Shown: piece by piece, positions 1 through 64,000 of the stretch
How the letters are laid out: each line of letters opens with the position of its first letter
Numbering within the stretch: the stretch's first letter is position 1
Assembly (NCBI RefSeq): GCF_000022485.1
Contig: NC_012623.1
Coordinates: 1,452,501 to 1,516,500, forward strand
Source of the DNA: Sulfolobus islandicus Y.N.15.51
GTDB taxonomy: Archaea > Thermoproteota > Thermoprotei_A > Sulfolobales > Sulfolobaceae
Reading direction: 5' to 3'
Length of the DNA stretch: 64,000 nucleotides
Position numbers and translations under genes: made by a program
The notes under the pieces: generated by a model
Told to the model about the DNA's origin: nothing
Databases searched by the model: none
The model's input: the letters and a program-made list of their open reading frames with translations, nothing else

Positions 1-845
<845 letters not shown>

Positions 846-1223
846 GCCCTCTTGTCGTTAACGATTCTAGGCGGTCCGGTAAATCCTAAGTCAGCTGAGG
901 GTCGTATTACGTTTGTTTTTATGTAAAGGAATATTTATAATTTTTGTTTTTTAAAAGGTTTTATGCCAGTTTTTCCAATATATGATCTGTACTACATCTG
1001 CTAAATTCGTACCGTCATATACTAAACCTATTAACCCAGCGTTTTTACACCCACTTGGAGAATATAATGAGGGAATATTGGTGTGCCAATTAAAGCCTCA
1101 GTATAAGAGTTAACTAGACTCAGTCATTTACAATATTTACTTGCCTTTCCCCATCCAATTGGGAACAATTCATAAAGTGCTTGCATCACTTAGTGTTCGA
1201 GATTGTTTTAAAGATTCCTCCTT
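846..1223. other. Intergenic region after the rRNA
   Basis: No intact gene is visible. The first 80 bases probably belong to rRNA 3' processing. On the minus strand, roughly 1090-945, an open stretch of about 48 codons has protein-like composition (it includes NAGLIGLVYDGTNLADVV) but no start codon and no close upstream context. It may be a fragment of an older gene or chance. I cannot assign it. Confidence 0.4.
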
Positions 1224-1378
1224 CTATCTGTATTCTTGGAATTCTCATTATTCTGGGATCAAATAGCTGCGTTAAACAACGTTTACTGGGAAACAATAGG
1301 ATATTATGTAATACTAACCTTTGCTATAACTTGGATTGGGTCTGGAATGATTTACAGGATAAAGAAAAATCCAGTTAG
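1224..1378 (+). pseudogene. Inverted C-terminal fragment of a NiCoT nickel/cobalt permease
   Basis: The plus strand encodes about 45 residues, including FWDQIAALNN followed by a hydrophobic segment ending WIGSGMIYRIKK. This matches the pattern of the last loop and last membrane helix of NiCoT (HoxN/NixA) permeases, which end in FW..I..LN, a glycine-tyrosine helix and IYR. The neighbouring permease on the opposite strand stops exactly before this module. The fragment has no start of its own. The simplest reading is that it is the tail of the adjacent gene, flipped by a local inversion of about 130 bases. An unrelated second copy remnant is the alternative. Confidence 0.7.
1238..1372. repeat. 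Imperfect inverted repeat bounding the flipped permease tail
   Basis: The bases at 1238-1255 (ggaattctcattattctg) and the reverse complement of 1355-1372 (ggatttttctttatcctg) match at 14 of 18 positions. They sit at the two edges of the inverted C-terminal module of the nickel permease. They could be the recombining arms of the inversion. The AT-rich composition makes some similarity expected by chance, and restoring the full frame needs a one-base adjustment. Confidence 0.5.
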
Positions 1379-2308
1379 GTTGAACTCAGCTTGTAATAGT
1401 CCTAACAACTCTATTGTACCTATTCCAAACGCTATTAAAATTGATATTAGTGTTATCGTTAAGTTGTACCATATTTTTCTGAGTGGTGATAGGAATGCCC
1501 AGCCATAGGCGAACCTCATGAATAGACCATCAGTAGTGTCAACTAGTGACATTCCTAGTGAAAATAGGATTGGGTATAGTAAGATTATGTAGATTGGTAT
1601 GTGTATGTACGTTGATGATAGTATTGCCGATATTGATAGTATTGCCACTTCTGTCGCGGTGTCAAATCCTAGTCCAAAGAGGAATCCTACAATGTACATT
1701 TGCCATTGGTTTGTTATTATTTTGAACAACTTGTTAAAGTATTTATTCATGAAACCTCTTTTCTGTAATATTTCCTCTAGTTTTTGTTTGTCATATTTTC
1801 CTTCTTTATAAAACGAGTATAATTCGTAGAGTACTATTGTGTTTAGTAGGCCTAAAAGATAAAGAAATCCTCCACTTATTAGTGTCTCGATCAAATTTCC
1901 GGTGTTCTCGAGGGACGGTAATGAGTTAGTTACCAGCCTTGAAGCCATCATTACTGCAAGGGATAGTAAAATTACTACTGTTGAATGACCAAATGAGAAG
2001 AAAGTGCCAACGAAGACTGGATTCTTTCCTTCTTGTAACATTTTCCTAGTTACGTTATCTATTGCTGCCAAGTGATCAGCGTCTACTGCGTGTCTTAAGC
2101 CAAAGGTGTATGATAAAACTCCTAGTGTTATGAAGGTTCCTGTTAGCTCACCGCTGTCTGTGTTTAATGTTAGTGGTTTTTGCGGTAATGTGTATAGGAA
2201 GAGAAAAAGTAATGCTGTTAGTAATACGTTGAGTACGTAGAAAAGTGATAAGGTGACTAAATTTTTGTAACTAATTGTTTGTGTTAACGTATTGAGAATG
2301 GATCTCAT
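1352..2308 (-). CDS. NiCoT family nickel/cobalt permease, C-terminally truncated
   Basis: This multi-pass membrane protein is predicted to import Ni2+ or Co2+. The family signature RHAVDADHLAAIDN sits in the second helix and FSFGHSTVV and GFDTATE follow, all typical of HoxN/NixA. I chose the ATG at 2308 (product of 318 residues) because a TATA-like ttatat lies about 30 bases upstream; longer starts at 2338 and 2362 are possible. The frame ends soon after the LTG motif that normally precedes the last loop and last helix. That missing module is encoded on the opposite strand immediately downstream. Function of the truncated form is therefore doubtful. Confidence 0.85.
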   Translation of the reverse strand: MRSILNTLTQTISYKNLVTLSLFYVLNVLLTALLFLFLYTLPQKPLTLNTDSGELTGTFITLGVLSYTFGLRHAVDADHLAAIDNVTRKMLQEGKNPVFVGTFFSFGHSTVVILLSLAVMMASRLVTNSLPSLENTGNLIETLISGGFLYLLGLLNTIVLYELYSFYKEGKYDKQKLEEILQKRGFMNKYFNKLFKIITNQWQMYIVGFLFGLGFDTATEVAILSISAILSSTYIHIPIYIILLYPILFSLGMSLVDTTDGLFMRFAYGWAFLSPLRKIWYNLTITLISILIAFGIGTIELLGLLQAEFNLTGFFFIL

Positions 2309-2493
2309 CGCATATATGGATTGTCTATCCATCATATAAATTTTTCTACTATTCTGAAGCAATCCACAAGGCAGTTATTTCATGGTCTTGTGTAAGTTAT
2401 AGTACAAGTTTTACTGGTTTCAATAACCTAAAATGCTGTAAATTGTAGAATATTTGATTAAAAGCTTATTAACCTAAATTGTTCTTTCATATT

Positions 2494-3315
2494 ATGCTTG
2501 TAAGTGTTGAATGGCTTAACAACAACTTAAAGGACGTTAAGGTTGTAGAGATTGGTTATAATCCGCAGATAAATTATTATGAGGGGCATATTCCGGGGGC
2601 AGTATTAATAAATTGGAGAGATTTTCTTGACGATAATTCTAGAGATTTCGCTAGTCCGGGGAAGTTGAGTAAGGTTTTAGGAAACGCGGGGATAAACAAC
2701 GATGATCTCATTGTGTTATATAGCGAAATGAATAATAGGTACGCATTTTACGTTTATTGGATTTTAAAGGCTTATGGACATTCAAATTTGGCTATATTAA
2801 ATGGGGGAATTTATAAGTGGTTAAAAGAGGGTTATCCTATAGAAAGCGATGGTATAGTAGTTAATAAGAAGAGTGAATACAAGGCTAGGAAGCCTGATTG
2901 GTCCTCAAGGATTTTAGTATGGGAGTTATTGTCTAAACTTAAAGAGTTTGTTTTAATCGACTCTAGGAGTAAGGAGGAGTATGATGGTCTGACTACTGCA
3001 CCTCCAGAGCACAAGTGTGAACAAACCCAAATGAGTGGTCACATTCCGGGTGCTAAGAACATTCCATGGACAATTTTGCTTAATGAAGATGAGACTATGA
3101 AATCTAGGGATGAGTTGGAGAGAATATTTTCTTGGTTAAGTAAAGAGGATAAGATAGTGGTGTACTGTAGGACTGGTGCTAGGGCTTCTGTTGCTTGGTA
3201 TGCTTTAAAAGAGGTTTTGGGATTTAAGTTGGTCAGACTTTATGATGGTTCATGGGTTGAATATGGCAATATGGTTGGTGTCCCAGTAGAGAAATCAGTT
3301 AGTGATCGTTTCTGA
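2494..3315 (+). CDS. Thiosulfate sulfurtransferase (two-domain rhodanese)
   Basis: This soluble enzyme moves a sulfane sulfur from thiosulfate or mercaptopyruvate to an acceptor. It has two rhodanese domains. The N-terminal, non-catalytic one contains HIPGAVLINW; the C-terminal one contains GHIPGAKNIPW and the active loop YCRTGARAS, with the catalytic cysteine about 45 residues from the end. Length (273 residues) is normal. I chose the ATG at 2494 over the TTG at 2479 because the TATA-like aaaagcttatt is centred about 28 bases upstream, as expected for a leaderless Sulfolobus mRNA. It is monocistronic, divergent from the nickel permease. Confidence 0.93.
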   Translation: MLVSVEWLNNNLKDVKVVEIGYNPQINYYEGHIPGAVLINWRDFLDDNSRDFASPGKLSKVLGNAGINNDDLIVLYSEMNNRYAFYVYWILKAYGHSNLAILNGGIYKWLKEGYPIESDGIVVNKKSEYKARKPDWSSRILVWELLSKLKEFVLIDSRSKEEYDGLTTAPPEHKCEQTQMSGHIPGAKNIPWTILLNEDETMKSRDELERIFSWLSKEDKIVVYCRTGARASVAWYALKEVLGFKLVRLYDGSWVEYGNMVGVPVEKSVSDRF

Positions 3316-3318
3316 TCT

Positions 3319-3675
3319 TCATTTTCTCTCAAGGTATTTACGAAATAAAATGTCTAACTCTTTATACAGTTCTTCTGCTAATGCCTTGTCGTAGTATTTG
3401 CAATTGGCTATTAGCCCTGCTAAGCGTAATGTTTCAACTTTTGCTTCTTCTGATAGCTGAAACAGCTCGAAAGTTAACGCTGATTCTTGTGACGATAGAT
3501 TAAGCAATTGCCTTAGTAGTTCTGAGCATTCTTCCTCGTACACTCTATTGTGATCAATTGTAGTTGATATATCTTCTCTAGGTCTCTTCTCGTTTCCTCT
3601 ATTCTCCTCTTCAGTTCCTCTATTCTCTTTATCTTCTCCTCTATTTTCTCCTTTAGTTCTTTTTCTTTTGAACAT
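3319..3675 (-). CDS. Small charged coiled protein, last gene of the Ehr operon
   Basis: I do not recognise the family. The first 35 residues are very hydrophilic and carry three spaced copies of ENRG (ENRGEDK, ENRGTEE, ENRGNEK), visible in the DNA as a degenerate ctctattctc repeat. The rest (from about residue 45) looks like an alpha-helical bundle. It starts 9 bases after the stop of the antiporter-like gene and its ribosome site ggggtga overlaps that stop, so it is translated as part of the operon. It could be an assembly or peripheral subunit. That role is inferred only from position. Confidence 0.7.
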   Translation of the reverse strand: MFKRKRTKGENRGEDKENRGTEEENRGNEKRPREDISTTIDHNRVYEEECSELLRQLLNLSSQESALTFELFQLSEEAKVETLRLAGLIANCKYYDKALAEELYKELDILFRKYLERK

Positions 3676-3684
3676 GTAATAGTT

Positions 3685-5430
3685 TCACCCCATTACAACT
3701 ACTATTATTACTACAATGAGCGTCAAAATAATGTATATAATGTACCATGAGATTGAGCTGTTGATAAGTGTTTTAGCGAAAATCTTCCCAAATCTTCTTA
3801 TTGAATTTGCTAGTTTGTAGAGGTATTCCCAGAATACATCTAAACCGTATGTAGGTAAGAATTTCTCTTCTTCTGGCCTTAAGATTTTCTTTAGCATTTG
3901 TCTTATGTTATTTGCCATTGCAAATGCTGTGTATTCTTCTTTCTCGTTTACCCCATTGTTCCACGTTTCTGCTTTTCTTATTTTAGGCTTTCCAAAGGCG
4001 AGATAGCTTACAATAGAGAAGGCTACTAATAGTAAAATTATGTAGAGTGGCGATATTCCTCCGAATGTGGTGTTATAGTATTGTGTTAGAATCACGCTAT
4101 TGGTTAGCATTCCTAGAATTGTTGTAGAGTTTTTATAAGGGTATATCAAATAAGGTAACGTGAATCCCAGTATGAGTACTATAAGTGCAGATAATAAGAT
4201 GGGATATTTCTTTATTTTACTTAATTGTTCTCTTGTATTCTGAAATATTGATGTATACGTTATGTATCTAATTAATAAGGCTGTTGCTAGACCTTCTCCC
4301 ATTGCGATAATTGCTCCAGTCATTATGAAGAGGATAGATATCACGTTATGAAGTACGTATGAGAACATGAATAGGTTTTCAAGTAATAGCCAAGATGCTA
4401 CTCCCCCTATATTCGGCAATAGTCCAGACATGGAGGAAGCCAATAGGGTTAGTCCTATTTCAATGTTTCTTATCTTTTTTGAATAAGTTATGCTCTGTTT
4501 TTCTTGTAAGCCAGAAGAGAGGAATAGTCCAGTTTTGGCTACTGAGTGTGCGAATGAGTATAAAATTACAGTGATTAAGGAAATGTGCTCTATTGAGGTA
4601 ATGTTTAGTTGCTTTGAGATCATGTATAGACTTAAGGCTACTAGTATTGCCCCGTTATTTTCTATTGTACTAAAGGCTAAAATTCCCTTAGTGTTCTCAT
4701 TTACGTATCCGTAAAGTGCTCCAAAGAATATGTTAAATGCACCTATGGCCATTATTGTAAGTGAAAATCCAATCGGAATAGTTTGTGTTAAAATTGTAAT
4801 TTTTAGTATTCCGTAAACCCCCATTAGCGTCATTGTGGCACTTAGTATTGCAGAAAAGTTTGATGGTGCTGTTCCATGTGCTATAGGTAGCCATTCCGAT
4901 ACAAGGAAAGGCATCATTCCCATTTTTATTATGAATCCAAAAGTAGCGACAATCAAGGGAACTGGAGATGGCAAGTAATTGAAGTTTGTAGTGTTTGCTA
5001 TTATAAATCCCGCTAAAATGAGAACTGTACTCAGCTCTCCAAATGCCATGAAAACGAATGGTGGTCTATTATTCTTTGCTGTTAGACCTATTGCTACATA
5101 TGCTGGGATTGTCATTATTTCCCATCCTGCGAGGAATAACAGATAACCATCAGAGTTTAAGACAATGGCCATGCCTAAGATTGTTAGTATGTATAAGGGG
5201 GAGAGCCATTTCCCGTAATGATCGTACTCTATTGAGAAAATTGAGGCGAGAATCCACACTGAGGTAGAAATTATGGAGAAGAATGAGAGAACTCCATTAT
5301 ATTCGTAAATCGAGGTGATAAGTAGTATTATTGATGATATCATTGTCAAGATATATCCCGCTTTTTTATTAAAGATTGAGAATATAATAGAAATTAGAAA
5401 TGGGGGTAATGTATAGAGTAGCGTGTTCAT
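3685..5430 (-). CDS. Antiporter-like membrane subunit (HyfB/NuoL-M type)
   Basis: This is a proton- or sodium-pumping type subunit of the membrane arm of a complex I/Hyf-like complex, homologous to Mrp antiporter subunits. The 581-residue product is almost entirely membrane helices. The conserved core shows as PFLVSEWLPIAHGTAPSNFSA and AFSTIENNGAILVA, the positions where the family has the proton-channel lysine/histidine and broken helices. The ATG at 5430 overlaps the stop of the preceding gene by four bases (ATGA), which decides the start over an upstream in-frame ATG. It is the sixth gene of the operon. Confidence 0.9.
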   Translation of the reverse strand: MNTLLYTLPPFLISIIFSIFNKKAGYILTMISSIILLITSIYEYNGVLSFFSIISTSVWILASIFSIEYDHYGKWLSPLYILTILGMAIVLNSDGYLLFLAGWEIMTIPAYVAIGLTAKNNRPPFVFMAFGELSTVLILAGFIIANTTNFNYLPSPVPLIVATFGFIIKMGMMPFLVSEWLPIAHGTAPSNFSAILSATMTLMGVYGILKITILTQTIPIGFSLTIMAIGAFNIFFGALYGYVNENTKGILAFSTIENNGAILVALSLYMISKQLNITSIEHISLITVILYSFAHSVAKTGLFLSSGLQEKQSITYSKKIRNIEIGLTLLASSMSGLLPNIGGVASWLLLENLFMFSYVLHNVISILFIMTGAIIAMGEGLATALLIRYITYTSIFQNTREQLSKIKKYPILLSALIVLILGFTLPYLIYPYKNSTTILGMLTNSVILTQYYNTTFGGISPLYIILLLVAFSIVSYLAFGKPKIRKAETWNNGVNEKEEYTAFAMANNIRQMLKKILRPEEEKFLPTYGLDVFWEYLYKLANSIRRFGKIFAKTLINSSISWYIIYIILTLIVVIIVVVMG

Positions 5431-6032
5431 TTTCCCTTCACCTTCATCAAGGCTTCGAGTATTGTAAAGGGATTTGGTGGACAACCGGGGATTTCCACTA
5501 CTGCTTCTAATGGTACTCCTTCGCCTATTATTCCTCCTGAGATAGCGCAAGCACCTAATAATATAACTACTTTGGGTTCTGGCATTGCTTCATAAGCTTT
5601 TTTTAACACTTCTTTCATTTTCTCTGTCATTACCCCCATTACTACTAATGCGTCTGCATGTCTTGGAGTATTGGTGAAGAATATGCTAAATCTTGTCATA
5701 TCGTATTCTGGTGATGAGATCAGCTTCAGTTCCATGTTACATCCTCCGCATGTGCCGGAGTCTATTGGGTAAAGGTAAAATGACCTTTTGAAGAGGGGTT
5801 GTGTTTTGTTTATTGTATATATTCTTGGATTGAGATTTGGTCTATAGTTGGGATAGCATCTTCTGCAAAATACGCATCTTTCCTTTATCCACTTTCCATC
5901 CTTTATGGCGTTTGTTGGACAGTTTACAGTTCCCTCTCCTTGTATTTCAGTGCTCCATTCCGCTATTTCCTTCGGGTATTTCTCTGTCATTACTCCTTTT
6001 CTTAAACCTCTAATAAACCACCAATTCTTCAC
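5427..6032 (-). CDS. NuoB/HycG-like small subunit with N-terminal ferredoxin motif
   Basis: This is the electron-transfer small subunit of the complex. The C-terminal two thirds is NuoB-like with the cysteines that hold the proximal [4Fe-4S] cluster N2: GTCGGC, GACAISGG and PGCPPNP. The N-terminal 60 residues add a ferredoxin-like site, NCPTNAI followed by RCVFCRRCYP, which can hold one more [4Fe-4S] cluster. Normally the ferredoxin protein is a separate subunit (NuoI/HycF), so this is a compact fusion. The start is a GTG overlapping the TGA of the large-subunit gene. Confidence 0.9.
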   Translation of the reverse strand: MKNWWFIRGLRKGVMTEKYPKEIAEWSTEIQGEGTVNCPTNAIKDGKWIKERCVFCRRCYPNYRPNLNPRIYTINKTQPLFKRSFYLYPIDSGTCGGCNMELKLISSPEYDMTRFSIFFTNTPRHADALVVMGVMTEKMKEVLKKAYEAMPEPKVVILLGACAISGGIIGEGVPLEAVVEIPGCPPNPFTILEALMKVKGK

Positions 6033-7204
6033 TTTAACATCACCCCTATTTCACTTACCCAAATTCCAAAACTTTCCCAATTGAATTGAAAATCGGTAAA
6101 TATTGTGTTTATCACGCTTTTCAAAAATAGGTTGAGATTGACTTGTGAAGGAGTGAGAAGTGATACTGAGTCGATAATCCCGTTATTTAACTTGACGTAA
6201 TAGGCTAGATCACCAGATGGACTCTCGACTCTGGCTAGTCCCTCTCCCCCTCCTTGTTTGTGATTTTTCCCTCTCTCGTTATTGCTGTTCTTTATTTCAT
6301 CGTGTAACTCTACTAAAATTTTGGCCGACTCGATTATCTCCATTCCCCTAACTAGGAACCTTCCGAATGAGTCTGCCTCTTGTGTGATAACTGTTCTAAA
6401 ACCTAAGTCTTCATAAGGTAAGGCTTTAAAGTCCTTTCTCGCATCGTAAGCTAGTCCAGCAGCTCTTGCAGCTGGTCCTATACTGTTTTCATCTATTATT
6501 TTTCCGTTTTCTTGGAGTCTATCTATGAAGATTCTACTTTCAAGTAGCCCATCGAAGATTTGTTTAAATTCCTTGGTAATATCTATTATTCTTAATAAAT
6601 TTCCGAAATCGCAGTTAACCCCGTTAATTGCATTAACGCCAAAGAAATACCTGTGACCACACATTTTGCCTATTAATCTGTTGACTTTTTCAACGAGGTG
6701 CAAGAGATGGTATGTAGGTACGTTTAGTGATGCGGTTTCAGTTAATCTCGATATTACGAATAAGTGATTTCTTATTCTTTCCAATTCTATTTCGGCTATT
6801 CTCTTTAGTTGGGTTGGATAGTCTTGTTCTAATTCTAACGAATCTTCTACAGCGAGTAAAAAGGATATTGTGTGGGAAGCACTAAATGGAGCGTTTATTC
6901 TCTCTACTCTGAGTAAGGCATCGTCCACAGTTAAACCGCTTATTACTATTTCTCTGTTCTTGTATACCTCAGCGTCTATTCCTAGAATTTTTTCACCATT
7001 AGTTGTAATAATGAATTTTATTGTTTCGAGTAGTCCTCCAGCTGAGGGTCCGTAAATGAACTTGAATGATCCATACGTTTGTGTTATATTTGGTTTGTTT
7101 TCCTCACATTTCTCTTCTGTTATCGTTTTCTCGTAGAGACAATAATCCCCTATTTTGCCTATTTTCCTTCCCTCGCCTTTTTGAGTCCATTTATAGTATT
7201 TCAT
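6029..7204 (-). CDS. Ehr large subunit: NiFe-hydrogenase/NuoD-like protein without nickel ligands
   Basis: The protein is homologous to NuoD and to the large subunit of group 4 [NiFe] hydrogenases. The place of the first nickel motif reads VERINAPFSASHT where hydrogenases have RxCGxC, and the C-terminus (WESFGIWVSEIGVMLK) has no DPCxxC motif. It therefore cannot bind the NiFe site and should not be a hydrogenase. This is the hallmark of energy-converting hydrogenase-related (Ehr) complexes. Conserved stretches LERIRNHL, HRYFFGVNAING and GPAARAAG are retained. A charged Asn/Gly-rich insertion lies near residue 315. Translationally coupled by ATGA to both neighbours. Confidence 0.92.
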   Translation of the reverse strand: MKYYKWTQKGEGRKIGKIGDYCLYEKTITEEKCEENKPNITQTYGSFKFIYGPSAGGLLETIKFIITTNGEKILGIDAEVYKNREIVISGLTVDDALLRVERINAPFSASHTISFLLAVEDSLELEQDYPTQLKRIAEIELERIRNHLFVISRLTETASLNVPTYHLLHLVEKVNRLIGKMCGHRYFFGVNAINGVNCDFGNLLRIIDITKEFKQIFDGLLESRIFIDRLQENGKIIDENSIGPAARAAGLAYDARKDFKALPYEDLGFRTVITQEADSFGRFLVRGMEIIESAKILVELHDEIKNSNNERGKNHKQGGGEGLARVESPSGDLAYYVKLNNGIIDSVSLLTPSQVNLNLFLKSVINTIFTDFQFNWESFGIWVSEIGVMLK

Positions 7205-8523
7205 GAAAGGATCACCAGTAAAAGTATACCGAGAACGAGTGGAATTATAGATGATACAAGAGAAATGAACGTGATTAGCTTGGGTTCTTCTGAGACTGTG
7301 AGCTCTCTTTGAGTGAATATCATTTTGGTAACGTTATAGTTTATTGAGATGAAAGCTGTTGCCAGAGAAATTACTATTAATATAAACTCTATAATATAAT
7401 CTTTTTGAATTAATGTTTGTAATATGAAGAATTCTCCTATGAAAGTTGCAAAGGGTGGCGTACCAGTTACAGTTAGAGAGGACAATAATAGCGATACTGA
7501 GGTGAGTTTTAGTTTTGTATGTAAACCGCCTATGTTTTCAATTCTCTTTTCTCCAAGGACTTTCAATACAATTCCGCTAGAGTAAAAGGCACCCGCTTTG
7601 CCAAATGCGTGTGCAAGAAGGAGGATTATTGCTCCGAGGGGTTGGCCTATTGTAAGTCCAAGCAAGGCTAGGTTCATGTTTTCTATGGTTGAGTATGCAA
7701 ACATTCTCTTTATATGCCATTGATAGGTTAGGATAATCGATGCGGTTATTATCGATAAAGTTGTGAATATTACAAAGATATTGGTTAATGGATTTACTTG
7801 ATATACCATGTACACCACGTAAGTTGCGGCTGGAAGTAGTACTCCAGAAAATAATGCGCTTATTGGAGATGGCGCTTCGCTATGAGCATCTGGTAACCAC
7901 GTGTACATGGGGAAAACTCCTGCTTTTGTTCCAAATCCTATTAAAGCTAGAGCTACCGCAAGTTTAGTTATTATGTTGTTTTCAGGTTTTGTAAGTATTT
8001 CCGTTACAGTTAATGTATGGTAATTATAGTAGATGAAAATTATTGAGAATAGGGCTAAGGTTACTCCAGCGGATACTATGATTACATACCTCCACGTGGC
8101 TTCCAGTGAGGTTTCAGATGCTTCCGCTATTATTAGAAGAGCTGAGGTCACAGTTGTGAGTTCTACCCCAACCCACATTAGACCGTAATTGTTCATAATA
8201 ACGGTAAAAAGCATTGATGATGCGAAGGAATTTAGTAGAATGTAGTATAATCTTTCACTTACTATTTTGCTTGGTTTTATATAATTCATGGAGTAAAGGG
8301 TAGATAGGAGATAAATTGATGTAATCATCAATAGGAAAAACGTTGTGAACTTAGTGATGAAGAAGAAAGAGTTTTTGATTGGTGCTAAGAAGTAAAGGAA
8401 GATGCTGATGATTGATGTTAGTACTGCTGATAGTACGGATAGGGTCTTAATTAGCTTGAGTTTGAAAAAGCCTACGTTACTTATTATAGGAATTAATAGT
8501 AAGAGTATGGGTTCAATATTCAT
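7201..8523 (-). CDS. Antiporter-like membrane subunit (HyfF/NuoN type)
   Basis: This is the second antiporter-like subunit of the membrane arm, 440 residues and about 13 predicted helices. The core motif GVFPMYTWLPDAHSEAPSPI is the family signature, with FAYSTIENMNLALLGL further on and a conserved lysine in GFGTKAGVFP. In related complexes such subunits carry the proton channel. The ATG at 8523 lies 5 bases after the preceding stop, and the stop overlaps the next start. A complex with two such subunits could move more than one ion per electron pair (inference from family). Confidence 0.9.
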   Translation of the reverse strand: MNIEPILLLLIPIISNVGFFKLKLIKTLSVLSAVLTSIISIFLYFLAPIKNSFFFITKFTTFFLLMITSIYLLSTLYSMNYIKPSKIVSERLYYILLNSFASSMLFTVIMNNYGLMWVGVELTTVTSALLIIAEASETSLEATWRYVIIVSAGVTLALFSIIFIYYNYHTLTVTEILTKPENNIITKLAVALALIGFGTKAGVFPMYTWLPDAHSEAPSPISALFSGVLLPAATYVVYMVYQVNPLTNIFVIFTTLSIITASIILTYQWHIKRMFAYSTIENMNLALLGLTIGQPLGAIILLLAHAFGKAGAFYSSGIVLKVLGEKRIENIGGLHTKLKLTSVSLLLSSLTVTGTPPFATFIGEFFILQTLIQKDYIIEFILIVISLATAFISINYNVTKMIFTQRELTVSEEPKLITFISLVSSIIPLVLGILLLVILS

Positions 8524-8528
8524 TTAGA

Positions 8529-9170
8529 TCACCCTTTTAGTTCATCTAACCTAGAATATTCTGCTTTTTCTAACGTCAAAATTGAGGAAATTATCACTAG
8601 CCCTAATACATCAAGGAATACACTCACTTCTATTAAGAAGGGAATGGGTAGTAATAAAATACCAAAAAGAATTGTGGAGTTTTCTTCTTCTATGAAACCG
8701 ATGAATTGAAATATTGTACTTTTTCTAGAAATAATAAGGAATAGACCCTGGAAGAGTAAGATAAAGGCGAACAATAACATTAGCGTGTTGTTGATTTCCG
8801 TACTTATGGGTATTTTCTCCAATACGAAATAATATACTACTAGAGATGCTATAATGGAAAATGCGAGATTCAATACTAGTTCAGATGCTACTCCCTTAGA
8901 GCTTTCTCTAGTTCCTGGTTTCTCTTTAACTAGACCTCTAAATAAAAATATTGTGATTAGTACAGTCCTCAGTAGTATTACTGTTATTCCTAAAATTATA
9001 TAGTCGATGGAAAAAAGTGAGATTCCTAGATGGAAGGCTAGAATTGCGATTAAGGTAGATTGAATGGCTTGTGCATATATTGCTGGTTTAAAGTAAGCTT
9101 GTCCTTGAATGTAAAAGGCTGAAATTAATATGAACGTTGAGAGTAGTTCTAGGATCTCTGAGTTAATCAC
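8529..9170 (-). CDS. HyfE-like membrane subunit
   Basis: The 213-residue hydrophobic protein has about six to seven predicted helices and sits between the NuoH-like and NuoN-like genes, as HyfE does in Hyf and Ehr operons. HyfE proteins resemble NuoK/MnhC, here in stretches such as AIQSTLIAILAFHLGIS and the C-terminal VFLDVLGLVIISSIL. The start is the GTG at 9170, 7 bases after the NuoH-like stop with a ggtga-type ribosome site. Assignment rests mostly on order, size and topology. Confidence 0.8.
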   Translation of the reverse strand: MINSEILELLSTFILISAFYIQGQAYFKPAIYAQAIQSTLIAILAFHLGISLFSIDYIILGITVILLRTVLITIFLFRGLVKEKPGTRESSKGVASELVLNLAFSIIASLVVYYFVLEKIPISTEINNTLMLLFAFILLFQGLFLIISRKSTIFQFIGFIEEENSTILFGILLLPIPFLIEVSVFLDVLGLVIISSILTLEKAEYSRLDELKG

Positions 9171-9177
9171 TATACCT

Positions 9178-10140
9178 TCACCCCAACAAGACAGTAAGCG
9201 TTAATGAAAGTAGGGAAAGGAGGAACGCCACTGCGAGATAATCCTGAACTTTAAATAGCCTTAATTTAGCTAGGGTGGTGTTTATTATAACGCTAATAAG
9301 GATTAGGAGTAACCATTTGCCGAACATCACCGCAATGTCTATTAAAGAGCCTATAATTCCAACTTGCAAAAACCAAGGGAATATAAATACGTTTAGGAGT
9401 ACTGAGCCTAATAGATATTGTTTGATGTAAGAACCCCACTTTAGTATTGCAAGTAATTTTCCGCTATATTCGTAGAGAACTCCATCGTCTATCATACCCA
9501 TTTCGCTTAGTCCAGGACTCTCTACGGGTAATTTACCGGTTTCGAATAACCATAACATGAAGAATGAGATCGATACGAAGGTGTGGTCTAGTTGAAAGTA
9601 ATGAGAGAGGCTTTGGGAAACGTAATCTAATGTTACATAAGGGTTGTTTGTACCAGTTATTAGTGCAACGCCGAAGAAAACCGTTATCAGTGTAGCTTCA
9701 GATAAGAAAGTGAAAGAGAGAATTCTACTTACTCCTAATGCAACGAAATTACTTCCACTTTCTAGGGAGGCAATTATTTTTATGAACGCAGCTAAGGAGA
9801 AGAGTAATGCTCCCCCTAAGAAATCCACCGTAGGGGTGAGTAAGATGGGCACTGGATAAACTACTGGGATGACGAAGGAAATAAGGAGATAAATCCCAAA
9901 AACTATGTAAGGAGCATAAACAAATAGAGATAATGAGTTATTTGAAATAACGGTTTCTTTTCTTAGTAGTTTAATTATATCATAGTAAGGTTGCAGAACA
10001 CTGGGGCCTTTACGCCCTTCTATTATGGCTTTTCCCCTATCGTAAATTCCTTGATATAATGGGGATAGTAGAATAACTACAATAACTTGAGTTATGGTTA
10101 AAACTACTATCTGAGCTTCATTTGACGCCATACTTCCCAC
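9178..10140 (-). CDS. NuoH/HycD-like membrane subunit, first gene of the Ehr operon
   Basis: This membrane subunit anchors the peripheral arm and forms the quinone- or ion-coupling chamber in complex I relatives. The family motif GRKGPSVLQPYYDIIKLLRK is at residues 40-60, and FETGKLPVESPGLSEMGMID with EYSGKLLAILKWG follows, typical of HycD/NuoH. The start is GTG at 10140 or ATG at 10131. A ribosome site agggtggg lies just before and can pair in a small hairpin with upstream ccac. The gene heads a run of seven tightly spaced minus-strand genes. Confidence 0.9.
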   Translation of the reverse strand: MGSMASNEAQIVVLTITQVIVVILLSPLYQGIYDRGKAIIEGRKGPSVLQPYYDIIKLLRKETVISNNSLSLFVYAPYIVFGIYLLISFVIPVVYPVPILLTPTVDFLGGALLFSLAAFIKIIASLESGSNFVALGVSRILSFTFLSEATLITVFFGVALITGTNNPYVTLDYVSQSLSHYFQLDHTFVSISFFMLWLFETGKLPVESPGLSEMGMIDDGVLYEYSGKLLAILKWGSYIKQYLLGSVLLNVFIFPWFLQVGIIGSLIDIAVMFGKWLLLILISVIINTTLAKLRLFKVQDYLAVAFLLSLLSLTLTVLLG

Positions 10141-10145
10141 CCTTT

Positions 10146-10240
10146 TGTGGTGAAGTAGGCGTTATCAGCCCCTATCATTAATCAAGAGGCGGTTCGGGGT
10201 TATCCCCAGGGGGACGCCATCCCCTACTTCATTGAGTAAA
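10146..10240 (-). ncRNA. GC-rich structured RNA candidate in the Ehr operon leader
   Basis: This stretch is far richer in G and C than its surroundings. Its ends form a 9-base stem, TGAAGTAGG with CCTACTTCA (10151-10159 and 10223-10231). Inside, GGCG/CGCC and GGGG(ATAA)CCCC can form a helix, and an alternative hairpin GGGGA/TCCCC competes for the same bases. Read on the minus strand it lies directly upstream of the first Ehr gene, so it could be a 5' leader with regulatory function. It could also be an independent ncRNA or the leftover right end of an IS200/IS605 (TnpB) element. No known family is recognised. Confidence 0.5.
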
Positions 10241-10884
10241 CTCCGCATGTTAATATCGAAGCAAACTATTTTAAAGCTATCGCTACACCATAAGGATGAA
10301 GTAAACTCGAACTATATTATCGTAAATGCTACTTAGGCTGGAAATAGAATCGAATACTAATTTATTGTATCAAGTATATTTAATAGCCTAAAATCAAACT
10401 ATTAAAATTAATAAATATATAACAATAGATCGAATTTATAGAGCCTTTCTTTTATCAAGGAACGAAGTAGATAAACGAAGATAAACATAAAATATTTTTA
10501 ACACAACTCGTATGTCATGTTCTGGGTTTTTATATCCTCTTCAAAAATAAGAGTTAAGTAAAGAAATCAGAGAGGAAATGTTGTTCCTCCTTCTTCAAAC
10601 AAACTAGATCTTTCAAAATGTTAAACCTCGAAGTCACATGACCTACCTAAATCTGTCAAGTATCTAATAACTTTATTATCACTATTGTACGAGCTCACAT
10701 TAGACAAAAATACTACAAAGCTAAAATGTGATCTCAGACTAGCCGTACTTCCTCTCAAACGAGAGATGTAATTCCGAATCAGTGAGAAGAACCAACCTAA
10801 CTCATCTTTTAGATTAATGTAAATAATGGTCGAATTATCGTATTTTTCTCCTTTTAAGCTTTATCCATTTAAGTATGGATTATC
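10241..10884. other. AT-rich intergenic region between the Ehr and FDH clusters
   Basis: About 640 bases without a convincing gene on either strand. It contains many stop codons, a small hairpin ctctc-aaac-gagag near 10755-10768, and the TATA-like ccttttaagctttat at about 10852-10866 that would serve the gene at 10885. I see no repeat array and no RNA gene signature. Confidence 0.6.
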
Positions 10885-11286
10885 ATGATAGGCAAGGTAA
10901 TTGTTGTACTAGCAATCATTCTAGTAGGAGTATTTCTCTTAACTCATACTAACCTATTCTATCATCCACAGACTCCAGTTTCTAAAGGACAAGAGTACTA
11001 TACGACTACAAATGTTCAAAACATAACTTATCAATTTGGTATAATATCAAATGTGTCAACAAATTACACTGTTCCCTTGAAGTTAAGTTATGGCAATGTT
11101 ACAATTAAAGTAATGGGACATAACGCGTTTAACTTAACCGTGGTAAATAACTCCACTGTAATTTACTCTGGTATAGTTGATAGATATTTTAGTAAGACAT
11201 TTATCATTGGTGGCGATGTTAAGTTAGTGTTTTCATCAAGGCAAGGGTTAGAAGTTAATGTAACGATTTTTGATGTGTTAAGTTAG
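10885..11286 (+). CDS. Membrane-anchored extracellular small protein
   Basis: The 133-residue product has one N-terminal membrane helix (residues 5-22) followed by a beta-rich, asparagine- and threonine-rich ectodomain with several N-glycosylation sequons (NIT, NVS, NYT, NLT, NNS). The topology suggests an outside-facing protein tethered to the membrane. I do not recognise a family. The ATG at 10885 is preceded by a TATA-like element at about the leaderless distance. It is followed by the TatD-like gene after 31 bases. Confidence 0.75.
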   Translation: MIGKVIVVLAIILVGVFLLTHTNLFYHPQTPVSKGQEYYTTTNVQNITYQFGIISNVSTNYTVPLKLSYGNVTIKVMGHNAFNLTVVNNSTVIYSGIVDRYFSKTFIIGGDVKLVFSSRQGLEVNVTIFDVLS

Positions 11287-11317
11287 TTTTTTCTTTTTAT
11301 CTTCCATTTCTTTTTGT

Positions 11318-12016
11318 ATGTATAAGTACTTTGACGCTCATTGCCATTATTCCTATTTAAAGAAGAAGTATGAAGATTATCTTATAGCTGCGGTTTCAAT
11401 GGATTACCAATCCGCTATGGATACTTTCTCCTTAAAGAGTGACAACGTATTAGTAGGAGTTGGTATTCATCCTTGGCGTGTTCATGAGGAGGATCTGACT
11501 AGAATTTTATCGTTGATTATTAAAGCTGATTTCGTTGGAGAAGTTGGTTTGGATTACAGATTCGCTAAGGCTCCTAAAGAATTGCAGATTAAATATTTTG
11601 AGGAGCAGATAAAAGCGGGAGAAGGTAAGTTGATAAACGTCCACGCTTTAGACGCTTGGAAAGACGCTTTCAACATTTTAGTTAAAAACGACGTGAAGAG
11701 TGCTATCTTTCACTGGTATACTGGTCCCATTAATCTGTTGAAGGATATTGAGAGTGCTGGGTATTTTATTTCTATAAATCCTTCCGTTTCTTTCCAGAAG
11801 AAGCATCAAGAAGTGTTGAAAAATGTCGACCTAAAAAACGTTCTTACAGAGAGTGATGGTGGGTATGAATATAGGGGTAAGCTATTAGAACCTAGTGATA
11901 TACCTAACGCTATCTCATTTATGAGCAATTTTTTAGGTATAGAAGAGTATAAGCTAGTGAGAATAATAAGCAATAATTTTTTCAAAGCTTATGGAGTAAA
12001 CCCAGTTAATAATTGA
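11318..12016 (+). CDS. TatD-like metal-dependent hydrolase
   Basis: This is a TIM-barrel metallohydrolase of the TatD/amidohydrolase type; bacterial TatD proteins are 3'-5' DNA exonucleases. Metal-ligand motifs are in order: FDAHCHYSY at the N-terminus, GIHPW near residue 50, GEVGLDYRF near 70, NVHALDAW near 110, FHWYTG near 133 and LTESDGG near 185. The length of 232 residues is slightly short for the family. It lies 54 bases before the formate dehydrogenase-like gene, on the same strand. Substrate is not known. Confidence 0.85.
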   Translation: MYKYFDAHCHYSYLKKKYEDYLIAAVSMDYQSAMDTFSLKSDNVLVGVGIHPWRVHEEDLTRILSLIIKADFVGEVGLDYRFAKAPKELQIKYFEEQIKAGEGKLINVHALDAWKDAFNILVKNDVKSAIFHWYTGPINLLKDIESAGYFISINPSVSFQKKHQEVLKNVDLKNVLTESDGGYEYRGKLLEPSDIPNAISFMSNFLGIEEYKLVRIISNNFFKAYGVNPVNN

Positions 12017-12070
12017 TATTAATACGGATAGTAAGATCGTTTTAAATTTTCTAGATCAGTATACTATTGT

Positions 12071-14044
12071 ATGGAAGTTAGGAAAACCATATGCCCTTTC
12101 TGTGGTGTAGGTTGTGGTCTAGATTTTTATGTAGAGAATAACTTTATATTTAGGGTATCTCCATCACAAGAGCACATTGTTAGCAGAGGACACGTTTGCG
12201 GTAAGGGCGCTGTTGCTTCAGAAGTAATTTACGCCTGGGACCGTTTAACTTATCCTTTAAAGAGAGTTAAGGACACTTTCGTTAGGACTACTTGGGATGA
12301 AGCAATTAGCGATATTGATAGCAAGTTAAAGGAAATTAGGAGTAAGTATGGCTCAGAGGCTATTGCCTTTTACGGGGGTTGTCAGAATACGTTGGAGGAA
12401 GGATATTCGTTCATGAAGTTGGCTAGAGCTTTGGGTACTAATAATGTTGACTCGTGTGCTAGGGTTTGTCATGAGCCCTCTGCAATGGCTTTAAAGGAGT
12501 TAGTCGGTATTGGAGCTTCTTCTGTTACCGTTTCTGAAATTTTGAATGCTAGAAATATTGTAATTTCTGGAGAATCTGTTACTGATAGCCATCCCGTTTT
12601 GTCTCAATATTTAGTTGAGGCTAAGAGAAAGGGTGTGAAAATTGTAGTTATTGATCCTAGGATGACTGGTACTGCTAGGATTGCTGATTTGTTTTTACAG
12701 ATTAGTAGTGGTACTGATATTTATCTATATAACGCTGTTGCGAATTATTTGATAAGTAACGGATTATATGATAGTAAGTTCGTTAAGGAACGTGTTGAGA
12801 ACTTTGATGAGTTTAGGGAGATTGTAAAGTCTTATACTATTGAGGAAGCCGAGAGGATTACTAGTGTTAGTAAGGATAAGATTATTGAGTTCGCTAGGAT
12901 TATTGCAAATAAGCCTACAATACTCTCATGGGGTTTGGGTTTAACTCAGTCAAGTGGCGTTAATGCCGTAAAGGCTTACATTAACCTAGCATTGCTTACT
13001 GGGAATGTTGGTATTAATGGTGGGGGACTATTAGTTTATAGGGGTCAAACAAATGTTCAAGGTTCTGGTGATTTAATAAAGCCAGATGTTTTCCCAAATG
13101 GTCCAATGAATGAGGAAAACGCTAAGGAGTTGAGTAAGATTTGGGGTTTTGTTCCTCCAATCAAGAAGGGTTTGAGCATAACTGAGGCTTTTCTAAGGGA
13201 TAGTAATGTTAAGGCACTTTTTCTAATGAATTACAATCCAGCTTTTAGTTTGCCAAATAGATACAAGGTTATTAAGTTCTTGAAGTCGTTGGAATTGTTA
13301 GTAGTAATGGATCCGTTTATGACTGAGACTGCTAAATATGCACATTACGTTTTGCCTACTCCTTTATGGGCTGAAAAGGAGGGTTCAGTTACTAATTTAG
13401 ATCGTACTGTTAAGTGGAGGTTTAAGGTTGTTGATCCTCCTGGGGAGGTTAGGAGTGAGTTGTGGATAATTAAGAGGATTGCTGAGAAGTTAGGTTTTAC
13501 TGGTTTTCATGACGATTCTAAATTGGTGTTTAAAGAGATAAAGGAGGTTGCAAAGTTGTACTCTAATTTGACCCTTGATGAATTGATGGATTACTCTGTA
13601 GACTCCAGGTATCCTGATCACGAGTCTAGTCTGTACAAGGATAGGTTTATGACTCCTAGCGGTAAGGCTAAGTTTGGATTAGTTAGGTATAACGAAATAT
13701 CTGGTGATAGTTACATTTTAATTACTGGTAGAGTTGTGACTAGGTATAATTCTGATGAGTTGATCAAGAGAGTCCCAGGATATAGGAATTTCAGTTCTGA
13801 TTTGTTGATAAACCCAGAGGATGCTACAAAGCTGAATATCAAAGACGGGGATATGGTTAAGGTTGTTTCTAAATGCGGCATGGCTGTGATGAAAGCCAAG
13901 CTAACTAACGAGGTTAAGGTTGGTCATACGTTTGCTTATATGCATGATTACTATGTAAACAACGTTGTCTGTGACGATTTAGATGATATTTCTAAGACTC
14001 CAAGATATAAGATAACCTTTGTCAAGATTGAAAAATTGGGATAA
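12071..14044 (+). CDS. Formate dehydrogenase-like molybdo/tungstopterin oxidoreductase
   Basis: This large subunit of the DMSO-reductase superfamily binds bis-MGD and a [4Fe-4S] cluster; the closest match in form is the FdhF-type formate dehydrogenase. The cluster site CPFCGVGCG plus HVCGKG is at residues 8-45. The active-site stretch is DSCARVCHEPS near residue 135, with cysteine in place of selenocysteine and the following conserved histidine. NVQGSGD near 330 and a C-terminal dinucleotide-binding domain (about 540-657) are present. It is divergent from the Ehr operon and 860 bases upstream of a W/Mo binding protein. This supports, but does not prove, a formate- or other substrate-linked electron feed to the Ehr complex. 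Confidence 0.9.
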   Translation: MEVRKTICPFCGVGCGLDFYVENNFIFRVSPSQEHIVSRGHVCGKGAVASEVIYAWDRLTYPLKRVKDTFVRTTWDEAISDIDSKLKEIRSKYGSEAIAFYGGCQNTLEEGYSFMKLARALGTNNVDSCARVCHEPSAMALKELVGIGASSVTVSEILNARNIVISGESVTDSHPVLSQYLVEAKRKGVKIVVIDPRMTGTARIADLFLQISSGTDIYLYNAVANYLISNGLYDSKFVKERVENFDEFREIVKSYTIEEAERITSVSKDKIIEFARIIANKPTILSWGLGLTQSSGVNAVKAYINLALLTGNVGINGGGLLVYRGQTNVQGSGDLIKPDVFPNGPMNEENAKELSKIWGFVPPIKKGLSITEAFLRDSNVKALFLMNYNPAFSLPNRYKVIKFLKSLELLVVMDPFMTETAKYAHYVLPTPLWAEKEGSVTNLDRTVKWRFKVVDPPGEVRSELWIIKRIAEKLGFTGFHDDSKLVFKEIKEVAKLYSNLTLDELMDYSVDSRYPDHESSLYKDRFMTPSGKAKFGLVRYNEISGDSYILITGRVVTRYNSDELIKRVPGYRNFSSDLLINPEDATKLNIKDGDMVKVVSKCGMAVMKAKLTNEVKVGHTFAYMHDYYVNNVVCDDLDDISKTPRYKITFVKIEKLG

Positions 14045-14077
14045 ATTATTTTTAAAAAGGAAGGTGTTTCTCTATAT

Positions 14078-14821
14078 ATGTCTGAAGTTGCTATTGTAAC
14101 CGGAGCATCAAAAGGTATAGGGAGAGCTGTTGTTAAGTTACTTAAGGAGAATAATTATACTGTTGTTTCGATTTCTAGGAGTAAATCGGATATTGGTGAT
14201 GTAATTTATGATGCTGATGTCAGTGATAGGAGCACTGTATTTAGGATTGTAAATGAGGTACTGGAGAAGTTTGGCAAGATTGACGTCTTGGTTAATAATG
14301 CAGGTTTTGGAGTTTATGGATCTTTTTTAGAGACTGATTTAAACGAGGAGGAGTACATGATTAGGACTAATCTTCTAGCCCCACTATACTTCATGAAGGC
14401 CGTGCTTCCACATATGGTTTCTAGGAGGAAGGGAAGTGTTGTTAACATCGTTTCGGAAGCTGCTTACGTATCTACACCCAAGCTTTTAGTTTACTCGGCA
14501 ACTAAGGCTGGTTTAGCCAGTTTAACTAATGGTTTGTGGGCTGAAATGAGGAAATATAATGTTAGGGTAAGTGGTGTTTACCCTGGCCCTGTCAGGACTA
14601 ATTTTACCTCTCATCCTTCATTTAAAAAGAATAATGGCGATCCTTTTACTAATTATAGCGTTGAGCCAGAGGCTGTAGCTAAAGCCGTTCTAAAAGCAAT
14701 AAGGACTGGTAAGAGGGAGATTTATGTACCTTCAAGGTTGAAATTGGACCCCTATTTCCTTAAGCTTGCTAACCTTTTCCAGAGTTTCACTTATACTATA
14801 GTAAGTAATTATTTTAGCTAA
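14078..14821 (+). CDS. Short-chain dehydrogenase/reductase
   Basis: A classical SDR with Rossmann fold: VTGASKGIGRA (cofactor-binding glycine motif) at the N-terminus, NNAGFG near residue 78, a catalytic serine in NIVSEA and the YSATK pair (Tyr and Lys) near residue 148, then PGPVRT. The length of 247 residues is typical. The cofactor is probably NADP(H), by a basic residue after the second strand, which is inference. It follows the formate dehydrogenase-like gene by 33 bases with a TATA-like element tttttaaaaagg between, so it may have its own promoter. Substrate unknown. Confidence 0.9.
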   Translation: MSEVAIVTGASKGIGRAVVKLLKENNYTVVSISRSKSDIGDVIYDADVSDRSTVFRIVNEVLEKFGKIDVLVNNAGFGVYGSFLETDLNEEEYMIRTNLLAPLYFMKAVLPHMVSRRKGSVVNIVSEAAYVSTPKLLVYSATKAGLASLTNGLWAEMRKYNVRVSGVYPGPVRTNFTSHPSFKKNNGDPFTNYSVEPEAVAKAVLKAIRTGKREIYVPSRLKLDPYFLKLANLFQSFTYTIVSNYFS

Positions 14822-14904
14822 CACATACGGGAGAAAAATTATAAAATGTTAAGGTTATTTTGTTAGAGAAAAATTTATTACCGGAAATATTACTGGCTAT
14901 ACAT

Positions 14905-16068
14905 ATGTCGTTAAATAAAGGGTTAACTAGGGTTAAAGCTATCGTGATAATAATTGTTGTTATAATCGCAGTGATAGCTGGGGTTGTAGGATATTATTTA
15001 ATTAATCATCCTTCTAATTCTGTAACTACTTCATCTTCATCTACTACAACTAGTTCTTCCCTATCTAGTACTAGCATATCTTCATCTACTACTAATATTA
15101 CTTCATCTCAAGGTATTACAGTCTTCGTAGCGGGTGCTTATCTTGCAATTCTCAACTACCTAGCTGACCAATTTCAGAACGCTACTGAAATTCCAGTTCA
15201 TGTTGTAGGTAGTGGCTCCTTCGCATTAGCTTCACAAATAGCTTCCCAGACTCCAGTTCCAGCAAACGTTTTCATTCCAGTTGCCTATATTCAAGCTGTT
15301 GAGTTAACTGGCAGTAGGAATCCCGGTTGGGCTATAGCTTTTCTATCAGATCAGATGACAATAGTTTACTCTAACTACACTACCAAATCTCCTTATTGGT
15401 CCCAACTATACTCCAATTACACCATGGCTATGGAGACCAACAATACTAAGTATTGGTATAATTTCTTCTACTTATTGACCACCAAGTTCAGTCTGGGAAT
15501 TGCTAATCCTAACACTGACCCAGAGGGATTATATGCGTATTTGATACTTCAAATGGCAAGTTATTTATATGCTAATCATAATATAAGCTACTTTGTGCAT
15601 CTCGTTAAAGCGAATCCAAATGTCAAAGTAGCCCCTAGTACAGCTAACTATGTAGCGCCCTTAAAGGCGGGTACTTTAGACTTCACATTCTCTTATGTTT
15701 CCTATGCTGTATCTCAAGGATTGGAATATCTAAAACTACCTCCTTGGTTAAGTTTTGGTTATTATCCGAACGAGACGACATGGTACAGTCAATTTGCTTA
15801 TAATATAAGTGTAAATGGCCAAACATTAACAATTCATGGAAATCCAGTTTACTTATACATTACCATTCCATTAAACGCTTCGAATATACAAACTGCATAT
15901 CAGTTTATTGGCTTCGTACTGGGTCATGAATCTCAACTTACCAGATTTAATGTAATTCCAATACAACCAGCTTTATTGTATAATGAAACTAGTAATATTC
16001 CGCAGCCTATATTGAACTTGTTAAAATCTGGTGAGTTGAAGTATGCGGGTAATTTCTCTGAAGTTTAA
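14905..16068 (+). CDS. Tungstate/molybdate ABC transporter substrate-binding protein
   Basis: This is an extracellular oxyanion-binding protein of the ModA/WtpA type. It has an N-terminal membrane segment (residues about 10-30), then a serine/threonine-rich linker of some 30 residues typical of Sulfolobus surface binding proteins. The binding domain has VGSGSFALASQIA, SDQMTIVYSN and NPNTDPEGLYAYL, which resemble the oxyanion-contact loops of WtpA. I chose ATG 14905 because a TATA-like aaaaatttatta lies about 30 bases upstream. The permease gene overlaps its end. It likely supplies W or Mo to the formate dehydrogenase-like enzyme upstream. Confidence 0.85.
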   Translation: MSLNKGLTRVKAIVIIIVVIIAVIAGVVGYYLINHPSNSVTTSSSSTTTSSSLSSTSISSSTTNITSSQGITVFVAGAYLAILNYLADQFQNATEIPVHVVGSGSFALASQIASQTPVPANVFIPVAYIQAVELTGSRNPGWAIAFLSDQMTIVYSNYTTKSPYWSQLYSNYTMAMETNNTKYWYNFFYLLTTKFSLGIANPNTDPEGLYAYLILQMASYLYANHNISYFVHLVKANPNVKVAPSTANYVAPLKAGTLDFTFSYVSYAVSQGLEYLKLPPWLSFGYYPNETTWYSQFAYNISVNGQTLTIHGNPVYLYITIPLNASNIQTAYQFIGFVLGHESQLTRFNVIPIQPALLYNETSNIPQPILNLLKSGELKYAGNFSEV

Positions 16069-16840
16069 TACCCTACAAGCCATATCCTTTTTTCTATCTC
16101 TCCTTTTAGCTTTACCAACTCTCTATTTGCTATTTTACGGCTATGGTCCGTTTTTTGTTAAATCAGTCGCGTTCAGTAGCTCTTTACTTTCCTCAATAGG
16201 TTTATCGTTTTTTGCTTCAGCCCTTTCCATTGTAATAACTGTTCTTATCTTTACTCCCTTGGCATATTATTTATCAAGACATAGGAATCCAATTATTGAG
16301 ACTTTAGTCGATGTGCCAGCATCTATACCGCATCCCCTAGTTGGCATTGCTTTAATTTTCATTGATAGTCCCACTAATCCTCTAGGTGCTTTACTTTACT
16401 CTCATGGTATTATTTTTTACTACACTTATACTGGCTTATTGTTGGCTTTGATTATTGTTTCTAGTCCTATCTATATTCGTTCGATGCAGAATTTCTTCGA
16501 GTCTCTTCCAAGGTCTTATGAAATATATGCCATGAGTTTAGGTGCTTCCGAGTTCAAAGTATTTACTTCCGTAGTTTTCCCTCTTTCAATTAGGGGGATA
16601 ATATCTGCTGGGCTAACTTCTATTGCTAGAGCTATAAGTGAATTTGGATCTGTGGTAATAGTTGCACCTTATGTTACTGGCTGGTTGTTTAACAACGCGT
16701 ATGTGGCTTCAGTATATATTTATAATGAATACGAAACGTATTTTAGCGCTTCAATAAGTGCCTCAGCTACGCTTCTCCTTTTCTCCCTCATACTAATAGT
16801 TACAAGTAGGATAGTTAACCATTTCTTGTATAAGACATGA
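16043..16840 (+). CDS. Tungstate/molybdate ABC transporter permease
   Basis: A six-helix ABC permease of the ModB/WtpB type, 265 residues. The cytoplasmic EAA loop reads YAMSLGASEFKVFTSVVFPLSIRG near residue 170, the site that docks the ATPase. The start at 16043 overlaps the binding-protein gene by 26 bases, indicating coupling. No ATPase gene follows, unlike the usual wtpABC order, so the nucleotide-binding partner must be encoded elsewhere. The next gene downstream encodes an unrelated surface protein. Confidence 0.87.
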   Translation: MRVISLKFNTLQAISFFLSLLLALPTLYLLFYGYGPFFVKSVAFSSSLLSSIGLSFFASALSIVITVLIFTPLAYYLSRHRNPIIETLVDVPASIPHPLVGIALIFIDSPTNPLGALLYSHGIIFYYTYTGLLLALIIVSSPIYIRSMQNFFESLPRSYEIYAMSLGASEFKVFTSVVFPLSIRGIISAGLTSIARAISEFGSVVIVAPYVTGWLFNNAYVASVYIYNEYETYFSASISASATLLLFSLILIVTSRIVNHFLYKT

Positions 16841-16863
16841 AAATCCTTTTAAATTATTAAGTA

Positions 16864-19041
16864 ATGAAGTATGGTAATATGAAAAAATGGGCGCCATTAA
16901 TATTATTTCTATTTTCTCTATTATTATTACAAGGAATATCTCTTCATGCCTCTTCACCGTCATTTTCCGTGAATGCAAGTTATTTAGCATCATTGCCTTA
17001 CGCAAATTCTCATGTCGCAGTAGTATACTATCAAGGTAGCTTATATATCATAGGTGGGGATTCACATTCAAACCAAGTTTGGATATACTCCAATGGCACA
17101 TGGAATATCGGGCCTAGTTTGCCTTTTAGTTTAGTTTCACCTTCAGCAATCGTCTATAATAACACAATTTATGTTATGGGTGGTTATAATAGCACTGGGA
17201 TAAATCCTTACGTTCTTAAACTTAATGGTAATTCTTGGGTTGTCGTAAGTGAAATGCCACTCCCAGCATACTCACCTTACATATTTGTTTATAATAATGC
17301 GATTTACGTTATTGGTGGAGAGAACACCACTAGCCCAGCTGGCCTTTATTTTCCACCTTCTAATGCAATTAGATTATTCTACCCCAATAACGATAGTTGG
17401 AGGATAATAGGTTACATGCCAGTTCCTACATATGGAGGTGGGTATGTATTTAATGGGACTTCCTTGATAATAGTTAGCGGTTACATTGGATATAGTGCCT
17501 ATACCAATGACATATTGATTTATAGTCCACAAAACAATAATTGGACTATTCTTAATGGCGTTCTTCCCTACTGGATTCACGATAGTGCCTTAGCCTATTA
17601 TAGGGGTGTTTTGTTTATTGTGGGTGGTTATATTTATACTGCAGGTTCTGGTGGGGTTAATAACGCAATCCTTGCCTACTATAATGGTAATTTGCAAAGA
17701 GTTGGATATCTTCCCGTCCCAGTATATTCTGCTGGTTATGTACAAGTAGGAAATATGTTGTATCTTGCTGGAGGCATTGGTAGTTCATTAAGTGATGTCT
17801 CTGCTTTACAGCTAATCACGTTTAACTTCCCACCTCTTCCCCCTAAGATAACCTCTTATTCTGCAGGAAATGAATCCGTTACCTTAGGCTGGAATCCAGT
17901 TAGACTATCTAGTGGTTATGAGATAATATATTGGAATAACATGGGATTCAACAGCTCAATTAATGTAGGTAACGTTACTAGTTACACTGTAACTGGTTTG
18001 AAAGATGGTATAACATACTACTTTGAGGTTTTAGCTTATAATTCAATTGGCTATTCTTCTCCCTCAAGTATAATCGCGTTAACTCCAGCTTCAGTTCCTA
18101 ACCCTCCACAACTCGTTTCTGTGAAGTACGGTAATGATAATGTTACATTGAATTGGTTGCCTCCAACTTTTTCTGGAGGCTATCTTTTACTAGGTTATTA
18201 CGTTATTGTTAAGAACGAGAATTCGATGGTTAGCTCACATTTCGTTAATAGTACTAGTTTGACAATAAGTAATCTGACACCAAACGTGACTTATAACGTT
18301 TTCATTTACGCTGTAAATAAGCTTGGTAATAGCTCTCCCCTAGTACTTACCGTTGTTCCAATTACCAAGGCTAGTGTTTTTGCATTTATAACTAAACTGG
18401 GAAATGGAATTTTAGTCAATTGGACTACTTCTTTCCCAGCTAATATAACTTTGGAACTGTATAATCCTAATGGTAACTTAATTTCTCAGATTGCAGCTAT
18501 AAAGGGTAATAGTAGCTATTTGTTTAGAGTACCTCAAGGTAATTATACGCTAGTAATAATAGCTTCAAACTCAGCTGGGGTTTCTAAATACGTTTATCAA
18601 GTAGTTTACTATTTACCACCAGCCTCTCCGCAAGTCTCGCTTATCGGATTTGGAAATAATCTGTACATTAGTTGGAATAATGAAGCGAATGTAATCACAT
18701 ATCTCGTTTACGTTAATAATAGTCTGGTTTATGAGGGACCAAGTAATAGCATTGTGACTAATATTAGTAATGGTACTTATTTAGTAAAGGTTATCGGTGT
18801 GAATCCAGCTGGCTCTTCATCTCCTGGCATTGCTGTAATTCACTATACCGGTGATTACGTCACTGTGGTTAAGATGAAGGTTGTTAATGTTACTATTGTC
18901 AGTAAGATCGCTTCGGCAGTATCAGGTAATGGCAATAATTTAAGTTTAGGTCAAAGTATTGTTATCATATTACTGGCTGTAATGATTTTGTTGAGTATTG
19001 CTATTATTACGAGAAATAGGAGCAATGGATTTGATTGGTAA
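16864..19041 (+). CDS. Kelch-repeat and fibronectin type III surface protein
   Basis: A large extracellular protein: N-terminal signal or anchor (WAPLILFLFSLLLLQGIS), then Kelch-like blades marked by repeated GG motifs (YIIGGD, YVMGGY, YVIGGE, FIVGGY, YLAGGI) over residues 30-310, then three to four FN3 domains (for example VTLGWNPV, VTLNWLPP, LYISWNNE) up to about 650, and a C-terminal membrane helix. Many N-glycosylation sequons fit an S-layer-exposed protein. The membrane tail at the C-terminus suggests it faces outward. Ligand unknown; adhesion or glycan binding is possible. Possible starts are ATG 16864 or 16879. Confidence 0.85.
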   Translation: MKYGNMKKWAPLILFLFSLLLLQGISLHASSPSFSVNASYLASLPYANSHVAVVYYQGSLYIIGGDSHSNQVWIYSNGTWNIGPSLPFSLVSPSAIVYNNTIYVMGGYNSTGINPYVLKLNGNSWVVVSEMPLPAYSPYIFVYNNAIYVIGGENTTSPAGLYFPPSNAIRLFYPNNDSWRIIGYMPVPTYGGGYVFNGTSLIIVSGYIGYSAYTNDILIYSPQNNNWTILNGVLPYWIHDSALAYYRGVLFIVGGYIYTAGSGGVNNAILAYYNGNLQRVGYLPVPVYSAGYVQVGNMLYLAGGIGSSLSDVSALQLITFNFPPLPPKITSYSAGNESVTLGWNPVRLSSGYEIIYWNNMGFNSSINVGNVTSYTVTGLKDGITYYFEVLAYNSIGYSSPSSIIALTPASVPNPPQLVSVKYGNDNVTLNWLPPTFSGGYLLLGYYVIVKNENSMVSSHFVNSTSLTISNLTPNVTYNVFIYAVNKLGNSSPLVLTVVPITKASVFAFITKLGNGILVNWTTSFPANITLELYNPNGNLISQIAAIKGNSSYLFRVPQGNYTLVIIASNSAGVSKYVYQVVYYLPPASPQVSLIGFGNNLYISWNNEANVITYLVYVNNSLVYEGPSNSIVTNISNGTYLVKVIGVNPAGSSSPGIAVIHYTGDYVTVVKMKVVNVTIVSKIASAVSGNGNNLSLGQSIVIILLAVMILLSIAIITRNRSNGFDW

Positions 19042-19059
19042 ATAATAGGGTTAACAAGG

Positions 19060-19083
19060 TTTGAACCCGGGATCACCAGCGTT
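19060..19083 (+). repeat. Partial tRNA 3'-end copy, possible attachment site
   Basis: Twenty-three of 24 bases match positions 22777-22800, inside the tRNA-Pro gene (T-loop arm and part of the anticodon arm, read as the complement). A lone 3' tRNA segment 3.7 kb from the full gene, on the side toward which the int(N) fragment points back, is what an SSV-type integration leaves as the far attachment site. The remaining tRNA sequence is absent. The int(C) half expected next to it is not present. Confidence 0.65.
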
Positions 19084-19849
19084 ATAGAAGAATCTTTATA
19101 ACATCGTAAATTAGTTGTCATCTTACGGCAATACCTTACAAGTGTAACGCAAAGGCTTTCTTTGAATTTTAGATAAATAAAAGGAAAATAAGCGAAGAGA
19201 TGCTAAGAATATGTTATGGCGGTAAATAAGCCTCATCACAAGACGTCATCCAAGATGATCAGAACGGAATTCGTGGATAATATCAGTAAAAATTTTGATT
19301 GGATTAAAGCAATCTACAAAAGCATTTATCTAAATAAAGCACGCAAAAATCCTCCTCTTTAGATTCCACTCCCTATAGAGATTTTCCTTAATTAAAAGAA
19401 TTATACCCAAAATTACGATACTATGAAAACCGCAACCAAACAAACCTTATTACCTCTATAATAGATTTTTTAATAACTACAATATGTTAAGTATCTGCTA
19501 ACTAAAGTAACACGCTAACGTTTAATTCTGTTTGACAGAATATAATTTTATCAAAGCTAGCGTGACTTACTTTTAAATCAAAGTTTGATTTTGAATTTAA
19601 AAAACTTAACGAGCTTGGTATCTTAGAAAATTGAATGATTTAACAAATCATTAGATATAGAAAAATTTTAGCTACTTGAAGGTAATGGGAAACCTAACTG
19701 GGTAAGAATAAATTATTTCTCTCTAGATGTTTAATTTTGTAGTAAGTATTTAAATTAAGGCGATTATATATACTATAATGTAATAAATATACCAAATTCG
19801 CGTATTTTTATTAAAGGAAAAATAAATAATAAAAACTGCACTTTATAAA
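19084..19849. other. Gene-poor stretch of a decayed integrated element
   Basis: About 770 bases with no intact gene. Near 19590-19735 (plus strand) short open pieces reading KKLNELGILEN and LEGNGKPNWVRINYFSLD look like a broken winged-helix regulator, interrupted by stops. A nested inverted repeat lies at 19504-19573. Base composition is more AT-rich than the flanking genes. The region fits an eroded provirus or plasmid. Confidence 0.45.
19504..19573. repeat. Nested inverted repeat (cruciform or RNA hairpin)
   Basis: Outer arms: AAAGTAA then CACGCTA (19504-19517) pair with TAGCGTG, a 2-base bulge, then TTACTTT (19558-19573), giving 14 pairs. Inner hairpin: ATTCTGT, loop ttg, ACAGAAT (19525-19541), 7 perfect pairs. 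The whole unit is 70 bases. It may be an operator pair, a miniature inverted-repeat element, a small RNA or an origin structure of the decayed element. Nothing in the sequence decides between these. Confidence 0.6.
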
Positions 19850-20464
19850 TTATTTAATCTCAATTCGCTCTATTTTTCCTGTTCTTAAATATATTGTCTT
19901 ATCACATGATTCTTTGAGCAGAAGATCATGAGAAGCAAAAATTATTGTACCGCTATACTCCCTTATCATATCCTTGACCGCTTTAGAATTTTCTATATCT
20001 AAATTAGATGTAGGCTCGTCAAGTAGTAGTAATTTGGCCTCGGCAGAGAAGGCTAAAGCTAATTTAAATAACCTTCTCTGACCAGAACTTAGTTGGTAAG
20101 ATTTCTTATAAAGAGGTAGATCGAATTTATTAATTAGCTCCTCTGTTTTATTTATATTAAAATCCCTTAATGACGTTATGAACTCTAAGTTTTCCTTTAA
20201 ACTAGCATTTTCTAGAAATATTAAATACTCCTCTAGCATGTACATTTCACTTTTTCTTAGCTCTACAGTTGGATTCTTATTAAATACCCTTACGTATCCA
20301 GAATCTGGATTTAACACGCCATAAATTAGATATAGTAAAGTAGTCTTACCAGAACCATTTGGACCTTGAATTAAAACTTTCTCTCCTTCATTTACACTGA
20401 AATTTACTTTTAGCTCAAAATTTTTAAATTTCTTAAAAACATCTACTTTAACTATCTCACTCAA
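19850..20464 (-). CDS. ABC transporter ATPase of a small exporter cassette
   Basis: A 204-residue ABC ATPase with all catalytic motifs: Walker A GPNGSGKTT near residue 35, signature LSSGQRR near 120, Walker B LLLLDEPT near 140, and a switch histidine in FASHD. The short form and the FtsX-like partner point to an export or lipid/peptide extrusion role. Its start overlaps the stop of the upstream permease gene by 8 bases, so the two form one operon. The permease is broken, so the ATPase may now be orphaned. It lies within the putative integrated element. Confidence 0.85.
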   Translation of the reverse strand: MSEIVKVDVFKKFKNFELKVNFSVNEGEKVLIQGPNGSGKTTLLYLIYGVLNPDSGYVRVFNKNPTVELRKSEMYMLEEYLIFLENASLKENLEFITSLRDFNINKTEELINKFDLPLYKKSYQLSSGQRRLFKLALAFSAEAKLLLLDEPTSNLDIENSKAVKDMIREYSGTIIFASHDLLLKESCDKTIYLRTGKIERIEIK

Positions 20465-21616
20465 TACTCCTCACCTTTAGGAATTTGTGCTGATTACTGT
20501 AAGCAGAAAACACCGTATAGTACTCAATCAAAATAGAAGATACTAATAATCCAATTAGTCCAGCTATGAATGGATAGACGACCGATAATGGATACCAGTA
20601 GACATCGTATAAATAATAATAAGCTATATATACTATTAATGGAATTATACCTATTACCAGAAACGGTAATATTAGCAGCTTAAAACTTCTCTTCTCGTCA
20701 ACTCCATTAATTATGAATAGTGCCAGAACGTTTGAAAATCTACTTCTAATTCTAAATATAAGGAGTAATGAGATCAGAATGTAAATGGTTTCGACTATTT
20801 CTGAGGTAGTCCTTAATGAGTTAAGCTGAAAATACGAAAATGTAAACGAGGAACCAAATCGAGTTATAGAATACCAGTCTGAAAGCGGTAAACCTTCGTA
20901 TTTTGTATTAGATAAGAAAGCTTTGAATTCATTTAAAGCAGTATAATTATCTTTAAGAATTATAACATTATCTAATGAGTTTATAGTGTAGTTTATATTA
21001 GTTAAAGGTAAGATAGCAAATCCTTCTGCGGAAAAGAACGCGTTATATAATATTCCAATAACTCTTAAACTTATGATATTTTTTCCCATATATACACTAA
21101 CGTTCTCACCTAGCTGAAGATTAAGCTGATTCATTTTACCAGCTACCAAATATACTCCATATTCTGGATATCTACCTATTGCGATCATAGAGGAAATAGG
21201 AAATATTTTCTTAGCCAAACTTAAATTATTTATTGCAATAGCCTCAACTATAGCTCCACCAAGTCTAGCCCCTATATAAATATATCCAAAAGGTGCTAAA
21301 GAATTATTACTCTATAGTTGGTGGACTTAAATATAAAGTTAATTTATTTATCAAAAGGTGCTAAAGAATTATTACCGAAGAGCCTTTCTAACTGATTTAT
21401 TACTAAAGTATTGTTATTACCGGCTATACTTACCACATATAGATTGCTATAACTCGTTGCTCTAACTTGATATATGGTTAGGGAACTAAATAAGGCAAAA
21501 AAGAAAAGGTGCAAGATTGGAAGAAATAATAAAAGAATTAATAAAAATATTACTAAATCTCTTATACTATTTCTTGTTAAGAATTGTTTAAAAATAGATT
21601 TAAGCATATTTAGCAC
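20457..21616 (-). pseudogene. FtsX-like ABC permease broken by a 65-base insertion
   Basis: Two open parts belong together. The N-terminal part (to 21344) has a first membrane helix and the start of an ectodomain; the C-terminal part (20457 to about 21286) has the rest of the ectodomain, which includes the segment RYPEYGVYLVAGKM, and three helices in an FtsX/MacB-like layout. Between them lies a 41-base insert flanked by a 24-base direct repeat (21287-21310 and 21352-21375). Deleting one repeat plus the insert (65 bases) joins the frames exactly and gives a protein of about 364 residues. As written, translation ends at 21344. It is cotranscribed with the ATPase. Confidence 0.75.
21287..21375. 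repeat. 24-base direct repeat flanking a 41-base insert
   Basis: Positions 21287-21310 and 21352-21375 are identical 24-mers. The 41 bases between them show no terminal inverted repeat and no coding capacity. The structure resembles an unusually long target-site duplication around a tiny remnant, or the scar of an element that left imprecisely. Recombination between the repeats would restore the permease frame. Confidence 0.85.
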
Positions 21617-21648
21617 CTAATATATTTAATCAGATTGAGAAAAAAGAT

Positions 21649-22196
21649 TTAAGTTATGGATAATGTCTGATAGGAATATGAATACCCTGAACCTACTGAT
21701 ACTGAACGAGCCCACCATGGTGTTATATTAAGATTTATTGCTCCTGCTGCTCCATAATCCACTTGTCCTATCAGGTTTGTATTAGATGGAATGGGTTGCG
21801 CTATGTAGTATCCGATAGTTTCAGGTGATGTAATAAACCATATTGAATAATAAGCTGCAGCCCATACTTTAACATTACCCCAGTTAGCAGCTACCACATT
21901 AACTGGCGGAATACCACCTATTTCTCCAGTTATTTGGAGTTTAGGCATAACTACTCCGTTAATACTGTAGTTAGTAACAACAGCGAAGTTTACAGCATTT
22001 GTAGGTACAGGTATCGGCCCTACATTATCTGGGCAAACTTCTATACTTTCCGCACCATATGCCGTAGAGCCTATAGCAACACTTCCACTAGACCATGCGA
22101 AATAAGGGTTATTCTCAAAAGCTAATGTGATTATAGAGATTATAGGTACTGTTATAGCTAATAATATTACAGCTTTTAGAACTAACTTTTCCCCAT
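21649..22196 (-). pseudogene. Secreted protein gene with frameshift in the signal peptide
   Basis: The ATG at 22196 opens MGK and then hits a stop after four codons, but the frame shifted by one base is open for about 182 residues and begins with an ideal signal peptide (KLVLKAVILLAITVPIISII). One missing A in the run after ATGGGG explains the break. The mature part is rich in G, S, Y, N and W, with a single cysteine (SIEVCPDN), and resembles small secreted archaeal proteins. It precedes the permease and ATPase genes, so it could be their export substrate, for example a bacteriocin-like protein. That role is speculative. Confidence 0.6.
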
Positions 22197-22562
22197 TTTA
22201 TATCACTATATTAAACCATAATTTATAACTTTTTTTACTCTCATAATACTTAGTAAGATAGGTTTAAAGTTAGAAATCTATCCTTATAAATCTAGTTTTG
22301 GATATATAGATATTATAGGTAATTTTTATTCCTTGATGTTGTCGTTAACCTATTTATTTTTCCTATTACGAGTATTTAGGACATAATCAAGTACTCCATT
22401 CCCCTATTCTTGGGAAAAACGCTGTTCCTTGAATTTAAAGGTTAATAACGGCACTATGAATCTTTACTGTCTTCTTTCAACTTAACGCGTTTTGACTGCA
22501 AAAATTAACGGGTTCCCAATGCTTATAAGCCCGTTTTAGCAACCATAATACGGGGCATAAAA
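22197..22562. other. Intergenic region upstream of int(N)
   Basis: About 365 bases with no gene. It contains a TATA-like ttaatata for the secreted-protein gene on the minus strand near 22207-22215, and a palindromic TATA GCTTATAAGC at 22521-22530, flanked by acggg and cccgt, some 33-42 bases before the integrase fragment. That second element is the likely old integrase promoter. Confidence 0.5.
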
Positions 22563-22781
22563 CTGACGAAAGATAAGACGCGCTATAAATATGGCGACTA
22601 TATTTTACGTGAGAGAAAAGGGCGGTATTATGTCTATAAGTTGGAAACGATAAACGGTGAGGTAAAGGAGCGTTACGTTGGTCCTTTAGCTGACGTTGTT
22701 GAATCGTATCTGAAGTTGAAAGAAAGTAATGGAATTGGGGGTGTGGGGGGTACCCCCCACAATGGGGCCGCCGGGATTTGA
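22563..22781 (+). pseudogene. N-terminal fragment of an SSV-type tyrosine integrase, int(N)
   Basis: The frame [20 protein letters not shown] and then [14 protein letters not shown] is the N-terminal region of fusellovirus SSV1-type integrases as I know them. It runs into the tRNA-Pro gene on the opposite strand, as expected because the viral attachment site lies inside int. The conventional start is replaced by CTG at 22563, with no ATG, GTG or TTG nearby, and the frame is one base off the expected reading through the tRNA. It is therefore a decayed int(N). The catalytic C-terminal half is absent from the window. Confidence 0.88.
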
Positions 22782-22859
22782 ACCCGGGACCACCAGCGTT
22801 CTGGTGGTTAGGGTAGTATCCCCAGGCTGGCATCCTAGTCCAAGCTAGACTACGGCCCC
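22764..22859 (-). tRNA. tRNA-Pro (GGG), intron-containing
   Basis: The acceptor stem GGGGCCG pairs with CGGCCCC, the T arm is CCCGGGTTCAAATCCCGG and the anticodon stem CCAGC pairs with GCTGG. Between the two anticodon-stem strands are 28 bases, so an intron of about 21 bases is present after CTGGGG. The loop start CTGGGG gives anticodon GGG. The exact splice sites need the bulge-helix-bulge fold to be drawn. Its 3' end is overlapped by the int(N) fragment, marking an integration site. Confidence 0.82.
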
Positions 22860-23034
22860 TTTAATAAAGATAGAGGGAGGGTTTAAAAATTAACTCGTTT
22901 CTAATACTCACATAATACTTTTACTTTCGGTCTACTCTCTCTCCCTATTTAATACGTTTGTATAACGAGTATCACAGTAGTTTGTGCTATATTAAATGGT
23001 GTAAATAGTTGTTAATAGGTGGTCATCAATTCCG

Positions 23035-23253
23035 ATAAAATACGTTTGCAGGAATTGTGGAACAATATTGCATAAGTTTGAAAAGGTTGGACAAGATTTC
23101 TATGGTGTGAGGACTCCCTCAGAGATTAAATCAATATTCGGAGGCAGATGCCCTAGATGTGGACATGAGTTAGGTATCCCGACTTTAAACGATATAAAGA
23201 TAAATCTTAAAAAGAAGGCAACAAAAGTTATGGTTTTAGAACAACTGAGATAA
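23035..23253 (+). CDS. Small zinc-ribbon protein with a possible ATA start
   Basis: The product (about 72 residues) has two CxxC knuckles, YVCRNCG near the N-terminus and GRCPRCGHEL near residue 44, forming one zinc ribbon, then a basic tail. The first knuckle lies upstream of the only conventional start, a TTG at 23068. No ATG, GTG or TTG precedes it in frame back to the stop at 23002. The codon aligned with the natural start (before KYVCRNCG) is ATA at 23035, preceded at 11 bases by GGTG. So either ATA is the start, or a former ATG has mutated. Role unknown; such proteins are common beside RNA-processing genes. Confidence 0.65.
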   Translation: MKYVCRNCGTILHKFEKVGQDFYGVRTPSEIKSIFGGRCPRCGHELGIPTLNDIKINLKKKATKVMVLEQLR

Positions 23254-23835
23254 GAGCTGGTCAAAAGTTATTTCAGATTTAGAATACTTGACCCCCAAGT
23301 CACGCCTATTTAGATAGTTTGAAAGTAGTTTTGTGACATTTCTGGGTTTCTCTTTTATTGTCGCAGAATCGTAATCTATAATATACGTTCTGTTATACGA
23401 GACTATTACGTTTTTCCATGGTCTACTCAATTCTTTATGCTCTATGAGTTTCTCTTCAAGAATTCTAGCTCTTTCTAGTAAATCAATTATTGTTTCTCTT
23501 CTCTCATTTTTCATTAAATTTCTCCCATGTATATACTCCATTAAAATAAAATTCTTACCGTAATCGTAAACCCTTGGTGCTACTTCCTCTCCGGCTTTGA
23601 TTTGTAATTTTGCTTCAATTTCTAAGGTTTCCTTAGGAGCATCTGTTCTCCTTATTTTTAGGACTTTGTATGGTTCAACTAATACTACTATTCCAGTTTT
23701 TCCTTTCCCTAATACTTTTAAACTCCCTAAGTTCTTTTGACCAAATGAGTACGCGTAATCAAATCCCGCCTTTCTTAGCTCTTCTTCAACTTCTTTAGAA
23801 TAAGTAGGGTAGATAAAACAGCTTATTTTAACCAA
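23236..23835 (-). CDS. RIO/Bud32-like small protein kinase
   Basis: A compact kinase-fold protein of about 199 residues. The glycine loop is [12 protein letters not shown] near residue 43, the lysine is in YKVLKIRR, and the hinge follows LMEYIHGRN. The metal-binding Asp is in YIIDYDSA near 163. The catalytic-loop segment is atypical, so activity may differ from standard kinases. I chose the TTG at 23835, which overlaps the stop of the CCA-adding enzyme gene, instead of a long upstream extension that duplicates that gene in another frame. It is the last gene of a three-gene minus-strand operon. Confidence 0.75.
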
Positions 23836-25061
23836 GTTGGAGTTTTCCTCAAGAATTTCATTATTTGTTGATCTTCCTTGTTTTGTAGCCAATAACTCTC
23901 GATATTGTACTTCACCTTTAGAACTATATTCTTTTTGGCTATTGTCTCTGCATCGTATTCCTTTCTCTCTTTTATAGAGTATAATCTTCCATCTTCTCCA
24001 ACCCATATATTATCATTTTTCTGAATAAAATCTTCTATAGTTTCTGAGTAGTATTGTGGTCCAATATTTAGATAATACTGTCCAATGTTCTTACTTTCCA
24101 GTTGTACTGCAATAGTGATATTATTGGTATCTCCCCATGCTTGTACATCGATTACTCTAAAACCATATTGTTTTAGTGCTCTCTCTATTTTGTTTACACT
24201 TCTCTTTATTTGACCCCATACGATATCCTCTGAACTCTTCTCGTCCAAATTTAACCTTAAAATTAGCACGTCTCCCTTAACTTTTTCCTCTACTTTTTTT
24301 GATGGAAAGAAGAACTCTATAGAGGGGTTTTTTAGATAATATTTTGCGGCAATGGAAAATGTCGCTATATTTTTTAATGACACTGCGGCGGTTACATTTC
24401 TTTTAGGGTCTACTGGGTCTGGGATAATTAATGGCTCAGAAAAAATTTTCATTGGTTTCGTTAATTCTATTTTTATTGGATGCTTCCATTTTGAGGCCTC
24501 TTCTAGAACTTTTCTAAAATTTCCATAATATATAATTAAGAGTTCTGTTGCATATCCAGAGAATCCTTGTACTTTCAATTCAGCCCCGTAAACGCCTATT
24601 CCTTTCATGAACCTTTTAAGTAATCTAACCTCATCTTTTCCTCTTTCGTCCAAGTGGGAAGTAACGTATTTCGTATGGAATGGTGTTCTATCAACTGCAG
24701 TTATTGCCTTATCTCCGCTTTCCACTCTCAAGGCTGGGACTATATCTACTTCTACGTTATTTATATTGACTATCACATACGGATGTTCAGCGTATGCTAA
24801 AGTATAATCGAGATCTTTTATTCTGTTAATAATATCGTTTAGAGCGTTTCTTTCTAGATATTCTTTTCCAACATCTTTAGGATAAAATACGAAGACGTCT
24901 ATATCTGTATCTTGTCTTAGCCAAGTTCCTTTCCTAAATGATCCCTCGACCTCGAAATCTAATTTATTTAACCTTTCCCTAATGATTTCCAATACTTTTT
25001 CTATTCCTTTTTTGTCTTCTTCAGTGGGTTTTATTATCTTCAGTACTTCCTCCTCTATCAA
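23823..25061 (-). CDS. cca: CCA-adding tRNA nucleotidyltransferase (archaeal class I)
   Basis: This enzyme adds or repairs the 3' CCA of tRNAs without a template. The nucleotidyltransferase signature [19 protein letters not shown] (GS and DxD metal ligands) lies near residues 40-58 and VDIVPA carries the third carboxylate. The length of 412 residues matches archaeal class I enzymes. The start is TTG at 25061 within the end of the ligase-like gene. The local tRNA genes do not obviously encode CCA, consistent with the need for this enzyme. Confidence 0.93.
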
Positions 25062-25605
25062 TTGAACTCACTTCAAATAGTTTATCATATATTGGACCTT
25101 TTGGAGTTAACGTGCTTTTAAAGAGAACAGCATTATTAACTTCAAAGGTTCCAATATCCACGTTCATATTCTCGTTAATCGTATTTATGAGGTTGCTAAT
25201 GGAGTTGTAGCTTTTTACCCTGCCTATTGTTAAATGTGGTGAGAAATCCTTATCGTCTTCTGGTCTAATTTTTCGCTTTAATAGCTCGTTAAGTATATAA
25301 GATCTAATCTGTCTAAGCTGTTGTTGGCCCTCAACGATTCCAACCCAAACTACTCTTGGTCTTGTTAAATTTGGAAATGCCCCTAAACCTTTTAGTGTAA
25401 CTTTAAATTTATTGAATTTTAACCCACTCATTGAATCTTTCACTTCTTCTACTCTATCCTCTCTAACTTCGCCTAGGAATAATAGTGTAATGTGAATGTT
25501 ATATGGTTCGACCAATTTTATGTCGGCTCCTGCATTTTTTACTATCTCGAATATTTCAAGCAGTTTTGGGGATTGCGGTACTTCTATGCCTATAAAGAGC
25601 CTCAT
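25021..25605 (-). CDS. thpR: RNA 2',3'-cyclic phosphodiesterase / 2',5'-RNA ligase family
   Basis: A 2H-superfamily phosphoesterase with both HxT motifs: [10 protein letters not shown] near residue 43 and [10 protein letters not shown] near 130. These histidines act on 2',3'-cyclic phosphate or 2',5' bonds in RNA; bacterial relatives were named for joining tRNA half molecules. The length of 194 residues is normal. It starts at ATG 25605 only 18 bases from the divergent gene and overlaps the CCA-adding enzyme gene by 41 bases, which places it in a tRNA-maturation operon. Confidence 0.9.
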
Positions 25606-25623
25606 AATTTTTAAACCTCTATA

Positions 25624-26190
25624 ATGAGTTATTTGGTGGTCACAATTAAAGTCATTCTAATTACTGGAATGCCAGGATCTGGAAAAAGTGAATTTGCAAA
25701 GCTGTTGAAGGAAAGGGGAGCAAAGGTTATAGTGATGAGTGATGTAGTAAGGAAGAGATACTCCATTGAGGCTAAACCTGGAGAGAGGTTAATGGATTTT
25801 GCAAAGAGGTTAAGGGAAATTTATGGAGACGGTGTGGTTGCAAGACTTTGTGTTGAGGAATTGGGAACTAGTAACCATGATCTAGTAGTGTTTGATGGCG
25901 TGAGGAGTTTGGCAGAAGTTGAGGAGTTTAAAAGGCTTTTAGGTGACAGCGTTTACATTGTGGCAGTTCACTCTCCGCCTAAGATAAGATATAAGAGGAT
26001 GATTGAGAGGTTAAGGAGTGATGACTCTAAGGAGATTTCTGAGTTGATAAGAAGGGATAGGGAGGAATTGAAATTGGGTATCGGAGAAGTAATAGCTATG
26101 GCAGATTATATTATAACTAATGATTCAAACTACGAGGAATTTAAGAGACGCTGTGAAGAAGTGACAGATAGAGTGTTAAAAAATGGTTAA
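25624..26190 (+). CDS. P-loop nucleotide kinase-like protein (UPF0200)
   Basis: The Walker [10 protein letters not shown] is near residue 15. The layout, with a lid region [13 protein letters not shown], resembles dephospho-CoA or adenylate kinases. Its substrate is not established as far as I know. ATG at 25624 is the longest start. A GTG at 25636 fits a leaderless mRNA better, since ttttaaacc lies about 25 bases upstream of it. It overlaps the next gene by 8 bases, forming a two-gene operon that is conserved in Sulfolobus. Confidence 0.82.
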
Positions 26191-26620
26191 AGTTATGGTA
26201 GTCGCAGAGGTTAGACCTTCAGAGGACGTAAATAAGGTTCTTTCAGCAATTTCAAACTTCTTTGATTTTGAGAAAACTAATACAAGGAAGGAAGGAATTA
26301 TTGATATTTTAGTTTTAGAAGCTAGAACACTTAAAAGCTTACTAAAATTTCATAGAGTGTTAAGGAATGAACGAATTTTGGATTCTGCTAGGAAATACTT
26401 GATGAAGGGAATAGAGGGTAACACAATAGCTTTTATGATACATAAACAAGCTGCAGCAGTTGGGGTTCTAAGTTTTGTTGATAGTGATAAGGAATCTCCA
26501 TTAGGCGCAATTAAATTTTATATAGAATATCAAAATCCAAAAGAAGTAGTCGACTGGTTAGCTCCAAGGACGGCTCATGGTGTACCTCTTTGGGATAATC
26601 CTATTCCACCAGATGTTTGA
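26183..26620 (+). CDS. UPF0201 family protein (ribosomal L5-like fold)
   Basis: The 145-residue protein begins [19 protein letters not shown] and ends in a conserved stretch [20 protein letters not shown]. It belongs to the archaeal UPF0201/DUF54 family, related in fold to L5-type RNA-binding proteins. Function is unproven; RNA binding is a reasonable guess. It is coupled to the kinase-like gene by overlap and ends directly against the convergent RNase Z stop, with no spacer. Confidence 0.8.
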
Positions 26621-27496
26621 CTACTTAAGAGTTATGTAAGATAAGTCATCTGGTAAAATTGATTTAGGGAAAATTCTCCTAGCCACTTTTAAGTGTTCAG
26701 TTACATCCTCATATCTGGGACTTATGTGAGTTAAGGCCAATAGCTTCACCGAGGCTTCTAAAGCGACTTTAGCGGCATCTGCAACATTTGAATGACCATA
26801 CGTGAAAGCTGAAGGCTCATTTAAGAATGTTGAATCGTGAATTAAGAGATCAACACCTTTAACGGACTCTATTACTGATTGGCAAGGTATAGTATCACCA
26901 GTATAGGCTACTTTTAATCCCCTCTTTATCACTAAATAATCCTCTGGCTTTAAGAACTTTCCATTATATTCCACTGTTTTTCCTTCTTTTAGTTTTCTCA
27001 TTACCCTCCAGTCCTTTATTTTTTCCTTTTCTAGTTTTTCTTCGTCTATTTTCACTCTATCCCTTTCTGAAATTAAATACCCTTGAGACTCTACGGTATG
27101 GCATGTTTTAAATGTAGCTATTGTAATATTCTGATCATTGTAATTATCTATAAATTCAATTTTGAATGAAGGATTAAATTTAGAGTATTCAAAGGACGTG
27201 TAGAGGAAATCCTTAAGGTCTCTCGGGCCGAGAATATATAGTGTCTCCTTTCTATCTAGGAGACCCATGCTTGCAATTACTCCTAGTAATCCAAATACAT
27301 GATCTCCATGCATGTGGGTTATTCCTATAATTTTTATTGAATTTATTCCTAATTTATTATTCATCAATGTATATTGTGTTCCTTCTCCACAATCCAATAA
27401 AATGTTTAAGCCTTCTCTTCTTACCAAGAATGCTGGTAATTTCCTCTTTTTAGAAGGGGAACCTGCACCTGTCCCTAAAAAGAATATTTGAATCAC
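26621..27496 (-). CDS. rnz: Ribonuclease Z (tRNA 3' endonuclease)
   Basis: This zinc-dependent beta-lactamase-fold endonuclease trims tRNA 3' trailers. The metal motif THMHGDHVFGLLG is at residue 60 onward; GDT near 196, HDSTF near 210 and the final histidine in THISPRY complete the metal site. The length of 291 residues is that of the short-form enzyme. The next upstream gene's stop overlaps its ATG by four bases, so it is translated in the Trm11-PRPP synthetase operon. It ends against a convergent gene. Confidence 0.95.
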   Translation of the reverse strand: MIQIFFLGTGAGSPSKKRKLPAFLVRREGLNILLDCGEGTQYTLMNNKLGINSIKIIGITHMHGDHVFGLLGVIASMGLLDRKETLYILGPRDLKDFLYTSFEYSKFNPSFKIEFIDNYNDQNITIATFKTCHTVESQGYLISERDRVKIDEEKLEKEKIKDWRVMRKLKEGKTVEYNGKFLKPEDYLVIKRGLKVAYTGDTIPCQSVIESVKGVDLLIHDSTFLNEPSAFTYGHSNVADAAKVALEASVKLLALTHISPRYEDVTEHLKVARRIFPKSILPDDLSYITLK

Positions 27497-28431
27497 TTTT
27501 TCTGCACCACGTAAATTGCCCTTGTTAAACTCTTATGTGAATATAAGTAATGTAATCCTTTTATAATAAAACTATTTTCCTTTAATTTGTCTATAAAATT
27601 GAATCTTGAGTCTGTTGCGAAGGCTAGAAATCCGCCTTTTGTTAATGTTTCGGACGCTGAGGAAAAGAATTCCTCATAGAGTTGCATTAACTCTGCACCT
27701 TTATTTTTAGTTGATCTACCATATGGGGGATCTGTTGCTATTGAAGTTATATGGTGAAATGGTAAATTGGTTGCGGAGGAAAATAATAAATTACAATCAT
27801 AATGGAAATAATTTAGGTTTGTCTTAGTTTTTTGTAGCATTGTTTTATCTAAGTCACTTCCAATACAGTCGTAGTTTAGCCATCTAGCTTCAATCAATAT
27901 TGACCCAGTACCGACGAAAGGGTCTAGTACTTCCTTTTTAGGTCTACAGAGGTTTACAAGTAATCTTGAAGTCTCGGGACTCATTGTACCCGATTGAGAA
28001 AACGGTTTCTTCTCATGTTCAAGGAGACTTTTAGAGTCAATTTGCCCCTTTATTTTTCCCAATATAATCACCCCGTCAGTTAATATTATGTCAATTTTCT
28101 CACATTCTTTCGACACTTTTACTCCTCGTTTTATCTCGTGATTTATTGCGTTTAAATTATTCTTTTGAGAGCCCATTATCACGTCTTCCTTTATCCAGAA
28201 ACATCCTCCTCTTAATATCTCATTAATTTTTTTCGGATCGTCTGAGATGTATATAAGTTCGCCACTTCTTTTTATTCTGGCTGACCTTTTAGCTATATCT
28301 CCCTTATTTCCTTCAAATATTGCTACTCCAGTGAAGTAGTTAATCTCAGCATTATCGTCATTAAGCATAGCTTTCAATTCAGCTAATGACAAAAAATAAT
28401 TGTTCCCTTTTAATACAGCGTAGGTTTTCAT
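27493..28431 (-). CDS. tRNA guanine-N2 methyltransferase (Trm11/TrmG10 type)
   Basis: The N-terminal part resembles the THUMP-related RNA-binding domain and the C-terminal part is a Rossmann methyltransferase. Motifs are LDPFVGTGSILIEA near residue 165 (SAM binding) and TDPPYGRST near 235 (the DPPY catalytic motif of N2-guanine methylases). In archaea this family methylates G10 of tRNA. The start ATG at 28431 overlaps the PRPP synthetase stop. The surroundings are rich in tRNA processing genes. Confidence 0.88.
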   Translation of the reverse strand: MKTYAVLKGNNYFLSLAELKAMLNDDNAEINYFTGVAIFEGNKGDIAKRSARIKRSGELIYISDDPKKINEILRGGCFWIKEDVIMGSQKNNLNAINHEIKRGVKVSKECEKIDIILTDGVIILGKIKGQIDSKSLLEHEKKPFSQSGTMSPETSRLLVNLCRPKKEVLDPFVGTGSILIEARWLNYDCIGSDLDKTMLQKTKTNLNYFHYDCNLLFSSATNLPFHHITSIATDPPYGRSTKNKGAELMQLYEEFFSSASETLTKGGFLAFATDSRFNFIDKLKENSFIIKGLHYLYSHKSLTRAIYVVQKK

Positions 28432-29303
28432 AAGCTTAGTGCTATTGATTGTGAAACGTCTATGGTTATTATATCTTTGTCCTTTATATTAATGGTGTTG
28501 GTTCCTATCAACGTCTTCACCCCCGCCTCTCTTAGCCTCTCTTTTGCATCTCCCACTAGTAATAGGTGGACTGCTACAGCTGTAACGCTTCTAGCACCTA
28601 AGGAATAGGCTAAACGTGTAGCTTGTACTATGGTACCACCAGTACTAATTATATCATCTATGAGAACCACATCTTTCCCTTTTAGGTTTATGTTTGGTGC
28701 CTCTTTTATTCTAACTTCGCCCGTTGTCCTATCCCTTTCCTTTTCGATATAAGAGTATGGAACACTAATTTCTTCGGCGATTTTTCTGGCTCTATCTAAT
28801 GCTCCTCTATCTGGTGCCAATATGAATGGGTCTTCAACGATTTCCTTTATTTTTCTCGAAATTTGGTGATAAGGATGGACTATTTTAAGTTCTCCTTTAA
28901 AGTATGACAGTTCTTCTGGTTTATGTGGCTCTACTACCAATAAACCGTTAACTCCTATTTCACCGAGTATATGTAATATCGTCTTTATACTAACTGCTTC
29001 TCCATCTTTGAATCTTCTATCTTGTCTACTATACGCTAAGTATGGGACTACGGCAGTTAGCTTTTTAGCTCCTAGATCTCTGATGGTTTCTGCAATTAGG
29101 AATAATTCTATTAGATGTTTATCCTGGGGATAGTCTGTTGTTTGTACCAATAATACTTCTTCATTTCTAATTGAAGAGGGTACTCTTATGTAGGATTCCC
29201 CATCTGGGAATATCTTACTTTCCACTTTTACTAAAGGTATGGATAATATTTTTGATAAACTTTCATCTATTCCATTTGTGGCTGTTCCACCTATTATTAT
29301 CAT
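28428..29303 (-). CDS. prs: Ribose-phosphate pyrophosphokinase
   Basis: It makes PRPP from ribose-5-phosphate and ATP for nucleotide, histidine and tryptophan synthesis. Motifs: FPDGESYIRV near 33, SRQDRRF near 88, the PRPP loop VLIDDIISTGGT near 213 (DDIISTGGT is the phosphoribosyl signature). At 291 residues it is the short archaeal form. It appears leaderless, with the TATA-like ttaaaaac on the minus strand centred about 27 bases before its ATG. This AT element also fits the divergent GPN gene. Confidence 0.95.
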   Translation of the reverse strand: MIIIGGTATNGIDESLSKILSIPLVKVESKIFPDGESYIRVPSSIRNEEVLLVQTTDYPQDKHLIELFLIAETIRDLGAKKLTAVVPYLAYSRQDRRFKDGEAVSIKTILHILGEIGVNGLLVVEPHKPEELSYFKGELKIVHPYHQISRKIKEIVEDPFILAPDRGALDRARKIAEEISVPYSYIEKERDRTTGEVRIKEAPNINLKGKDVVLIDDIISTGGTIVQATRLAYSLGARSVTAVAVHLLLVGDAKERLREAGVKTLIGTNTINIKDKDIITIDVSQSIALSL

Positions 29304-29357
29304 TATTATTATCTTTAAGGGGAAGTTTTTAAGATTAAAAGCTGAGTGAAAAGAGAT

Positions 29358-30125
29358 ATGTACTATGTTTTTATACTTGGAACTGCAGGATCGGGGAAGA
29401 CGACTCTGACAAAAAATTTACAAGATTATTTACTTGATCAAGAGATGGATACTGCAATAATAAACTTGGATCCAGCAGTCGAACAGTTACCATATACTCC
29501 CGACTTCGATGTTAGGGATTACGTTGATGCGTATGAGGTAATGCAAAACTATCATTTAGGGCCTAATTCTAGTTTAATAGCATCTATTGATTTAATTTTA
29601 ACTAGGGCAGCAGAGATTAAGTCAGAAATCGACCAAATTGAGGCTAATTACGTATTAGTTGATACTCCGGGACAAATAGAGTTATTCGCGTATAGGGAGA
29701 CTGGTAAGTTAATTTCTCAGTTAATTAGGGGAAGTAATAAGGCATTAGGGCTATTTCTTCTAGATTCTTTTCTTGCTAAGGAAGCTAGAAGCTTTGTATC
29801 CTTACTCCTACTTTCAAGTTCCATAAAATTTAGGCTTGACTTACCCATTATAAACGTTCTTAATAAGGTAGATCTTCTTACAAAAAAGGAGTTAGAACAG
29901 ATATTAGCATGGGGGGAAAATACTGAGAATTTGATTGATGAGTTAGGTAGGGTGGACGAATATTCCCTTGAGTTAGTTAATTTATTGATAGAAAGCTTGT
30001 CTTCTAACTTAATTCCCGTATCATCAGAAGAGGGTAAGGGTTTTGACGAACTATATGCCGAAATTCAAAGGGTAATAGCTGGTGGGGAGGATTATTTGAC
30101 AGAAGAGCCCAATCCAAAGTTATAA
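29358..30125 (+). CDS. GPN-loop GTPase
   Basis: A small P-loop GTPase: Walker A GTAGSGKTT near residue 8, the defining GPN triplet in YHLGPNSS near 70, DTPGQIE (G3) near 100, and NKVDLL (G4) near 170. Eukaryotic relatives help assemble RNA polymerase; the archaeal role is unknown. I chose ATG 29358 over the GTG at 29346, since it lies about 28 bases after the shared TATA-like element. It leads directly into the replication cluster, 34 bases before PCNA2. Confidence 0.9.
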   Translation: MYYVFILGTAGSGKTTLTKNLQDYLLDQEMDTAIINLDPAVEQLPYTPDFDVRDYVDAYEVMQNYHLGPNSSLIASIDLILTRAAEIKSEIDQIEANYVLVDTPGQIELFAYRETGKLISQLIRGSNKALGLFLLDSFLAKEARSFVSLLLLSSSIKFRLDLPIINVLNKVDLLTKKELEQILAWGENTENLIDELGRVDEYSLELVNLLIESLSSNLIPVSSEEGKGFDELYAEIQRVIAGGEDYLTEEPNPKL

Positions 30126-30159
30126 GCTTTATTAGTCCTATAGAGTAATTAAATAACTG

Positions 30160-30897
30160 ATGAAAGCTAAGGTAATTGATGCTGTTTCATTCTCTTATAT
30201 TTTGAGGACTGTGGGAGATTTTCTGAGTGAAGCTAACTTTATTGTAACTAAAGAGGGTATGCGAGTCAGTGGGATTGACCCTTCAAGAGTAGTTTTTCTA
30301 GACGTATTTTTACCGTCAAGTTACTTTGAGGGATTTGAAGTTAATCAAGATAAGGAAATAATAGGTTTTAAGTTAGAAGACGTAAATGATGTGCTAAAAC
30401 GCGTGTTAAAGGACGATACATTAATACTCTCTTCGAACGAATCCAGGTTAACACTTACTTTTGATGGAGAATTCATTAGATCTTTTGAACTTCCATTAAT
30501 TCAAGTTGAAACTACACAGCCACCTTCAGTTAATTTAGAGTTTCCATTTAAGGCACAACTACTTACTGTAACTTTTGCGGACATAATTGATGAATTATCT
30601 GATTTAGGTGAAGTTTTGAATATATATTCCAGGGAGAATAAACTTTATTTTGAAGTTTTTGGGGACCTCGCCACCTCAAGAGTAGAGTTGTCAACGGATA
30701 GTGGGACGTTATTAGAAGCTTCGGGTGCAGATGTCAATAGTAGTTATGGAATGGAATACGTTGTGAAGACCACTAAAATGAGAAGAGCTTCCGATTCAAT
30801 GGAATTATATTTCGGTTCTCAAATACCTTTGAAACTTAGATTTAAATTACCGCAAGAAGGATATGGGGACTTTTACATTGCACCAAGGGCAGAGTAA
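30160..30897 (+). CDS. DNA sliding clamp subunit PCNA2
   Basis: One subunit of the heterotrimeric PCNA ring of Sulfolobus, which tethers polymerase, ligase and FEN1 to DNA. The 245-residue sequence (start [20 protein letters not shown], end [10 protein letters not shown]) is nearly the same as S. solfataricus PCNA2 as I recall it. It has the two-domain clamp layout and interdomain linker LPLIQVE near residue 110. Its position before PriS matches S. solfataricus. The primase gene overlaps its 3' end by 35 bases. Confidence 0.93.
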
Positions 30898-31855
30898 TTT
30901 AATTAAGAGTTTTTTTAGGAACTATTATTTAAACGCGGAATTGGGATTGCCAAATGACATGGAATTAAGGGAGTTTGCCCTCCAACCTTTTGGCTCAGAC
31001 ACGTACATAAGGCATCTCTCCTTCTCTTCCAGTGAGGAATTAAGGGACTACCTAGTTAACAGAAATTTGCCACTTCATCTATTTTACTCCTCTGCAAGAT
31101 ATCAATTACCAAGTGCTAGAGACATGGAAGAGAAGGCTTGGATGGGGTCAGATTTGTTGTTTGATATAGATGCCGATCACATATGTAAACTAAGATCGAT
31201 TAGGTTTTGCCCCGTTTGTGGTAATGCCATTACTTCTGAGAAATGTGAGAGAGATAACGTGGAGACTTTAGAGTATGTTGAGATGACAAGTGAGTGTATA
31301 AAAAGGGGTTTAGAAGAGGCTAGAAATTTGGTTGAGATTCTTGAGGATGATTTCGGATTAAAACCTAAGGTTTACTTTTCTGGAAATAGAGGTTTTCACG
31401 TGCAAGTTGACTGCTATGGCGATTGTGCACTTTTAGATTCTGATGAAAGAAAGGAAATTGCTGAATACGTTATGGGTGTAGGCGTTCCAAGCTATCCTGG
31501 TGGGAGTGAAAGCGCTCCAGGATGGGTGGGGAGAAAAAATCGCGGTATAAATGGGGTTACTATCGATGGGCAAGTTACCATTGACGTTAAGAGGCTAATT
31601 AGGATCCCAAATTCATTACATGGAAAATCCGGATTGATTGTAAAAGAGGTAACTAATTTAGATGATTTTGAGTTTAACGAGGCTTTGTCTCCCTTTACGG
31701 GCTATACAATATTTTTGCCCTATATTAGTATAGAAACTGAAGTTTTAAGCAGGAATATTAAGTTAAATAGGGGAGTACCAATTAAGATTGAATCTAGTAT
31801 TGGGATTTACCTACATTTGAAGAATTTGGGGGAGGTAAAAGCTTATGTTAGATGA
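30863..31855 (+). CDS. priS: DNA primase catalytic subunit PriS
   Basis: The small catalytic subunit of archaeo-eukaryotic primase. The catalytic carboxylates lie in LLFDIDADH near residue 100, the zinc-binding motif is [14 protein letters not shown] near 115, and [13 protein letters not shown] near 170 is the conserved SGxRGxH nucleotide-binding motif. The length of 330 residues matches Sulfolobus PriS. It overlaps both PCNA2 and the GINS gene, a tight replication operon. Confidence 0.95.
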
Positions 31856-32300
31856 ATTGGTCAGAAAGGAGTTATCAGAGGAAGAAATTACTGAAATTAA
31901 GCTAGAGGAGATAATCAAATACATGACTCTTATTAAAAAGTCTAAAACTTTCGCTAGTGCCGAAATCAGAAAGGGGGAATTGAAACTTCTTTCAGAACTG
32001 GCTGAATCGTTATTTGAGCTTAGATTGTCGAAGATCCTAGAGGGAAAGGTTAGCAAGGGATTTGATGAATTTATTTTTAATATTTTTAAGTCATTAAAGC
32101 AATTTTATGTTGAGTTGTTAATTGGCAGATATATAATTTATAATGACAAGATCTATTGCATAGTGCAGAAACCACTAATTTATAATAACCATAAGGTTGA
32201 TGAAGGAGATGTTTTAGTTTTACCTATGAGAGAAGCCGTACCATTAATAATAGCAAGTTATTTAACTCCCTATAAAATAGATATTGAAGAACAGTTATGA
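31845..32300 (+). CDS. GINS complex subunit Gins23
   Basis: This helical protein is part of the CMG-like replicative helicase with MCM and Cdc45/GAN. The 151 residues are mostly alpha-helical and acidic at the N-terminus, with a small beta domain at the end ([15 protein letters not shown]). I assign Gins23 mainly by its position directly after priS, which is the known S. solfataricus order, plus size and character. It overlaps priS by 11 bases and the L44e gene by 4. Confidence 0.85.
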
Positions 32301-32584
32301 AAGTCCCTAAGGTCATTAGTACATATTGTCCAAAGTGTAAGACTCATACAGATCATTCTGTGTCACTATATAAGAGCGGTAAGAGAAGGAATCTAGCAGA
32401 AGGACAGAGAAGATATGAGAGAAAGAATATTGGATATGGAAGTAAAAGAAAACCAGAACAGAAGAGATTTGCAAAAGTTACAAAGAAACAAACATTAGTA
32501 TTGAAGTGTTCTAAGTGTGGTTATACTATAGTAAAAGAGGGAATTAGAGTAAAGAAGTTAGAATTAGTAGAGGTGGCTAAGTAA
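32297..32584 (+). CDS. rpl44e: 50S ribosomal protein L44e
   Basis: A 95-residue basic protein with a zinc ribbon from YCPKCKTH near residue 9 and LKCSKCGYT near 74, the eL42/L44e pattern, plus a basic middle with [19 protein letters not shown]. It sits near the ribosomal E site. ATG overlaps the GINS stop and its stop overlaps the S27e start by one base, so translation is coupled. Confidence 0.95.
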
Positions 32585-32781
32585 TGAAGAAATTAAGAAT
32601 CCTAATACCAGAACCAAAAAGCAGATTCCTTCGAATAAAGTGTCCAAATTGTGGTAACGAGCAAACAATATTTAGTCACTCTACATTTCCAGTTAGATGT
32701 TTAAGTTGTGGGACTGAGTTGGTCTACTCTGTTGGTGGTAAAGCAAAAATAGTTGGAGAAGTAGTTAGAATAATGGGTTAA
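32584..32781 (+). CDS. rps27e: 30S ribosomal protein S27e
   Basis: A 65-residue small-subunit protein with the S27e zinc finger: IKCPNCGNEQTIFSHS near residue 18 and VRCLSCGTELV near 38, so four cysteines in C-x2-C plus C-x2-C. Length and pattern are standard. It is followed after two bases by aIF2-alpha, the usual archaeal order L44e, S27e, aIF2-alpha, Nop10. Confidence 0.96.
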   Translation: MKKLRILIPEPKSRFLRIKCPNCGNEQTIFSHSTFPVRCLSCGTELVYSVGGKAKIVGEVVRIMG

Positions 32782-32783
32782 AG

Positions 32784-33584
32784 ATGATTTACAGTAGAAG
32801 CAGACTCCCCTCAGAAGGGGAAATTTTAATCGCAACTGTAAAACAAGTTTTTGATTATGGTAGTTACGTTACCTTAGATGAATATGGTGGTTTACAAGCC
32901 TTTTTACCTTGGAGTGAAGTAAGTAGTAAGTGGGTTAAGAACATAAGAGATGTTTTAAAGGAAAATAGGAAAGTTGTAGTAAAGGTAATTAGGGTTGATA
33001 GGAGAAAAGGTACTGTAGATGTATCATTAAAGAAGGTTACTGATGACGAGAGAAGAAAGAAGAATCTGCAATGGAAGAAAATTCAAAGATTAGATAAAAT
33101 TTTGGAACTGGTATCTCAACAACTAAAATTAAGTGAGAAAGATGCGTGGGAGCAAGTAGCGTGGAAATTAGAGGCTAAGTATGGTGACCCTATTTCAGCA
33201 ATTGAGAGGGCCGTTAAAGAGGGAGAAAAAATACTAATTGATGCAGGAGTTCCGGAAATCTGGATTAAACCATTACTGGAAGAAGCAGCAAAGCATACAG
33301 AAGAAAAGAAAGTGAAAATGTCTGGACTTATAACAGTCAAGACTAGTGAGCCCTTAGGAGTTCAAAAAATTAAAGAGGTAATGTCTAAAGCCTTAGAAAA
33401 TATAGAACAAGACTACGAGAGTATATTAAATGTTAAGATATATACTATTGGTGCCCCTAGGTATAGAGTTGATGTAGTAGGAACTAATCCAAAAGACGCC
33501 TCAGAGGCACTAAACCAGATTATATCTAATTTAATTAAGATAGGAAAAGAGGAAAACGTAGATATAAGCGTGGTCAAGAAATGA
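32784..33584 (+). CDS. Translation initiation factor aIF2 subunit alpha
   Basis: The alpha subunit of the aIF2 complex that delivers initiator tRNA to the small subunit. An N-terminal S1 domain ([20 protein letters not shown]) covers residues 12-85, a helical domain follows and the C-terminal alpha-beta domain ends near 266. The position corresponding to the eukaryotic regulatory Ser51 lies in the loop after [14 protein letters not shown]. The stop overlaps the nop10 start. Confidence 0.95.
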
Positions 33585-33751
33585 AGTGGAAAATGAAGAA
33601 ATGTCCCAAAGATAACACCTATACTTTTAAAGATATTTGTCCTGTATGCGGCTCTAAGACTATGATTCCTCATCCATCTAGATTTTCTCCAGAAGATAAA
33701 TACGTAAAATATAGGATTGAATTAAAAAAAGGAGTAAAGCTTAACTGTTAA
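33581..33751 (+). CDS. nop10: Ribosome biogenesis protein Nop10
   Basis: A 56-residue H/ACA ribonucleoprotein component needed for guided pseudouridylation. The zinc knuckles are [11 protein letters not shown] and ICPVCGSKT, followed by the conserved [15 protein letters not shown] that binds Cbf5. ATG overlaps the aIF2-alpha stop (ATGA). The last 11 bases overlap the stop of the convergent aglB gene. Confidence 0.95.
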
Positions 33752-36035
33752 TTACTACTGTAGGTTTTAGTATAACACCGGGCTGTGTAAACTGGTATAC
33801 CATGACCATTATGTAAGTAGTGTATGGAACTCCTCCAGCACCTCCATTTCCTACCGGGAATAGTGCTATATATGCAGGTTGGAAATACATTAGTTGAACA
33901 CGTGGTAATGGAGATCCCGTTATAATATATCCAGAACTGCTAGGAATTATTTGTGTTGTGAATGGAGCTATTGGTTGTCCGTATCCTATTTGATACAGAC
34001 TCTCAATGAACATTTGGACTATAAGTGAGTTATATGCTTTAGGGGTCCATGCAAATGGTTCAGCTTGTGAAACTTGTGAAGCTAATGCTTGGGCAATAGT
34101 TGGATTAGTAGTTGCATAGGTATTAATTATTTGTGTTATTGTATTATTTAATTCGGTTAGGTTTATGTATTCTTCTAGAGGATATCCAGCTATTGTTGTC
34201 ATTGCTCCCATAGCCTTTCCAATATCTCCTAAACTTGTTGTATATCCAAAGAACGCATTAGGTAAACTAGGTGGGTATCCTACGTACCATTGGGCTTGAT
34301 TACCAGAATATACTAGCGTAACAGCATCATATGCCACTATATAAACTGGTATAGTATAGTTTGGACTACCATAAGGATACAGGTGGAAATATTTTTCTAG
34401 GACATTCGCTGCGAAAGTTTCATTGTTCAAGAACATTTCTGCCATTAGTTTAATTTGTGTACCATTAAGCGTATTATTTTCATCTATAACGCTCCTATTT
34501 GTCAGGACCTCCAGCCAATACCCATAATCCCACCAGGATAATACAAACGCGTGTTGTGGTGAATGGGTTCTTATCCAATTTGCTGCAGATACCCAAGAGT
34601 AGTTAGTTGTTAAGAAGCTTGTAGCAGCATTGGTTATTGCCGGAGGTTCATTGCTCGCTAGTGTTGCCAATCCAGCATCTGCTACTAAGGATATTCCTAC
34701 AATAGCTAAGAAAAAGCCTACTAAAATTTTGCTGCTGTTTCCATTTTTCACTCCCTTTAGTAGGTTATCTGCAATGTAATAAACTCCTAAACCTCCTAAG
34801 GCAGCTACCATATAGGCTGTATAGTTAAATAGGTAGGGCTGTTGTGATGTGCCAAATATGCTAGCAACTCCCAATACCAATAACCATAAACCTACTAGGT
34901 TTCCTTTTCTTATCAAGTAATACATCCCTATGACTGACAAAAATAGTGCTATTCCGAAATCTTGTATCATTGCAGTTATCGGCTGGGGAATATACTCTGC
35001 TACTGTCTTATCTATCGGTATTGTAACTTGATAAAACGGGTTTATTATAGCGTAATACCTTGATGGTATTGGCGCTGATGTAGGTCTTAGTATTGATAAC
35101 CCAGATAATCCTATGGTGAATATGAAAATTAGTACTGCAATTACTATTAGATTTCTTGAATCTACGATTTCTTTAGGTAGCGTTTTAGTTAGATATAAGT
35201 CTAAATAAAGAACTGCTGAAATTAAGAGTAATGATAGGCCGTGTGCTAACCCAGACATGAAACCTATATTATTTGGGGCTAATGAAGTTAGAAATGAAGT
35301 TACAACTACCATTATTGTGTACAAGTTTGCAGTAGTCTCATCATTTCTATTCAGTAAAATTAGTAAGAACGCTGCTACGAGCAAACTTAAGTCAATATAT
35401 GTATAACCTCCCCAAGAGATCTCGGCTAAAAATAACACAAAACCTGCGGGTACACCATACCAGATGTTCTTCTTCTTTAAGCCTTGATTAAAGAGGAAAA
35501 TTGCAAATAGGATAAACACTGCACCCCAGGATGTCTTAGGAAGACCACCTAACAAGTTCTTATATGTTAACGCAGGAGAAACTGCGATTATTGCAGCTGC
35601 CATATAACCAGCTAATCTGCTATTAGTTATGGACTCTATCGAAAGATATGATGCTACAACTCCTAGTCCAGCTAACAAAATATCAGAAAATATTGCCACC
35701 GTATATACTGCGTTTGCTCCGTAAGTTCCATAGAAGGGCAAAGAGGCTAATGCTACTAAGAAGGGCAAACCTATAGTATTCCCCAATTCAATGAAGTATC
35801 CCCATGGTAACCAACCTAATACGTCTGGAGGTACTGCGTACCAATTTCCATGAACTTGAGCTATCAATAATGCATTATAGAAAAGATACCAAGGATCGAA
35901 TTCGTTAACTGCTAAAGGCCAATTAGCACTTAGGCTTCTAATTAATATCGAAACTAATGAAAGACCTACTATTAGGGGTAAATCTATGAATGATGTCTTC
36001 CGTAAATCTCTTCTTAGTCCCTTAACTGACTGCAT
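33741..36035 (-). CDS. aglB: Oligosaccharyltransferase AglB (Stt3)
   Basis: The enzyme that transfers the dolichol-linked glycan to asparagine in secreted proteins. About 13 helices fill the first 480 residues, with the DxD-like catalytic loop in [11 protein letters not shown] near residue 43. The C-terminal ectodomain carries the WWDYG signature in [10 protein letters not shown] near 505. The length of 764 residues is normal for crenarchaea. It is essential in Sulfolobus as far as is known. The neighbouring genes encode a heavily sequon-rich surface protein. Confidence 0.95.
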
Positions 36036-36134
36036 GGCTGTAGTGTATTAAGTATTATACATTTATTAAACTTATTCCAAGCATACAGTTTTAGTTTACA
36101 GAGAATCATTTTAAAAATAAAGCTCTAACTTCAT

Positions 36135-38048
36135 ATGATAAGGAGCAGCGCATTTGCATTTTTAGGGATTATAGTAATTAACGTTCTTGTTATCTACTCC
36201 TTTCTCTATATGCCGTTTATGTTTTCCACGTTCTATCCTTCCTTCTTACCTGGGCCTATCTACGATTTTAATCCTATAAAATATGCCGAAAGTTTTCCAG
36301 TGAGCACTAATTACTCATCATTAACTTCTGGCAACTTGCAACCCCTTTTCATTTATAACATATCTGGAAAGCCAATTCTAGGACAGATTATCGATATTTT
36401 AAAGCTTAATGCCAGTCAGGTAACTCCAGAAGCTTATTGGAGGGTAGCAAATTTAGCAGGTTTCTTTTCTAATTATACTATAACAAAAAATTATTCCGTA
36501 TACTTTCTAAATCCCTACTATTATGATAATATATCAGAACAACCTAATGTCACAGAAATCTACCTAAACATTTCAGATGTATATGCTTCTCCCTTTTATA
36601 CCTCTTACCCTCCAAGTGATAAAGTTAACACTAGCTTCTCATTTATTACTACGGATTCATTTTCTATTCAGAGCTATGCTAGTTGGAACTTTACTAATAT
36701 TGAATGGCATTTTGGAGGAAATATATCTCAGAACGAATCTTACTATTACTATACTGCTACATTTAATTTGAATAAGTATATAGTTGTTAATAACTCTCAC
36801 TACTACTATGATGGATCTCTTAGTACTCGAATAACCGTAAAACCTTGGGGAGTTTCTCCAAACGTTATTTCAGGTTATGTGGTGTATAATCAAAGCTTAA
36901 GTATTCCCCTAATTCTTCATTTATCTGCAAATTCAGTAAAGCATCAGATAGGCAATTACTCTTATGTCCTTACTCCATCTTATCCACCTAAAGTTAATCC
37001 AGAGTTTTATGGCTATATTTTTTATAATTATTTAGTTTATCTTTCTTTAAAAGTAAATGTTTATAATGGTTCATCCCCAATAACCTTCATTTTACTTAAC
37101 GGCAGTAAGGTATATGCAACAGAAGAGAGATATTTTAATTTCACTCTAGATTTGAAGGAAACTAGTATTTCTCCAAAAACTTTCAATATTAGCTTATATA
37201 CTTATGATAGTATTAAAGTGGGAAGCTATTATGTTGATAGATATTGGTCACCTGGATATATAATAATTTGTCCGCAGATATATATTATCTATAATGGAAA
37301 TTTGAAACTCTTTAAACTGAATTTTTTTATTCAAAATCACATGATAGAAACCCCACCAGATTGGGTTTTTAATCACGAGGCATTTACTGAAATATATGGG
37401 AACAATTATGCTAATATGTATTTGCAACAAGTAGGCTACGATTACGGTCTTAATAAGTTATTGAGTGAAATAGTGAAGAACTTTACTACAGACGAGAAAT
37501 ACGAGAAGTACTTAAGTTGGGAGTTACTACTGCTTTCTTCTGAAATTTCTATGCAGATTAATTATTCTAATCCTGCTCAAAATTACACTATGGCGTTGCT
37601 AAGCAAAGAGGGTAGTGAGTATCAAGCTTTCATGCAAATGGTATATATAGTGTCTTGGAGCTTATGGTATACTACGTTTAATGGTTCATACTATTTTCTA
37701 GGTAAATGGATTCCTTGGACTTACGGTCTTTTCACTGGTTTTTCCATTCCAAGTTTCTATAATAAAACAGCAATTTTACCTTATATAATATTGAATAGCT
37801 CTAATGCCTCATATTTATTTTTTAATATTGAATCGTTCAGGGTAACCTCATGGTGGTATGAAAATTCAAGTCCAGGTAATGGCTCAATCCATATGGATCA
37901 TTTTAATGTTTATTCGTATGTTCCTAAGGAGGGAGACGTTTTAGTTTTACATAAATATTATAATTTTAGCAATATTGTATATATACCTACATCATCTACT
38001 GAATTTATTGTGATGGAAAACATAAGTAATGGGCCCGACGGGATTTGA
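36135..38048 (+). CDS. Large N-glycosylated surface protein ending inside tRNA-Ile
   Basis: The 637-residue product has one N-terminal membrane helix (residues 5-30) and an ectodomain with dozens of N-x-S/T sequons and many Tyr and Asn, with no C-terminal anchor. I do not recognise the fold. The last residues (GPDGI and stop) are read from the complement of the tRNA-Ile gene, so the tail overlaps that gene by 18 bases. This suggests the original 3' end was replaced, for example by an insertion or deletion at the tRNA. The ATG at 36135 follows a TATA-like tttaaaaata about 26 bases upstream. Confidence 0.75.
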   Translation: MIRSSAFAFLGIIVINVLVIYSFLYMPFMFSTFYPSFLPGPIYDFNPIKYAESFPVSTNYSSLTSGNLQPLFIYNISGKPILGQIIDILKLNASQVTPEAYWRVANLAGFFSNYTITKNYSVYFLNPYYYDNISEQPNVTEIYLNISDVYASPFYTSYPPSDKVNTSFSFITTDSFSIQSYASWNFTNIEWHFGGNISQNESYYYYTATFNLNKYIVVNNSHYYYDGSLSTRITVKPWGVSPNVISGYVVYNQSLSIPLILHLSANSVKHQIGNYSYVLTPSYPPKVNPEFYGYIFYNYLVYLSLKVNVYNGSSPITFILLNGSKVYATEERYFNFTLDLKETSISPKTFNISLYTYDSIKVGSYYVDRYWSPGYIIICPQIYIIYNGNLKLFKLNFFIQNHMIETPPDWVFNHEAFTEIYGNNYANMYLQQVGYDYGLNKLLSEIVKNFTTDEKYEKYLSWELLLLSSEISMQINYSNPAQNYTMALLSKEGSEYQAFMQMVYIVSWSLWYTTFNGSYYFLGKWIPWTYGLFTGFSIPSFYNKTAILPYIILNSSNASYLFFNIESFRVTSWWYENSSPGNGSIHMDHFNVYSYVPKEGDVLVLHKYYNFSNIVYIPTSSTEFIVMENISNGPDGI

Positions 38049-38115
38049 ACCCGTGACCTCCCGGTTTCTGAGCACCCTATCAGCCGGGCGCTCCACCAAG
38101 CTAAGCTACGGGCCC
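38031..38115 (-). tRNA. tRNA-Ile (GAT), intron-containing
   Basis: The acceptor GGGCCCG pairs with CGGGCCC, the usual archaeal isoleucine acceptor. The anticodon stem CCCGG/CCGGG encloses 19 bases, so an intron of 12 bases is implied. With the canonical intron site after base 37 the loop is CTGATAA and the anticodon GAT. A different split would give GAA (Phe), but the acceptor stem argues for Ile. The 3' end overlaps the preceding protein frame. Confidence 0.85.
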
Positions 38116-38423
38116 TCTTAATTTATATCTCAAATTTCATAATATAAAGCTTACTTAGCATTTGTTATCTTCCTTTTAGTATCACGAGAAGATACCGAGT
38201 ATTCTTGAATATAAACAAGATTATATGATTTTCTAATATTGAAAAATCTAAATAATTTCTAACATTCCTATTCAAGTAATATGAAAATAATTTAGAAAGA
38301 AGCATCGAGTCCTGGCCATATATATAAATATATTTTAAAAATATAGGCATATTAATGAAAAGCTATTATGCAGATCCATAGAAATCCTTAATAATTATTT
38401 TTTACCTCATTACCTAGATATAG
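38116..38423. other. AT-rich intergenic region before amt
   Basis: About 300 bases with no gene. A strong AT stretch tatatataaatatatttt near 38320-38338 and another AT-rich box near 38385-38402 are candidate promoter elements for amt, whose ATG is at 38424. The minus strand here would hold the tRNA-Ile promoter. I see no repeats of note. Confidence 0.5.
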
Positions 38424-39950
38424 ATGAAAGAGTGGAAATACAAGGTATTATTGATCAGCCAGATAATATTAATAATGTTTTTGTTTTCAACCATTTTAAC
38501 GCATTCTCAAACTGCTACAAATTCATCTGCAATTCAACAATTGAATCAGTCAATACAATCGATCCTTAATAGAACATCTAGTTATCCAGCCACAGCAGTA
38601 CCATCTTGGCTTGATACTGGTAGTAACGCGTGGATGCTAACTGCAGCTACTTTTGTGGGATTGCAAAGTGTACCTGGCGTTGCATTATATTATGCTGGAT
38701 TGTCTAAAAAGAAGTATGCAGTTAACTCAGCATTAATGGTATTTTATGCATTTGCAGTAGTGTTGGTCATATGGATAATAGCTGGTTATAGTTTTGGTTT
38801 CGGTTATCCAGCATTACTTTCCATTCACGGCTACGGAATATTTGGATATCCTGTTCCAGCGTGGGGAGGACTTTTTGAAGCTTCAGAAACTACATACGGC
38901 CCTAGCGGTCTTCACGCAAATATACCAACTGCCACCTTTATATTCTTCCAGTTTGTGTTCGCCGCAATAACGCCGATATTATTAGCTGGAGGAGTACTGG
39001 AGAGAATGAACTTCAAAGCTTGGATGGTTTTTGTGCCCTTCTGGTCTCTCCTAGTATATAGCCCAGTTGCATATTGGTTGTTTGCGGGAGGGTGGTTAAA
39101 TCAATTGGGTGCTGTGGACTTCTCTGGAGGTTATGTTATACATGTTGATGCTGGAGTGGGAGCTCTGGCTGCGGCACTAGCAATAGGTCCTAGGTTAGCC
39201 TCCGAAAGAAGACTAGAGGCACACAGCTTGCCTTTAATTTTAGCTGGAGCGGGGCTAATTTGGCTAGGCTGGGATGGGTTCAATGGCGGTGATCCACTAG
39301 GAGCTACAGTAGATGCTGCAATAGCAGTGCTGAACACAAATATTGCAACTGCAGTAAGTGCTGTAGTATGGATGTTAATGGACATGAAATTCTTTGGAAA
39401 GCCAACGTTAGTCGGGGCTACCAGTGGTGCTATAACTGGCTTGGTCGCAATTACACCAGCTGCAGGATACGTAAATGGTTGGGAAGCTGCGTTAATTGGA
39501 ATAGCCTCTGGAAGTATACCATGGATGGCACTATATTGGTTAGAACCAAAACTAAGAGTTGACGATACACTTGGAATATTTTCTACTCACGGGATAGCTG
39601 GAATAGTAGGTGGTTTATTAACCGGAGTTTTTGCGAATCCCGCAGTTACACAATTTATATATCCAGGTTTAACAGGAGCCCTCTATGGTAATTGGTATCA
39701 GCTAGGAATTCAAGCGCTTGCAGCAGCAATTGTGTTCGTATACGACTTTGCAATAACTTTCGGCCTTCTAAAATTCATAGGATTATTTATACCATTACAA
39801 GCGCAACCTCAAGAACTAGCGATAGGAGATTACGCTATGCATGGAGAGGTAGCATATTCGGAATTATTAGCTACAATTCCAGAAAACGCTAAATCTAAGG
39901 AACAACAAGTCGTCTTGCCTAAGAAAGAAAAGGAGAATGAGGAAGAATGA
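38424..39950 (+). CDS. amt: Ammonium transporter Amt
   Basis: An ammonium channel of the Amt/Rh family, 508 residues. It has an N-terminal hydrophobic segment, then an extended outside segment up to about residue 65, and about 11 helices. Family motifs are [16 protein letters not shown] and [15 protein letters not shown]; the pore-lining histidine pair falls in VIHVDAG and FSTHGIAGI. The C-terminal tail (about 60 residues) is charged and ends in KEKENEEE. No GlnK/PII gene is adjacent. Confidence 0.93.
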
Positions 39951-40051
39951 CAAATAATAACTTTTTTCCGTAAATTAAAGTGATTTATTTTCTGTCTCTG
40001 GATATATTGTATGAACGCTTAATAACTTGTTATATCTTATTTTTAATTGGT

Positions 40052-40183
<132 letters not shown>

Positions 40184-40505
40184 AAGTTGAGATAAATATA
40201 GCTAGTTTAAGATTTTTCTTAACTCCGGATTTTTCTGAATAATTTAATTATGTGTTAATAATTAAGGTCCCTTAAATTAGTATCATAATATACAGCAAAT
40301 TGATGAAGTATAGAATAATTCTATACACTACTAATGATGAAGACATGCTACAACATATAATATAAATATATTTCATATTGTTTACAAAATATTAAGAATA
40401 GGTATTCTAAGTTTGTCTTTTATGAAAAATGAAGCAAAGTACATGATGAGCATTTTAAAAATAATAGGATTGGTATGTAAGGTTCGTGTTTACCTATGGC
40501 GTAGC
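40184..40505. other. Intergenic region before the IS110 element
   Basis: About 320 AT-rich bases with no gene. The left boundary of the IS110 element falls at or after its right end. I see no terminal repeat that fixes the boundary. Confidence 0.4.
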
Positions 40506-40564
40506 TTATGATTACTTCTAATTACTTCTAATTCCGCCACGGGCACCCTTTTAAGAGATTATAC

Positions 40565-40710
40565 AGACTCACCCTTAAGTCATTGGGGCTAGTTGAGGGA
40601 AACGCCTATATAGGTTTATTAGTCGGGGAGAGTAATACTCTCCTCGACTGGGGAAACATGGTCGACGTGAGTTCTGAAGCAAAGTCTTCGGCTACGGGCG
40701 TGACTCACCC
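40565..40710 (+). ncRNA. Candidate bridge RNA of the IS110 element
   Basis: This stretch between the left end and the recombinase start is GC-richer than its surroundings and highly structured. AGTCG (40621-40625) pairs with CGACT (40645-40649) around the perfect hairpin GGAGAGTAATACTCTCC. A second stem GTGAGT (40667-40672) pairs with ACTCAC (40703-40708) and encloses a 30-base loop. IS110 elements are known to encode a bridge RNA in such an end, whose loops bind target and donor DNA. The position fits. The loop-to-DNA matches were not determined. Confidence 0.6.
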
Positions 40711-41731
40711 CTACCGTCGGACTGAACATTGTGATAAAATTCACGAATATAGGTGTGACAAAGAGGTAGGGGTAATAGGAATAGACGTATCAAAAGATTA
40801 TTTAATAACTAGTAGGGGGAGGGTGAGAAAATACGAGAACAGTAAGAAGGGTTATGAGGAAATCCTCAAGATAAAACCTTGCGTAATAGTCCTAGAGCCT
40901 ACCGGAGTATACGCAATAAGGCCTTCACAATACTTCAAGGAGAAAGGGATAAAAGTACTACAAGTAAGCCCAAACATGTTATCAAGAGAAAAGGAGTTTA
41001 GGGGAAAGAAAACAGATTTTTACGATGCAGAAAAATTAGAAAACATGGTTAACAAGGCTAAGGAGTACGATTACAACCCCTTAAAGGAATTAGTAACACT
41101 CTACCTCTTCCTAAAGGACATAGAGACGAAATACAAGAACAGGCTAAAGAGAGCACTATTCCTAGTAAGCGATAACGATAAGGTAAGCAAGGACAGGTTG
41201 GAAAAACTTGCGAAAGGAGATTTCACACAGGAAGAACTATACCAACTTGAATACACCCCCTTAGTACTTGAGGAAATCAAAATCCTGGCTAAAAACCTCC
41301 TAGAAACGCAAGAGAGGTTGAAGGAGGTTAGGAGGATGATTGAGGGGCAAGTCCCTCAAGACCACGTCCTATTAACGATACCAGGTGTTGGGAGGCTTGC
41401 AGCTGGTATTATTATTGGTATTGTTGGTGATGTTAAGCGTTTTCCTAAGCCTGAGTCCTTTGTTGCTTATTGCGGTTTAGATCCCGTAGTGGAGAGGAGC
41501 GGGAAGGCTGTGGTAAGTAGGGGGATTTCCAAGAGGGGTAATAAGTACTTGCGTAGCTTGTTCTACTTTTTAGCAATGAGGAGTTATTCTAGGAACCCAA
41601 CCTCATTGAAGTTTTATGAAACACACAAGGATAGGTTGAAGGGTAAGAAGTTGTATGTCGCTTTGGCTAGGAAGTTGGCAAGGGTTGTTTGGAGTGTTTG
41701 GTATAATAATAAGCCTTATGAGCCTAAATAG
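40700..41731 (+). CDS. IS110-family DEDD recombinase
   Basis: The catalytic N-terminal domain has GIDVSKDYL (first D), VLEPTG (E) and KTDFYDAEKL (D-D), a RuvC-like DEDD site. The C-terminal part has the conserved IPGVGRLAAGIIIG, FVAYCGLDP and SKRGNKYLRS with the conserved serine. Both domains are intact, so the element could be active. I chose the GTG at 40700 (VTHPYRRTEH) because the frame upstream of it runs through the hairpins of the bridge-RNA region and has no protein character. ATG and other starts are lacking closer to the domain. Confidence 0.88.
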   Translation: MTHPYRRTEHCDKIHEYRCDKEVGVIGIDVSKDYLITSRGRVRKYENSKKGYEEILKIKPCVIVLEPTGVYAIRPSQYFKEKGIKVLQVSPNMLSREKEFRGKKTDFYDAEKLENMVNKAKEYDYNPLKELVTLYLFLKDIETKYKNRLKRALFLVSDNDKVSKDRLEKLAKGDFTQEELYQLEYTPLVLEEIKILAKNLLETQERLKEVRRMIEGQVPQDHVLLTIPGVGRLAAGIIIGIVGDVKRFPKPESFVAYCGLDPVVERSGKAVVSRGISKRGNKYLRSLFYFLAMRSYSRNPTSLKFYETHKDRLKGKKLYVALARKLARVVWSVWYNNKPYEPK

Positions 41732-41751
41732 GTGAATCCCTCCCCCGAATC

Positions 41752-41780
41752 GCCACGTGGGTTGAAAGGACCCACGTGGC
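41752..41780. repeat. Perfect 11-bp hairpin after the IS110 recombinase gene
   Basis: GCCACGTGGGT and ACCCACGTGGC pair perfectly around the loop tgaaagg, 20 bases after the recombinase stop. It may be a structural part of the element's right end or protect or terminate the transcript. Confidence 0.8.
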
Positions 41781-42074
41781 AATGTTAGCTAATACTATGC
41801 TTGAAGTTTGAGCGAAAGATTTATTACTGAACGCCACTACCCTCCTATTCGCACTCTCAGAACCTCGTGAGCAGAGCCCGTTATCGGTAGGGAGCTCATC
41901 AATATATGATAATAAAGTAATACTATATAAACATAATCATAATAAAGATATTAATTAAAAGTAATTAAAAGTTACGCAAAAAATGTTACAATCTCGAACT
42001 TCTTGAGATGAGTTCGGAGGAACTCTAGACGATAAAAATATTTATATAATTATTCATGACATGAAGAAAGTCAA
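41781..42074. other. IS110 right end and intergenic DNA
   Basis: The first 120 bases are GC-richer and likely belong to the right end of the IS. Then AT-rich DNA follows with no gene. At about 42008-42035 gagttc-ggag-gaactc forms a 6-bp hairpin. Confidence 0.45.
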
Positions 42075-42194
42075 TTAAGGTTTAATTACATTAAGTTCTT
42101 TACACCTTGCAATGCATTCTGAAATGTCTACAAATTTCCATTGACTATTTGGTGAGAAGCACTCGCGTACGCAAGGATCTTCTACTTTTGACAT
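42075..42194 (-). CDS. 39-residue twin-CX3C microprotein
   Basis: A short frame with a proper ribosome site (ggtga five bases before ATG). The product has two CX3C pairs, CVREC and CIARC, separated by 15 residues, and otherwise looks like a small helical hairpin. The pattern could hold two disulfides or one metal ion; twin-CX3C hairpins are known in mitochondrial Tim proteins, where similarity would be convergent. It is divergent from the gene at 42265 with 70 bases between. Function unknown. Confidence 0.65.
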   Translation of the reverse strand: MSKVEDPCVRECFSPNSQWKFVDISECIARCKELNVIKP

Positions 42195-42264
42195 ATAATC
42201 ACCGATGTTAATTTGATAGATGAGATAGAAAAAATTTTTCTATTAGAATGAAAGGAAAACTAAT

Positions 42265-42711
42265 ATGAAAGAAAAGGTAGGAAATTTAGAGCTTGAAGTT
42301 GAGGCAGTGATAGATATCAACGGTGAGGAATATAAGGTTGTAAATGTACCTAATGCTGATGAATATAAGGGATTTCCTCCCTCATGGGAGTTTGTGAAAT
42401 CACACATGCTAACATGGAGGCCTTATTTTAAGGCCAGGATGATTGAAATTAATAATCAGCTTATTCCGGCAGTAGGAAATTTTTTACTTAATTTAGACGA
42501 AGATATGTATGAGTTATTATTGGACGTTTATTATACGTTTAAGGTAAATAAGCCCTCCATAGAGACTAACATTAGCACAGTAATTACGAGGCAAATAGAG
42601 AAGGTTGAGGAGAAGTTTGGCAGGAGATTTAATGAAGAAGAAAAAACAAGATTATATATTAAGTATGGAATAGAAGCTGCAATATTAAGAGATATAGGTG
42701 TTATAAATTGA
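42265..42711 (+). CDS. Conserved-looking hypothetical protein
   Basis: The 148-residue soluble protein has an N-terminal beta part (LELEVEAVIDINGEEYKVVNV) and a mostly helical C-terminal half that ends in a charged region. No cysteines and no known motif. The stop overlaps the start of the OsmC-like gene (TTGA), so the two are translated together. I do not recognise it. Confidence 0.7.
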   Translation: MKEKVGNLELEVEAVIDINGEEYKVVNVPNADEYKGFPPSWEFVKSHMLTWRPYFKARMIEINNQLIPAVGNFLLNLDEDMYELLLDVYYTFKVNKPSIETNISTVITRQIEKVEEKFGRRFNEEEKTRLYIKYGIEAAILRDIGVIN

Positions 42712-43124
42712 CAACGATAACGTTTACTGCAGAAGGTAAGCTAGAGAGGGATAAGGTTATTGTAGACTTAAATGGAACTGAGATAAGAGTAGGTTTATTA
42801 GGATCTGATAATCCTACTCCAGAGGAATTCTGTCTTGCTTCTGCAATATCTTGTCTTATCTTGACTGTGTACTATATAGCAAGAGAAAAAGGTGTCGCTA
42901 TAAATTCAATTGAAGGATATATTGAAGGGAAAATGGATACTAAAGGATTTCAAGGATTTAAAGAAGTCCCTCCAGGTTTATTAGAGGTCAATTACGAGTT
43001 AATAGTTGATTCGAAAGATACTAGGATAAGTGAAATATTAAAAGAGGCTGAAGAACGATGTCCAATGAGGGATACGTTAACAAGGAGTGTTAAAGTAAAT
43101 ATTAATTGGAAAATCAAAAGTTGA
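42708..43124 (+). CDS. OsmC/Ohr family protein
   Basis: OsmC-type proteins are thiol-dependent peroxidases or related redox proteins. The core has two cysteines in the expected places: FCLASAISCLIL near residue 47 and RCPMRDTL near 124. The length of 138 residues is normal. The start is TTG overlapping the previous stop. It probably detoxifies organic or sulfane-type peroxides, by family. Confidence 0.83.
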   Translation: MTTITFTAEGKLERDKVIVDLNGTEIRVGLLGSDNPTPEEFCLASAISCLILTVYYIAREKGVAINSIEGYIEGKMDTKGFQGFKEVPPGLLEVNYELIVDSKDTRISEILKEAEERCPMRDTLTRSVKVNINWKIKS

Positions 43125-43165
43125 CTTTTTTAATTTTTAATTATACATTTTATACCGGGGTACTT

Positions 43166-43498
43166 ATGGCAGTGGAGGAAAGTATATTAGGTGCCGGAGA
43201 GAGGGAGAGAAGAGAAATTGTAGGTTATATCCAAATGCTTTTAGATTCAATTAATGATCTAATGGTAAAGTATAAGCTAGAATTAAAGAACATGGGTGTA
43301 ATTAATAGATTAGCTATAATAACTGAGATAATTACTATGCATAAGTACAATCCAGAAACATATATGGGAACTTACTGGGAGGAACTGGTAAGTATAATTA
43401 ATACGATTAAACAAGACCAGAAACTTGCCAATGAGTTAAAGGATATAGAGGAGTTAATCGAGAAGATAAATAGTCTGAGGCAGTTAGCTAAATTTTAA
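43166..43498 (+). CDS. Helical hypothetical protein
   Basis: A 110-residue, almost entirely alpha-helical protein with no cysteine and no membrane segment. I chose the ATG at 43166 because the TATA-like attatacattttat is centred some 22 bases upstream; a longer TTG start at 43106 overlaps the OsmC gene. It ends by overlapping the convergent next gene by 11 bases. No family recognised. Confidence 0.6.
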   Translation: MAVEESILGAGERERREIVGYIQMLLDSINDLMVKYKLELKNMGVINRLAIITEIITMHKYNPETYMGTYWEELVSIINTIKQDQKLANELKDIEELIEKINSLRQLAKF

Positions 43499-44129
43499 TT
43501 AGAAATTCCGGAAGTAGTTCCTTCGCTTTCTTTAAGTGTTTTTCTATTTCCCCTTTAGCCAGCTGTTTAAAAGGCCCCTTATACCACTCTTTCATCTTTA
43601 TCCTACTTCCAGTACCTTCTGATGTTATGTAAAAATCGAATCCGAATGATACGTTAAATAATGGTATTTTCTGTGACGCATAATACCTAGTTATGTACCT
43701 ATCATCGTCTAACTTTACATTATACACAGTTAAAGGAGTATCCCAACTTATGACCCATTTAATTCTTAATAAATGAACTCCCTCTCTTATGCTAGAAACT
43801 GCTTTAATTTGTGGTATAAACAAGGTCAAAATTGCTGGATTTATAATTTTTTCATTAACGCTCTTGGGCGATAAAGGGACTAGAAAATCAATAGTGTCGC
43901 TTATAGATCCTTTAACTTCAGTACTTTTCTTTACTTTTACAGAATAAACTCCATCTTTTTCATACTCTTCACACTCATATCCCAATTCATTGCATATATC
44001 TTCCAATGTATTTTTTCCCTCTTTATCTACTTTAAATATAATCTCATTTTCGTCGGATTGTATATTCTGCATCACTATAAACTTCCTAACATTAGTATCT
44101 CTTTCTACTGTCAAATCTATCTCTTTCAT
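43488..44129 (-). CDS. SRPBCC-like hypothetical protein
   Basis: The C-terminal two thirds has the look of an SRPBCC/polyketide-cyclase-like fold: several beta strands (including HLLRIKWVISWDTPLTVYNV and FDFYITSEGTGSRIKMKEWY) and a long closing helix LAKGEIEKHLKKAKELLPEF. The N-terminal 60 residues form a separate small domain. Such proteins bind hydrophobic ligands. The assignment is by pattern only. Confidence 0.6.
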   Translation of the reverse strand: MKEIDLTVERDTNVRKFIVMQNIQSDENEIIFKVDKEGKNTLEDICNELGYECEEYEKDGVYSVKVKKSTEVKGSISDTIDFLVPLSPKSVNEKIINPAILTLFIPQIKAVSSIREGVHLLRIKWVISWDTPLTVYNVKLDDDRYITRYYASQKIPLFNVSFGFDFYITSEGTGSRIKMKEWYKGPFKQLAKGEIEKHLKKAKELLPEFLIKI

Positions 44130-44252
44130 ACATGTATTATGTTTATATTATGAGTAAAAAAGCCTTTCTTTACTTTTACACTACTATATATCCATTAAAT
44201 ATTACTAACCGACTTTAAGTAATTTAATATAATAAGAAAATAAGGTAAAAAT

Positions 44253-45353
44253 TTAAATAACCTCTTGTATTTCAGGTTTTCTCATAATTTCAGTTAATGC
44301 ATCTATTAAATCGTTTTCATTAAAGCCAAATATCACTGGTTTCTTCTCGTTAAATTCGTCAAGAATTACTTCTCTTATCTCCTCCAAATTAGCTGATACT
44401 CCCTTTAGCCTATCTTCCAAATATTCTATGAATCCATTCGGTGACATGACGAAAAAGTCACCAGAAATTGATATTTCATCAATTTTCTTATTTACTATTT
44501 TAAGGGTAATTCTTAACAACTTTCTAGCCTTATAGTCAAGGTGACAAAGAGCTACTGCTGACGAGATTTTAACGCATCTTTCTGTGTGAATATTAGGGTG
44601 TCTATTATCCTTGTAAAATATCCATTCCTCTTTAGCCTTTTCACTTGCCAGTTTCTCCCATAATTCTATTTCCTCTGGTGTTAATGTTGAATCCTCGAAT
44701 TTGATGCCTAATTCCTTTTCAAAGGCTTCCTTAAGTTTTCTGTTAATTTCATCCCTAGGTGGAACATATCCTAATTCCTTTTCTAATGATGTTAACCATT
44801 CTGACATATCCTTAGCCATTTTGTCCCTAAACTTTTCTGTAGGAACCTTTATGCACTTACTAATTAAATTAACATCTAGGCTTAACAAAATATTGCCAGC
44901 TAATACAACTGAATTACCACGTGTCATTGCACCGTTTCCACTTATTTTCTTTCCATTGACTACTATATCTTGATCCCTTAAATCGGCGTTCAACCCATAT
45001 GAACGTAAAACGTTTACTACGGGCGTGAGGAATTTCCTATATAGTTCAGTGGGATTTCTTGGTGCATCTTCCTGCCTAACCACAATAAAATAATCATGTT
45101 CTCCTGCTGTTATTACTACTGTCCCTCCTCCTAAATCACGCCTAACTACTGGAATTTTCATCTTTTTGGTAAATTCTAAATCAACTTCGAGCCATACTTC
45201 TTGATGGACTCCTACATTTACAAAGGGCTCCTTAACTGAAAAAATCAATAATGTATTTTTCCCTCCTCTATTTACATAATCTGCTACTGCTACGAACGAA
45301 GTTACCATGTGATAGCCGTCTTGAGGAGGGAGAGATATAAATCTCCAACTCAT
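44253..45353 (-). CDS. Lipoate-protein ligase, LplA-LplB fusion
   Basis: The enzyme attaches lipoate (or octanoate) to a lysine of carrier proteins such as GcvH. The catalytic domain has RRDLGGGTVVITAGEHDYFIV near residue 70 and GKKISGNGAMTRGNSVVLAGN near 135, the lipoyl-AMP and lysine motifs. A C-terminal accessory region from about residue 245 resembles LplB or the accessory part of bipartite ligases. It lies one base after the GcvH-like gene, its likely substrate. It may belong to the sLpl(AB)-type ligases of sulfur-oxidising archaea. Confidence 0.87.
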   Translation of the reverse strand: MSWRFISLPPQDGYHMVTSFVAVADYVNRGGKNTLLIFSVKEPFVNVGVHQEVWLEVDLEFTKKMKIPVVRRDLGGGTVVITAGEHDYFIVVRQEDAPRNPTELYRKFLTPVVNVLRSYGLNADLRDQDIVVNGKKISGNGAMTRGNSVVLAGNILLSLDVNLISKCIKVPTEKFRDKMAKDMSEWLTSLEKELGYVPPRDEINRKLKEAFEKELGIKFEDSTLTPEEIELWEKLASEKAKEEWIFYKDNRHPNIHTERCVKISSAVALCHLDYKARKLLRITLKIVNKKIDEISISGDFFVMSPNGFIEYLEDRLKGVSANLEEIREVILDEFNEKKPVIFGFNENDLIDALTEIMRKPEIQEVI

Positions 45354-45354
45354 T

Positions 45355-45801
45355 TTATAGCCTCTTGCATGTTAACTTTTCTGAGGCTATTAACTCCTTC
45401 AATTTCTGTATTGCTGCCTGTCCACTAACTAGTTGTTTCAACTCCTCTGGATTACTCATCTTCATCTTTACTAACCATCCTTTTCCATAAGGATCTTGAT
45501 TTATGATTACTGGACTTTTCTCTGCCTCTGCATTAACCTCAACCACTTCTCCAGTTACTGGTGCGGGAACTGGTCCAGCCCACTTGCCACTTTCCATGGT
45601 GGCTACTGGTCTTCCTTTCTCCACTTTAGTGCCTTTTTTCTTTATTCTTACCTTGACTATCTTCCCTGCCATTGTTTGTGCGAGATCAGTTATTCCTACA
45701 ACAATTGTATCTGAGCCCTCTAATCTAGCCCAAACTGTGTTTTTACCTTCTATAAAGTAGTAAAGATTTTCTGGTATTTCACAGTTTGATTCAACTACCA
45801 T
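45355..45801 (-). CDS. GcvH-like lipoyl carrier protein
   Basis: A 148-residue lipoyl-domain protein. The lipoyl lysine is in ATMESGKWAGPVPAPVTGEV near residue 72, which differs from the ESVKA of classical GcvH and is closer to lipoate-binding proteins (LbpA) that serve sulfur-oxidising heterodisulfide-reductase-like systems. DPYGKGWLVKMKMS near 105 is GcvH-like. It is cotranscribed with a lipoate ligase. The classical glycine-cleavage role and the sulfur role cannot be told apart from the window. Confidence 0.85.
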   Translation of the reverse strand: MVVESNCEIPENLYYFIEGKNTVWARLEGSDTIVVGITDLAQTMAGKIVKVRIKKKGTKVEKGRPVATMESGKWAGPVPAPVTGEVVEVNAEAEKSPVIINQDPYGKGWLVKMKMSNPEELKQLVSGQAAIQKLKELIASEKLTCKRL

Positions 45802-45870
45802 ACTAGGTCAGTAATATAATAAGTCTAATTAACTAAAAAAAGTTTGCTTTAGAAAGCAGTTATCAGAAAA

Positions 45871-46941
45871 ATGAGAATAACGAAATCTTATTTTTTAGAT
45901 AGTTCAATTTATGATATGAACACTAAGGAAAGATCATTGCTTGTAAGCTGGATAATATGGAGCGCAGCGTACTATATGTATTACCCGTTTATATCCATTT
46001 ATCTTTCTCGTTTCGTGGAGGAATCTAAATTAAGCCTATTTTTCGCAGTATTTCAAGCTGTGTCTTTACCTCTTCCGTTAATAGGGGCTAAAATAGGTAA
46101 GGGTAATAGAATTCTTCCAATAATTGTTGGAATGCTAGTGGGAGGGGTAGGTATGGCAATGCTTCCTTTTTCCAGAAACATTTTGGAAGCTACCATATTT
46201 ATGTCTCTTAATTATTTCATATTCTTATCGCTTCCCTCTTATTATTCTCTAATGTCAGAAATCGGTGAAGGCACTATAACTAGAATATGGTCCCTATCGA
46301 TCTTACCCTCTATAATAATGCCTTGGTTAGGTGGAGTTATAGCCCAATATTTAGGTTTAAGATGGCTTTTCGTGATAGGTGGAATAATTCTTGCTATATC
46401 TTTCTTACCTATGGCGAATTTTTCATACATTTCGTTGGGTCGAATTTCATTGAGCTTTAAAATTAGCATGAGGTCATTTCTTCCATCAATTTTAATCTTG
46501 CCTATAGCGATGGAATTTCCTTATATTTATCTAGTAGTCTATGGCTATTTTCATTTAACTAAGGAGATTGTTGGAATCATAGCTACTTTGGCGGAGATTC
46601 TTGGTATAGTATTAAGCTATCTAGCGTCAAAGGTCATATCTAGAAAGAAATATTTCCTCTCACTATCTCTATTTCTCTTCTCTTTAACATCCTTGTACTT
46701 TCTATCCCCAACTATTGCAATCTTTTTTGGTTGTTGGGAGGCAATTGTACCGTTGACCTTGGAATATTTCTCATATAGGAAAACTGTCTATGATTTTGCA
46801 CTGATCAATATTATGCAAGGTCTAGGCTGGATTTTCGGATACCTAATAGATTATCTCATTCCAAATATAAGTCTTTTATTATTAAGTAGTAGCCTTATAG
46901 CTTTTTTATTAGGCTTGATAATATTATTTACCAAGGATTGA
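45871..46941 (+). CDS. MFS transporter
   Basis: A major facilitator protein of 356 residues, about 10-12 helices, with a loop-2 motif variant (GAKIGKGNR near residue 70) that matches the MFS A-motif loosely. Starts at ATG 45871 or 45916. It overlaps the stop by one base with a winged-helix regulator gene, which may control it. Substrate unknown; a drug or metabolite export function is possible. Confidence 0.82.
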   Translation: MRITKSYFLDSSIYDMNTKERSLLVSWIIWSAAYYMYYPFISIYLSRFVEESKLSLFFAVFQAVSLPLPLIGAKIGKGNRILPIIVGMLVGGVGMAMLPFSRNILEATIFMSLNYFIFLSLPSYYSLMSEIGEGTITRIWSLSILPSIIMPWLGGVIAQYLGLRWLFVIGGIILAISFLPMANFSYISLGRISLSFKISMRSFLPSILILPIAMEFPYIYLVVYGYFHLTKEIVGIIATLAEILGIVLSYLASKVISRKKYFLSLSLFLFSLTSLYFLSPTIAIFFGCWEAIVPLTLEYFSYRKTVYDFALINIMQGLGWIFGYLIDYLIPNISLLLLSSSLIAFLLGLIILFTKD

Positions 46942-47225
46942 TGGCAATGAATGTTAAAGAGTTAGCAATTCTCACTTTGTTATCGGAAGGTGAATTAAGC
47001 GTTAAAGAAATACAAGAATACGTAAGTATATCAAGAAGGAATCTGGTAAAAACTATAAGAAAATTAGAGAGAAAAGGTTATATTCAGGAGAAGGCATATG
47101 TAGGAGACGATGTTATAGTCGAAATTACTGAATATGGAATGGAAATGTTATATAAAAACTTCGTATATTTAAGAGATTTAATAAATGAAATGGAGAATGT
47201 TTTGTGTACTAAGTTCGACTGTTAA
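46941..47225 (+). CDS. Winged-helix transcriptional regulator
   Basis: A 94-residue DNA-binding protein with a winged helix: LLSEGELSVKEIQEYV, recognition helix SRRNLVKTIRKLERKGYI and the wing KAYVGDDVIVEITE. The C-terminus forms a helix ending in CTKFDC, with two cysteines that could sense oxidation or metal. The start overlaps the MFS stop, suggesting local regulation. MarR- or PadR-like in form. Confidence 0.8.
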   Translation: MAMNVKELAILTLLSEGELSVKEIQEYVSISRRNLVKTIRKLERKGYIQEKAYVGDDVIVEITEYGMEMLYKNFVYLRDLINEMENVLCTKFDC

Positions 47226-48122
47226 TCACGTAAATATATTATAGAAGTCTAATATTCGTTTAAGCTTATAGAAGACCGGATGAGGCTTATTTCTAGGATA
47301 ATATTTGAAATCTTTTAGTAACGAATCATCGGTAACATAAACTTTGAGTAAATTAACACCGTATATTCCATACATATAATATGATGAGACTCTTTCTGCA
47401 ACGGATATGAAATCCTCCACAAAATCACCTACCTCAACTATATAACTATTTTTATCAGATACCTCAGAAATCATGGGAATTCCCTCATCTTTAGAGTAAC
47501 CCTCCAATTCAGGTTGAGTTATATATGATGCATGCACTTCAAAGGTCTTACTATCTCCTTCATATTCTACTAGGAGCGCAATTGGCTTCAGACCTATTAA
47601 CTTTCTTAACTCATGTTTAAATTCCCTCTTATCAGTTATCCCTCTTTCATATATGAACACCTTATTTGGTCTCTCATACAGTCTTAGACTAGCCTTTGTT
47701 ATTACTCCAAATAAACCTTGTGAACCAATTACAATTCTCCATCTGATTTTTCCAAATGTAGTTATGAAATCTACCCACTCTGTGAAATTCCAAGGTGTGC
47801 CATATGCTGTAGATAAACTGGATATTTCATTAAGCGCCAATAGACCGCCTATACTTCCATCATAAATTGATGGGAGTAGTAAGTCCTTTTGTGATGCCTC
47901 TTCTCTTATTTTCTTAACATCAGCACCGCTGTCAGCTATTACCTTGTTGTCACTTATTTCGAAATTGTTGAGTCTTTCAGTTGTAACTATCACTATATCG
48001 GGTTTGATTTCCCTTTTAGTATGAGCTCCAAATCCCCTTATGCCAACTTTCTTATTTTCCCTTTTAGATTCACTGATTATCTGAAAGACCTCATTCTCAT
48101 CAGCTGGGTTTACTTCTATCAC
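47226..48122 (-). CDS. FAD-binding oxidoreductase, GlcE-like
   Basis: A short flavoprotein of the PCMH-type FAD family. It has the FAD-binding stretch [23 protein letters not shown] and [14 protein letters not shown], typical of GlcD/GlcE. At 298 residues it lacks the large cap and C-terminal regions of GlcD, so it resembles the small subunit GlcE. I chose GTG 48122 because a TATA-like ttaaatat is about 28 bases upstream; the TTG at 48140 is an alternative. Substrate unknown. Confidence 0.78.
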
Positions 48123-48139
48123 AAATATTATCTTTATCA

Positions 48140-48160
48140 AAAAGATATTTAACCATAAAA
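48140..48160. promoter_or_regulatory. Shared TATA element of two divergent leaderless genes
   Basis: The near-symmetric agatatttaacc (centre about 48150) lies 25 bases before the purE GTG on the plus strand and 28 bases before the FAD-oxidoreductase GTG on the minus strand. One AT box could serve both directions. Confidence 0.55.
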
Positions 48161-48174
48161 CCCACTTACCTAGT

Positions 48175-48651
48175 GTGCCAAAAGTAGCTGTAATTATGGG
48201 AAGTAGAAATGATTGGGAATATATGAAAGAAGCTGTAGAGATTTTGAAACAATTTGGTGTAAACTATGAAGCTAGGGTGGTTTCAGCTCATAGAACACCA
48301 GAATTTATGATGCAGTACGCTAAAGAAGCAGAAAAAAGGGGAATAGAAGTAATTATTGCTGGGGCTGGTGGGGCTGCTCATTTGCCCGGTATGGTTGCTT
48401 CACTTACAAGTCTTCCAGTTATAGGTGTCCCTATTCCCTCAAAGAATCTGAATGGTCTTGACTCACTTCTTTCAATAGTTCAAATGCCCTATGGTGTCCC
48501 AGTAGCTACTGTGGCAATAGGTGGTGCTAAAAACGCTGCGCTACTGGCAATAAGGATTTTAGGAATAAAATATAAGGATTTAGCAGAAAAAATTAAAAAA
48601 TTCTCGGAAGATATGAGGAATGATGTTCTCAATACTGGACTGGAAGCCTAA
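48175..48651 (+). CDS. purE: N5-carboxyaminoimidazole ribonucleotide mutase
   Basis: PurE catalyses the N5-CAIR to CAIR rearrangement in purine synthesis. The family motif [13 protein letters not shown] is at the N-terminus, SAHRTPE near residue 40 contains the catalytic histidine and [11 protein letters not shown] near 63 completes the site. The length is 158 residues. The start is GTG, apparently leaderless. The 3' end overlaps purK by 32 bases. Confidence 0.96.
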
Positions 48652-49720
48652 GATTGGAATATTGGGAGGAGGACAATTAGGTTGGATGATGATATTAGAG
48701 GGAAGGAAATTCCCATTCGCCTTTTACGTGTTGGAAAACGATAAGAACGCTCCAGCTTGCAGAATTGCAGATAGATGCTTCTCTCCTCAAGAATATAAAG
48801 AGTTCGTTGATTCTTCAGACGTTATTACATTTGAATTTGAACATGTATATGAAGAAGCACTAAAATACGCTCAAGAGAGTGAAAAGTTATTACCTAGACT
48901 TAATTCTGTAGAGTTGAAGAGGGAACGTTATAAGGAGAAGCTCTTCTATAAACAACACAGTTTACCTACTCCTAGATTTTCCGTAGCAGAGAATGGTGAG
49001 GAGGCATTAAGAATACTGAGGGAGGAGTTTAACAATATAGGAGTTATCAAGGAGTCTAAAGGAGGATATGATGGGAAAGGTCAATATTTTATATTTAATG
49101 ACGTTGAAAAATACCAATTCTTAAGGGAAAAGAAAGAAAAGATGGTCGTTGAGGAATATATTAATTTTGACTTTGAGGCCTCAGTTATTATAGCTAGAGA
49201 CAAAAAAGGGAATTTTGTCAGTTATCCCCCCACATATAATTACAACGAAAAGGGCATTCTAGTTTATAATTATGGGCCTTATTTTAATCAAGAAATTATT
49301 AACGTAGCTAAAAGGTTGAGTGAGGAATTGGATTATGTAGGGACTATGGGGGTTGAGGTTTTTGTAACCAGTGGTAAGGTTTTGATTAACGAATTTGCTC
49401 CTAGAGTTCATAATACGGGTCATTATACTCTAGATGGAGCTCTTATCTCTCAATTTGAACAGCACTTAAGGGCTATAATTAATATGGAGTTAGGTCCAAC
49501 TACTATTTTATCTCCTAGTGGAATGGTTAATATTTTGGGTACAGATAAAATACCAGTCGAGGTATTAAAATATGGCAAAGTTTACTGGTACTCTAAGACT
49601 GAAGTTAGAAAGAGGAGAAAATTGGGTCATATAAACGTGGTAGGGAATAATCTTGAAGAAGTTAAGCAAAAAATTGATAAAATTAGACAACTAATTTATC
49701 CTAATGGGTTAGATTTATGA
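48620..49720 (+). CDS. purK: N5-carboxyaminoimidazole ribonucleotide synthetase
   Basis: The ATP-grasp enzyme that makes N5-CAIR from AIR, bicarbonate and ATP; partner of PurE. Motifs: [12 protein letters not shown] at the N-terminus, [13 protein letters not shown] near 137 (ATP-grasp glycine loop), [15 protein letters not shown] near 255. The length of 366 residues is normal. It overlaps purE and runs directly into the ModE-like gene. Confidence 0.96.
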
Positions 49721-50076
49721 GGTTCAAATTTAAAATCTGGATCGAGACAGAAGAGGGAAAACCACTAATAGGGAAAGGTGGAGTAAAATTATTAAGGGCA
49801 ATTGAGCATACTGGTTCTATTTCGAGTGCTTCCAAATCAGTTGGTGTTTCATATAAGTTTGCCTGGGAATACATCAAAAGAATTAATGAAATATTGGGCG
49901 ATTCCGTAGAAATGAGAAAAGGAGGAAAGAATGCAGGAGGTTCTAAGGTTAATGAAAAGATAGATAAGCTGTTAAGTATTTATGAGGAGGCCCAGAAGGA
50001 GATTTCAGAAATCCTTGAAAAATATAATAAAAAGATAAATGAACTATTCAATGAAGAGGAGAAAAAAGGTCAATAA
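49717..50076 (+). CDS. ModE-like winged-helix regulator
   Basis: The first 75 residues are a ModE N-terminal (LysR-like) winged helix: [36 protein letters not shown]. This is followed by a helical tail of 45 charged residues. The molybdate-binding (MOP) domain of full ModE is absent, as often in archaea. ModE-type proteins control molybdate or tungstate uptake. It could therefore regulate a system like the W/Mo transporter at 14.9 kb. The start overlaps the purK stop. Confidence 0.82.
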
Positions 50077-50080
50077 TAAT

Positions 50081-50602
50081 TTATTTTAGGCTCTTTAGCG
50101 CCTTGACTAACGTAAACGCAAAGGCTGGTAGATCACTAGGGACTCTAGAAGATATCAGATTTTCATCTACTACCACATCGTTATCAATGTAGATTCCACC
50201 TGCAGCTATTACATCATCTTTTATTGACGTGACTGACGTTAGTCTTCTTCCTTTAACAAGATTAGCTGAAATTAAGATTTGAGGACCGTGACATATTGCC
50301 GCAACTAGCTTTTTCAACTCAAAGAATTTTCTAGTAAGATTTTTAACTTCCTCTAGGGTCCTTATATGTTCTGGTCCTCTACCTCCTGGTATGACCAGTG
50401 CTACGTAATCCTCTGGCCTAACATCCTTGAACGCGATGTCAGAAATTACAGTATATCCGTGCTTCCCTGTAACTCTGGCATTAGCCTCTTTCCACGCTAT
50501 TACAGGTCTAAAACCTTCTTCAATTACCCTGTAGTAGGGATATAATAGCTCAATATCCTCAAACTCTTCTCCAACTATGAATAAGACCTTTTCCGAGTCC
50601 AT
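50081..50602 (-). CDS. DJ-1/PfpI family protein
   Basis: A class I glutamine amidotransferase-like fold protein of 173 residues. The nucleophile elbow is AAICHGPQILISA near residue 102, with cysteine and histidine of the PfpI triad. The other motifs are GEEFEDIELLYPY at the N-terminus and VIPGGRGPEHIR near 70. PfpI relatives are intracellular proteases or deglycases; either is possible here. It converges on the ModE-like gene with 4 bases between. Confidence 0.88.
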   Translation of the reverse strand: MDSEKVLFIVGEEFEDIELLYPYYRVIEEGFRPVIAWKEANARVTGKHGYTVISDIAFKDVRPEDYVALVIPGGRGPEHIRTLEEVKNLTRKFFELKKLVAAICHGPQILISANLVKGRRLTSVTSIKDDVIAAGGIYIDNDVVVDENLISSRVPSDLPAFAFTLVKALKSLK

Positions 50603-50691
50603 AACTTAGATACCTTGCTCACAGCTAAAAAGTTTTTCTATATATAGACGATTTAACTAAAAAATATAAAGTTTCTTTTTAAATGATATAA

Positions 50692-52611
50692 TTATTTCTC
50701 TCCTAACTGTTCTCTAACTATCTCTTCTATCTCATCAGTTCTAAATCCACTATATACGGCAGCATAGTGGAATATTAGTCCAACAATTGTAGCAGCTATA
50801 GTATCCCACGGAAAAGGTATTGGGGCTGAAGTACCTAACGGGCCAAATCCTCCGAAGAAGCTGATTATATAGATTACTAATATTAGCCCTATTAACCAGA
50901 ATCCGCTCCTTATATATTGTTTACCCTTTCCATTCACTAAAGCATACCCAATTAAGCTAGGTACTAATAATATTCCTAAAAATCCTAAGAAATATAGAAC
51001 AAAGCTTGAAATTATATCACTTATTGGCGTCCCTGGTGGTACAGTTAGTATGTTAATATAGGCAAAATATGCCAAGAGTATATTAAATATGAGTTGTGCC
51101 ACACCTAGTACTATTCCAACAACTGAGTTTAGTTTTAATTCTCTTATTGCATAATACATCCAAAATAGCGGAACCCCAACGAATAATGCAGTTAGCACAT
51201 AGTATAGTGTTGTAAAACCAGCCCAATATACGATTAATATTGCAGCGATAGTAGCTATTGGTGCTATGATACTAGCACCACTCAGTCTTACTCTTCTCTT
51301 TAGATCTGGCGCGGTTTTTCTTAAGGTTTGTAATCCTATACCTCCCATAATATATGTAAAGACTGTTGCTAAAGAAATGAATCCCACTAACAGATACCAG
51401 CTTGGGAATGGTAGTAAGAATATGAATCCTAGGATTAGTGAAGCTACGATTGACCATATGGGTATTCTATGTTTATTTAATTTGAGGAAGAATTTTGGAA
51501 AGTAACCGTCAGCAGCTATACCATAAAAAGTTCTGGTAGTAGTTCCAATGTAGATTAAGCCAGTACCACTAGGAGATATTATAGCGTCCACAAGTAATAA
51601 ATATCCCCAATAAATTAAACCAGCTATACCTAGGGTAGACCCAAGCGTAGTTATCTCTCCATAGAAAGGACCACTAGACCAGGGTCCAGATGATAATGCA
51701 CTCCAATTCCCTGGAACATATCCTTTACTTATATTTATTGCATATTGCCAGTTTATAGCGCCTATAAATGAAACTTGAAGTAGTGTATAGATTACTATAG
51801 CCAAGAGTAATGCTATGACTATTGCCCTTGGTACATCTTTTTGTGGATCTTTAGCTTCTCCAGCAAATTCTACTGGTTGCCTAAATCCCAAGTATGCGAA
51901 GACTATTCCAGTACTGGGTATTGCATAAAGCATCGCTGATGGTCCTATAATCCCAGAGGAAGCCCCAGATACAAGTGAAGGAAATAGACCTCCATAAGAC
52001 GTGAAATTCTTTATATTGAAACCTATAGCTAATAGTAATATAAATGTAATTGTTGGGACTATAAGTTTCCAGAAAGTTATTCCAGTATTAGTCTTCCCTA
52101 ATACTTTTATTCCGAAGTAATTTATAAAGAAAAATACTATTAACAGCAAGGTAGCAAGCCCAATTCCAGGTAACGTTAGAATTGTTACTCCATCAGCTGT
52201 AGTGGTCAGTAAACTACCCATATACTAGTTAATGGAACTGATATATGTTATCGCTGCTTCAGCTTCTATTGCAGGCACTGTCATGGCTGATAATAAGTAA
52301 AGAAATCCCAAAATGTAACCAGCGTAACTCCCATGCGTGTAATGCGGATATCTAACGATCCCACCAGTTCTAGGTATTGCACTTCCTAGCTCAGCATAAG
52401 CCAATCCTACGAACATTATAAGGATTCCTCCAATTATCCAAGCTAGTACTGCAGATGGTCCAGCTACTGAAGCAGCAGCTAATGATGCGAATAACCAACC
52501 AGATCCTATTATTGCCCCTAAACCTAAAAATGAAATATCTAAGAGGGTTAGTTCTTTTCTTAACAGTTTATCACTTTGTTGTGCGGAAACTTTTGTGCCT
52601 TTTTCGGCCAT
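50692..52611 (-). pseudogene. APC-family amino acid permease interrupted by an in-frame TAG
   Basis: Two parts in one frame make a complete amino-acid permease of about 639 codons. The N-terminal 128 residues (GLGAIIGSGWLFA is the APC signature) end at a TAG at 52225-52227. The remainder starts at an ATG two codons later and continues through the transporter to a charged tail. No frameshift is needed. A single change such as CAG to TAG would explain the break. It is either a recent nonsense pseudogene, two coexpressed pieces, or readthrough. The first piece looks leaderless, with gatttatatag about 26 bases upstream. Confidence 0.85.
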
Positions 52612-52652
52612 AATTAAACTTTAAAAAATAAAACTATATAAATCTTCATTAT

Positions 52653-52682
52653 CGGCAACTTATAATTAATTATAATTTGCCG
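52653..52682. promoter_or_regulatory. 30-base palindrome upstream of the permease promoter
   Basis: The arms CGGCAA and TTGCCG flank an AT core ttataattaattataa. Twenty-eight of 30 positions are symmetric. It ends about 10 bases before the TATA box of the amino acid permease gene, on the far side from the gene. This is the place for an activator, or a repressor that blocks TFB. An Lrp-like regulator is a natural candidate. No regulator gene for it is adjacent. Confidence 0.7.
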
Positions 52683-52873
52683 AAGAATTAGTACTAACTT
52701 TTTATGTATAAGTCTGCTTATATTGAATAATTTAATGTTATTTTGTCTTATTTTATTCTTTTTAGAAAATACTGAATACAAATAGTATTATAGTTAAATA
52801 TCAGCAAGTCAATCATTCAAAAATTTTAATAACTTTCTTTGAATAAGCTACTTCTGGAAAAGGGTGTGACATA
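52683..52873. other. Spacer with promoter of the DsbA-like gene
   Basis: An AT-rich spacer without a gene. The sequence aaaaattttaataac about 40 bases before ATG 52874 is a likely promoter element. Confidence 0.4.
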
Positions 52874-53551
52874 ATGGTTGTAAAAATAACATTTTTCCAT
52901 GATGTACTGTGTCCCTTCTGTTTTGTAACGTCTCGGAGGTTAAGGAGTGTCGCAAGGAAATTTAATGATGAGATAGTGGTTAAGCATAAGGCTTTCATGA
53001 TAATATCGTCCTTGGACGATCTAAAAGCAGCTGCCCCAACGGAAGAGGAAGCTAGAGAATTATTTAAACAAGAATTTTCTATCATAAAAAGGTATTTTCC
53101 GGACTATGATCCAGAAAAAGTAATAGGTAAGGGTAAAATAACGTGGGTTTGGTCTCTTCCTCCTTTAATGGCATGTAAGGCTGCTGAGTATCAAAGGGGC
53201 GATAATGGGTATTGGGATTACTTTGATAAGGCGCAAGAGAGGTTCTTCTTGGAAGGTGAAAACGTTAATGATGATAATGTTTTGATTCAGATAGCAGAAG
53301 AGTTAGGCTTAGATATAGAGAAATTTAAGGAAGATTTTAAGTCTAAAAAGGCTAGGATGTCAGTTTATGAAGATGAAGCTGAAGCTCATGCCATGGGAAT
53401 TAGGGGAGTCCCAGCGTTGTTAGTTAATGATTATTGGCTAATTAGGGGAGTTCAAGATGAGACTTATCTTGAATCGGTTATAGAGGATTTATTATCTAAT
53501 GGTGGAGAACCTAAAAAAGTGAAACTAAAAGCTTATTGGGAAGCTACTTAA
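52874..53551 (+). CDS. FrnE-like DsbA-family thiol oxidoreductase
   Basis: A thioredoxin-fold protein with the active-site CPFC in HDVLCPFCFVTSRR at residue 14, a long helical insertion (residues 60-180), and the cis-proline loop in IRGVPALLVND near 178. The length of 225 residues fits the FrnE/DsbA family. It may act in cytosolic disulfide chemistry, which is prominent in hyperthermophiles. It is followed 11 bases later by the CBS gene. Confidence 0.87.
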   Translation: MVVKITFFHDVLCPFCFVTSRRLRSVARKFNDEIVVKHKAFMIISSLDDLKAAAPTEEEARELFKQEFSIIKRYFPDYDPEKVIGKGKITWVWSLPPLMACKAAEYQRGDNGYWDYFDKAQERFFLEGENVNDDNVLIQIAEELGLDIEKFKEDFKSKKARMSVYEDEAEAHAMGIRGVPALLVNDYWLIRGVQDETYLESVIEDLLSNGGEPKKVKLKAYWEAT

Positions 53552-53562
53552 AATCTTTATAC

Positions 53563-53937
53563 ATGCTTAAACGAATTAAAGATTTCATGTCAACACCAGT
53601 TTTCCAGGTTGAGGCAAATACTTCACTTCAAGAGGTCTGTAAGTTGATGCTAGAGAGAGGAGTAGGATCAGTAGTGGTAACTGAGCAAGGTGTCCCCAGG
53701 GGGATATTTACTGATAGAGATGCAATTAAGGCAATTGCAGCAGGTTTAAGTTCCAGTGATGAGGTTAGATTAGCAGCTACTATGGGGAATCTAATAATTA
53801 TCGACGAGGATACCGATGTATTCGAGGCTTTAAAAATAATGGCAGCTAATAAGATTAGGCATTTACCAGTTAAGAATAAGAATGGAAATATTATAGGAAT
53901 GTTCTCGATAACCGATGTTCATAAGGTTTATAGCTAG
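53563..53937 (+). CDS. Two-CBS-domain protein
   Basis: A pair of CBS motifs in 124 residues: VFQVEANTSLQEVCKLM and VPRGIFTDRDAI, then EDTDVFEALKIM and IIGMFSITDVHKV. Tandem CBS pairs bind adenosyl ligands such as AMP, ATP or SAM. I chose ATG 53563; the frame extends upstream only into the previous gene. The partner is unknown. Confidence 0.87.
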   Translation: MLKRIKDFMSTPVFQVEANTSLQEVCKLMLERGVGSVVVTEQGVPRGIFTDRDAIKAIAAGLSSSDEVRLAATMGNLIIIDEDTDVFEALKIMAANKIRHLPVKNKNGNIIGMFSITDVHKVYS

Positions 53938-53974
53938 CTAAAAATATTAATTAGGATTCATATATGCTTATAAT

Positions 53975-54547
53975 GTGAAAGTAGGCTATATGATAGACAG
54001 TAATGGTGAAATTACTAACCTCAGCAATGCAATTAAGCTAGAAATCATAGACGGGTCCAAAGAGATTATAAGTTTAGCTTACGGAAAGCTTTCAGATATA
54101 CCCAAACTTAATGTTCTAATAGGGAGAGATTTTTTACAAGGTGAAGTTTTATTTCTGAAGAATTATACAGATTTTCTTGTAGATAAAAATAAGCTGGCCA
54201 GTGTAATTCCCATTCGGTTACCTTTAAATAGACAAGACGCAATTTGTGTTGGAACTTTCAATTGCTATGGTGTATCTTTTAAGGATGTGATTTTTTCATA
54301 TCCATTTCCTTTTAGAGACTCATCGTTTAATTCCGCAATTATTTTTGAGGTTCTTGATCTAGATATAATTAGAGAAGTAAATAGGGTAGTTAAAAGTGGC
54401 TCTAAAGTATACATGATCTTGCGTGATAGATTATTTGGTGGAGCTGATCCGTTAGAAGGTTTAAGAAAGCTTTCCAGTAAATTTAAAGTAGTTATGGTAA
54501 AGGAGAAGGAAGGATTTTGGATAATTGAAGGAGTTAAAAAAGGATAA
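53975..54547 (+). CDS. Degenerate methyltransferase-like protein
   Basis: The second half (residues 110-165) resembles class I methyltransferases in order, with FPFRDSSFNSAIIFEVLDL (motif IV region) and EVNRVVKSGSKVYMILRD (the following helix and strand), but no clear GxGxG SAM-binding loop is seen earlier. The start is a GTG at 53975. It may be a SAM-binding protein or a degenerate relative. Function unknown. Confidence 0.55.
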   Translation: MKVGYMIDSNGEITNLSNAIKLEIIDGSKEIISLAYGKLSDIPKLNVLIGRDFLQGEVLFLKNYTDFLVDKNKLASVIPIRLPLNRQDAICVGTFNCYGVSFKDVIFSYPFPFRDSSFNSAIIFEVLDLDIIREVNRVVKSGSKVYMILRDRLFGGADPLEGLRKLSSKFKVVMVKEKEGFWIIEGVKKG

Positions 54548-54594
54548 TCCAGTACTTCATGCTTTGAAAGGGCGAAGTTTCCCTCTATCCTTTA

Positions 54595-55911
54595 TTATTT
54601 GGCAGTGAATCCAGGCTTAACTAGTTTACTTAAGTCTAATATTTTATTTATTTCATTATCACTATATCCTAATTCCCTTAAAGCTTCACGTATAGACATT
54701 CCCTTATTTAACTTCTTTCCTATTTCAGAAGCTTTATCATAGCCTATTACTGGAGATACTATGGTTATAAGTGAAGGAGATGATTCAGCATATCTCTTCA
54801 TTTTCTCCACATTTGCTACCATTCCATCAATTACTAATTTTGACATCTTCTCTAAAGCCTCAGAGACGAAATTAACTTGAGTTACAATATTATAACCAAC
54901 TAATGGAATACCCATTGATAACTCAAATTCCCCTAACATTGAAGCGAATTGATTTGCATGATCCAATCCCACAACTTGGGCTGAAATTAGTAAAGTAGCC
55001 TCAACTGTAACTGGATTAGTTTTACCAGGCATTATCGAGCTACCAGCAATCTCTTCTTGTGTGGGTAAATCTATTTCGTTAAGACCAGTTAAAGGACCGG
55101 AAAACATTAACCTTATATCTTGTCCTAATCTGTACAAGTTTACTGCAATATTTCTCAGTGCTCCACTTAATAGTAAGAGATCCGTGAGTAATCTCATTGC
55201 CCTAAACCTATTAGCTGGCTTAAATCCTAAACCAGTGATTCTGTTTATTTCATTAATAACTCTCTCTTGAAATTCAGGGTGAGTATTTAGTCCAGTACCC
55301 GTTGCAGTACCTCCAATTGGCAACTCCTTTACATATTCCAAAATATTCATAACTTGCTCGCGTTCATGTTGGAAGGCATCAGCATATGCTGAAAGTTCTT
55401 GACCTAAAGTTACAGGCAAAGCATCTCTTAAATGGGTTCTACCTGCTTTTACAACATCCTTATATTCCTCCGCCTTCTTATTTAAAGAAGATATTATTTG
55501 TTGTAATGCAGGAAGTAATCTATTCGTGACCTCAGCTACTGCAGCGATTCTAATTGCTGTAGGTACAGTATCATTCGATGACTGGCCGAAATTCACATGA
55601 TCATTTGGATGCACTTTAAGGTTAGAGTAACTAGAAGCTACTTCTGCTATAACCTCATTTACGTTCATATTAAGTCCAGTCCCAGATCCCGTTTGAAAGA
55701 CATCAAGTACTATTTTATCATCTAATTTTCCATCAATTAAATCTTCAGATGCCTTAATAATTGAATTCGCAATCTTTTTGTCTAATAATCCAAGATCTGC
55801 GTTCACTTTGGCGCAAGATTTCTTTAAAACTCCCATAGCCCAAATAATTCTTCTAGGAAACCTGGTTCCGGTATTCATAAAAAGCTTGGGCGCAGTATCG
55901 GTATATTTCAT
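54595..55911 (-). CDS. fumC: Fumarate hydratase, class II
   Basis: This enzyme interconverts fumarate and malate in the citric acid cycle. The superfamily signature [13 protein letters not shown] is near residue 300 and [11 protein letters not shown] near 215; [10 protein letters not shown] near 120 and the catalytic-site region are conserved. I chose the ATG at 55911 ([10 protein letters not shown]), because the TATA-like cttataaag leaves the longer start at 55932 too close. The length of 438 residues is normal. The iron-free class II form is typical of Sulfolobus. Confidence 0.93.
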
Positions 55912-56028
55912 AAGTAAAAGAACGTAATCCATTGTATTAAATCTTTATAAGCAATTACCTTTGATGTACGTTGTGGATCGCTTCAGAATTATACAAAAAT
56001 TTTTAAGTAATTATGCAGAGTATTACCC

Positions 56029-56148
56029 ATGGAAAAGAAGAACACTAGGGATTGGAGCAAGTACGATGAGAACGTGGTAACAAGATATAAGCTAATGTTC
56101 CCCTTCTACGTCTTCGAGAGAGTGTCCCAAGCGCAAATAATTGAATAA
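56029..56148 (+). pseudogene. N-terminal fragment of an IS5-type transposase
   Basis: ATG at 56029 opens EKKNTRDWSKYDENVVTRYK and ends in FPFYVFE. From there the reading frame enters the terminal inverted repeat of an inserted IS (56118 on) and stops at 56146. The continuation EHWWELL is found at 59570, 3.4 kb away, on the same strand. The two were once one gene. Confidence 0.8.
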
Positions 56149-56612
56149 ATATAGTATGATAGAAAAACAATTTTATAATTAATTAAGAATAAAATATAAT
56201 TATATCTTTCAGTATAACGAGAGATTAAGCTTATATTGTAATGGAAAATAATCAAGTATAGAGAAAAACAGAATTTCCAACATAGTCCACACTACCTTGA
56301 TCAACTCTCGCGGTATAAGTTAGTGGGCGAGTTGACTCTCCGGAACACGCGATAACACAGAAGTGTAGATGTAGGAGTTGTAAATCAACGCGATAACGTA
56401 GACAAAGAGCTCGACCATACCCTTTTCAGTAGCGTAAGGCCTCCAATACCTCCTCAAGAAGATCCCAAAGAACTCCACATACCTCCTGAAACTAGAGAAA
56501 CCTATCAACCAGGTCGAGGACTTCCCCACGAAGCCCCTATCCACTACCTTATAACCGCTGCGAGAGAAGCCAACCTTATTGTCCGGAAAATTGGCCAGCT
56601 CCACTTGAATCT
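56118..56612 (-). mobile_element. Right-end fragment of a 1.3 kb-type IS
   Basis: The terminal repeat (GAGAGTGTCCCAAGCGC then aaataattgaataaat) at 56118-56148 is nearly the same as the ends of the intact IS at 57038-58333. Inward, on the minus strand, lie the last 95 or so codons of its transposase (56320-56610: ELANFPDNKVGF, then a match throughout to the intact copy at about 80 percent by eye). The copy is cut at 56612 by the IS256-family element. The rest is not in the window. Confidence 0.8.
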
Positions 56613-57167
56613 GGGGCTACCAGTTATAGTTGTGGTAGCAAAAGGTGAAAAATAATGACAAAAAGTAAAAATAACCCCGGAAGGGGTAATACCATAAGGG
56701 AGAGTAATACCATGAAAGTAATGGAAGAAATAAGAGAAAAGATAAGAAAGGCAATCAAAGAAGGAGTTAGCCTAAGGGAAATAGAGGAGATAATCTTGCA
56801 AGAGGCCATGATGGAAGAGAGGGAAGCCTACCTAGAAGTTGAGGACGACCACAAGAACGGGACCTACTTCAGATATCTGGGAACCGGAGACGGAGTATTA
56901 AGACTCAGAGTACCGAGAACCAGAAAGGGTGGCTTCAGACCTAAGATCCTTCCGGAGAAGTACGAGAGGACCAGCCCAGATTACGAGGACTTCCTCCAGC
57001 AGCTCGTTCTATCAGGCATGACTCCAAGTCAAGTCAAGAGAGCATCCCAAGTGTAAATAATTCAATAAATCTATGTATAAGTTTATAGATAATAACTCAA
57101 AAGAAAGCATAAACTCTTGAGAAATTTTGAATTTTCACTTGGAGTAAAATCTTGAGTAATACTTAAA

Positions 57168-57242
57168 GGGGACCGGGAAGACGTAGTACAAGGATTGGGA
57201 GATATGAAACCTTGGATAGAATACTACAATCTCCCGGTCCCC
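57168..57242. repeat. 11-bp inverted repeat around the transposase start
   Basis: GGGGACCGGGA (57168-57178) and TCCCGGTCCCC (57232-57242) are perfect complements. They flank the ATG at 57204. In an mRNA that begins outside the IS this stem would form and hide the start region; in an mRNA that starts between the arms it would not. Confidence 0.75.
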
Positions 57243-58133
57243 TATGATAAACTATCATCAAGGCATAAAACTCTTTTGAAAATGCACTACATACTAATCA
57301 CCTCAAAAGCACTATCATCACTAGACCTATACATACTTAGAGTACTCATCGTCATGATGATATGGCAATGCTCCTACAGAGATGTAGAAGCATACTATTA
57401 CACGGACATTGTAGTAAGATGGTTTCTAGGAGAACGCAAGTCAAAATCCGAAAACCACAGAAGGGCAAAGAAACTTAGGGGAGAAATAAAGAAAGCATTC
57501 AAGGAATACGCAAAAGAACTTGAGGAAAAGCTAAGCAAACTAGAAAACTACTTGCCAAGTAGTGCCTTATACGGCAAAGTTAACAAACTCTGGGCAATAG
57601 ATTCCAACATAATCGAAGTACCCTTCGGAAAGAGAAACAAGGAGACATTAAAGAAAAAGCTAGAACTCAACTTGAGACAAGGAAAGTTTAGGGAAGCAGC
57701 AAACTTAATTTACTACTATATGAGGGCTAAGATTCATCGTAGATTTAAGGGTGAGTTTGCGAAGAAGAGGGGTAGGAGTTTCTTCGGCTTCAAGGTTTTA
57801 TATGCTATTTCCCCAACCATGATTCTTCACGCAATTCAAGTTGAGTTTGCAAACTTTCCCGATAATAAGGTTGGTTTTGGTATGAGTGGTTATAAGGTTG
57901 TTGATAGGGGTTTCTTGGGAATGCCCTCAACTTGGATAATTGGTTTTTCTAGTTTTAGACGTTATGTTGAATTCTTTGGTATTTTCTTGAAGAGGTATTG
58001 GAGACCTTACGCTATTAACAAGGATATGGTTGAGGTTTTTGTTTACGTTATTGGAATAATTTACAATTCCTTGATTTACACTTCCGTGTTAGCAAAAGTT
58101 CCGCAAGAGGAATTTGTCAAACTCTCTAGTTAA
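57204..58133 (+). CDS. DDE transposase of the inner IS
   Basis: A 309-residue transposase with DDE motifs LWAIDSNIIEVPFG near residue 130, VDRGF near 232 and an E in RYVEFFGIFLKRYWRPYA near 255 (the Y(2)R(3)E(6)K-like region). The frame is intact. A second, divergent copy of its C-terminus lies at 56320-56610 on the minus strand. The ATG at 57204 is in the loop of a perfect 11-bp inverted repeat, a possible guard against read-through expression. IS5-like in type. Confidence 0.85.
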   Translation: MKPWIEYYNLPVPYDKLSSRHKTLLKMHYILITSKALSSLDLYILRVLIVMMIWQCSYRDVEAYYYTDIVVRWFLGERKSKSENHRRAKKLRGEIKKAFKEYAKELEEKLSKLENYLPSSALYGKVNKLWAIDSNIIEVPFGKRNKETLKKKLELNLRQGKFREAANLIYYYMRAKIHRRFKGEFAKKRGRSFFGFKVLYAISPTMILHAIQVEFANFPDNKVGFGMSGYKVVDRGFLGMPSTWIIGFSSFRRYVEFFGIFLKRYWRPYAINKDMVEVFVYVIGIIYNSLIYTSVLAKVPQEEFVKLSS

Positions 58134-59270
58134 CCCTAGGCTAGGGTTAACTAGAATAATATGGGGTATGTTTGAAATTCATTTTTTCTCAACTATAAGT
58201 TATTTTATATTACAATAAAATATTAATCTTCCCTCATATTGAAAGATATAATTGACTTCTATTCTCAACTAGTTATAATATTGTTTTTCTATCACATTAT
58301 ATTTATTGAATTATTTGCATTCTGGACACTCTCTCAAGGCCGTGTTAGCAGCCAAGGGAATACCGTATAGTGAGATCGTAATGAATCGGGTTGCCGAGAG
58401 AATATCCAACAAACTCAAGGAATACAAGAGCCGCGAACTACCTCACGATCTCCTAGCCCTTTACATCGATGTGAAGATCGTAAAGGTCAGAATCAGCGAG
58501 TCGATCATGGAGAGAGCCATTTACATTGCCATAGGAGTTGACTTAGAAGGGAATAAGTTCGTCTTGGACTACGAAGTTAGGGATAGGGAGGACTTGGACG
58601 GTTGGAAGTCCTTCTTGAGCGGACTCGTAAGCAGGGGAGTCAGCAGGGTTGACGTAATCGTGAGCGATGACTTCTCTGGACTCGATCGCGTCGTGTCCAC
58701 GCTCTTTCCCTCCTCTCAACACCAGCTCTGTATAACACACATGGTTAGGAACCTCATGAGGGTCCTCCCAGACAAGGAGGAACTAATGATTAGAGTTAGG
58801 GATCTAAAGTCCTCCAGGAACGTGGAGGAGGGAAGGAAGGCTATATTGTCCCTCAGCCAACTTGTCCAACCCTTTTCTCCAGCCCGAGCCAAGAGGCTTC
58901 TTGACGCTGCTGACAAGTATTGTTCCTTTCTCAACTTCCCCAGGGAGATTAGACACTACCTCTACACTAATAACACGTCGGAGAGTTTCAACTTGACCCT
59001 GGCTAGGTTTGAGGAGGAGCTCGGAGGTTACTTTCCCTCTCTTCGCTCCTTGGAGGTCTATCTCTACGTTTCGATCCATGAAAGTAATTCGCGTTGGAAG
59101 TTCAGGCCCATGTCGGTGATAAGGCATTACTCATATCATCTCAAACAACTCCACGCTTCAAGGTTCCAGGTGAGTCTTGATGAAGACTTTTAACCTTCTG
59201 CTTACATATTTTCTCACACAACTATACCCAGTAGCCCCGGGCTACTAATCTAGACCTATCCAAGAGGGAA

Positions 59271-59558
59271 GTGTTGGATTTGTACAATAAGGTAAGGGGT
59301 CCCATAGAGACCTCTTATAGGAACATTAAGGCTTTTCTTCCATTTACTAGTTCTACTAAGTTTGTTTTTCGCACGTTGATCTTCGTGCTGGCCCTTGTAC
59401 TCTACTCCTTATATACCATATTCAAGGGGGAGGTGGGGAGAGAGGAGTTTAGATTATTATTAATTCTTTTATTTCCTGATTTATTCAATCCAGAGAATTT
59501 TACATTTAATATAATTGAAACACTTATTTACACTATAGATTTATTTTTAAGGAGGTGA
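59271..59558 (+). pseudogene. C-terminal fragment of another transposase
   Basis: The open frame includes RGPIETSYRNIKAFLPF, the glutamate-bearing C-terminal motif of IS4/IS5-like DDE transposases, then a hydrophobic helix and a helical tail. There is no start region or earlier part of the enzyme in the window. It differs from the other transposases here. It ends just before the IS5-type remainder. Confidence 0.7.
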
Positions 59559-59565
59559 TTTTGGG

Positions 59566-60373
59566 TCTACCGGAACACTGGTGGGAATTACTCCAGGAAG
59601 AGAACAAGTATGCTAAGACCAAGTACAAGGCACCAAAGGAGTTCAACGACTTCCTAGCATTCCTACACTTATTCTTACCTTACAGAGCAATAGAAGGAGT
59701 ACTAAGCACACTAGCAGAAATGAAGATAATACCGACAAGCCTAGATTAACAATATGGGAAAGGGTAAGAAACATGAATATTAATTTCCTTGAAGCGAGTG
59801 ACGAACTTGAAGTAATAGCTGATGGTACTGGAATAAGCACAACAAGAGGAGGACAGTAGTAGCAAAGTGGGGCAAAAGGAGGGATTCAAAATTCCTTAAG
59901 ATTGAAGTAGTTATGGAGAAAGACGAGTTCAAGATAGTAAGCGCTGAGGTGACGAGTAATGAGGCCGAATCTGCTTCAAATACTGTAAAGGACTTGAAGG
60001 AAAAGGGTAAGGAAGTTAAGAGGTTCTATGGCGATAAGGCTTATGATGGCAAGATTTATAATCTTGGCGTTGATGTTGTTGTTCCTCCTAGGAAAGACGC
60101 TTTAGGCGTGGTCATCCTGCTAGGCGTAAGGCTGTGCGCGAGTTCAAGAAGTTGGGTTATGAACGTTGGCGGGATGAGAAGGGTTATGGTAATAGGTGGT
60201 TGGTTGAATCCTTGTTCTCAGCGGTTAAGCGTACTTTTGGTGAGTCTGTTAGGGCTACGAGTTTTGCTGGTCAAGTTGTTGAGGCTAAGCTCAAGTTTTG
60301 GGCTTATGCTTGGATGATGTACATGGCCAACCTTGTTGTTGGTCGAGCTAAGGGCTTTGAGGTCAAGAAGTAG
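59566..60373 (+). pseudogene. C-terminal remainder of the IS5-type transposase, frameshifted
   Basis: Continues the gene begun at 56029: EHWWELLQEENKYAK, RAIEGVLSTLAEMKIIPTSLD, then VIADGTGISTTRGG in another frame, FYGDKAYDGK, and LVESLFSAVKRTFGESVRAT in a third. At least three frame changes (near 59747, 59857 and 60110) break it. The catalytic motifs are recognisable (D in IADGTG, D in YGDKAYD, E in ESLFSAVKR). It is long dead. Confidence 0.85.
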
Positions 60374-60516
60374 TATAGTAAATTATTTAGGAGAGATATT
60401 ATTTTCTATAGAAAACATATTTTTACTGTATCATCCTATTGAAATATATTGAACGAACCCACAAAGCACCTTTGATGAAAAAATCTTTAACCCACTTTAC
60501 GTAATACCCAATATAT

Positions 60517-61194
60517 ATGCCCGTAATAAGACTTGAAAATGTTACCAAGATTTATGAGGGGAATGTAAAGACTGTTGCGCTTAGAGATATAAACCTAAGT
60601 ATTGATGAAGGAGAGTTTATTTCAATATTGGGACCTTCTGGTAGTGGAAAATCAACTCTCTTATCAATCTTAGGAATTTTGGATAGACCATCACAAGGGA
60701 AGGTATATATTTATGAAATGGACGTAACTAAGCTAAGCGATAACGAAATCTCAAAAATCAGAAATGAGTATATAGGCTTTGTATTTCAGAATTTTAATCT
60801 AATTCAGAGGCTTAGTGTACTACAAAACGTTGAATTACCACTAGTAGCCAGAGGAATACCAAAAAAGAAAAGGGAGGAGATAGCAATAAATTCTCTAAAA
60901 CTAGTGGAATTAGACGGAGTAATAAACAAAAGACCGTCAGAACTTTCTGGGGGACAACAGCAAAGAGTAGCTATAGCTCGTGCATTAGCCCAAAATCCAA
61001 AGATCATATTAGCTGATGAACCTACTGGAAATTTAGATAGTATCAATGCAAAAATTGTAATGGACATATTCAAAAAGATTAATGAGGAGTTTAAAACTAC
61101 GATAGCAGTAGGAACACATGATAGAGAAGTTGCGAGTTTTACAAGGAGAAAGATCTACATCAGAGATGGAAAGATAGTTGGTGAAGAAAGATGA
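60517..61194 (+). CDS. ABC transporter ATPase of the MacB/LolD type
   Basis: A 225-residue ATPase with Walker A GPSGSGKST near residue 38, the MacB-type Q-loop FVFQNFNLIQRLSV, signature LSGGQQQRVAIARAL near 143, Walker B IILADEPTGNLDS near 163 and the switch histidine in VGTHDR. Such ATPases act with FtsX-like permeases in extrusion or mechanical transmission. It heads a three-gene operon with the following extracellular protein and permease. ATG is preceded by a TATA-like tctttaacc about 30 bases upstream. Confidence 0.93.
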   Translation: MPVIRLENVTKIYEGNVKTVALRDINLSIDEGEFISILGPSGSGKSTLLSILGILDRPSQGKVYIYEMDVTKLSDNEISKIRNEYIGFVFQNFNLIQRLSVLQNVELPLVARGIPKKKREEIAINSLKLVELDGVINKRPSELSGGQQQRVAIARALAQNPKIILADEPTGNLDSINAKIVMDIFKKINEEFKTTIAVGTHDREVASFTRRKIYIRDGKIVGEER

Positions 61195-63698
61195 TAAAGA
61201 AGTTGATAATTGTCTTATTGTTACTTTCATTAATTCTCCCTATAATTCCAGTAAACTCACAGAGTACTGTTGTAATATCCAGTTGGGGATGGGGAACACC
61301 ACAAAATCCAATAAGGGCACATCCAGCTTATAATGACACGCCATTTTATGTTATAGCCTCACAGCAAGTAGGGTATCAGATTGTTTACGCATATTTGATT
61401 CTCTCTGGAACACCAATAACCTCTGAAGGAGGAAGTAGCATAGCTTATGGTTCGGTGTCCTCATCATCTTTAACAACTTCGCAAATAACGTTCTTCCTCA
61501 ATGTAAATGATAATGCTGAGCCGGGGACCTATAATGTACCATTAGTAGTAGTATACCAAAACGCAGTTACTGGTGCTGAAAGTCAGATAATTCAAGAAAT
61601 AACTATACCCATTTATAACGTAGCCTTTCCAGTTTTGGATCAAGTATTTTGGGGAACTACACAACAACTAATATTTGCTCAGGTAGGAGAAGGCTTATTA
61701 CCTCTTACCCTTAGCGTCTTTAATCCCACAACTGAACCTATGCTAAACGTAACCTTAAACGTATTCTTACCCAAGGGAATATTTTCCCAAACTGGTAGTA
61801 GAGAGTTAACAGTTACAATTCCAGCCTTACCCGCTGGAGAACCAATATTTGTATCTTCAATAGTGAACGTGAGTAATCTTGTTAAACCGGGAGTTTATAC
61901 TCTTAATTATTCTTTTTCATTTACTAACTTTCTAGGATATTTCTATAAGCAATCCTCAAACAAGAGTATAAACATAACGATATATCCTCAAGCTAGAATT
62001 AACATTTACTCTGATCCCATACAGTCAACTCCAGATAATATAACTACACTCGTACTAGGAATTTCAACTAACGTTAGTAGCTTTATAATTAGTGTAAAGC
62101 CAGAATTACCCTCAAACTTCCTACCAATCTCCTCAAACTTTACGCCTATTTCTCTATCACCGGGAGAAAAGGTAATATACACTTTCAAGATTTACATACC
62201 TCAAGGAGTAATACCCTCAATATACCCTATACCAATAGAGATTAATTACACTGCATTGGATCAGAAACTAACAGTAGCTTATCTAACATATGCCAATATC
62301 TACTATAATGAAACTCCTAGGATAGTTGAGGCAATTTGGAATACTACGATAACGCCATTTCCCGGAATAGGAACAATTCCCTTAACATTGGTAATCTATA
62401 ATCCATTGCCAATACCCATAACTGGTGTCAACATTACATATACATTTCCTAATGGCATATTTCCCTTGCAACCTTTCATTTTCTTACCCGGAATTCCTCA
62501 GTACTCTTCTATACCAATAACTATTCCAGTAGAAATAACTCCAAATAGCTCAGTAGGTGTACTTAATTTCACTTACAAGATTTCCTACAATCAAGATAAA
62601 ACTGTGGATGGAGTGAATAATATTTACGTTTTACCTCCTGCTCCAGTGATAATTGAGGCCAATCAAACAGTAATAGGTAATGGAGAGTATGCCTTAGTAC
62701 CAATTAAGGTTGTGAACCTTGGGGTGGAGTATGTTTATAACGTAAATCTAATAACCCTCACACAAGGCTTAGAGGTAATCACATCTGTAAATAACACAAT
62801 TCCCTTCGTGAAGCCCAACTCATCAGTAACATTCTACTATACACTATACGCTCCACAAGGCTTACCACCAGCTGTGTATCCGCTAGTAATTAAATTGAGT
62901 TATACTTATTTTACCAACGAAATAGTGAGGACGTTTACAATTCCAGTTCTAGTTACTTCGTCACAATCGCCAATACTTATATCCTTTCTCAAAACCACAG
63001 TTTATTATAATACAAACAACACTGAAATCCTAGCAATTCAAAACCTAGCCAACTTTACGATATATAACATAAGGCTTGACTTAAATTACCCGTCACAAGA
63101 AATTTACCTCTCACAAAATCAGCTTTACATCCCATATCTTCCTTCTCACTTCATTTACACTGTCCCATTATATATTATACCACAAATTCCTCAAACAACG
63201 TCAATACCTATCGTAGTTACTCTGAATTATGTGTTAGGCCAGGGATCTCCACAGACCTATCAATATCAATTAAACTTACTCAGTACGGGATTCGTTAAAA
63301 TGGAGATAACGCAAGTTTCCGCACAAATTGTAAACAATACAGTTGTAATTAACGGGTTATTAATAAATACTGGATCACAAAACGCACAATATGTTACAAT
63401 ATCCATTAATAACTATTCCTCAATTTATATTGGAAACGTACCCCCAAATAGTCCAACACCGTTCTCTTTTACTTTAGCGTTATCCCCGGGTTTATATAAG
63501 TTCAATATTACTGCAAATTACGAAAATGAGTTATATCAACCTAATATGACATTTTATACATTTTCTTACGTTGTATCTTATCCAACGTCAACTAATTCTC
63601 AAGATAAAATATCAATAACCTCAATATTATTGATAGCCGTGATAATAATTCTTATAATTATTATAATCTATTTGAGTCTTAGGGGGTTACGAAAATGA
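61191..63698 (+). CDS. Large extracellular protein of the ABC operon
   Basis: An 835-residue protein with an N-terminal signal sequence (KKLIIVLLLLSLILPIIPVNS), then six or so immunoglobulin-like beta repeats with N-glycosylation sequons, resembling COG1361 S-layer-domain proteins (the motif F(N/Y)P...L.N followed by PPG reappears), and a C-terminal membrane helix followed by SLRGLRK. It overlaps the ATPase stop by 4 bases and the permease start by 4. It may be the outside partner of the transporter, between S-layer and membrane. Confidence 0.85.
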   Translation: MIKKLIIVLLLLSLILPIIPVNSQSTVVISSWGWGTPQNPIRAHPAYNDTPFYVIASQQVGYQIVYAYLILSGTPITSEGGSSIAYGSVSSSSLTTSQITFFLNVNDNAEPGTYNVPLVVVYQNAVTGAESQIIQEITIPIYNVAFPVLDQVFWGTTQQLIFAQVGEGLLPLTLSVFNPTTEPMLNVTLNVFLPKGIFSQTGSRELTVTIPALPAGEPIFVSSIVNVSNLVKPGVYTLNYSFSFTNFLGYFYKQSSNKSINITIYPQARINIYSDPIQSTPDNITTLVLGISTNVSSFIISVKPELPSNFLPISSNFTPISLSPGEKVIYTFKIYIPQGVIPSIYPIPIEINYTALDQKLTVAYLTYANIYYNETPRIVEAIWNTTITPFPGIGTIPLTLVIYNPLPIPITGVNITYTFPNGIFPLQPFIFLPGIPQYSSIPITIPVEITPNSSVGVLNFTYKISYNQDKTVDGVNNIYVLPPAPVIIEANQTVIGNGEYALVPIKVVNLGVEYVYNVNLITLTQGLEVITSVNNTIPFVKPNSSVTFYYTLYAPQGLPPAVYPLVIKLSYTYFTNEIVRTFTIPVLVTSSQSPILISFLKTTVYYNTNNTEILAIQNLANFTIYNIRLDLNYPSQEIYLSQNQLYIPYLPSHFIYTVPLYIIPQIPQTTSIPIVVTLNYVLGQGSPQTYQYQLNLLSTGFVKMEITQVSAQIVNNTVVINGLLINTGSQNAQYVTISINNYSSIYIGNVPPNSPTPFSFTLALSPGLYKFNITANYENELYQPNMTFYTFSYVVSYPTSTNSQDKISITSILLIAVIIILIIIIIYLSLRGLRK

Positions 63699-64000
63699 AG
63701 ATCCTGGATTTTATATCTTATGCTTTAAACTCACTAAAGGAAAGGAAGGTTAGAGCAATACTTACCATCCTTGGAATAGTTGTTGGACCAGCTACAATAA
63801 TCTCGATAAACTCCATGGTATTAGGTTATTCACATACAATAATTTCTCAAATATCGAATTTTCTCTCACCCTATGACATTATCGTGACGCCTACTGGAAG
63901 GGGATTGCCATTATCCCAATACCTCATACTCCAATTAGAGACTATCCTTGGGGTCAAAATGGTCATTCCATTTTATTCGTTTCCGGCGTTAATTAGAACA
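63695..64000 (+). CDS. FtsX-like ABC permease (partial, cut by the window)
   Basis: The first 102 residues of a MacB/FtsX-type permease: the amphipathic start DFISYALNSLKERKVRAILTI, the first membrane helix (ILGIVVGPATIISINSMVLG) and the beginning of the ectodomain. The start overlaps the previous stop (ATGA). It completes an ATPase, extracellular protein, permease operon. The C-terminal part lies outside the window. Confidence 0.85.
   Translation, partial: MKILDFISYALNSLKERKVRAILTILGIVVGPATIISINSMVLGYSHTIISQISNFLSPYDIIVTPTGRGLPLSQYLILQLETILGVKMVIPFYSFPALIRT

Follow-up and report, generated by a model that had tools for sequence, protein, structure and literature searches.

In the window (the whole 64,000-nucleotide stretch of DNA that was analysed), the last coding segment of a nickel-cobalt permease (NiCoT) gene has been turned round, very probably by a one-off fixed mutation that combined a 122-bp microinversion with a 37-bp loss on its distal side. 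Fixation of the inverted state in the population is assumed, because a single genome carries it. The gene is located on the minus strand and is convergent to the rRNA, as positions 1-857 cover the 3′ portion of an archaeal 23S rRNA. The truncated ORF matches the Pfam family NicO (PF03824) over positions 2-256 of 287 (E-value = 2.9e−99), and its score of 332.5 bits against the curated cut-off of 27.7 places it within the family. Its NicO domain is nevertheless incomplete: the match stops at 256/287, and positions 256-285 lie on the opposite strand. As originally predicted, the reading frame ends just past an LTG motif. The C-terminus reads ...LLQAEFNLTG-FFFIL before the stop codon, LTG being the last native residues and FFFIL a novel sequence. 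The missing C-terminal module was likewise found where it had been expected, on the plus strand beyond the stop: an ORF at position 1236 carries LFWDQIAALNNVYWETIGYYVILTFAITWIGSGMIYRIKK, which in a profile search matches the C-terminal NicO positions 256-285 (E-value = 4e−4). The window gene resembles NiCoT/HoxN-type nickel-cobalt permeases in its strong match over positions 2-256 and in having the RHAVDADH motif, but differs from them in being devoid of the C-terminal last segment kept by all other full-length copies found. No solved structure matching the permease by sequence was found. Coordinates of the features are collected in Table 1.

Table 1. Features of the NiCoT locus (window coordinates; junctions are marked by slashes)
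Feature	Position	Strand	Remark
Truncated NiCoT (NicO) gene	1352..2335	-	327 codons from the first ATG at 2335 to the stop at 1352; the open frame (ORF 1352-2362) runs on to TTG at 2362
Inverted block	1247..1368	+	originally encoded the C-terminus; now antisense to the remaining gene; inverted match to G003
Downstream flank	1013..1243		colinear with and 100% identical to G003
GAG (gene direction)	1244..1246	-	three bases at the distal junction; replace 37 bp present in G003
Proximal junction GGATT/TTTC	1366..1370	-	1-bp microhomology
Left arm, imperfect inverted repeat	1238..1255		14/18 with 1355-1372; derived state only
Right arm, imperfect inverted repeat	1355..1372		14/18 with 1238-1255; derived state only

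The rearrangement is best seen by comparison with G003, a genome of the same genus with an intact NiCoT gene that ends with ...EFNLTGLFWDQIAALNNVYWETIGYYVILTFAITWIGSGMIYRIKKIE followed by the stop codon. The inverted block matches G003 in the opposite orientation with 99.2% identity over 122 bp (a single difference, E-value = 5e−56), so the flip is not a chance resemblance, and its plus-strand frame (1248-1367) reads LFWDQ...IYRIKK. The adjoining stretch, 1363-2900, matches G003 directly with four differences, one of which (1367) is at the junction, and flank identity is 99.7%. Thus, of the 130-base inversion proposed in the original prediction, the local inversion itself stands and is polarised by relatives, but a simple 130-bp exchange does not, since 37 bp were lost and 3 bp were added; neither does the event extend over 1224-2308. 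Over the first 20 kb, the window genome and G003 differ in 53 of 19,948 bases (99.7% identity). In the roughly 63 kb compared with G003, this was the only such microinversion seen; two further short inverted matches in this region are 38-44 bp long, 86-87% identical and about 2 kb away from the colinear position. The window-genome assembly contains no second copy of the NiCoT locus in the native orientation. Since the inverted state rests on one assembly, an assembly or sequencing artefact might be considered, but it is very improbable: both sides of the locus are 99.7-100% identical to an independent genome (G003), a deletion and a few changed bases, as typical of real microinversions, are present at the junctions, and the window genome is nearly complete, consisting of two contigs.

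The native orientation together with the C-terminus is also present in two further genomes, G005 (82%) and G006 (75%). Moreover, among 147 genomes of the order, 25 further full-length matches to NicO were found, each of which reaches query position 358 or beyond; none ends naturally where the window gene does (query position 324), and their C-termini, when aligned, follow the same pattern as the G003 protein. A scan of named genome contigs matched only one distant MAG. In G002 the corresponding rRNA-side region is masked with N, so absence of the gene from that genome is not claimed. Judging from these sequences, the inverted state of the window genome is the derived one, and is recent with respect to the tract shared with G003, because the gene of G003 is intact and the C-terminus is kept in all 25 other full-length copies.

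The same comparison resolves both junctions to the base. Read along the gene, the window sequence is CTAACTGGATT/TTTCTTTATCCTG...GATCCCAGAATAAT/GAG/AATTCCAAG. In an alignment with G003, GGATT concludes the left flank; the source of the inverted block extends from ATTATTCTGG to GGATAAAGAAAA, and the match to the right flank begins again 37 bp past the end of this source. The ancestral ATT (about 3 bp) has therefore been used twice: it closes the left flank and recurs at the block's far end. The missing 37 bp (TAGAGTAACCACAAAGGGTGAGGCAATTTTCCTCACT in G003) include the native stop codon and a short hairpin, and must have been lost in the window lineage, because the native stop and the downstream ACCACA stretch are common to G003 and G005. 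GAG occurs at more than one place within these 37 bp. With 37 bp lost, 3 bp added and about 3 bp duplicated, the present arrangement is not the product of a conservative exchange. A gapped 7-nt outer inverted repeat (TGGATTA / TGGA-ATTA) can be aligned across the event, but such flanking microhomology is weak: its score is reached in 11% of random pairs, so it is not taken as evidence. We also considered whether an insertion sequence (IS) was involved where the 37 bp are missing. With 0-3 occurrences per genome in the genus, however, the hairpin-like motif AAAGGGYGAGGC...YCTCA does not make a clear mobile-element signature.

To judge by the junction sequences, the event probably arose by replication template switching or by microhomology-mediated/error-prone break repair. 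The window sequence can be assembled from a left, an inverted and a right fragment of its close relative, which are exactly the fragments described by the four-point template-switch model (PMC7954356). Under this model, the polymerase would have left its template at GGATT, switched to the opposite strand, synthesised about 120 nt in the reverse direction and come back about 37 nt downstream, with GAG representing either a small further step or three bases added without a template. For microinversions of primates, microhomology-based break repair has been proposed (PMC8755829), and its product would look alike; template switching and error-prone end joining give the same product and are hence indistinguishable here. 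The window event shares with the published template-switch microinversions (PMC7954356, PMC8755829) the replacement of a short segment by its reverse complement, copied bases, a small junction loss and descent visible between close relatives. In contrast to the definite microinversions between human and chimpanzee, which span 17-33 bp (PMC8755829), the block is longer, and its flanking repeats are not above chance. No archaeal example of a microinversion or template switch surfaced in a limited search of the open-access literature. The event is ordinary biology, cleanly documented: an archaeal microinversion that is polarised, with junctions known to the base and a 99.7% identical ancestor-like relative, should be useful for studies of template switching in archaea.

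The inversion had been attributed to an imperfect inverted repeat matching in 14 of 18 bases and was thought to be possibly a reversible switch, with a fixed event as the fallback. In such a switch (inverton), a recombinase would flip the 122-bp block between the inverted repeats, toggling between full-length and truncated permease. The repeat does exist at the ends of the present block, and 14 or more matches out of 18 were reached in 23 of 3000 samples of comparable region pairs. Furthermore, mismatched repeats of 10-20 nt are common at known invertible sites, whose recombinases may be encoded elsewhere (PMC5903667), so that neither the quality of the repeat nor the lack of suitable neighbours is alone sufficient against a switch. 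However, the repeat spans the derived junctions and is not supported as the cause of the inversion: across the breakpoints of uninverted G003, the best 18-mer pair matches in 11 of 18 bases, the commonest chance value, and the segment is thus not bounded by repeats in both orientations. Reversibility was assessed by simulating flips in 30 registers. When flipped at the repeat arms, the gene had a frame of 384 codons ending in an unrelated tail (ILGSNSCVKQRLL...), and every tested position within the arms gave an out-of-frame tail (ILGSNSCVKQ...), because the repeat is shifted by 7 bases relative to the native register; the native tail returned only in other flip registers, e.g. a+b=2617. Given the loss and duplication of DNA at the junctions, the exchange was not exactly reversible either. 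A profile search of the genome detected no tyrosine (PF00589) or serine (PF00239) recombinase inside the window; all five tyrosine and 19 serine recombinase matches are outside it, the nearest about 37 kb past its end, so that an enzyme acting from a distance is conceivable. Frame, missing DNA and ancestral sequence do most of the work here, making a switch hardly credible, and the non-conservative junctions together with the ancestral G003 sequence speak for the fixed event.

Chanin et al. 2024 (Nature 634:234; cited in PMC11868660) reportedly describe intragenic invertons, in which inversion within a coding sequence swaps a full-length and a truncated product. The NiCoT locus resembles these in both respects but differs in that repeats are not kept in both orientations, flipping at the repeat does not restore the frame, the junctions are non-conservative and no recombinase was found in the window. 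It is just as hard to believe in a rare recurrent flip of an archaeal metal permease, with both orientations coexisting in some populations and leading to strain-level loss of Ni/Co uptake, and no evidence favours the flip as a regulatory device.

The one-off mutation removed the last hydrophobic segment of the permease, IGYYVILTFAITWIGSGMI, whose 19-residue Kyte-Doolittle mean of 1.58 is just below the cut of 1.6 used. NiCoTs are described as eight-segment proteins (PMC2667541), and the 327-aa product deprived of its last transmembrane segment is likely impaired or dead. Alternatively, the permease could do without its C-terminus, the truncated form being a variant that is functional or altered in specificity. 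The reading frame stays open as far as the junction and has only three further differences to G003 in the compared upstream stretch, so no further decay is visible; yet too little time has passed since the event for decay to have built up, and the lost part, the last hydrophobic segment, is retained by all other full-length copies of the order. We thus regard a functional variant as unlikely. The same genome encodes a second, intact NicO gene (C1:2288486-2289535; L059), which may make loss of the truncated copy tolerable. A match to the resolvase family (serine recombinases) is located at 2290811, about 1.3 kb from this second gene. As regards annotation, the NiCoT copy in the window should be marked as truncated, and the ORF starting at 1236 on the plus strand does not represent a gene.

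The locus is part of a longer tract of high identity. Positions 1013-21310 of the window (G000:C1, about 1441.7-1473.8 kb) are 99.73% identical to G003, and the rest of the window is 85-92% identical; upstream, the two genomes are 97.5% identical at C1:1441696-1445512 and about 90.6% identical ahead of this segment. This pattern suggests that two species recently exchanged roughly 30 kb of DNA that span the rRNA operon. At the right end of the high-identity tract there is a 66-bp insertion relative to G003 (21287-21375), flanked by 24-bp direct repeats (CAAAAGGTGCTAAAGAATTATTAC). In addition, about 43 bp just 5′ of the NiCoT start (2335-2377) resemble a multi-copy sequence, of which about 18 further copies are present in G003 among the matches listed. 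Several of the copies precede an ORF starting with MGKSKYKRDWSKYDE, and the sequence is possibly an IS end providing the promoter.
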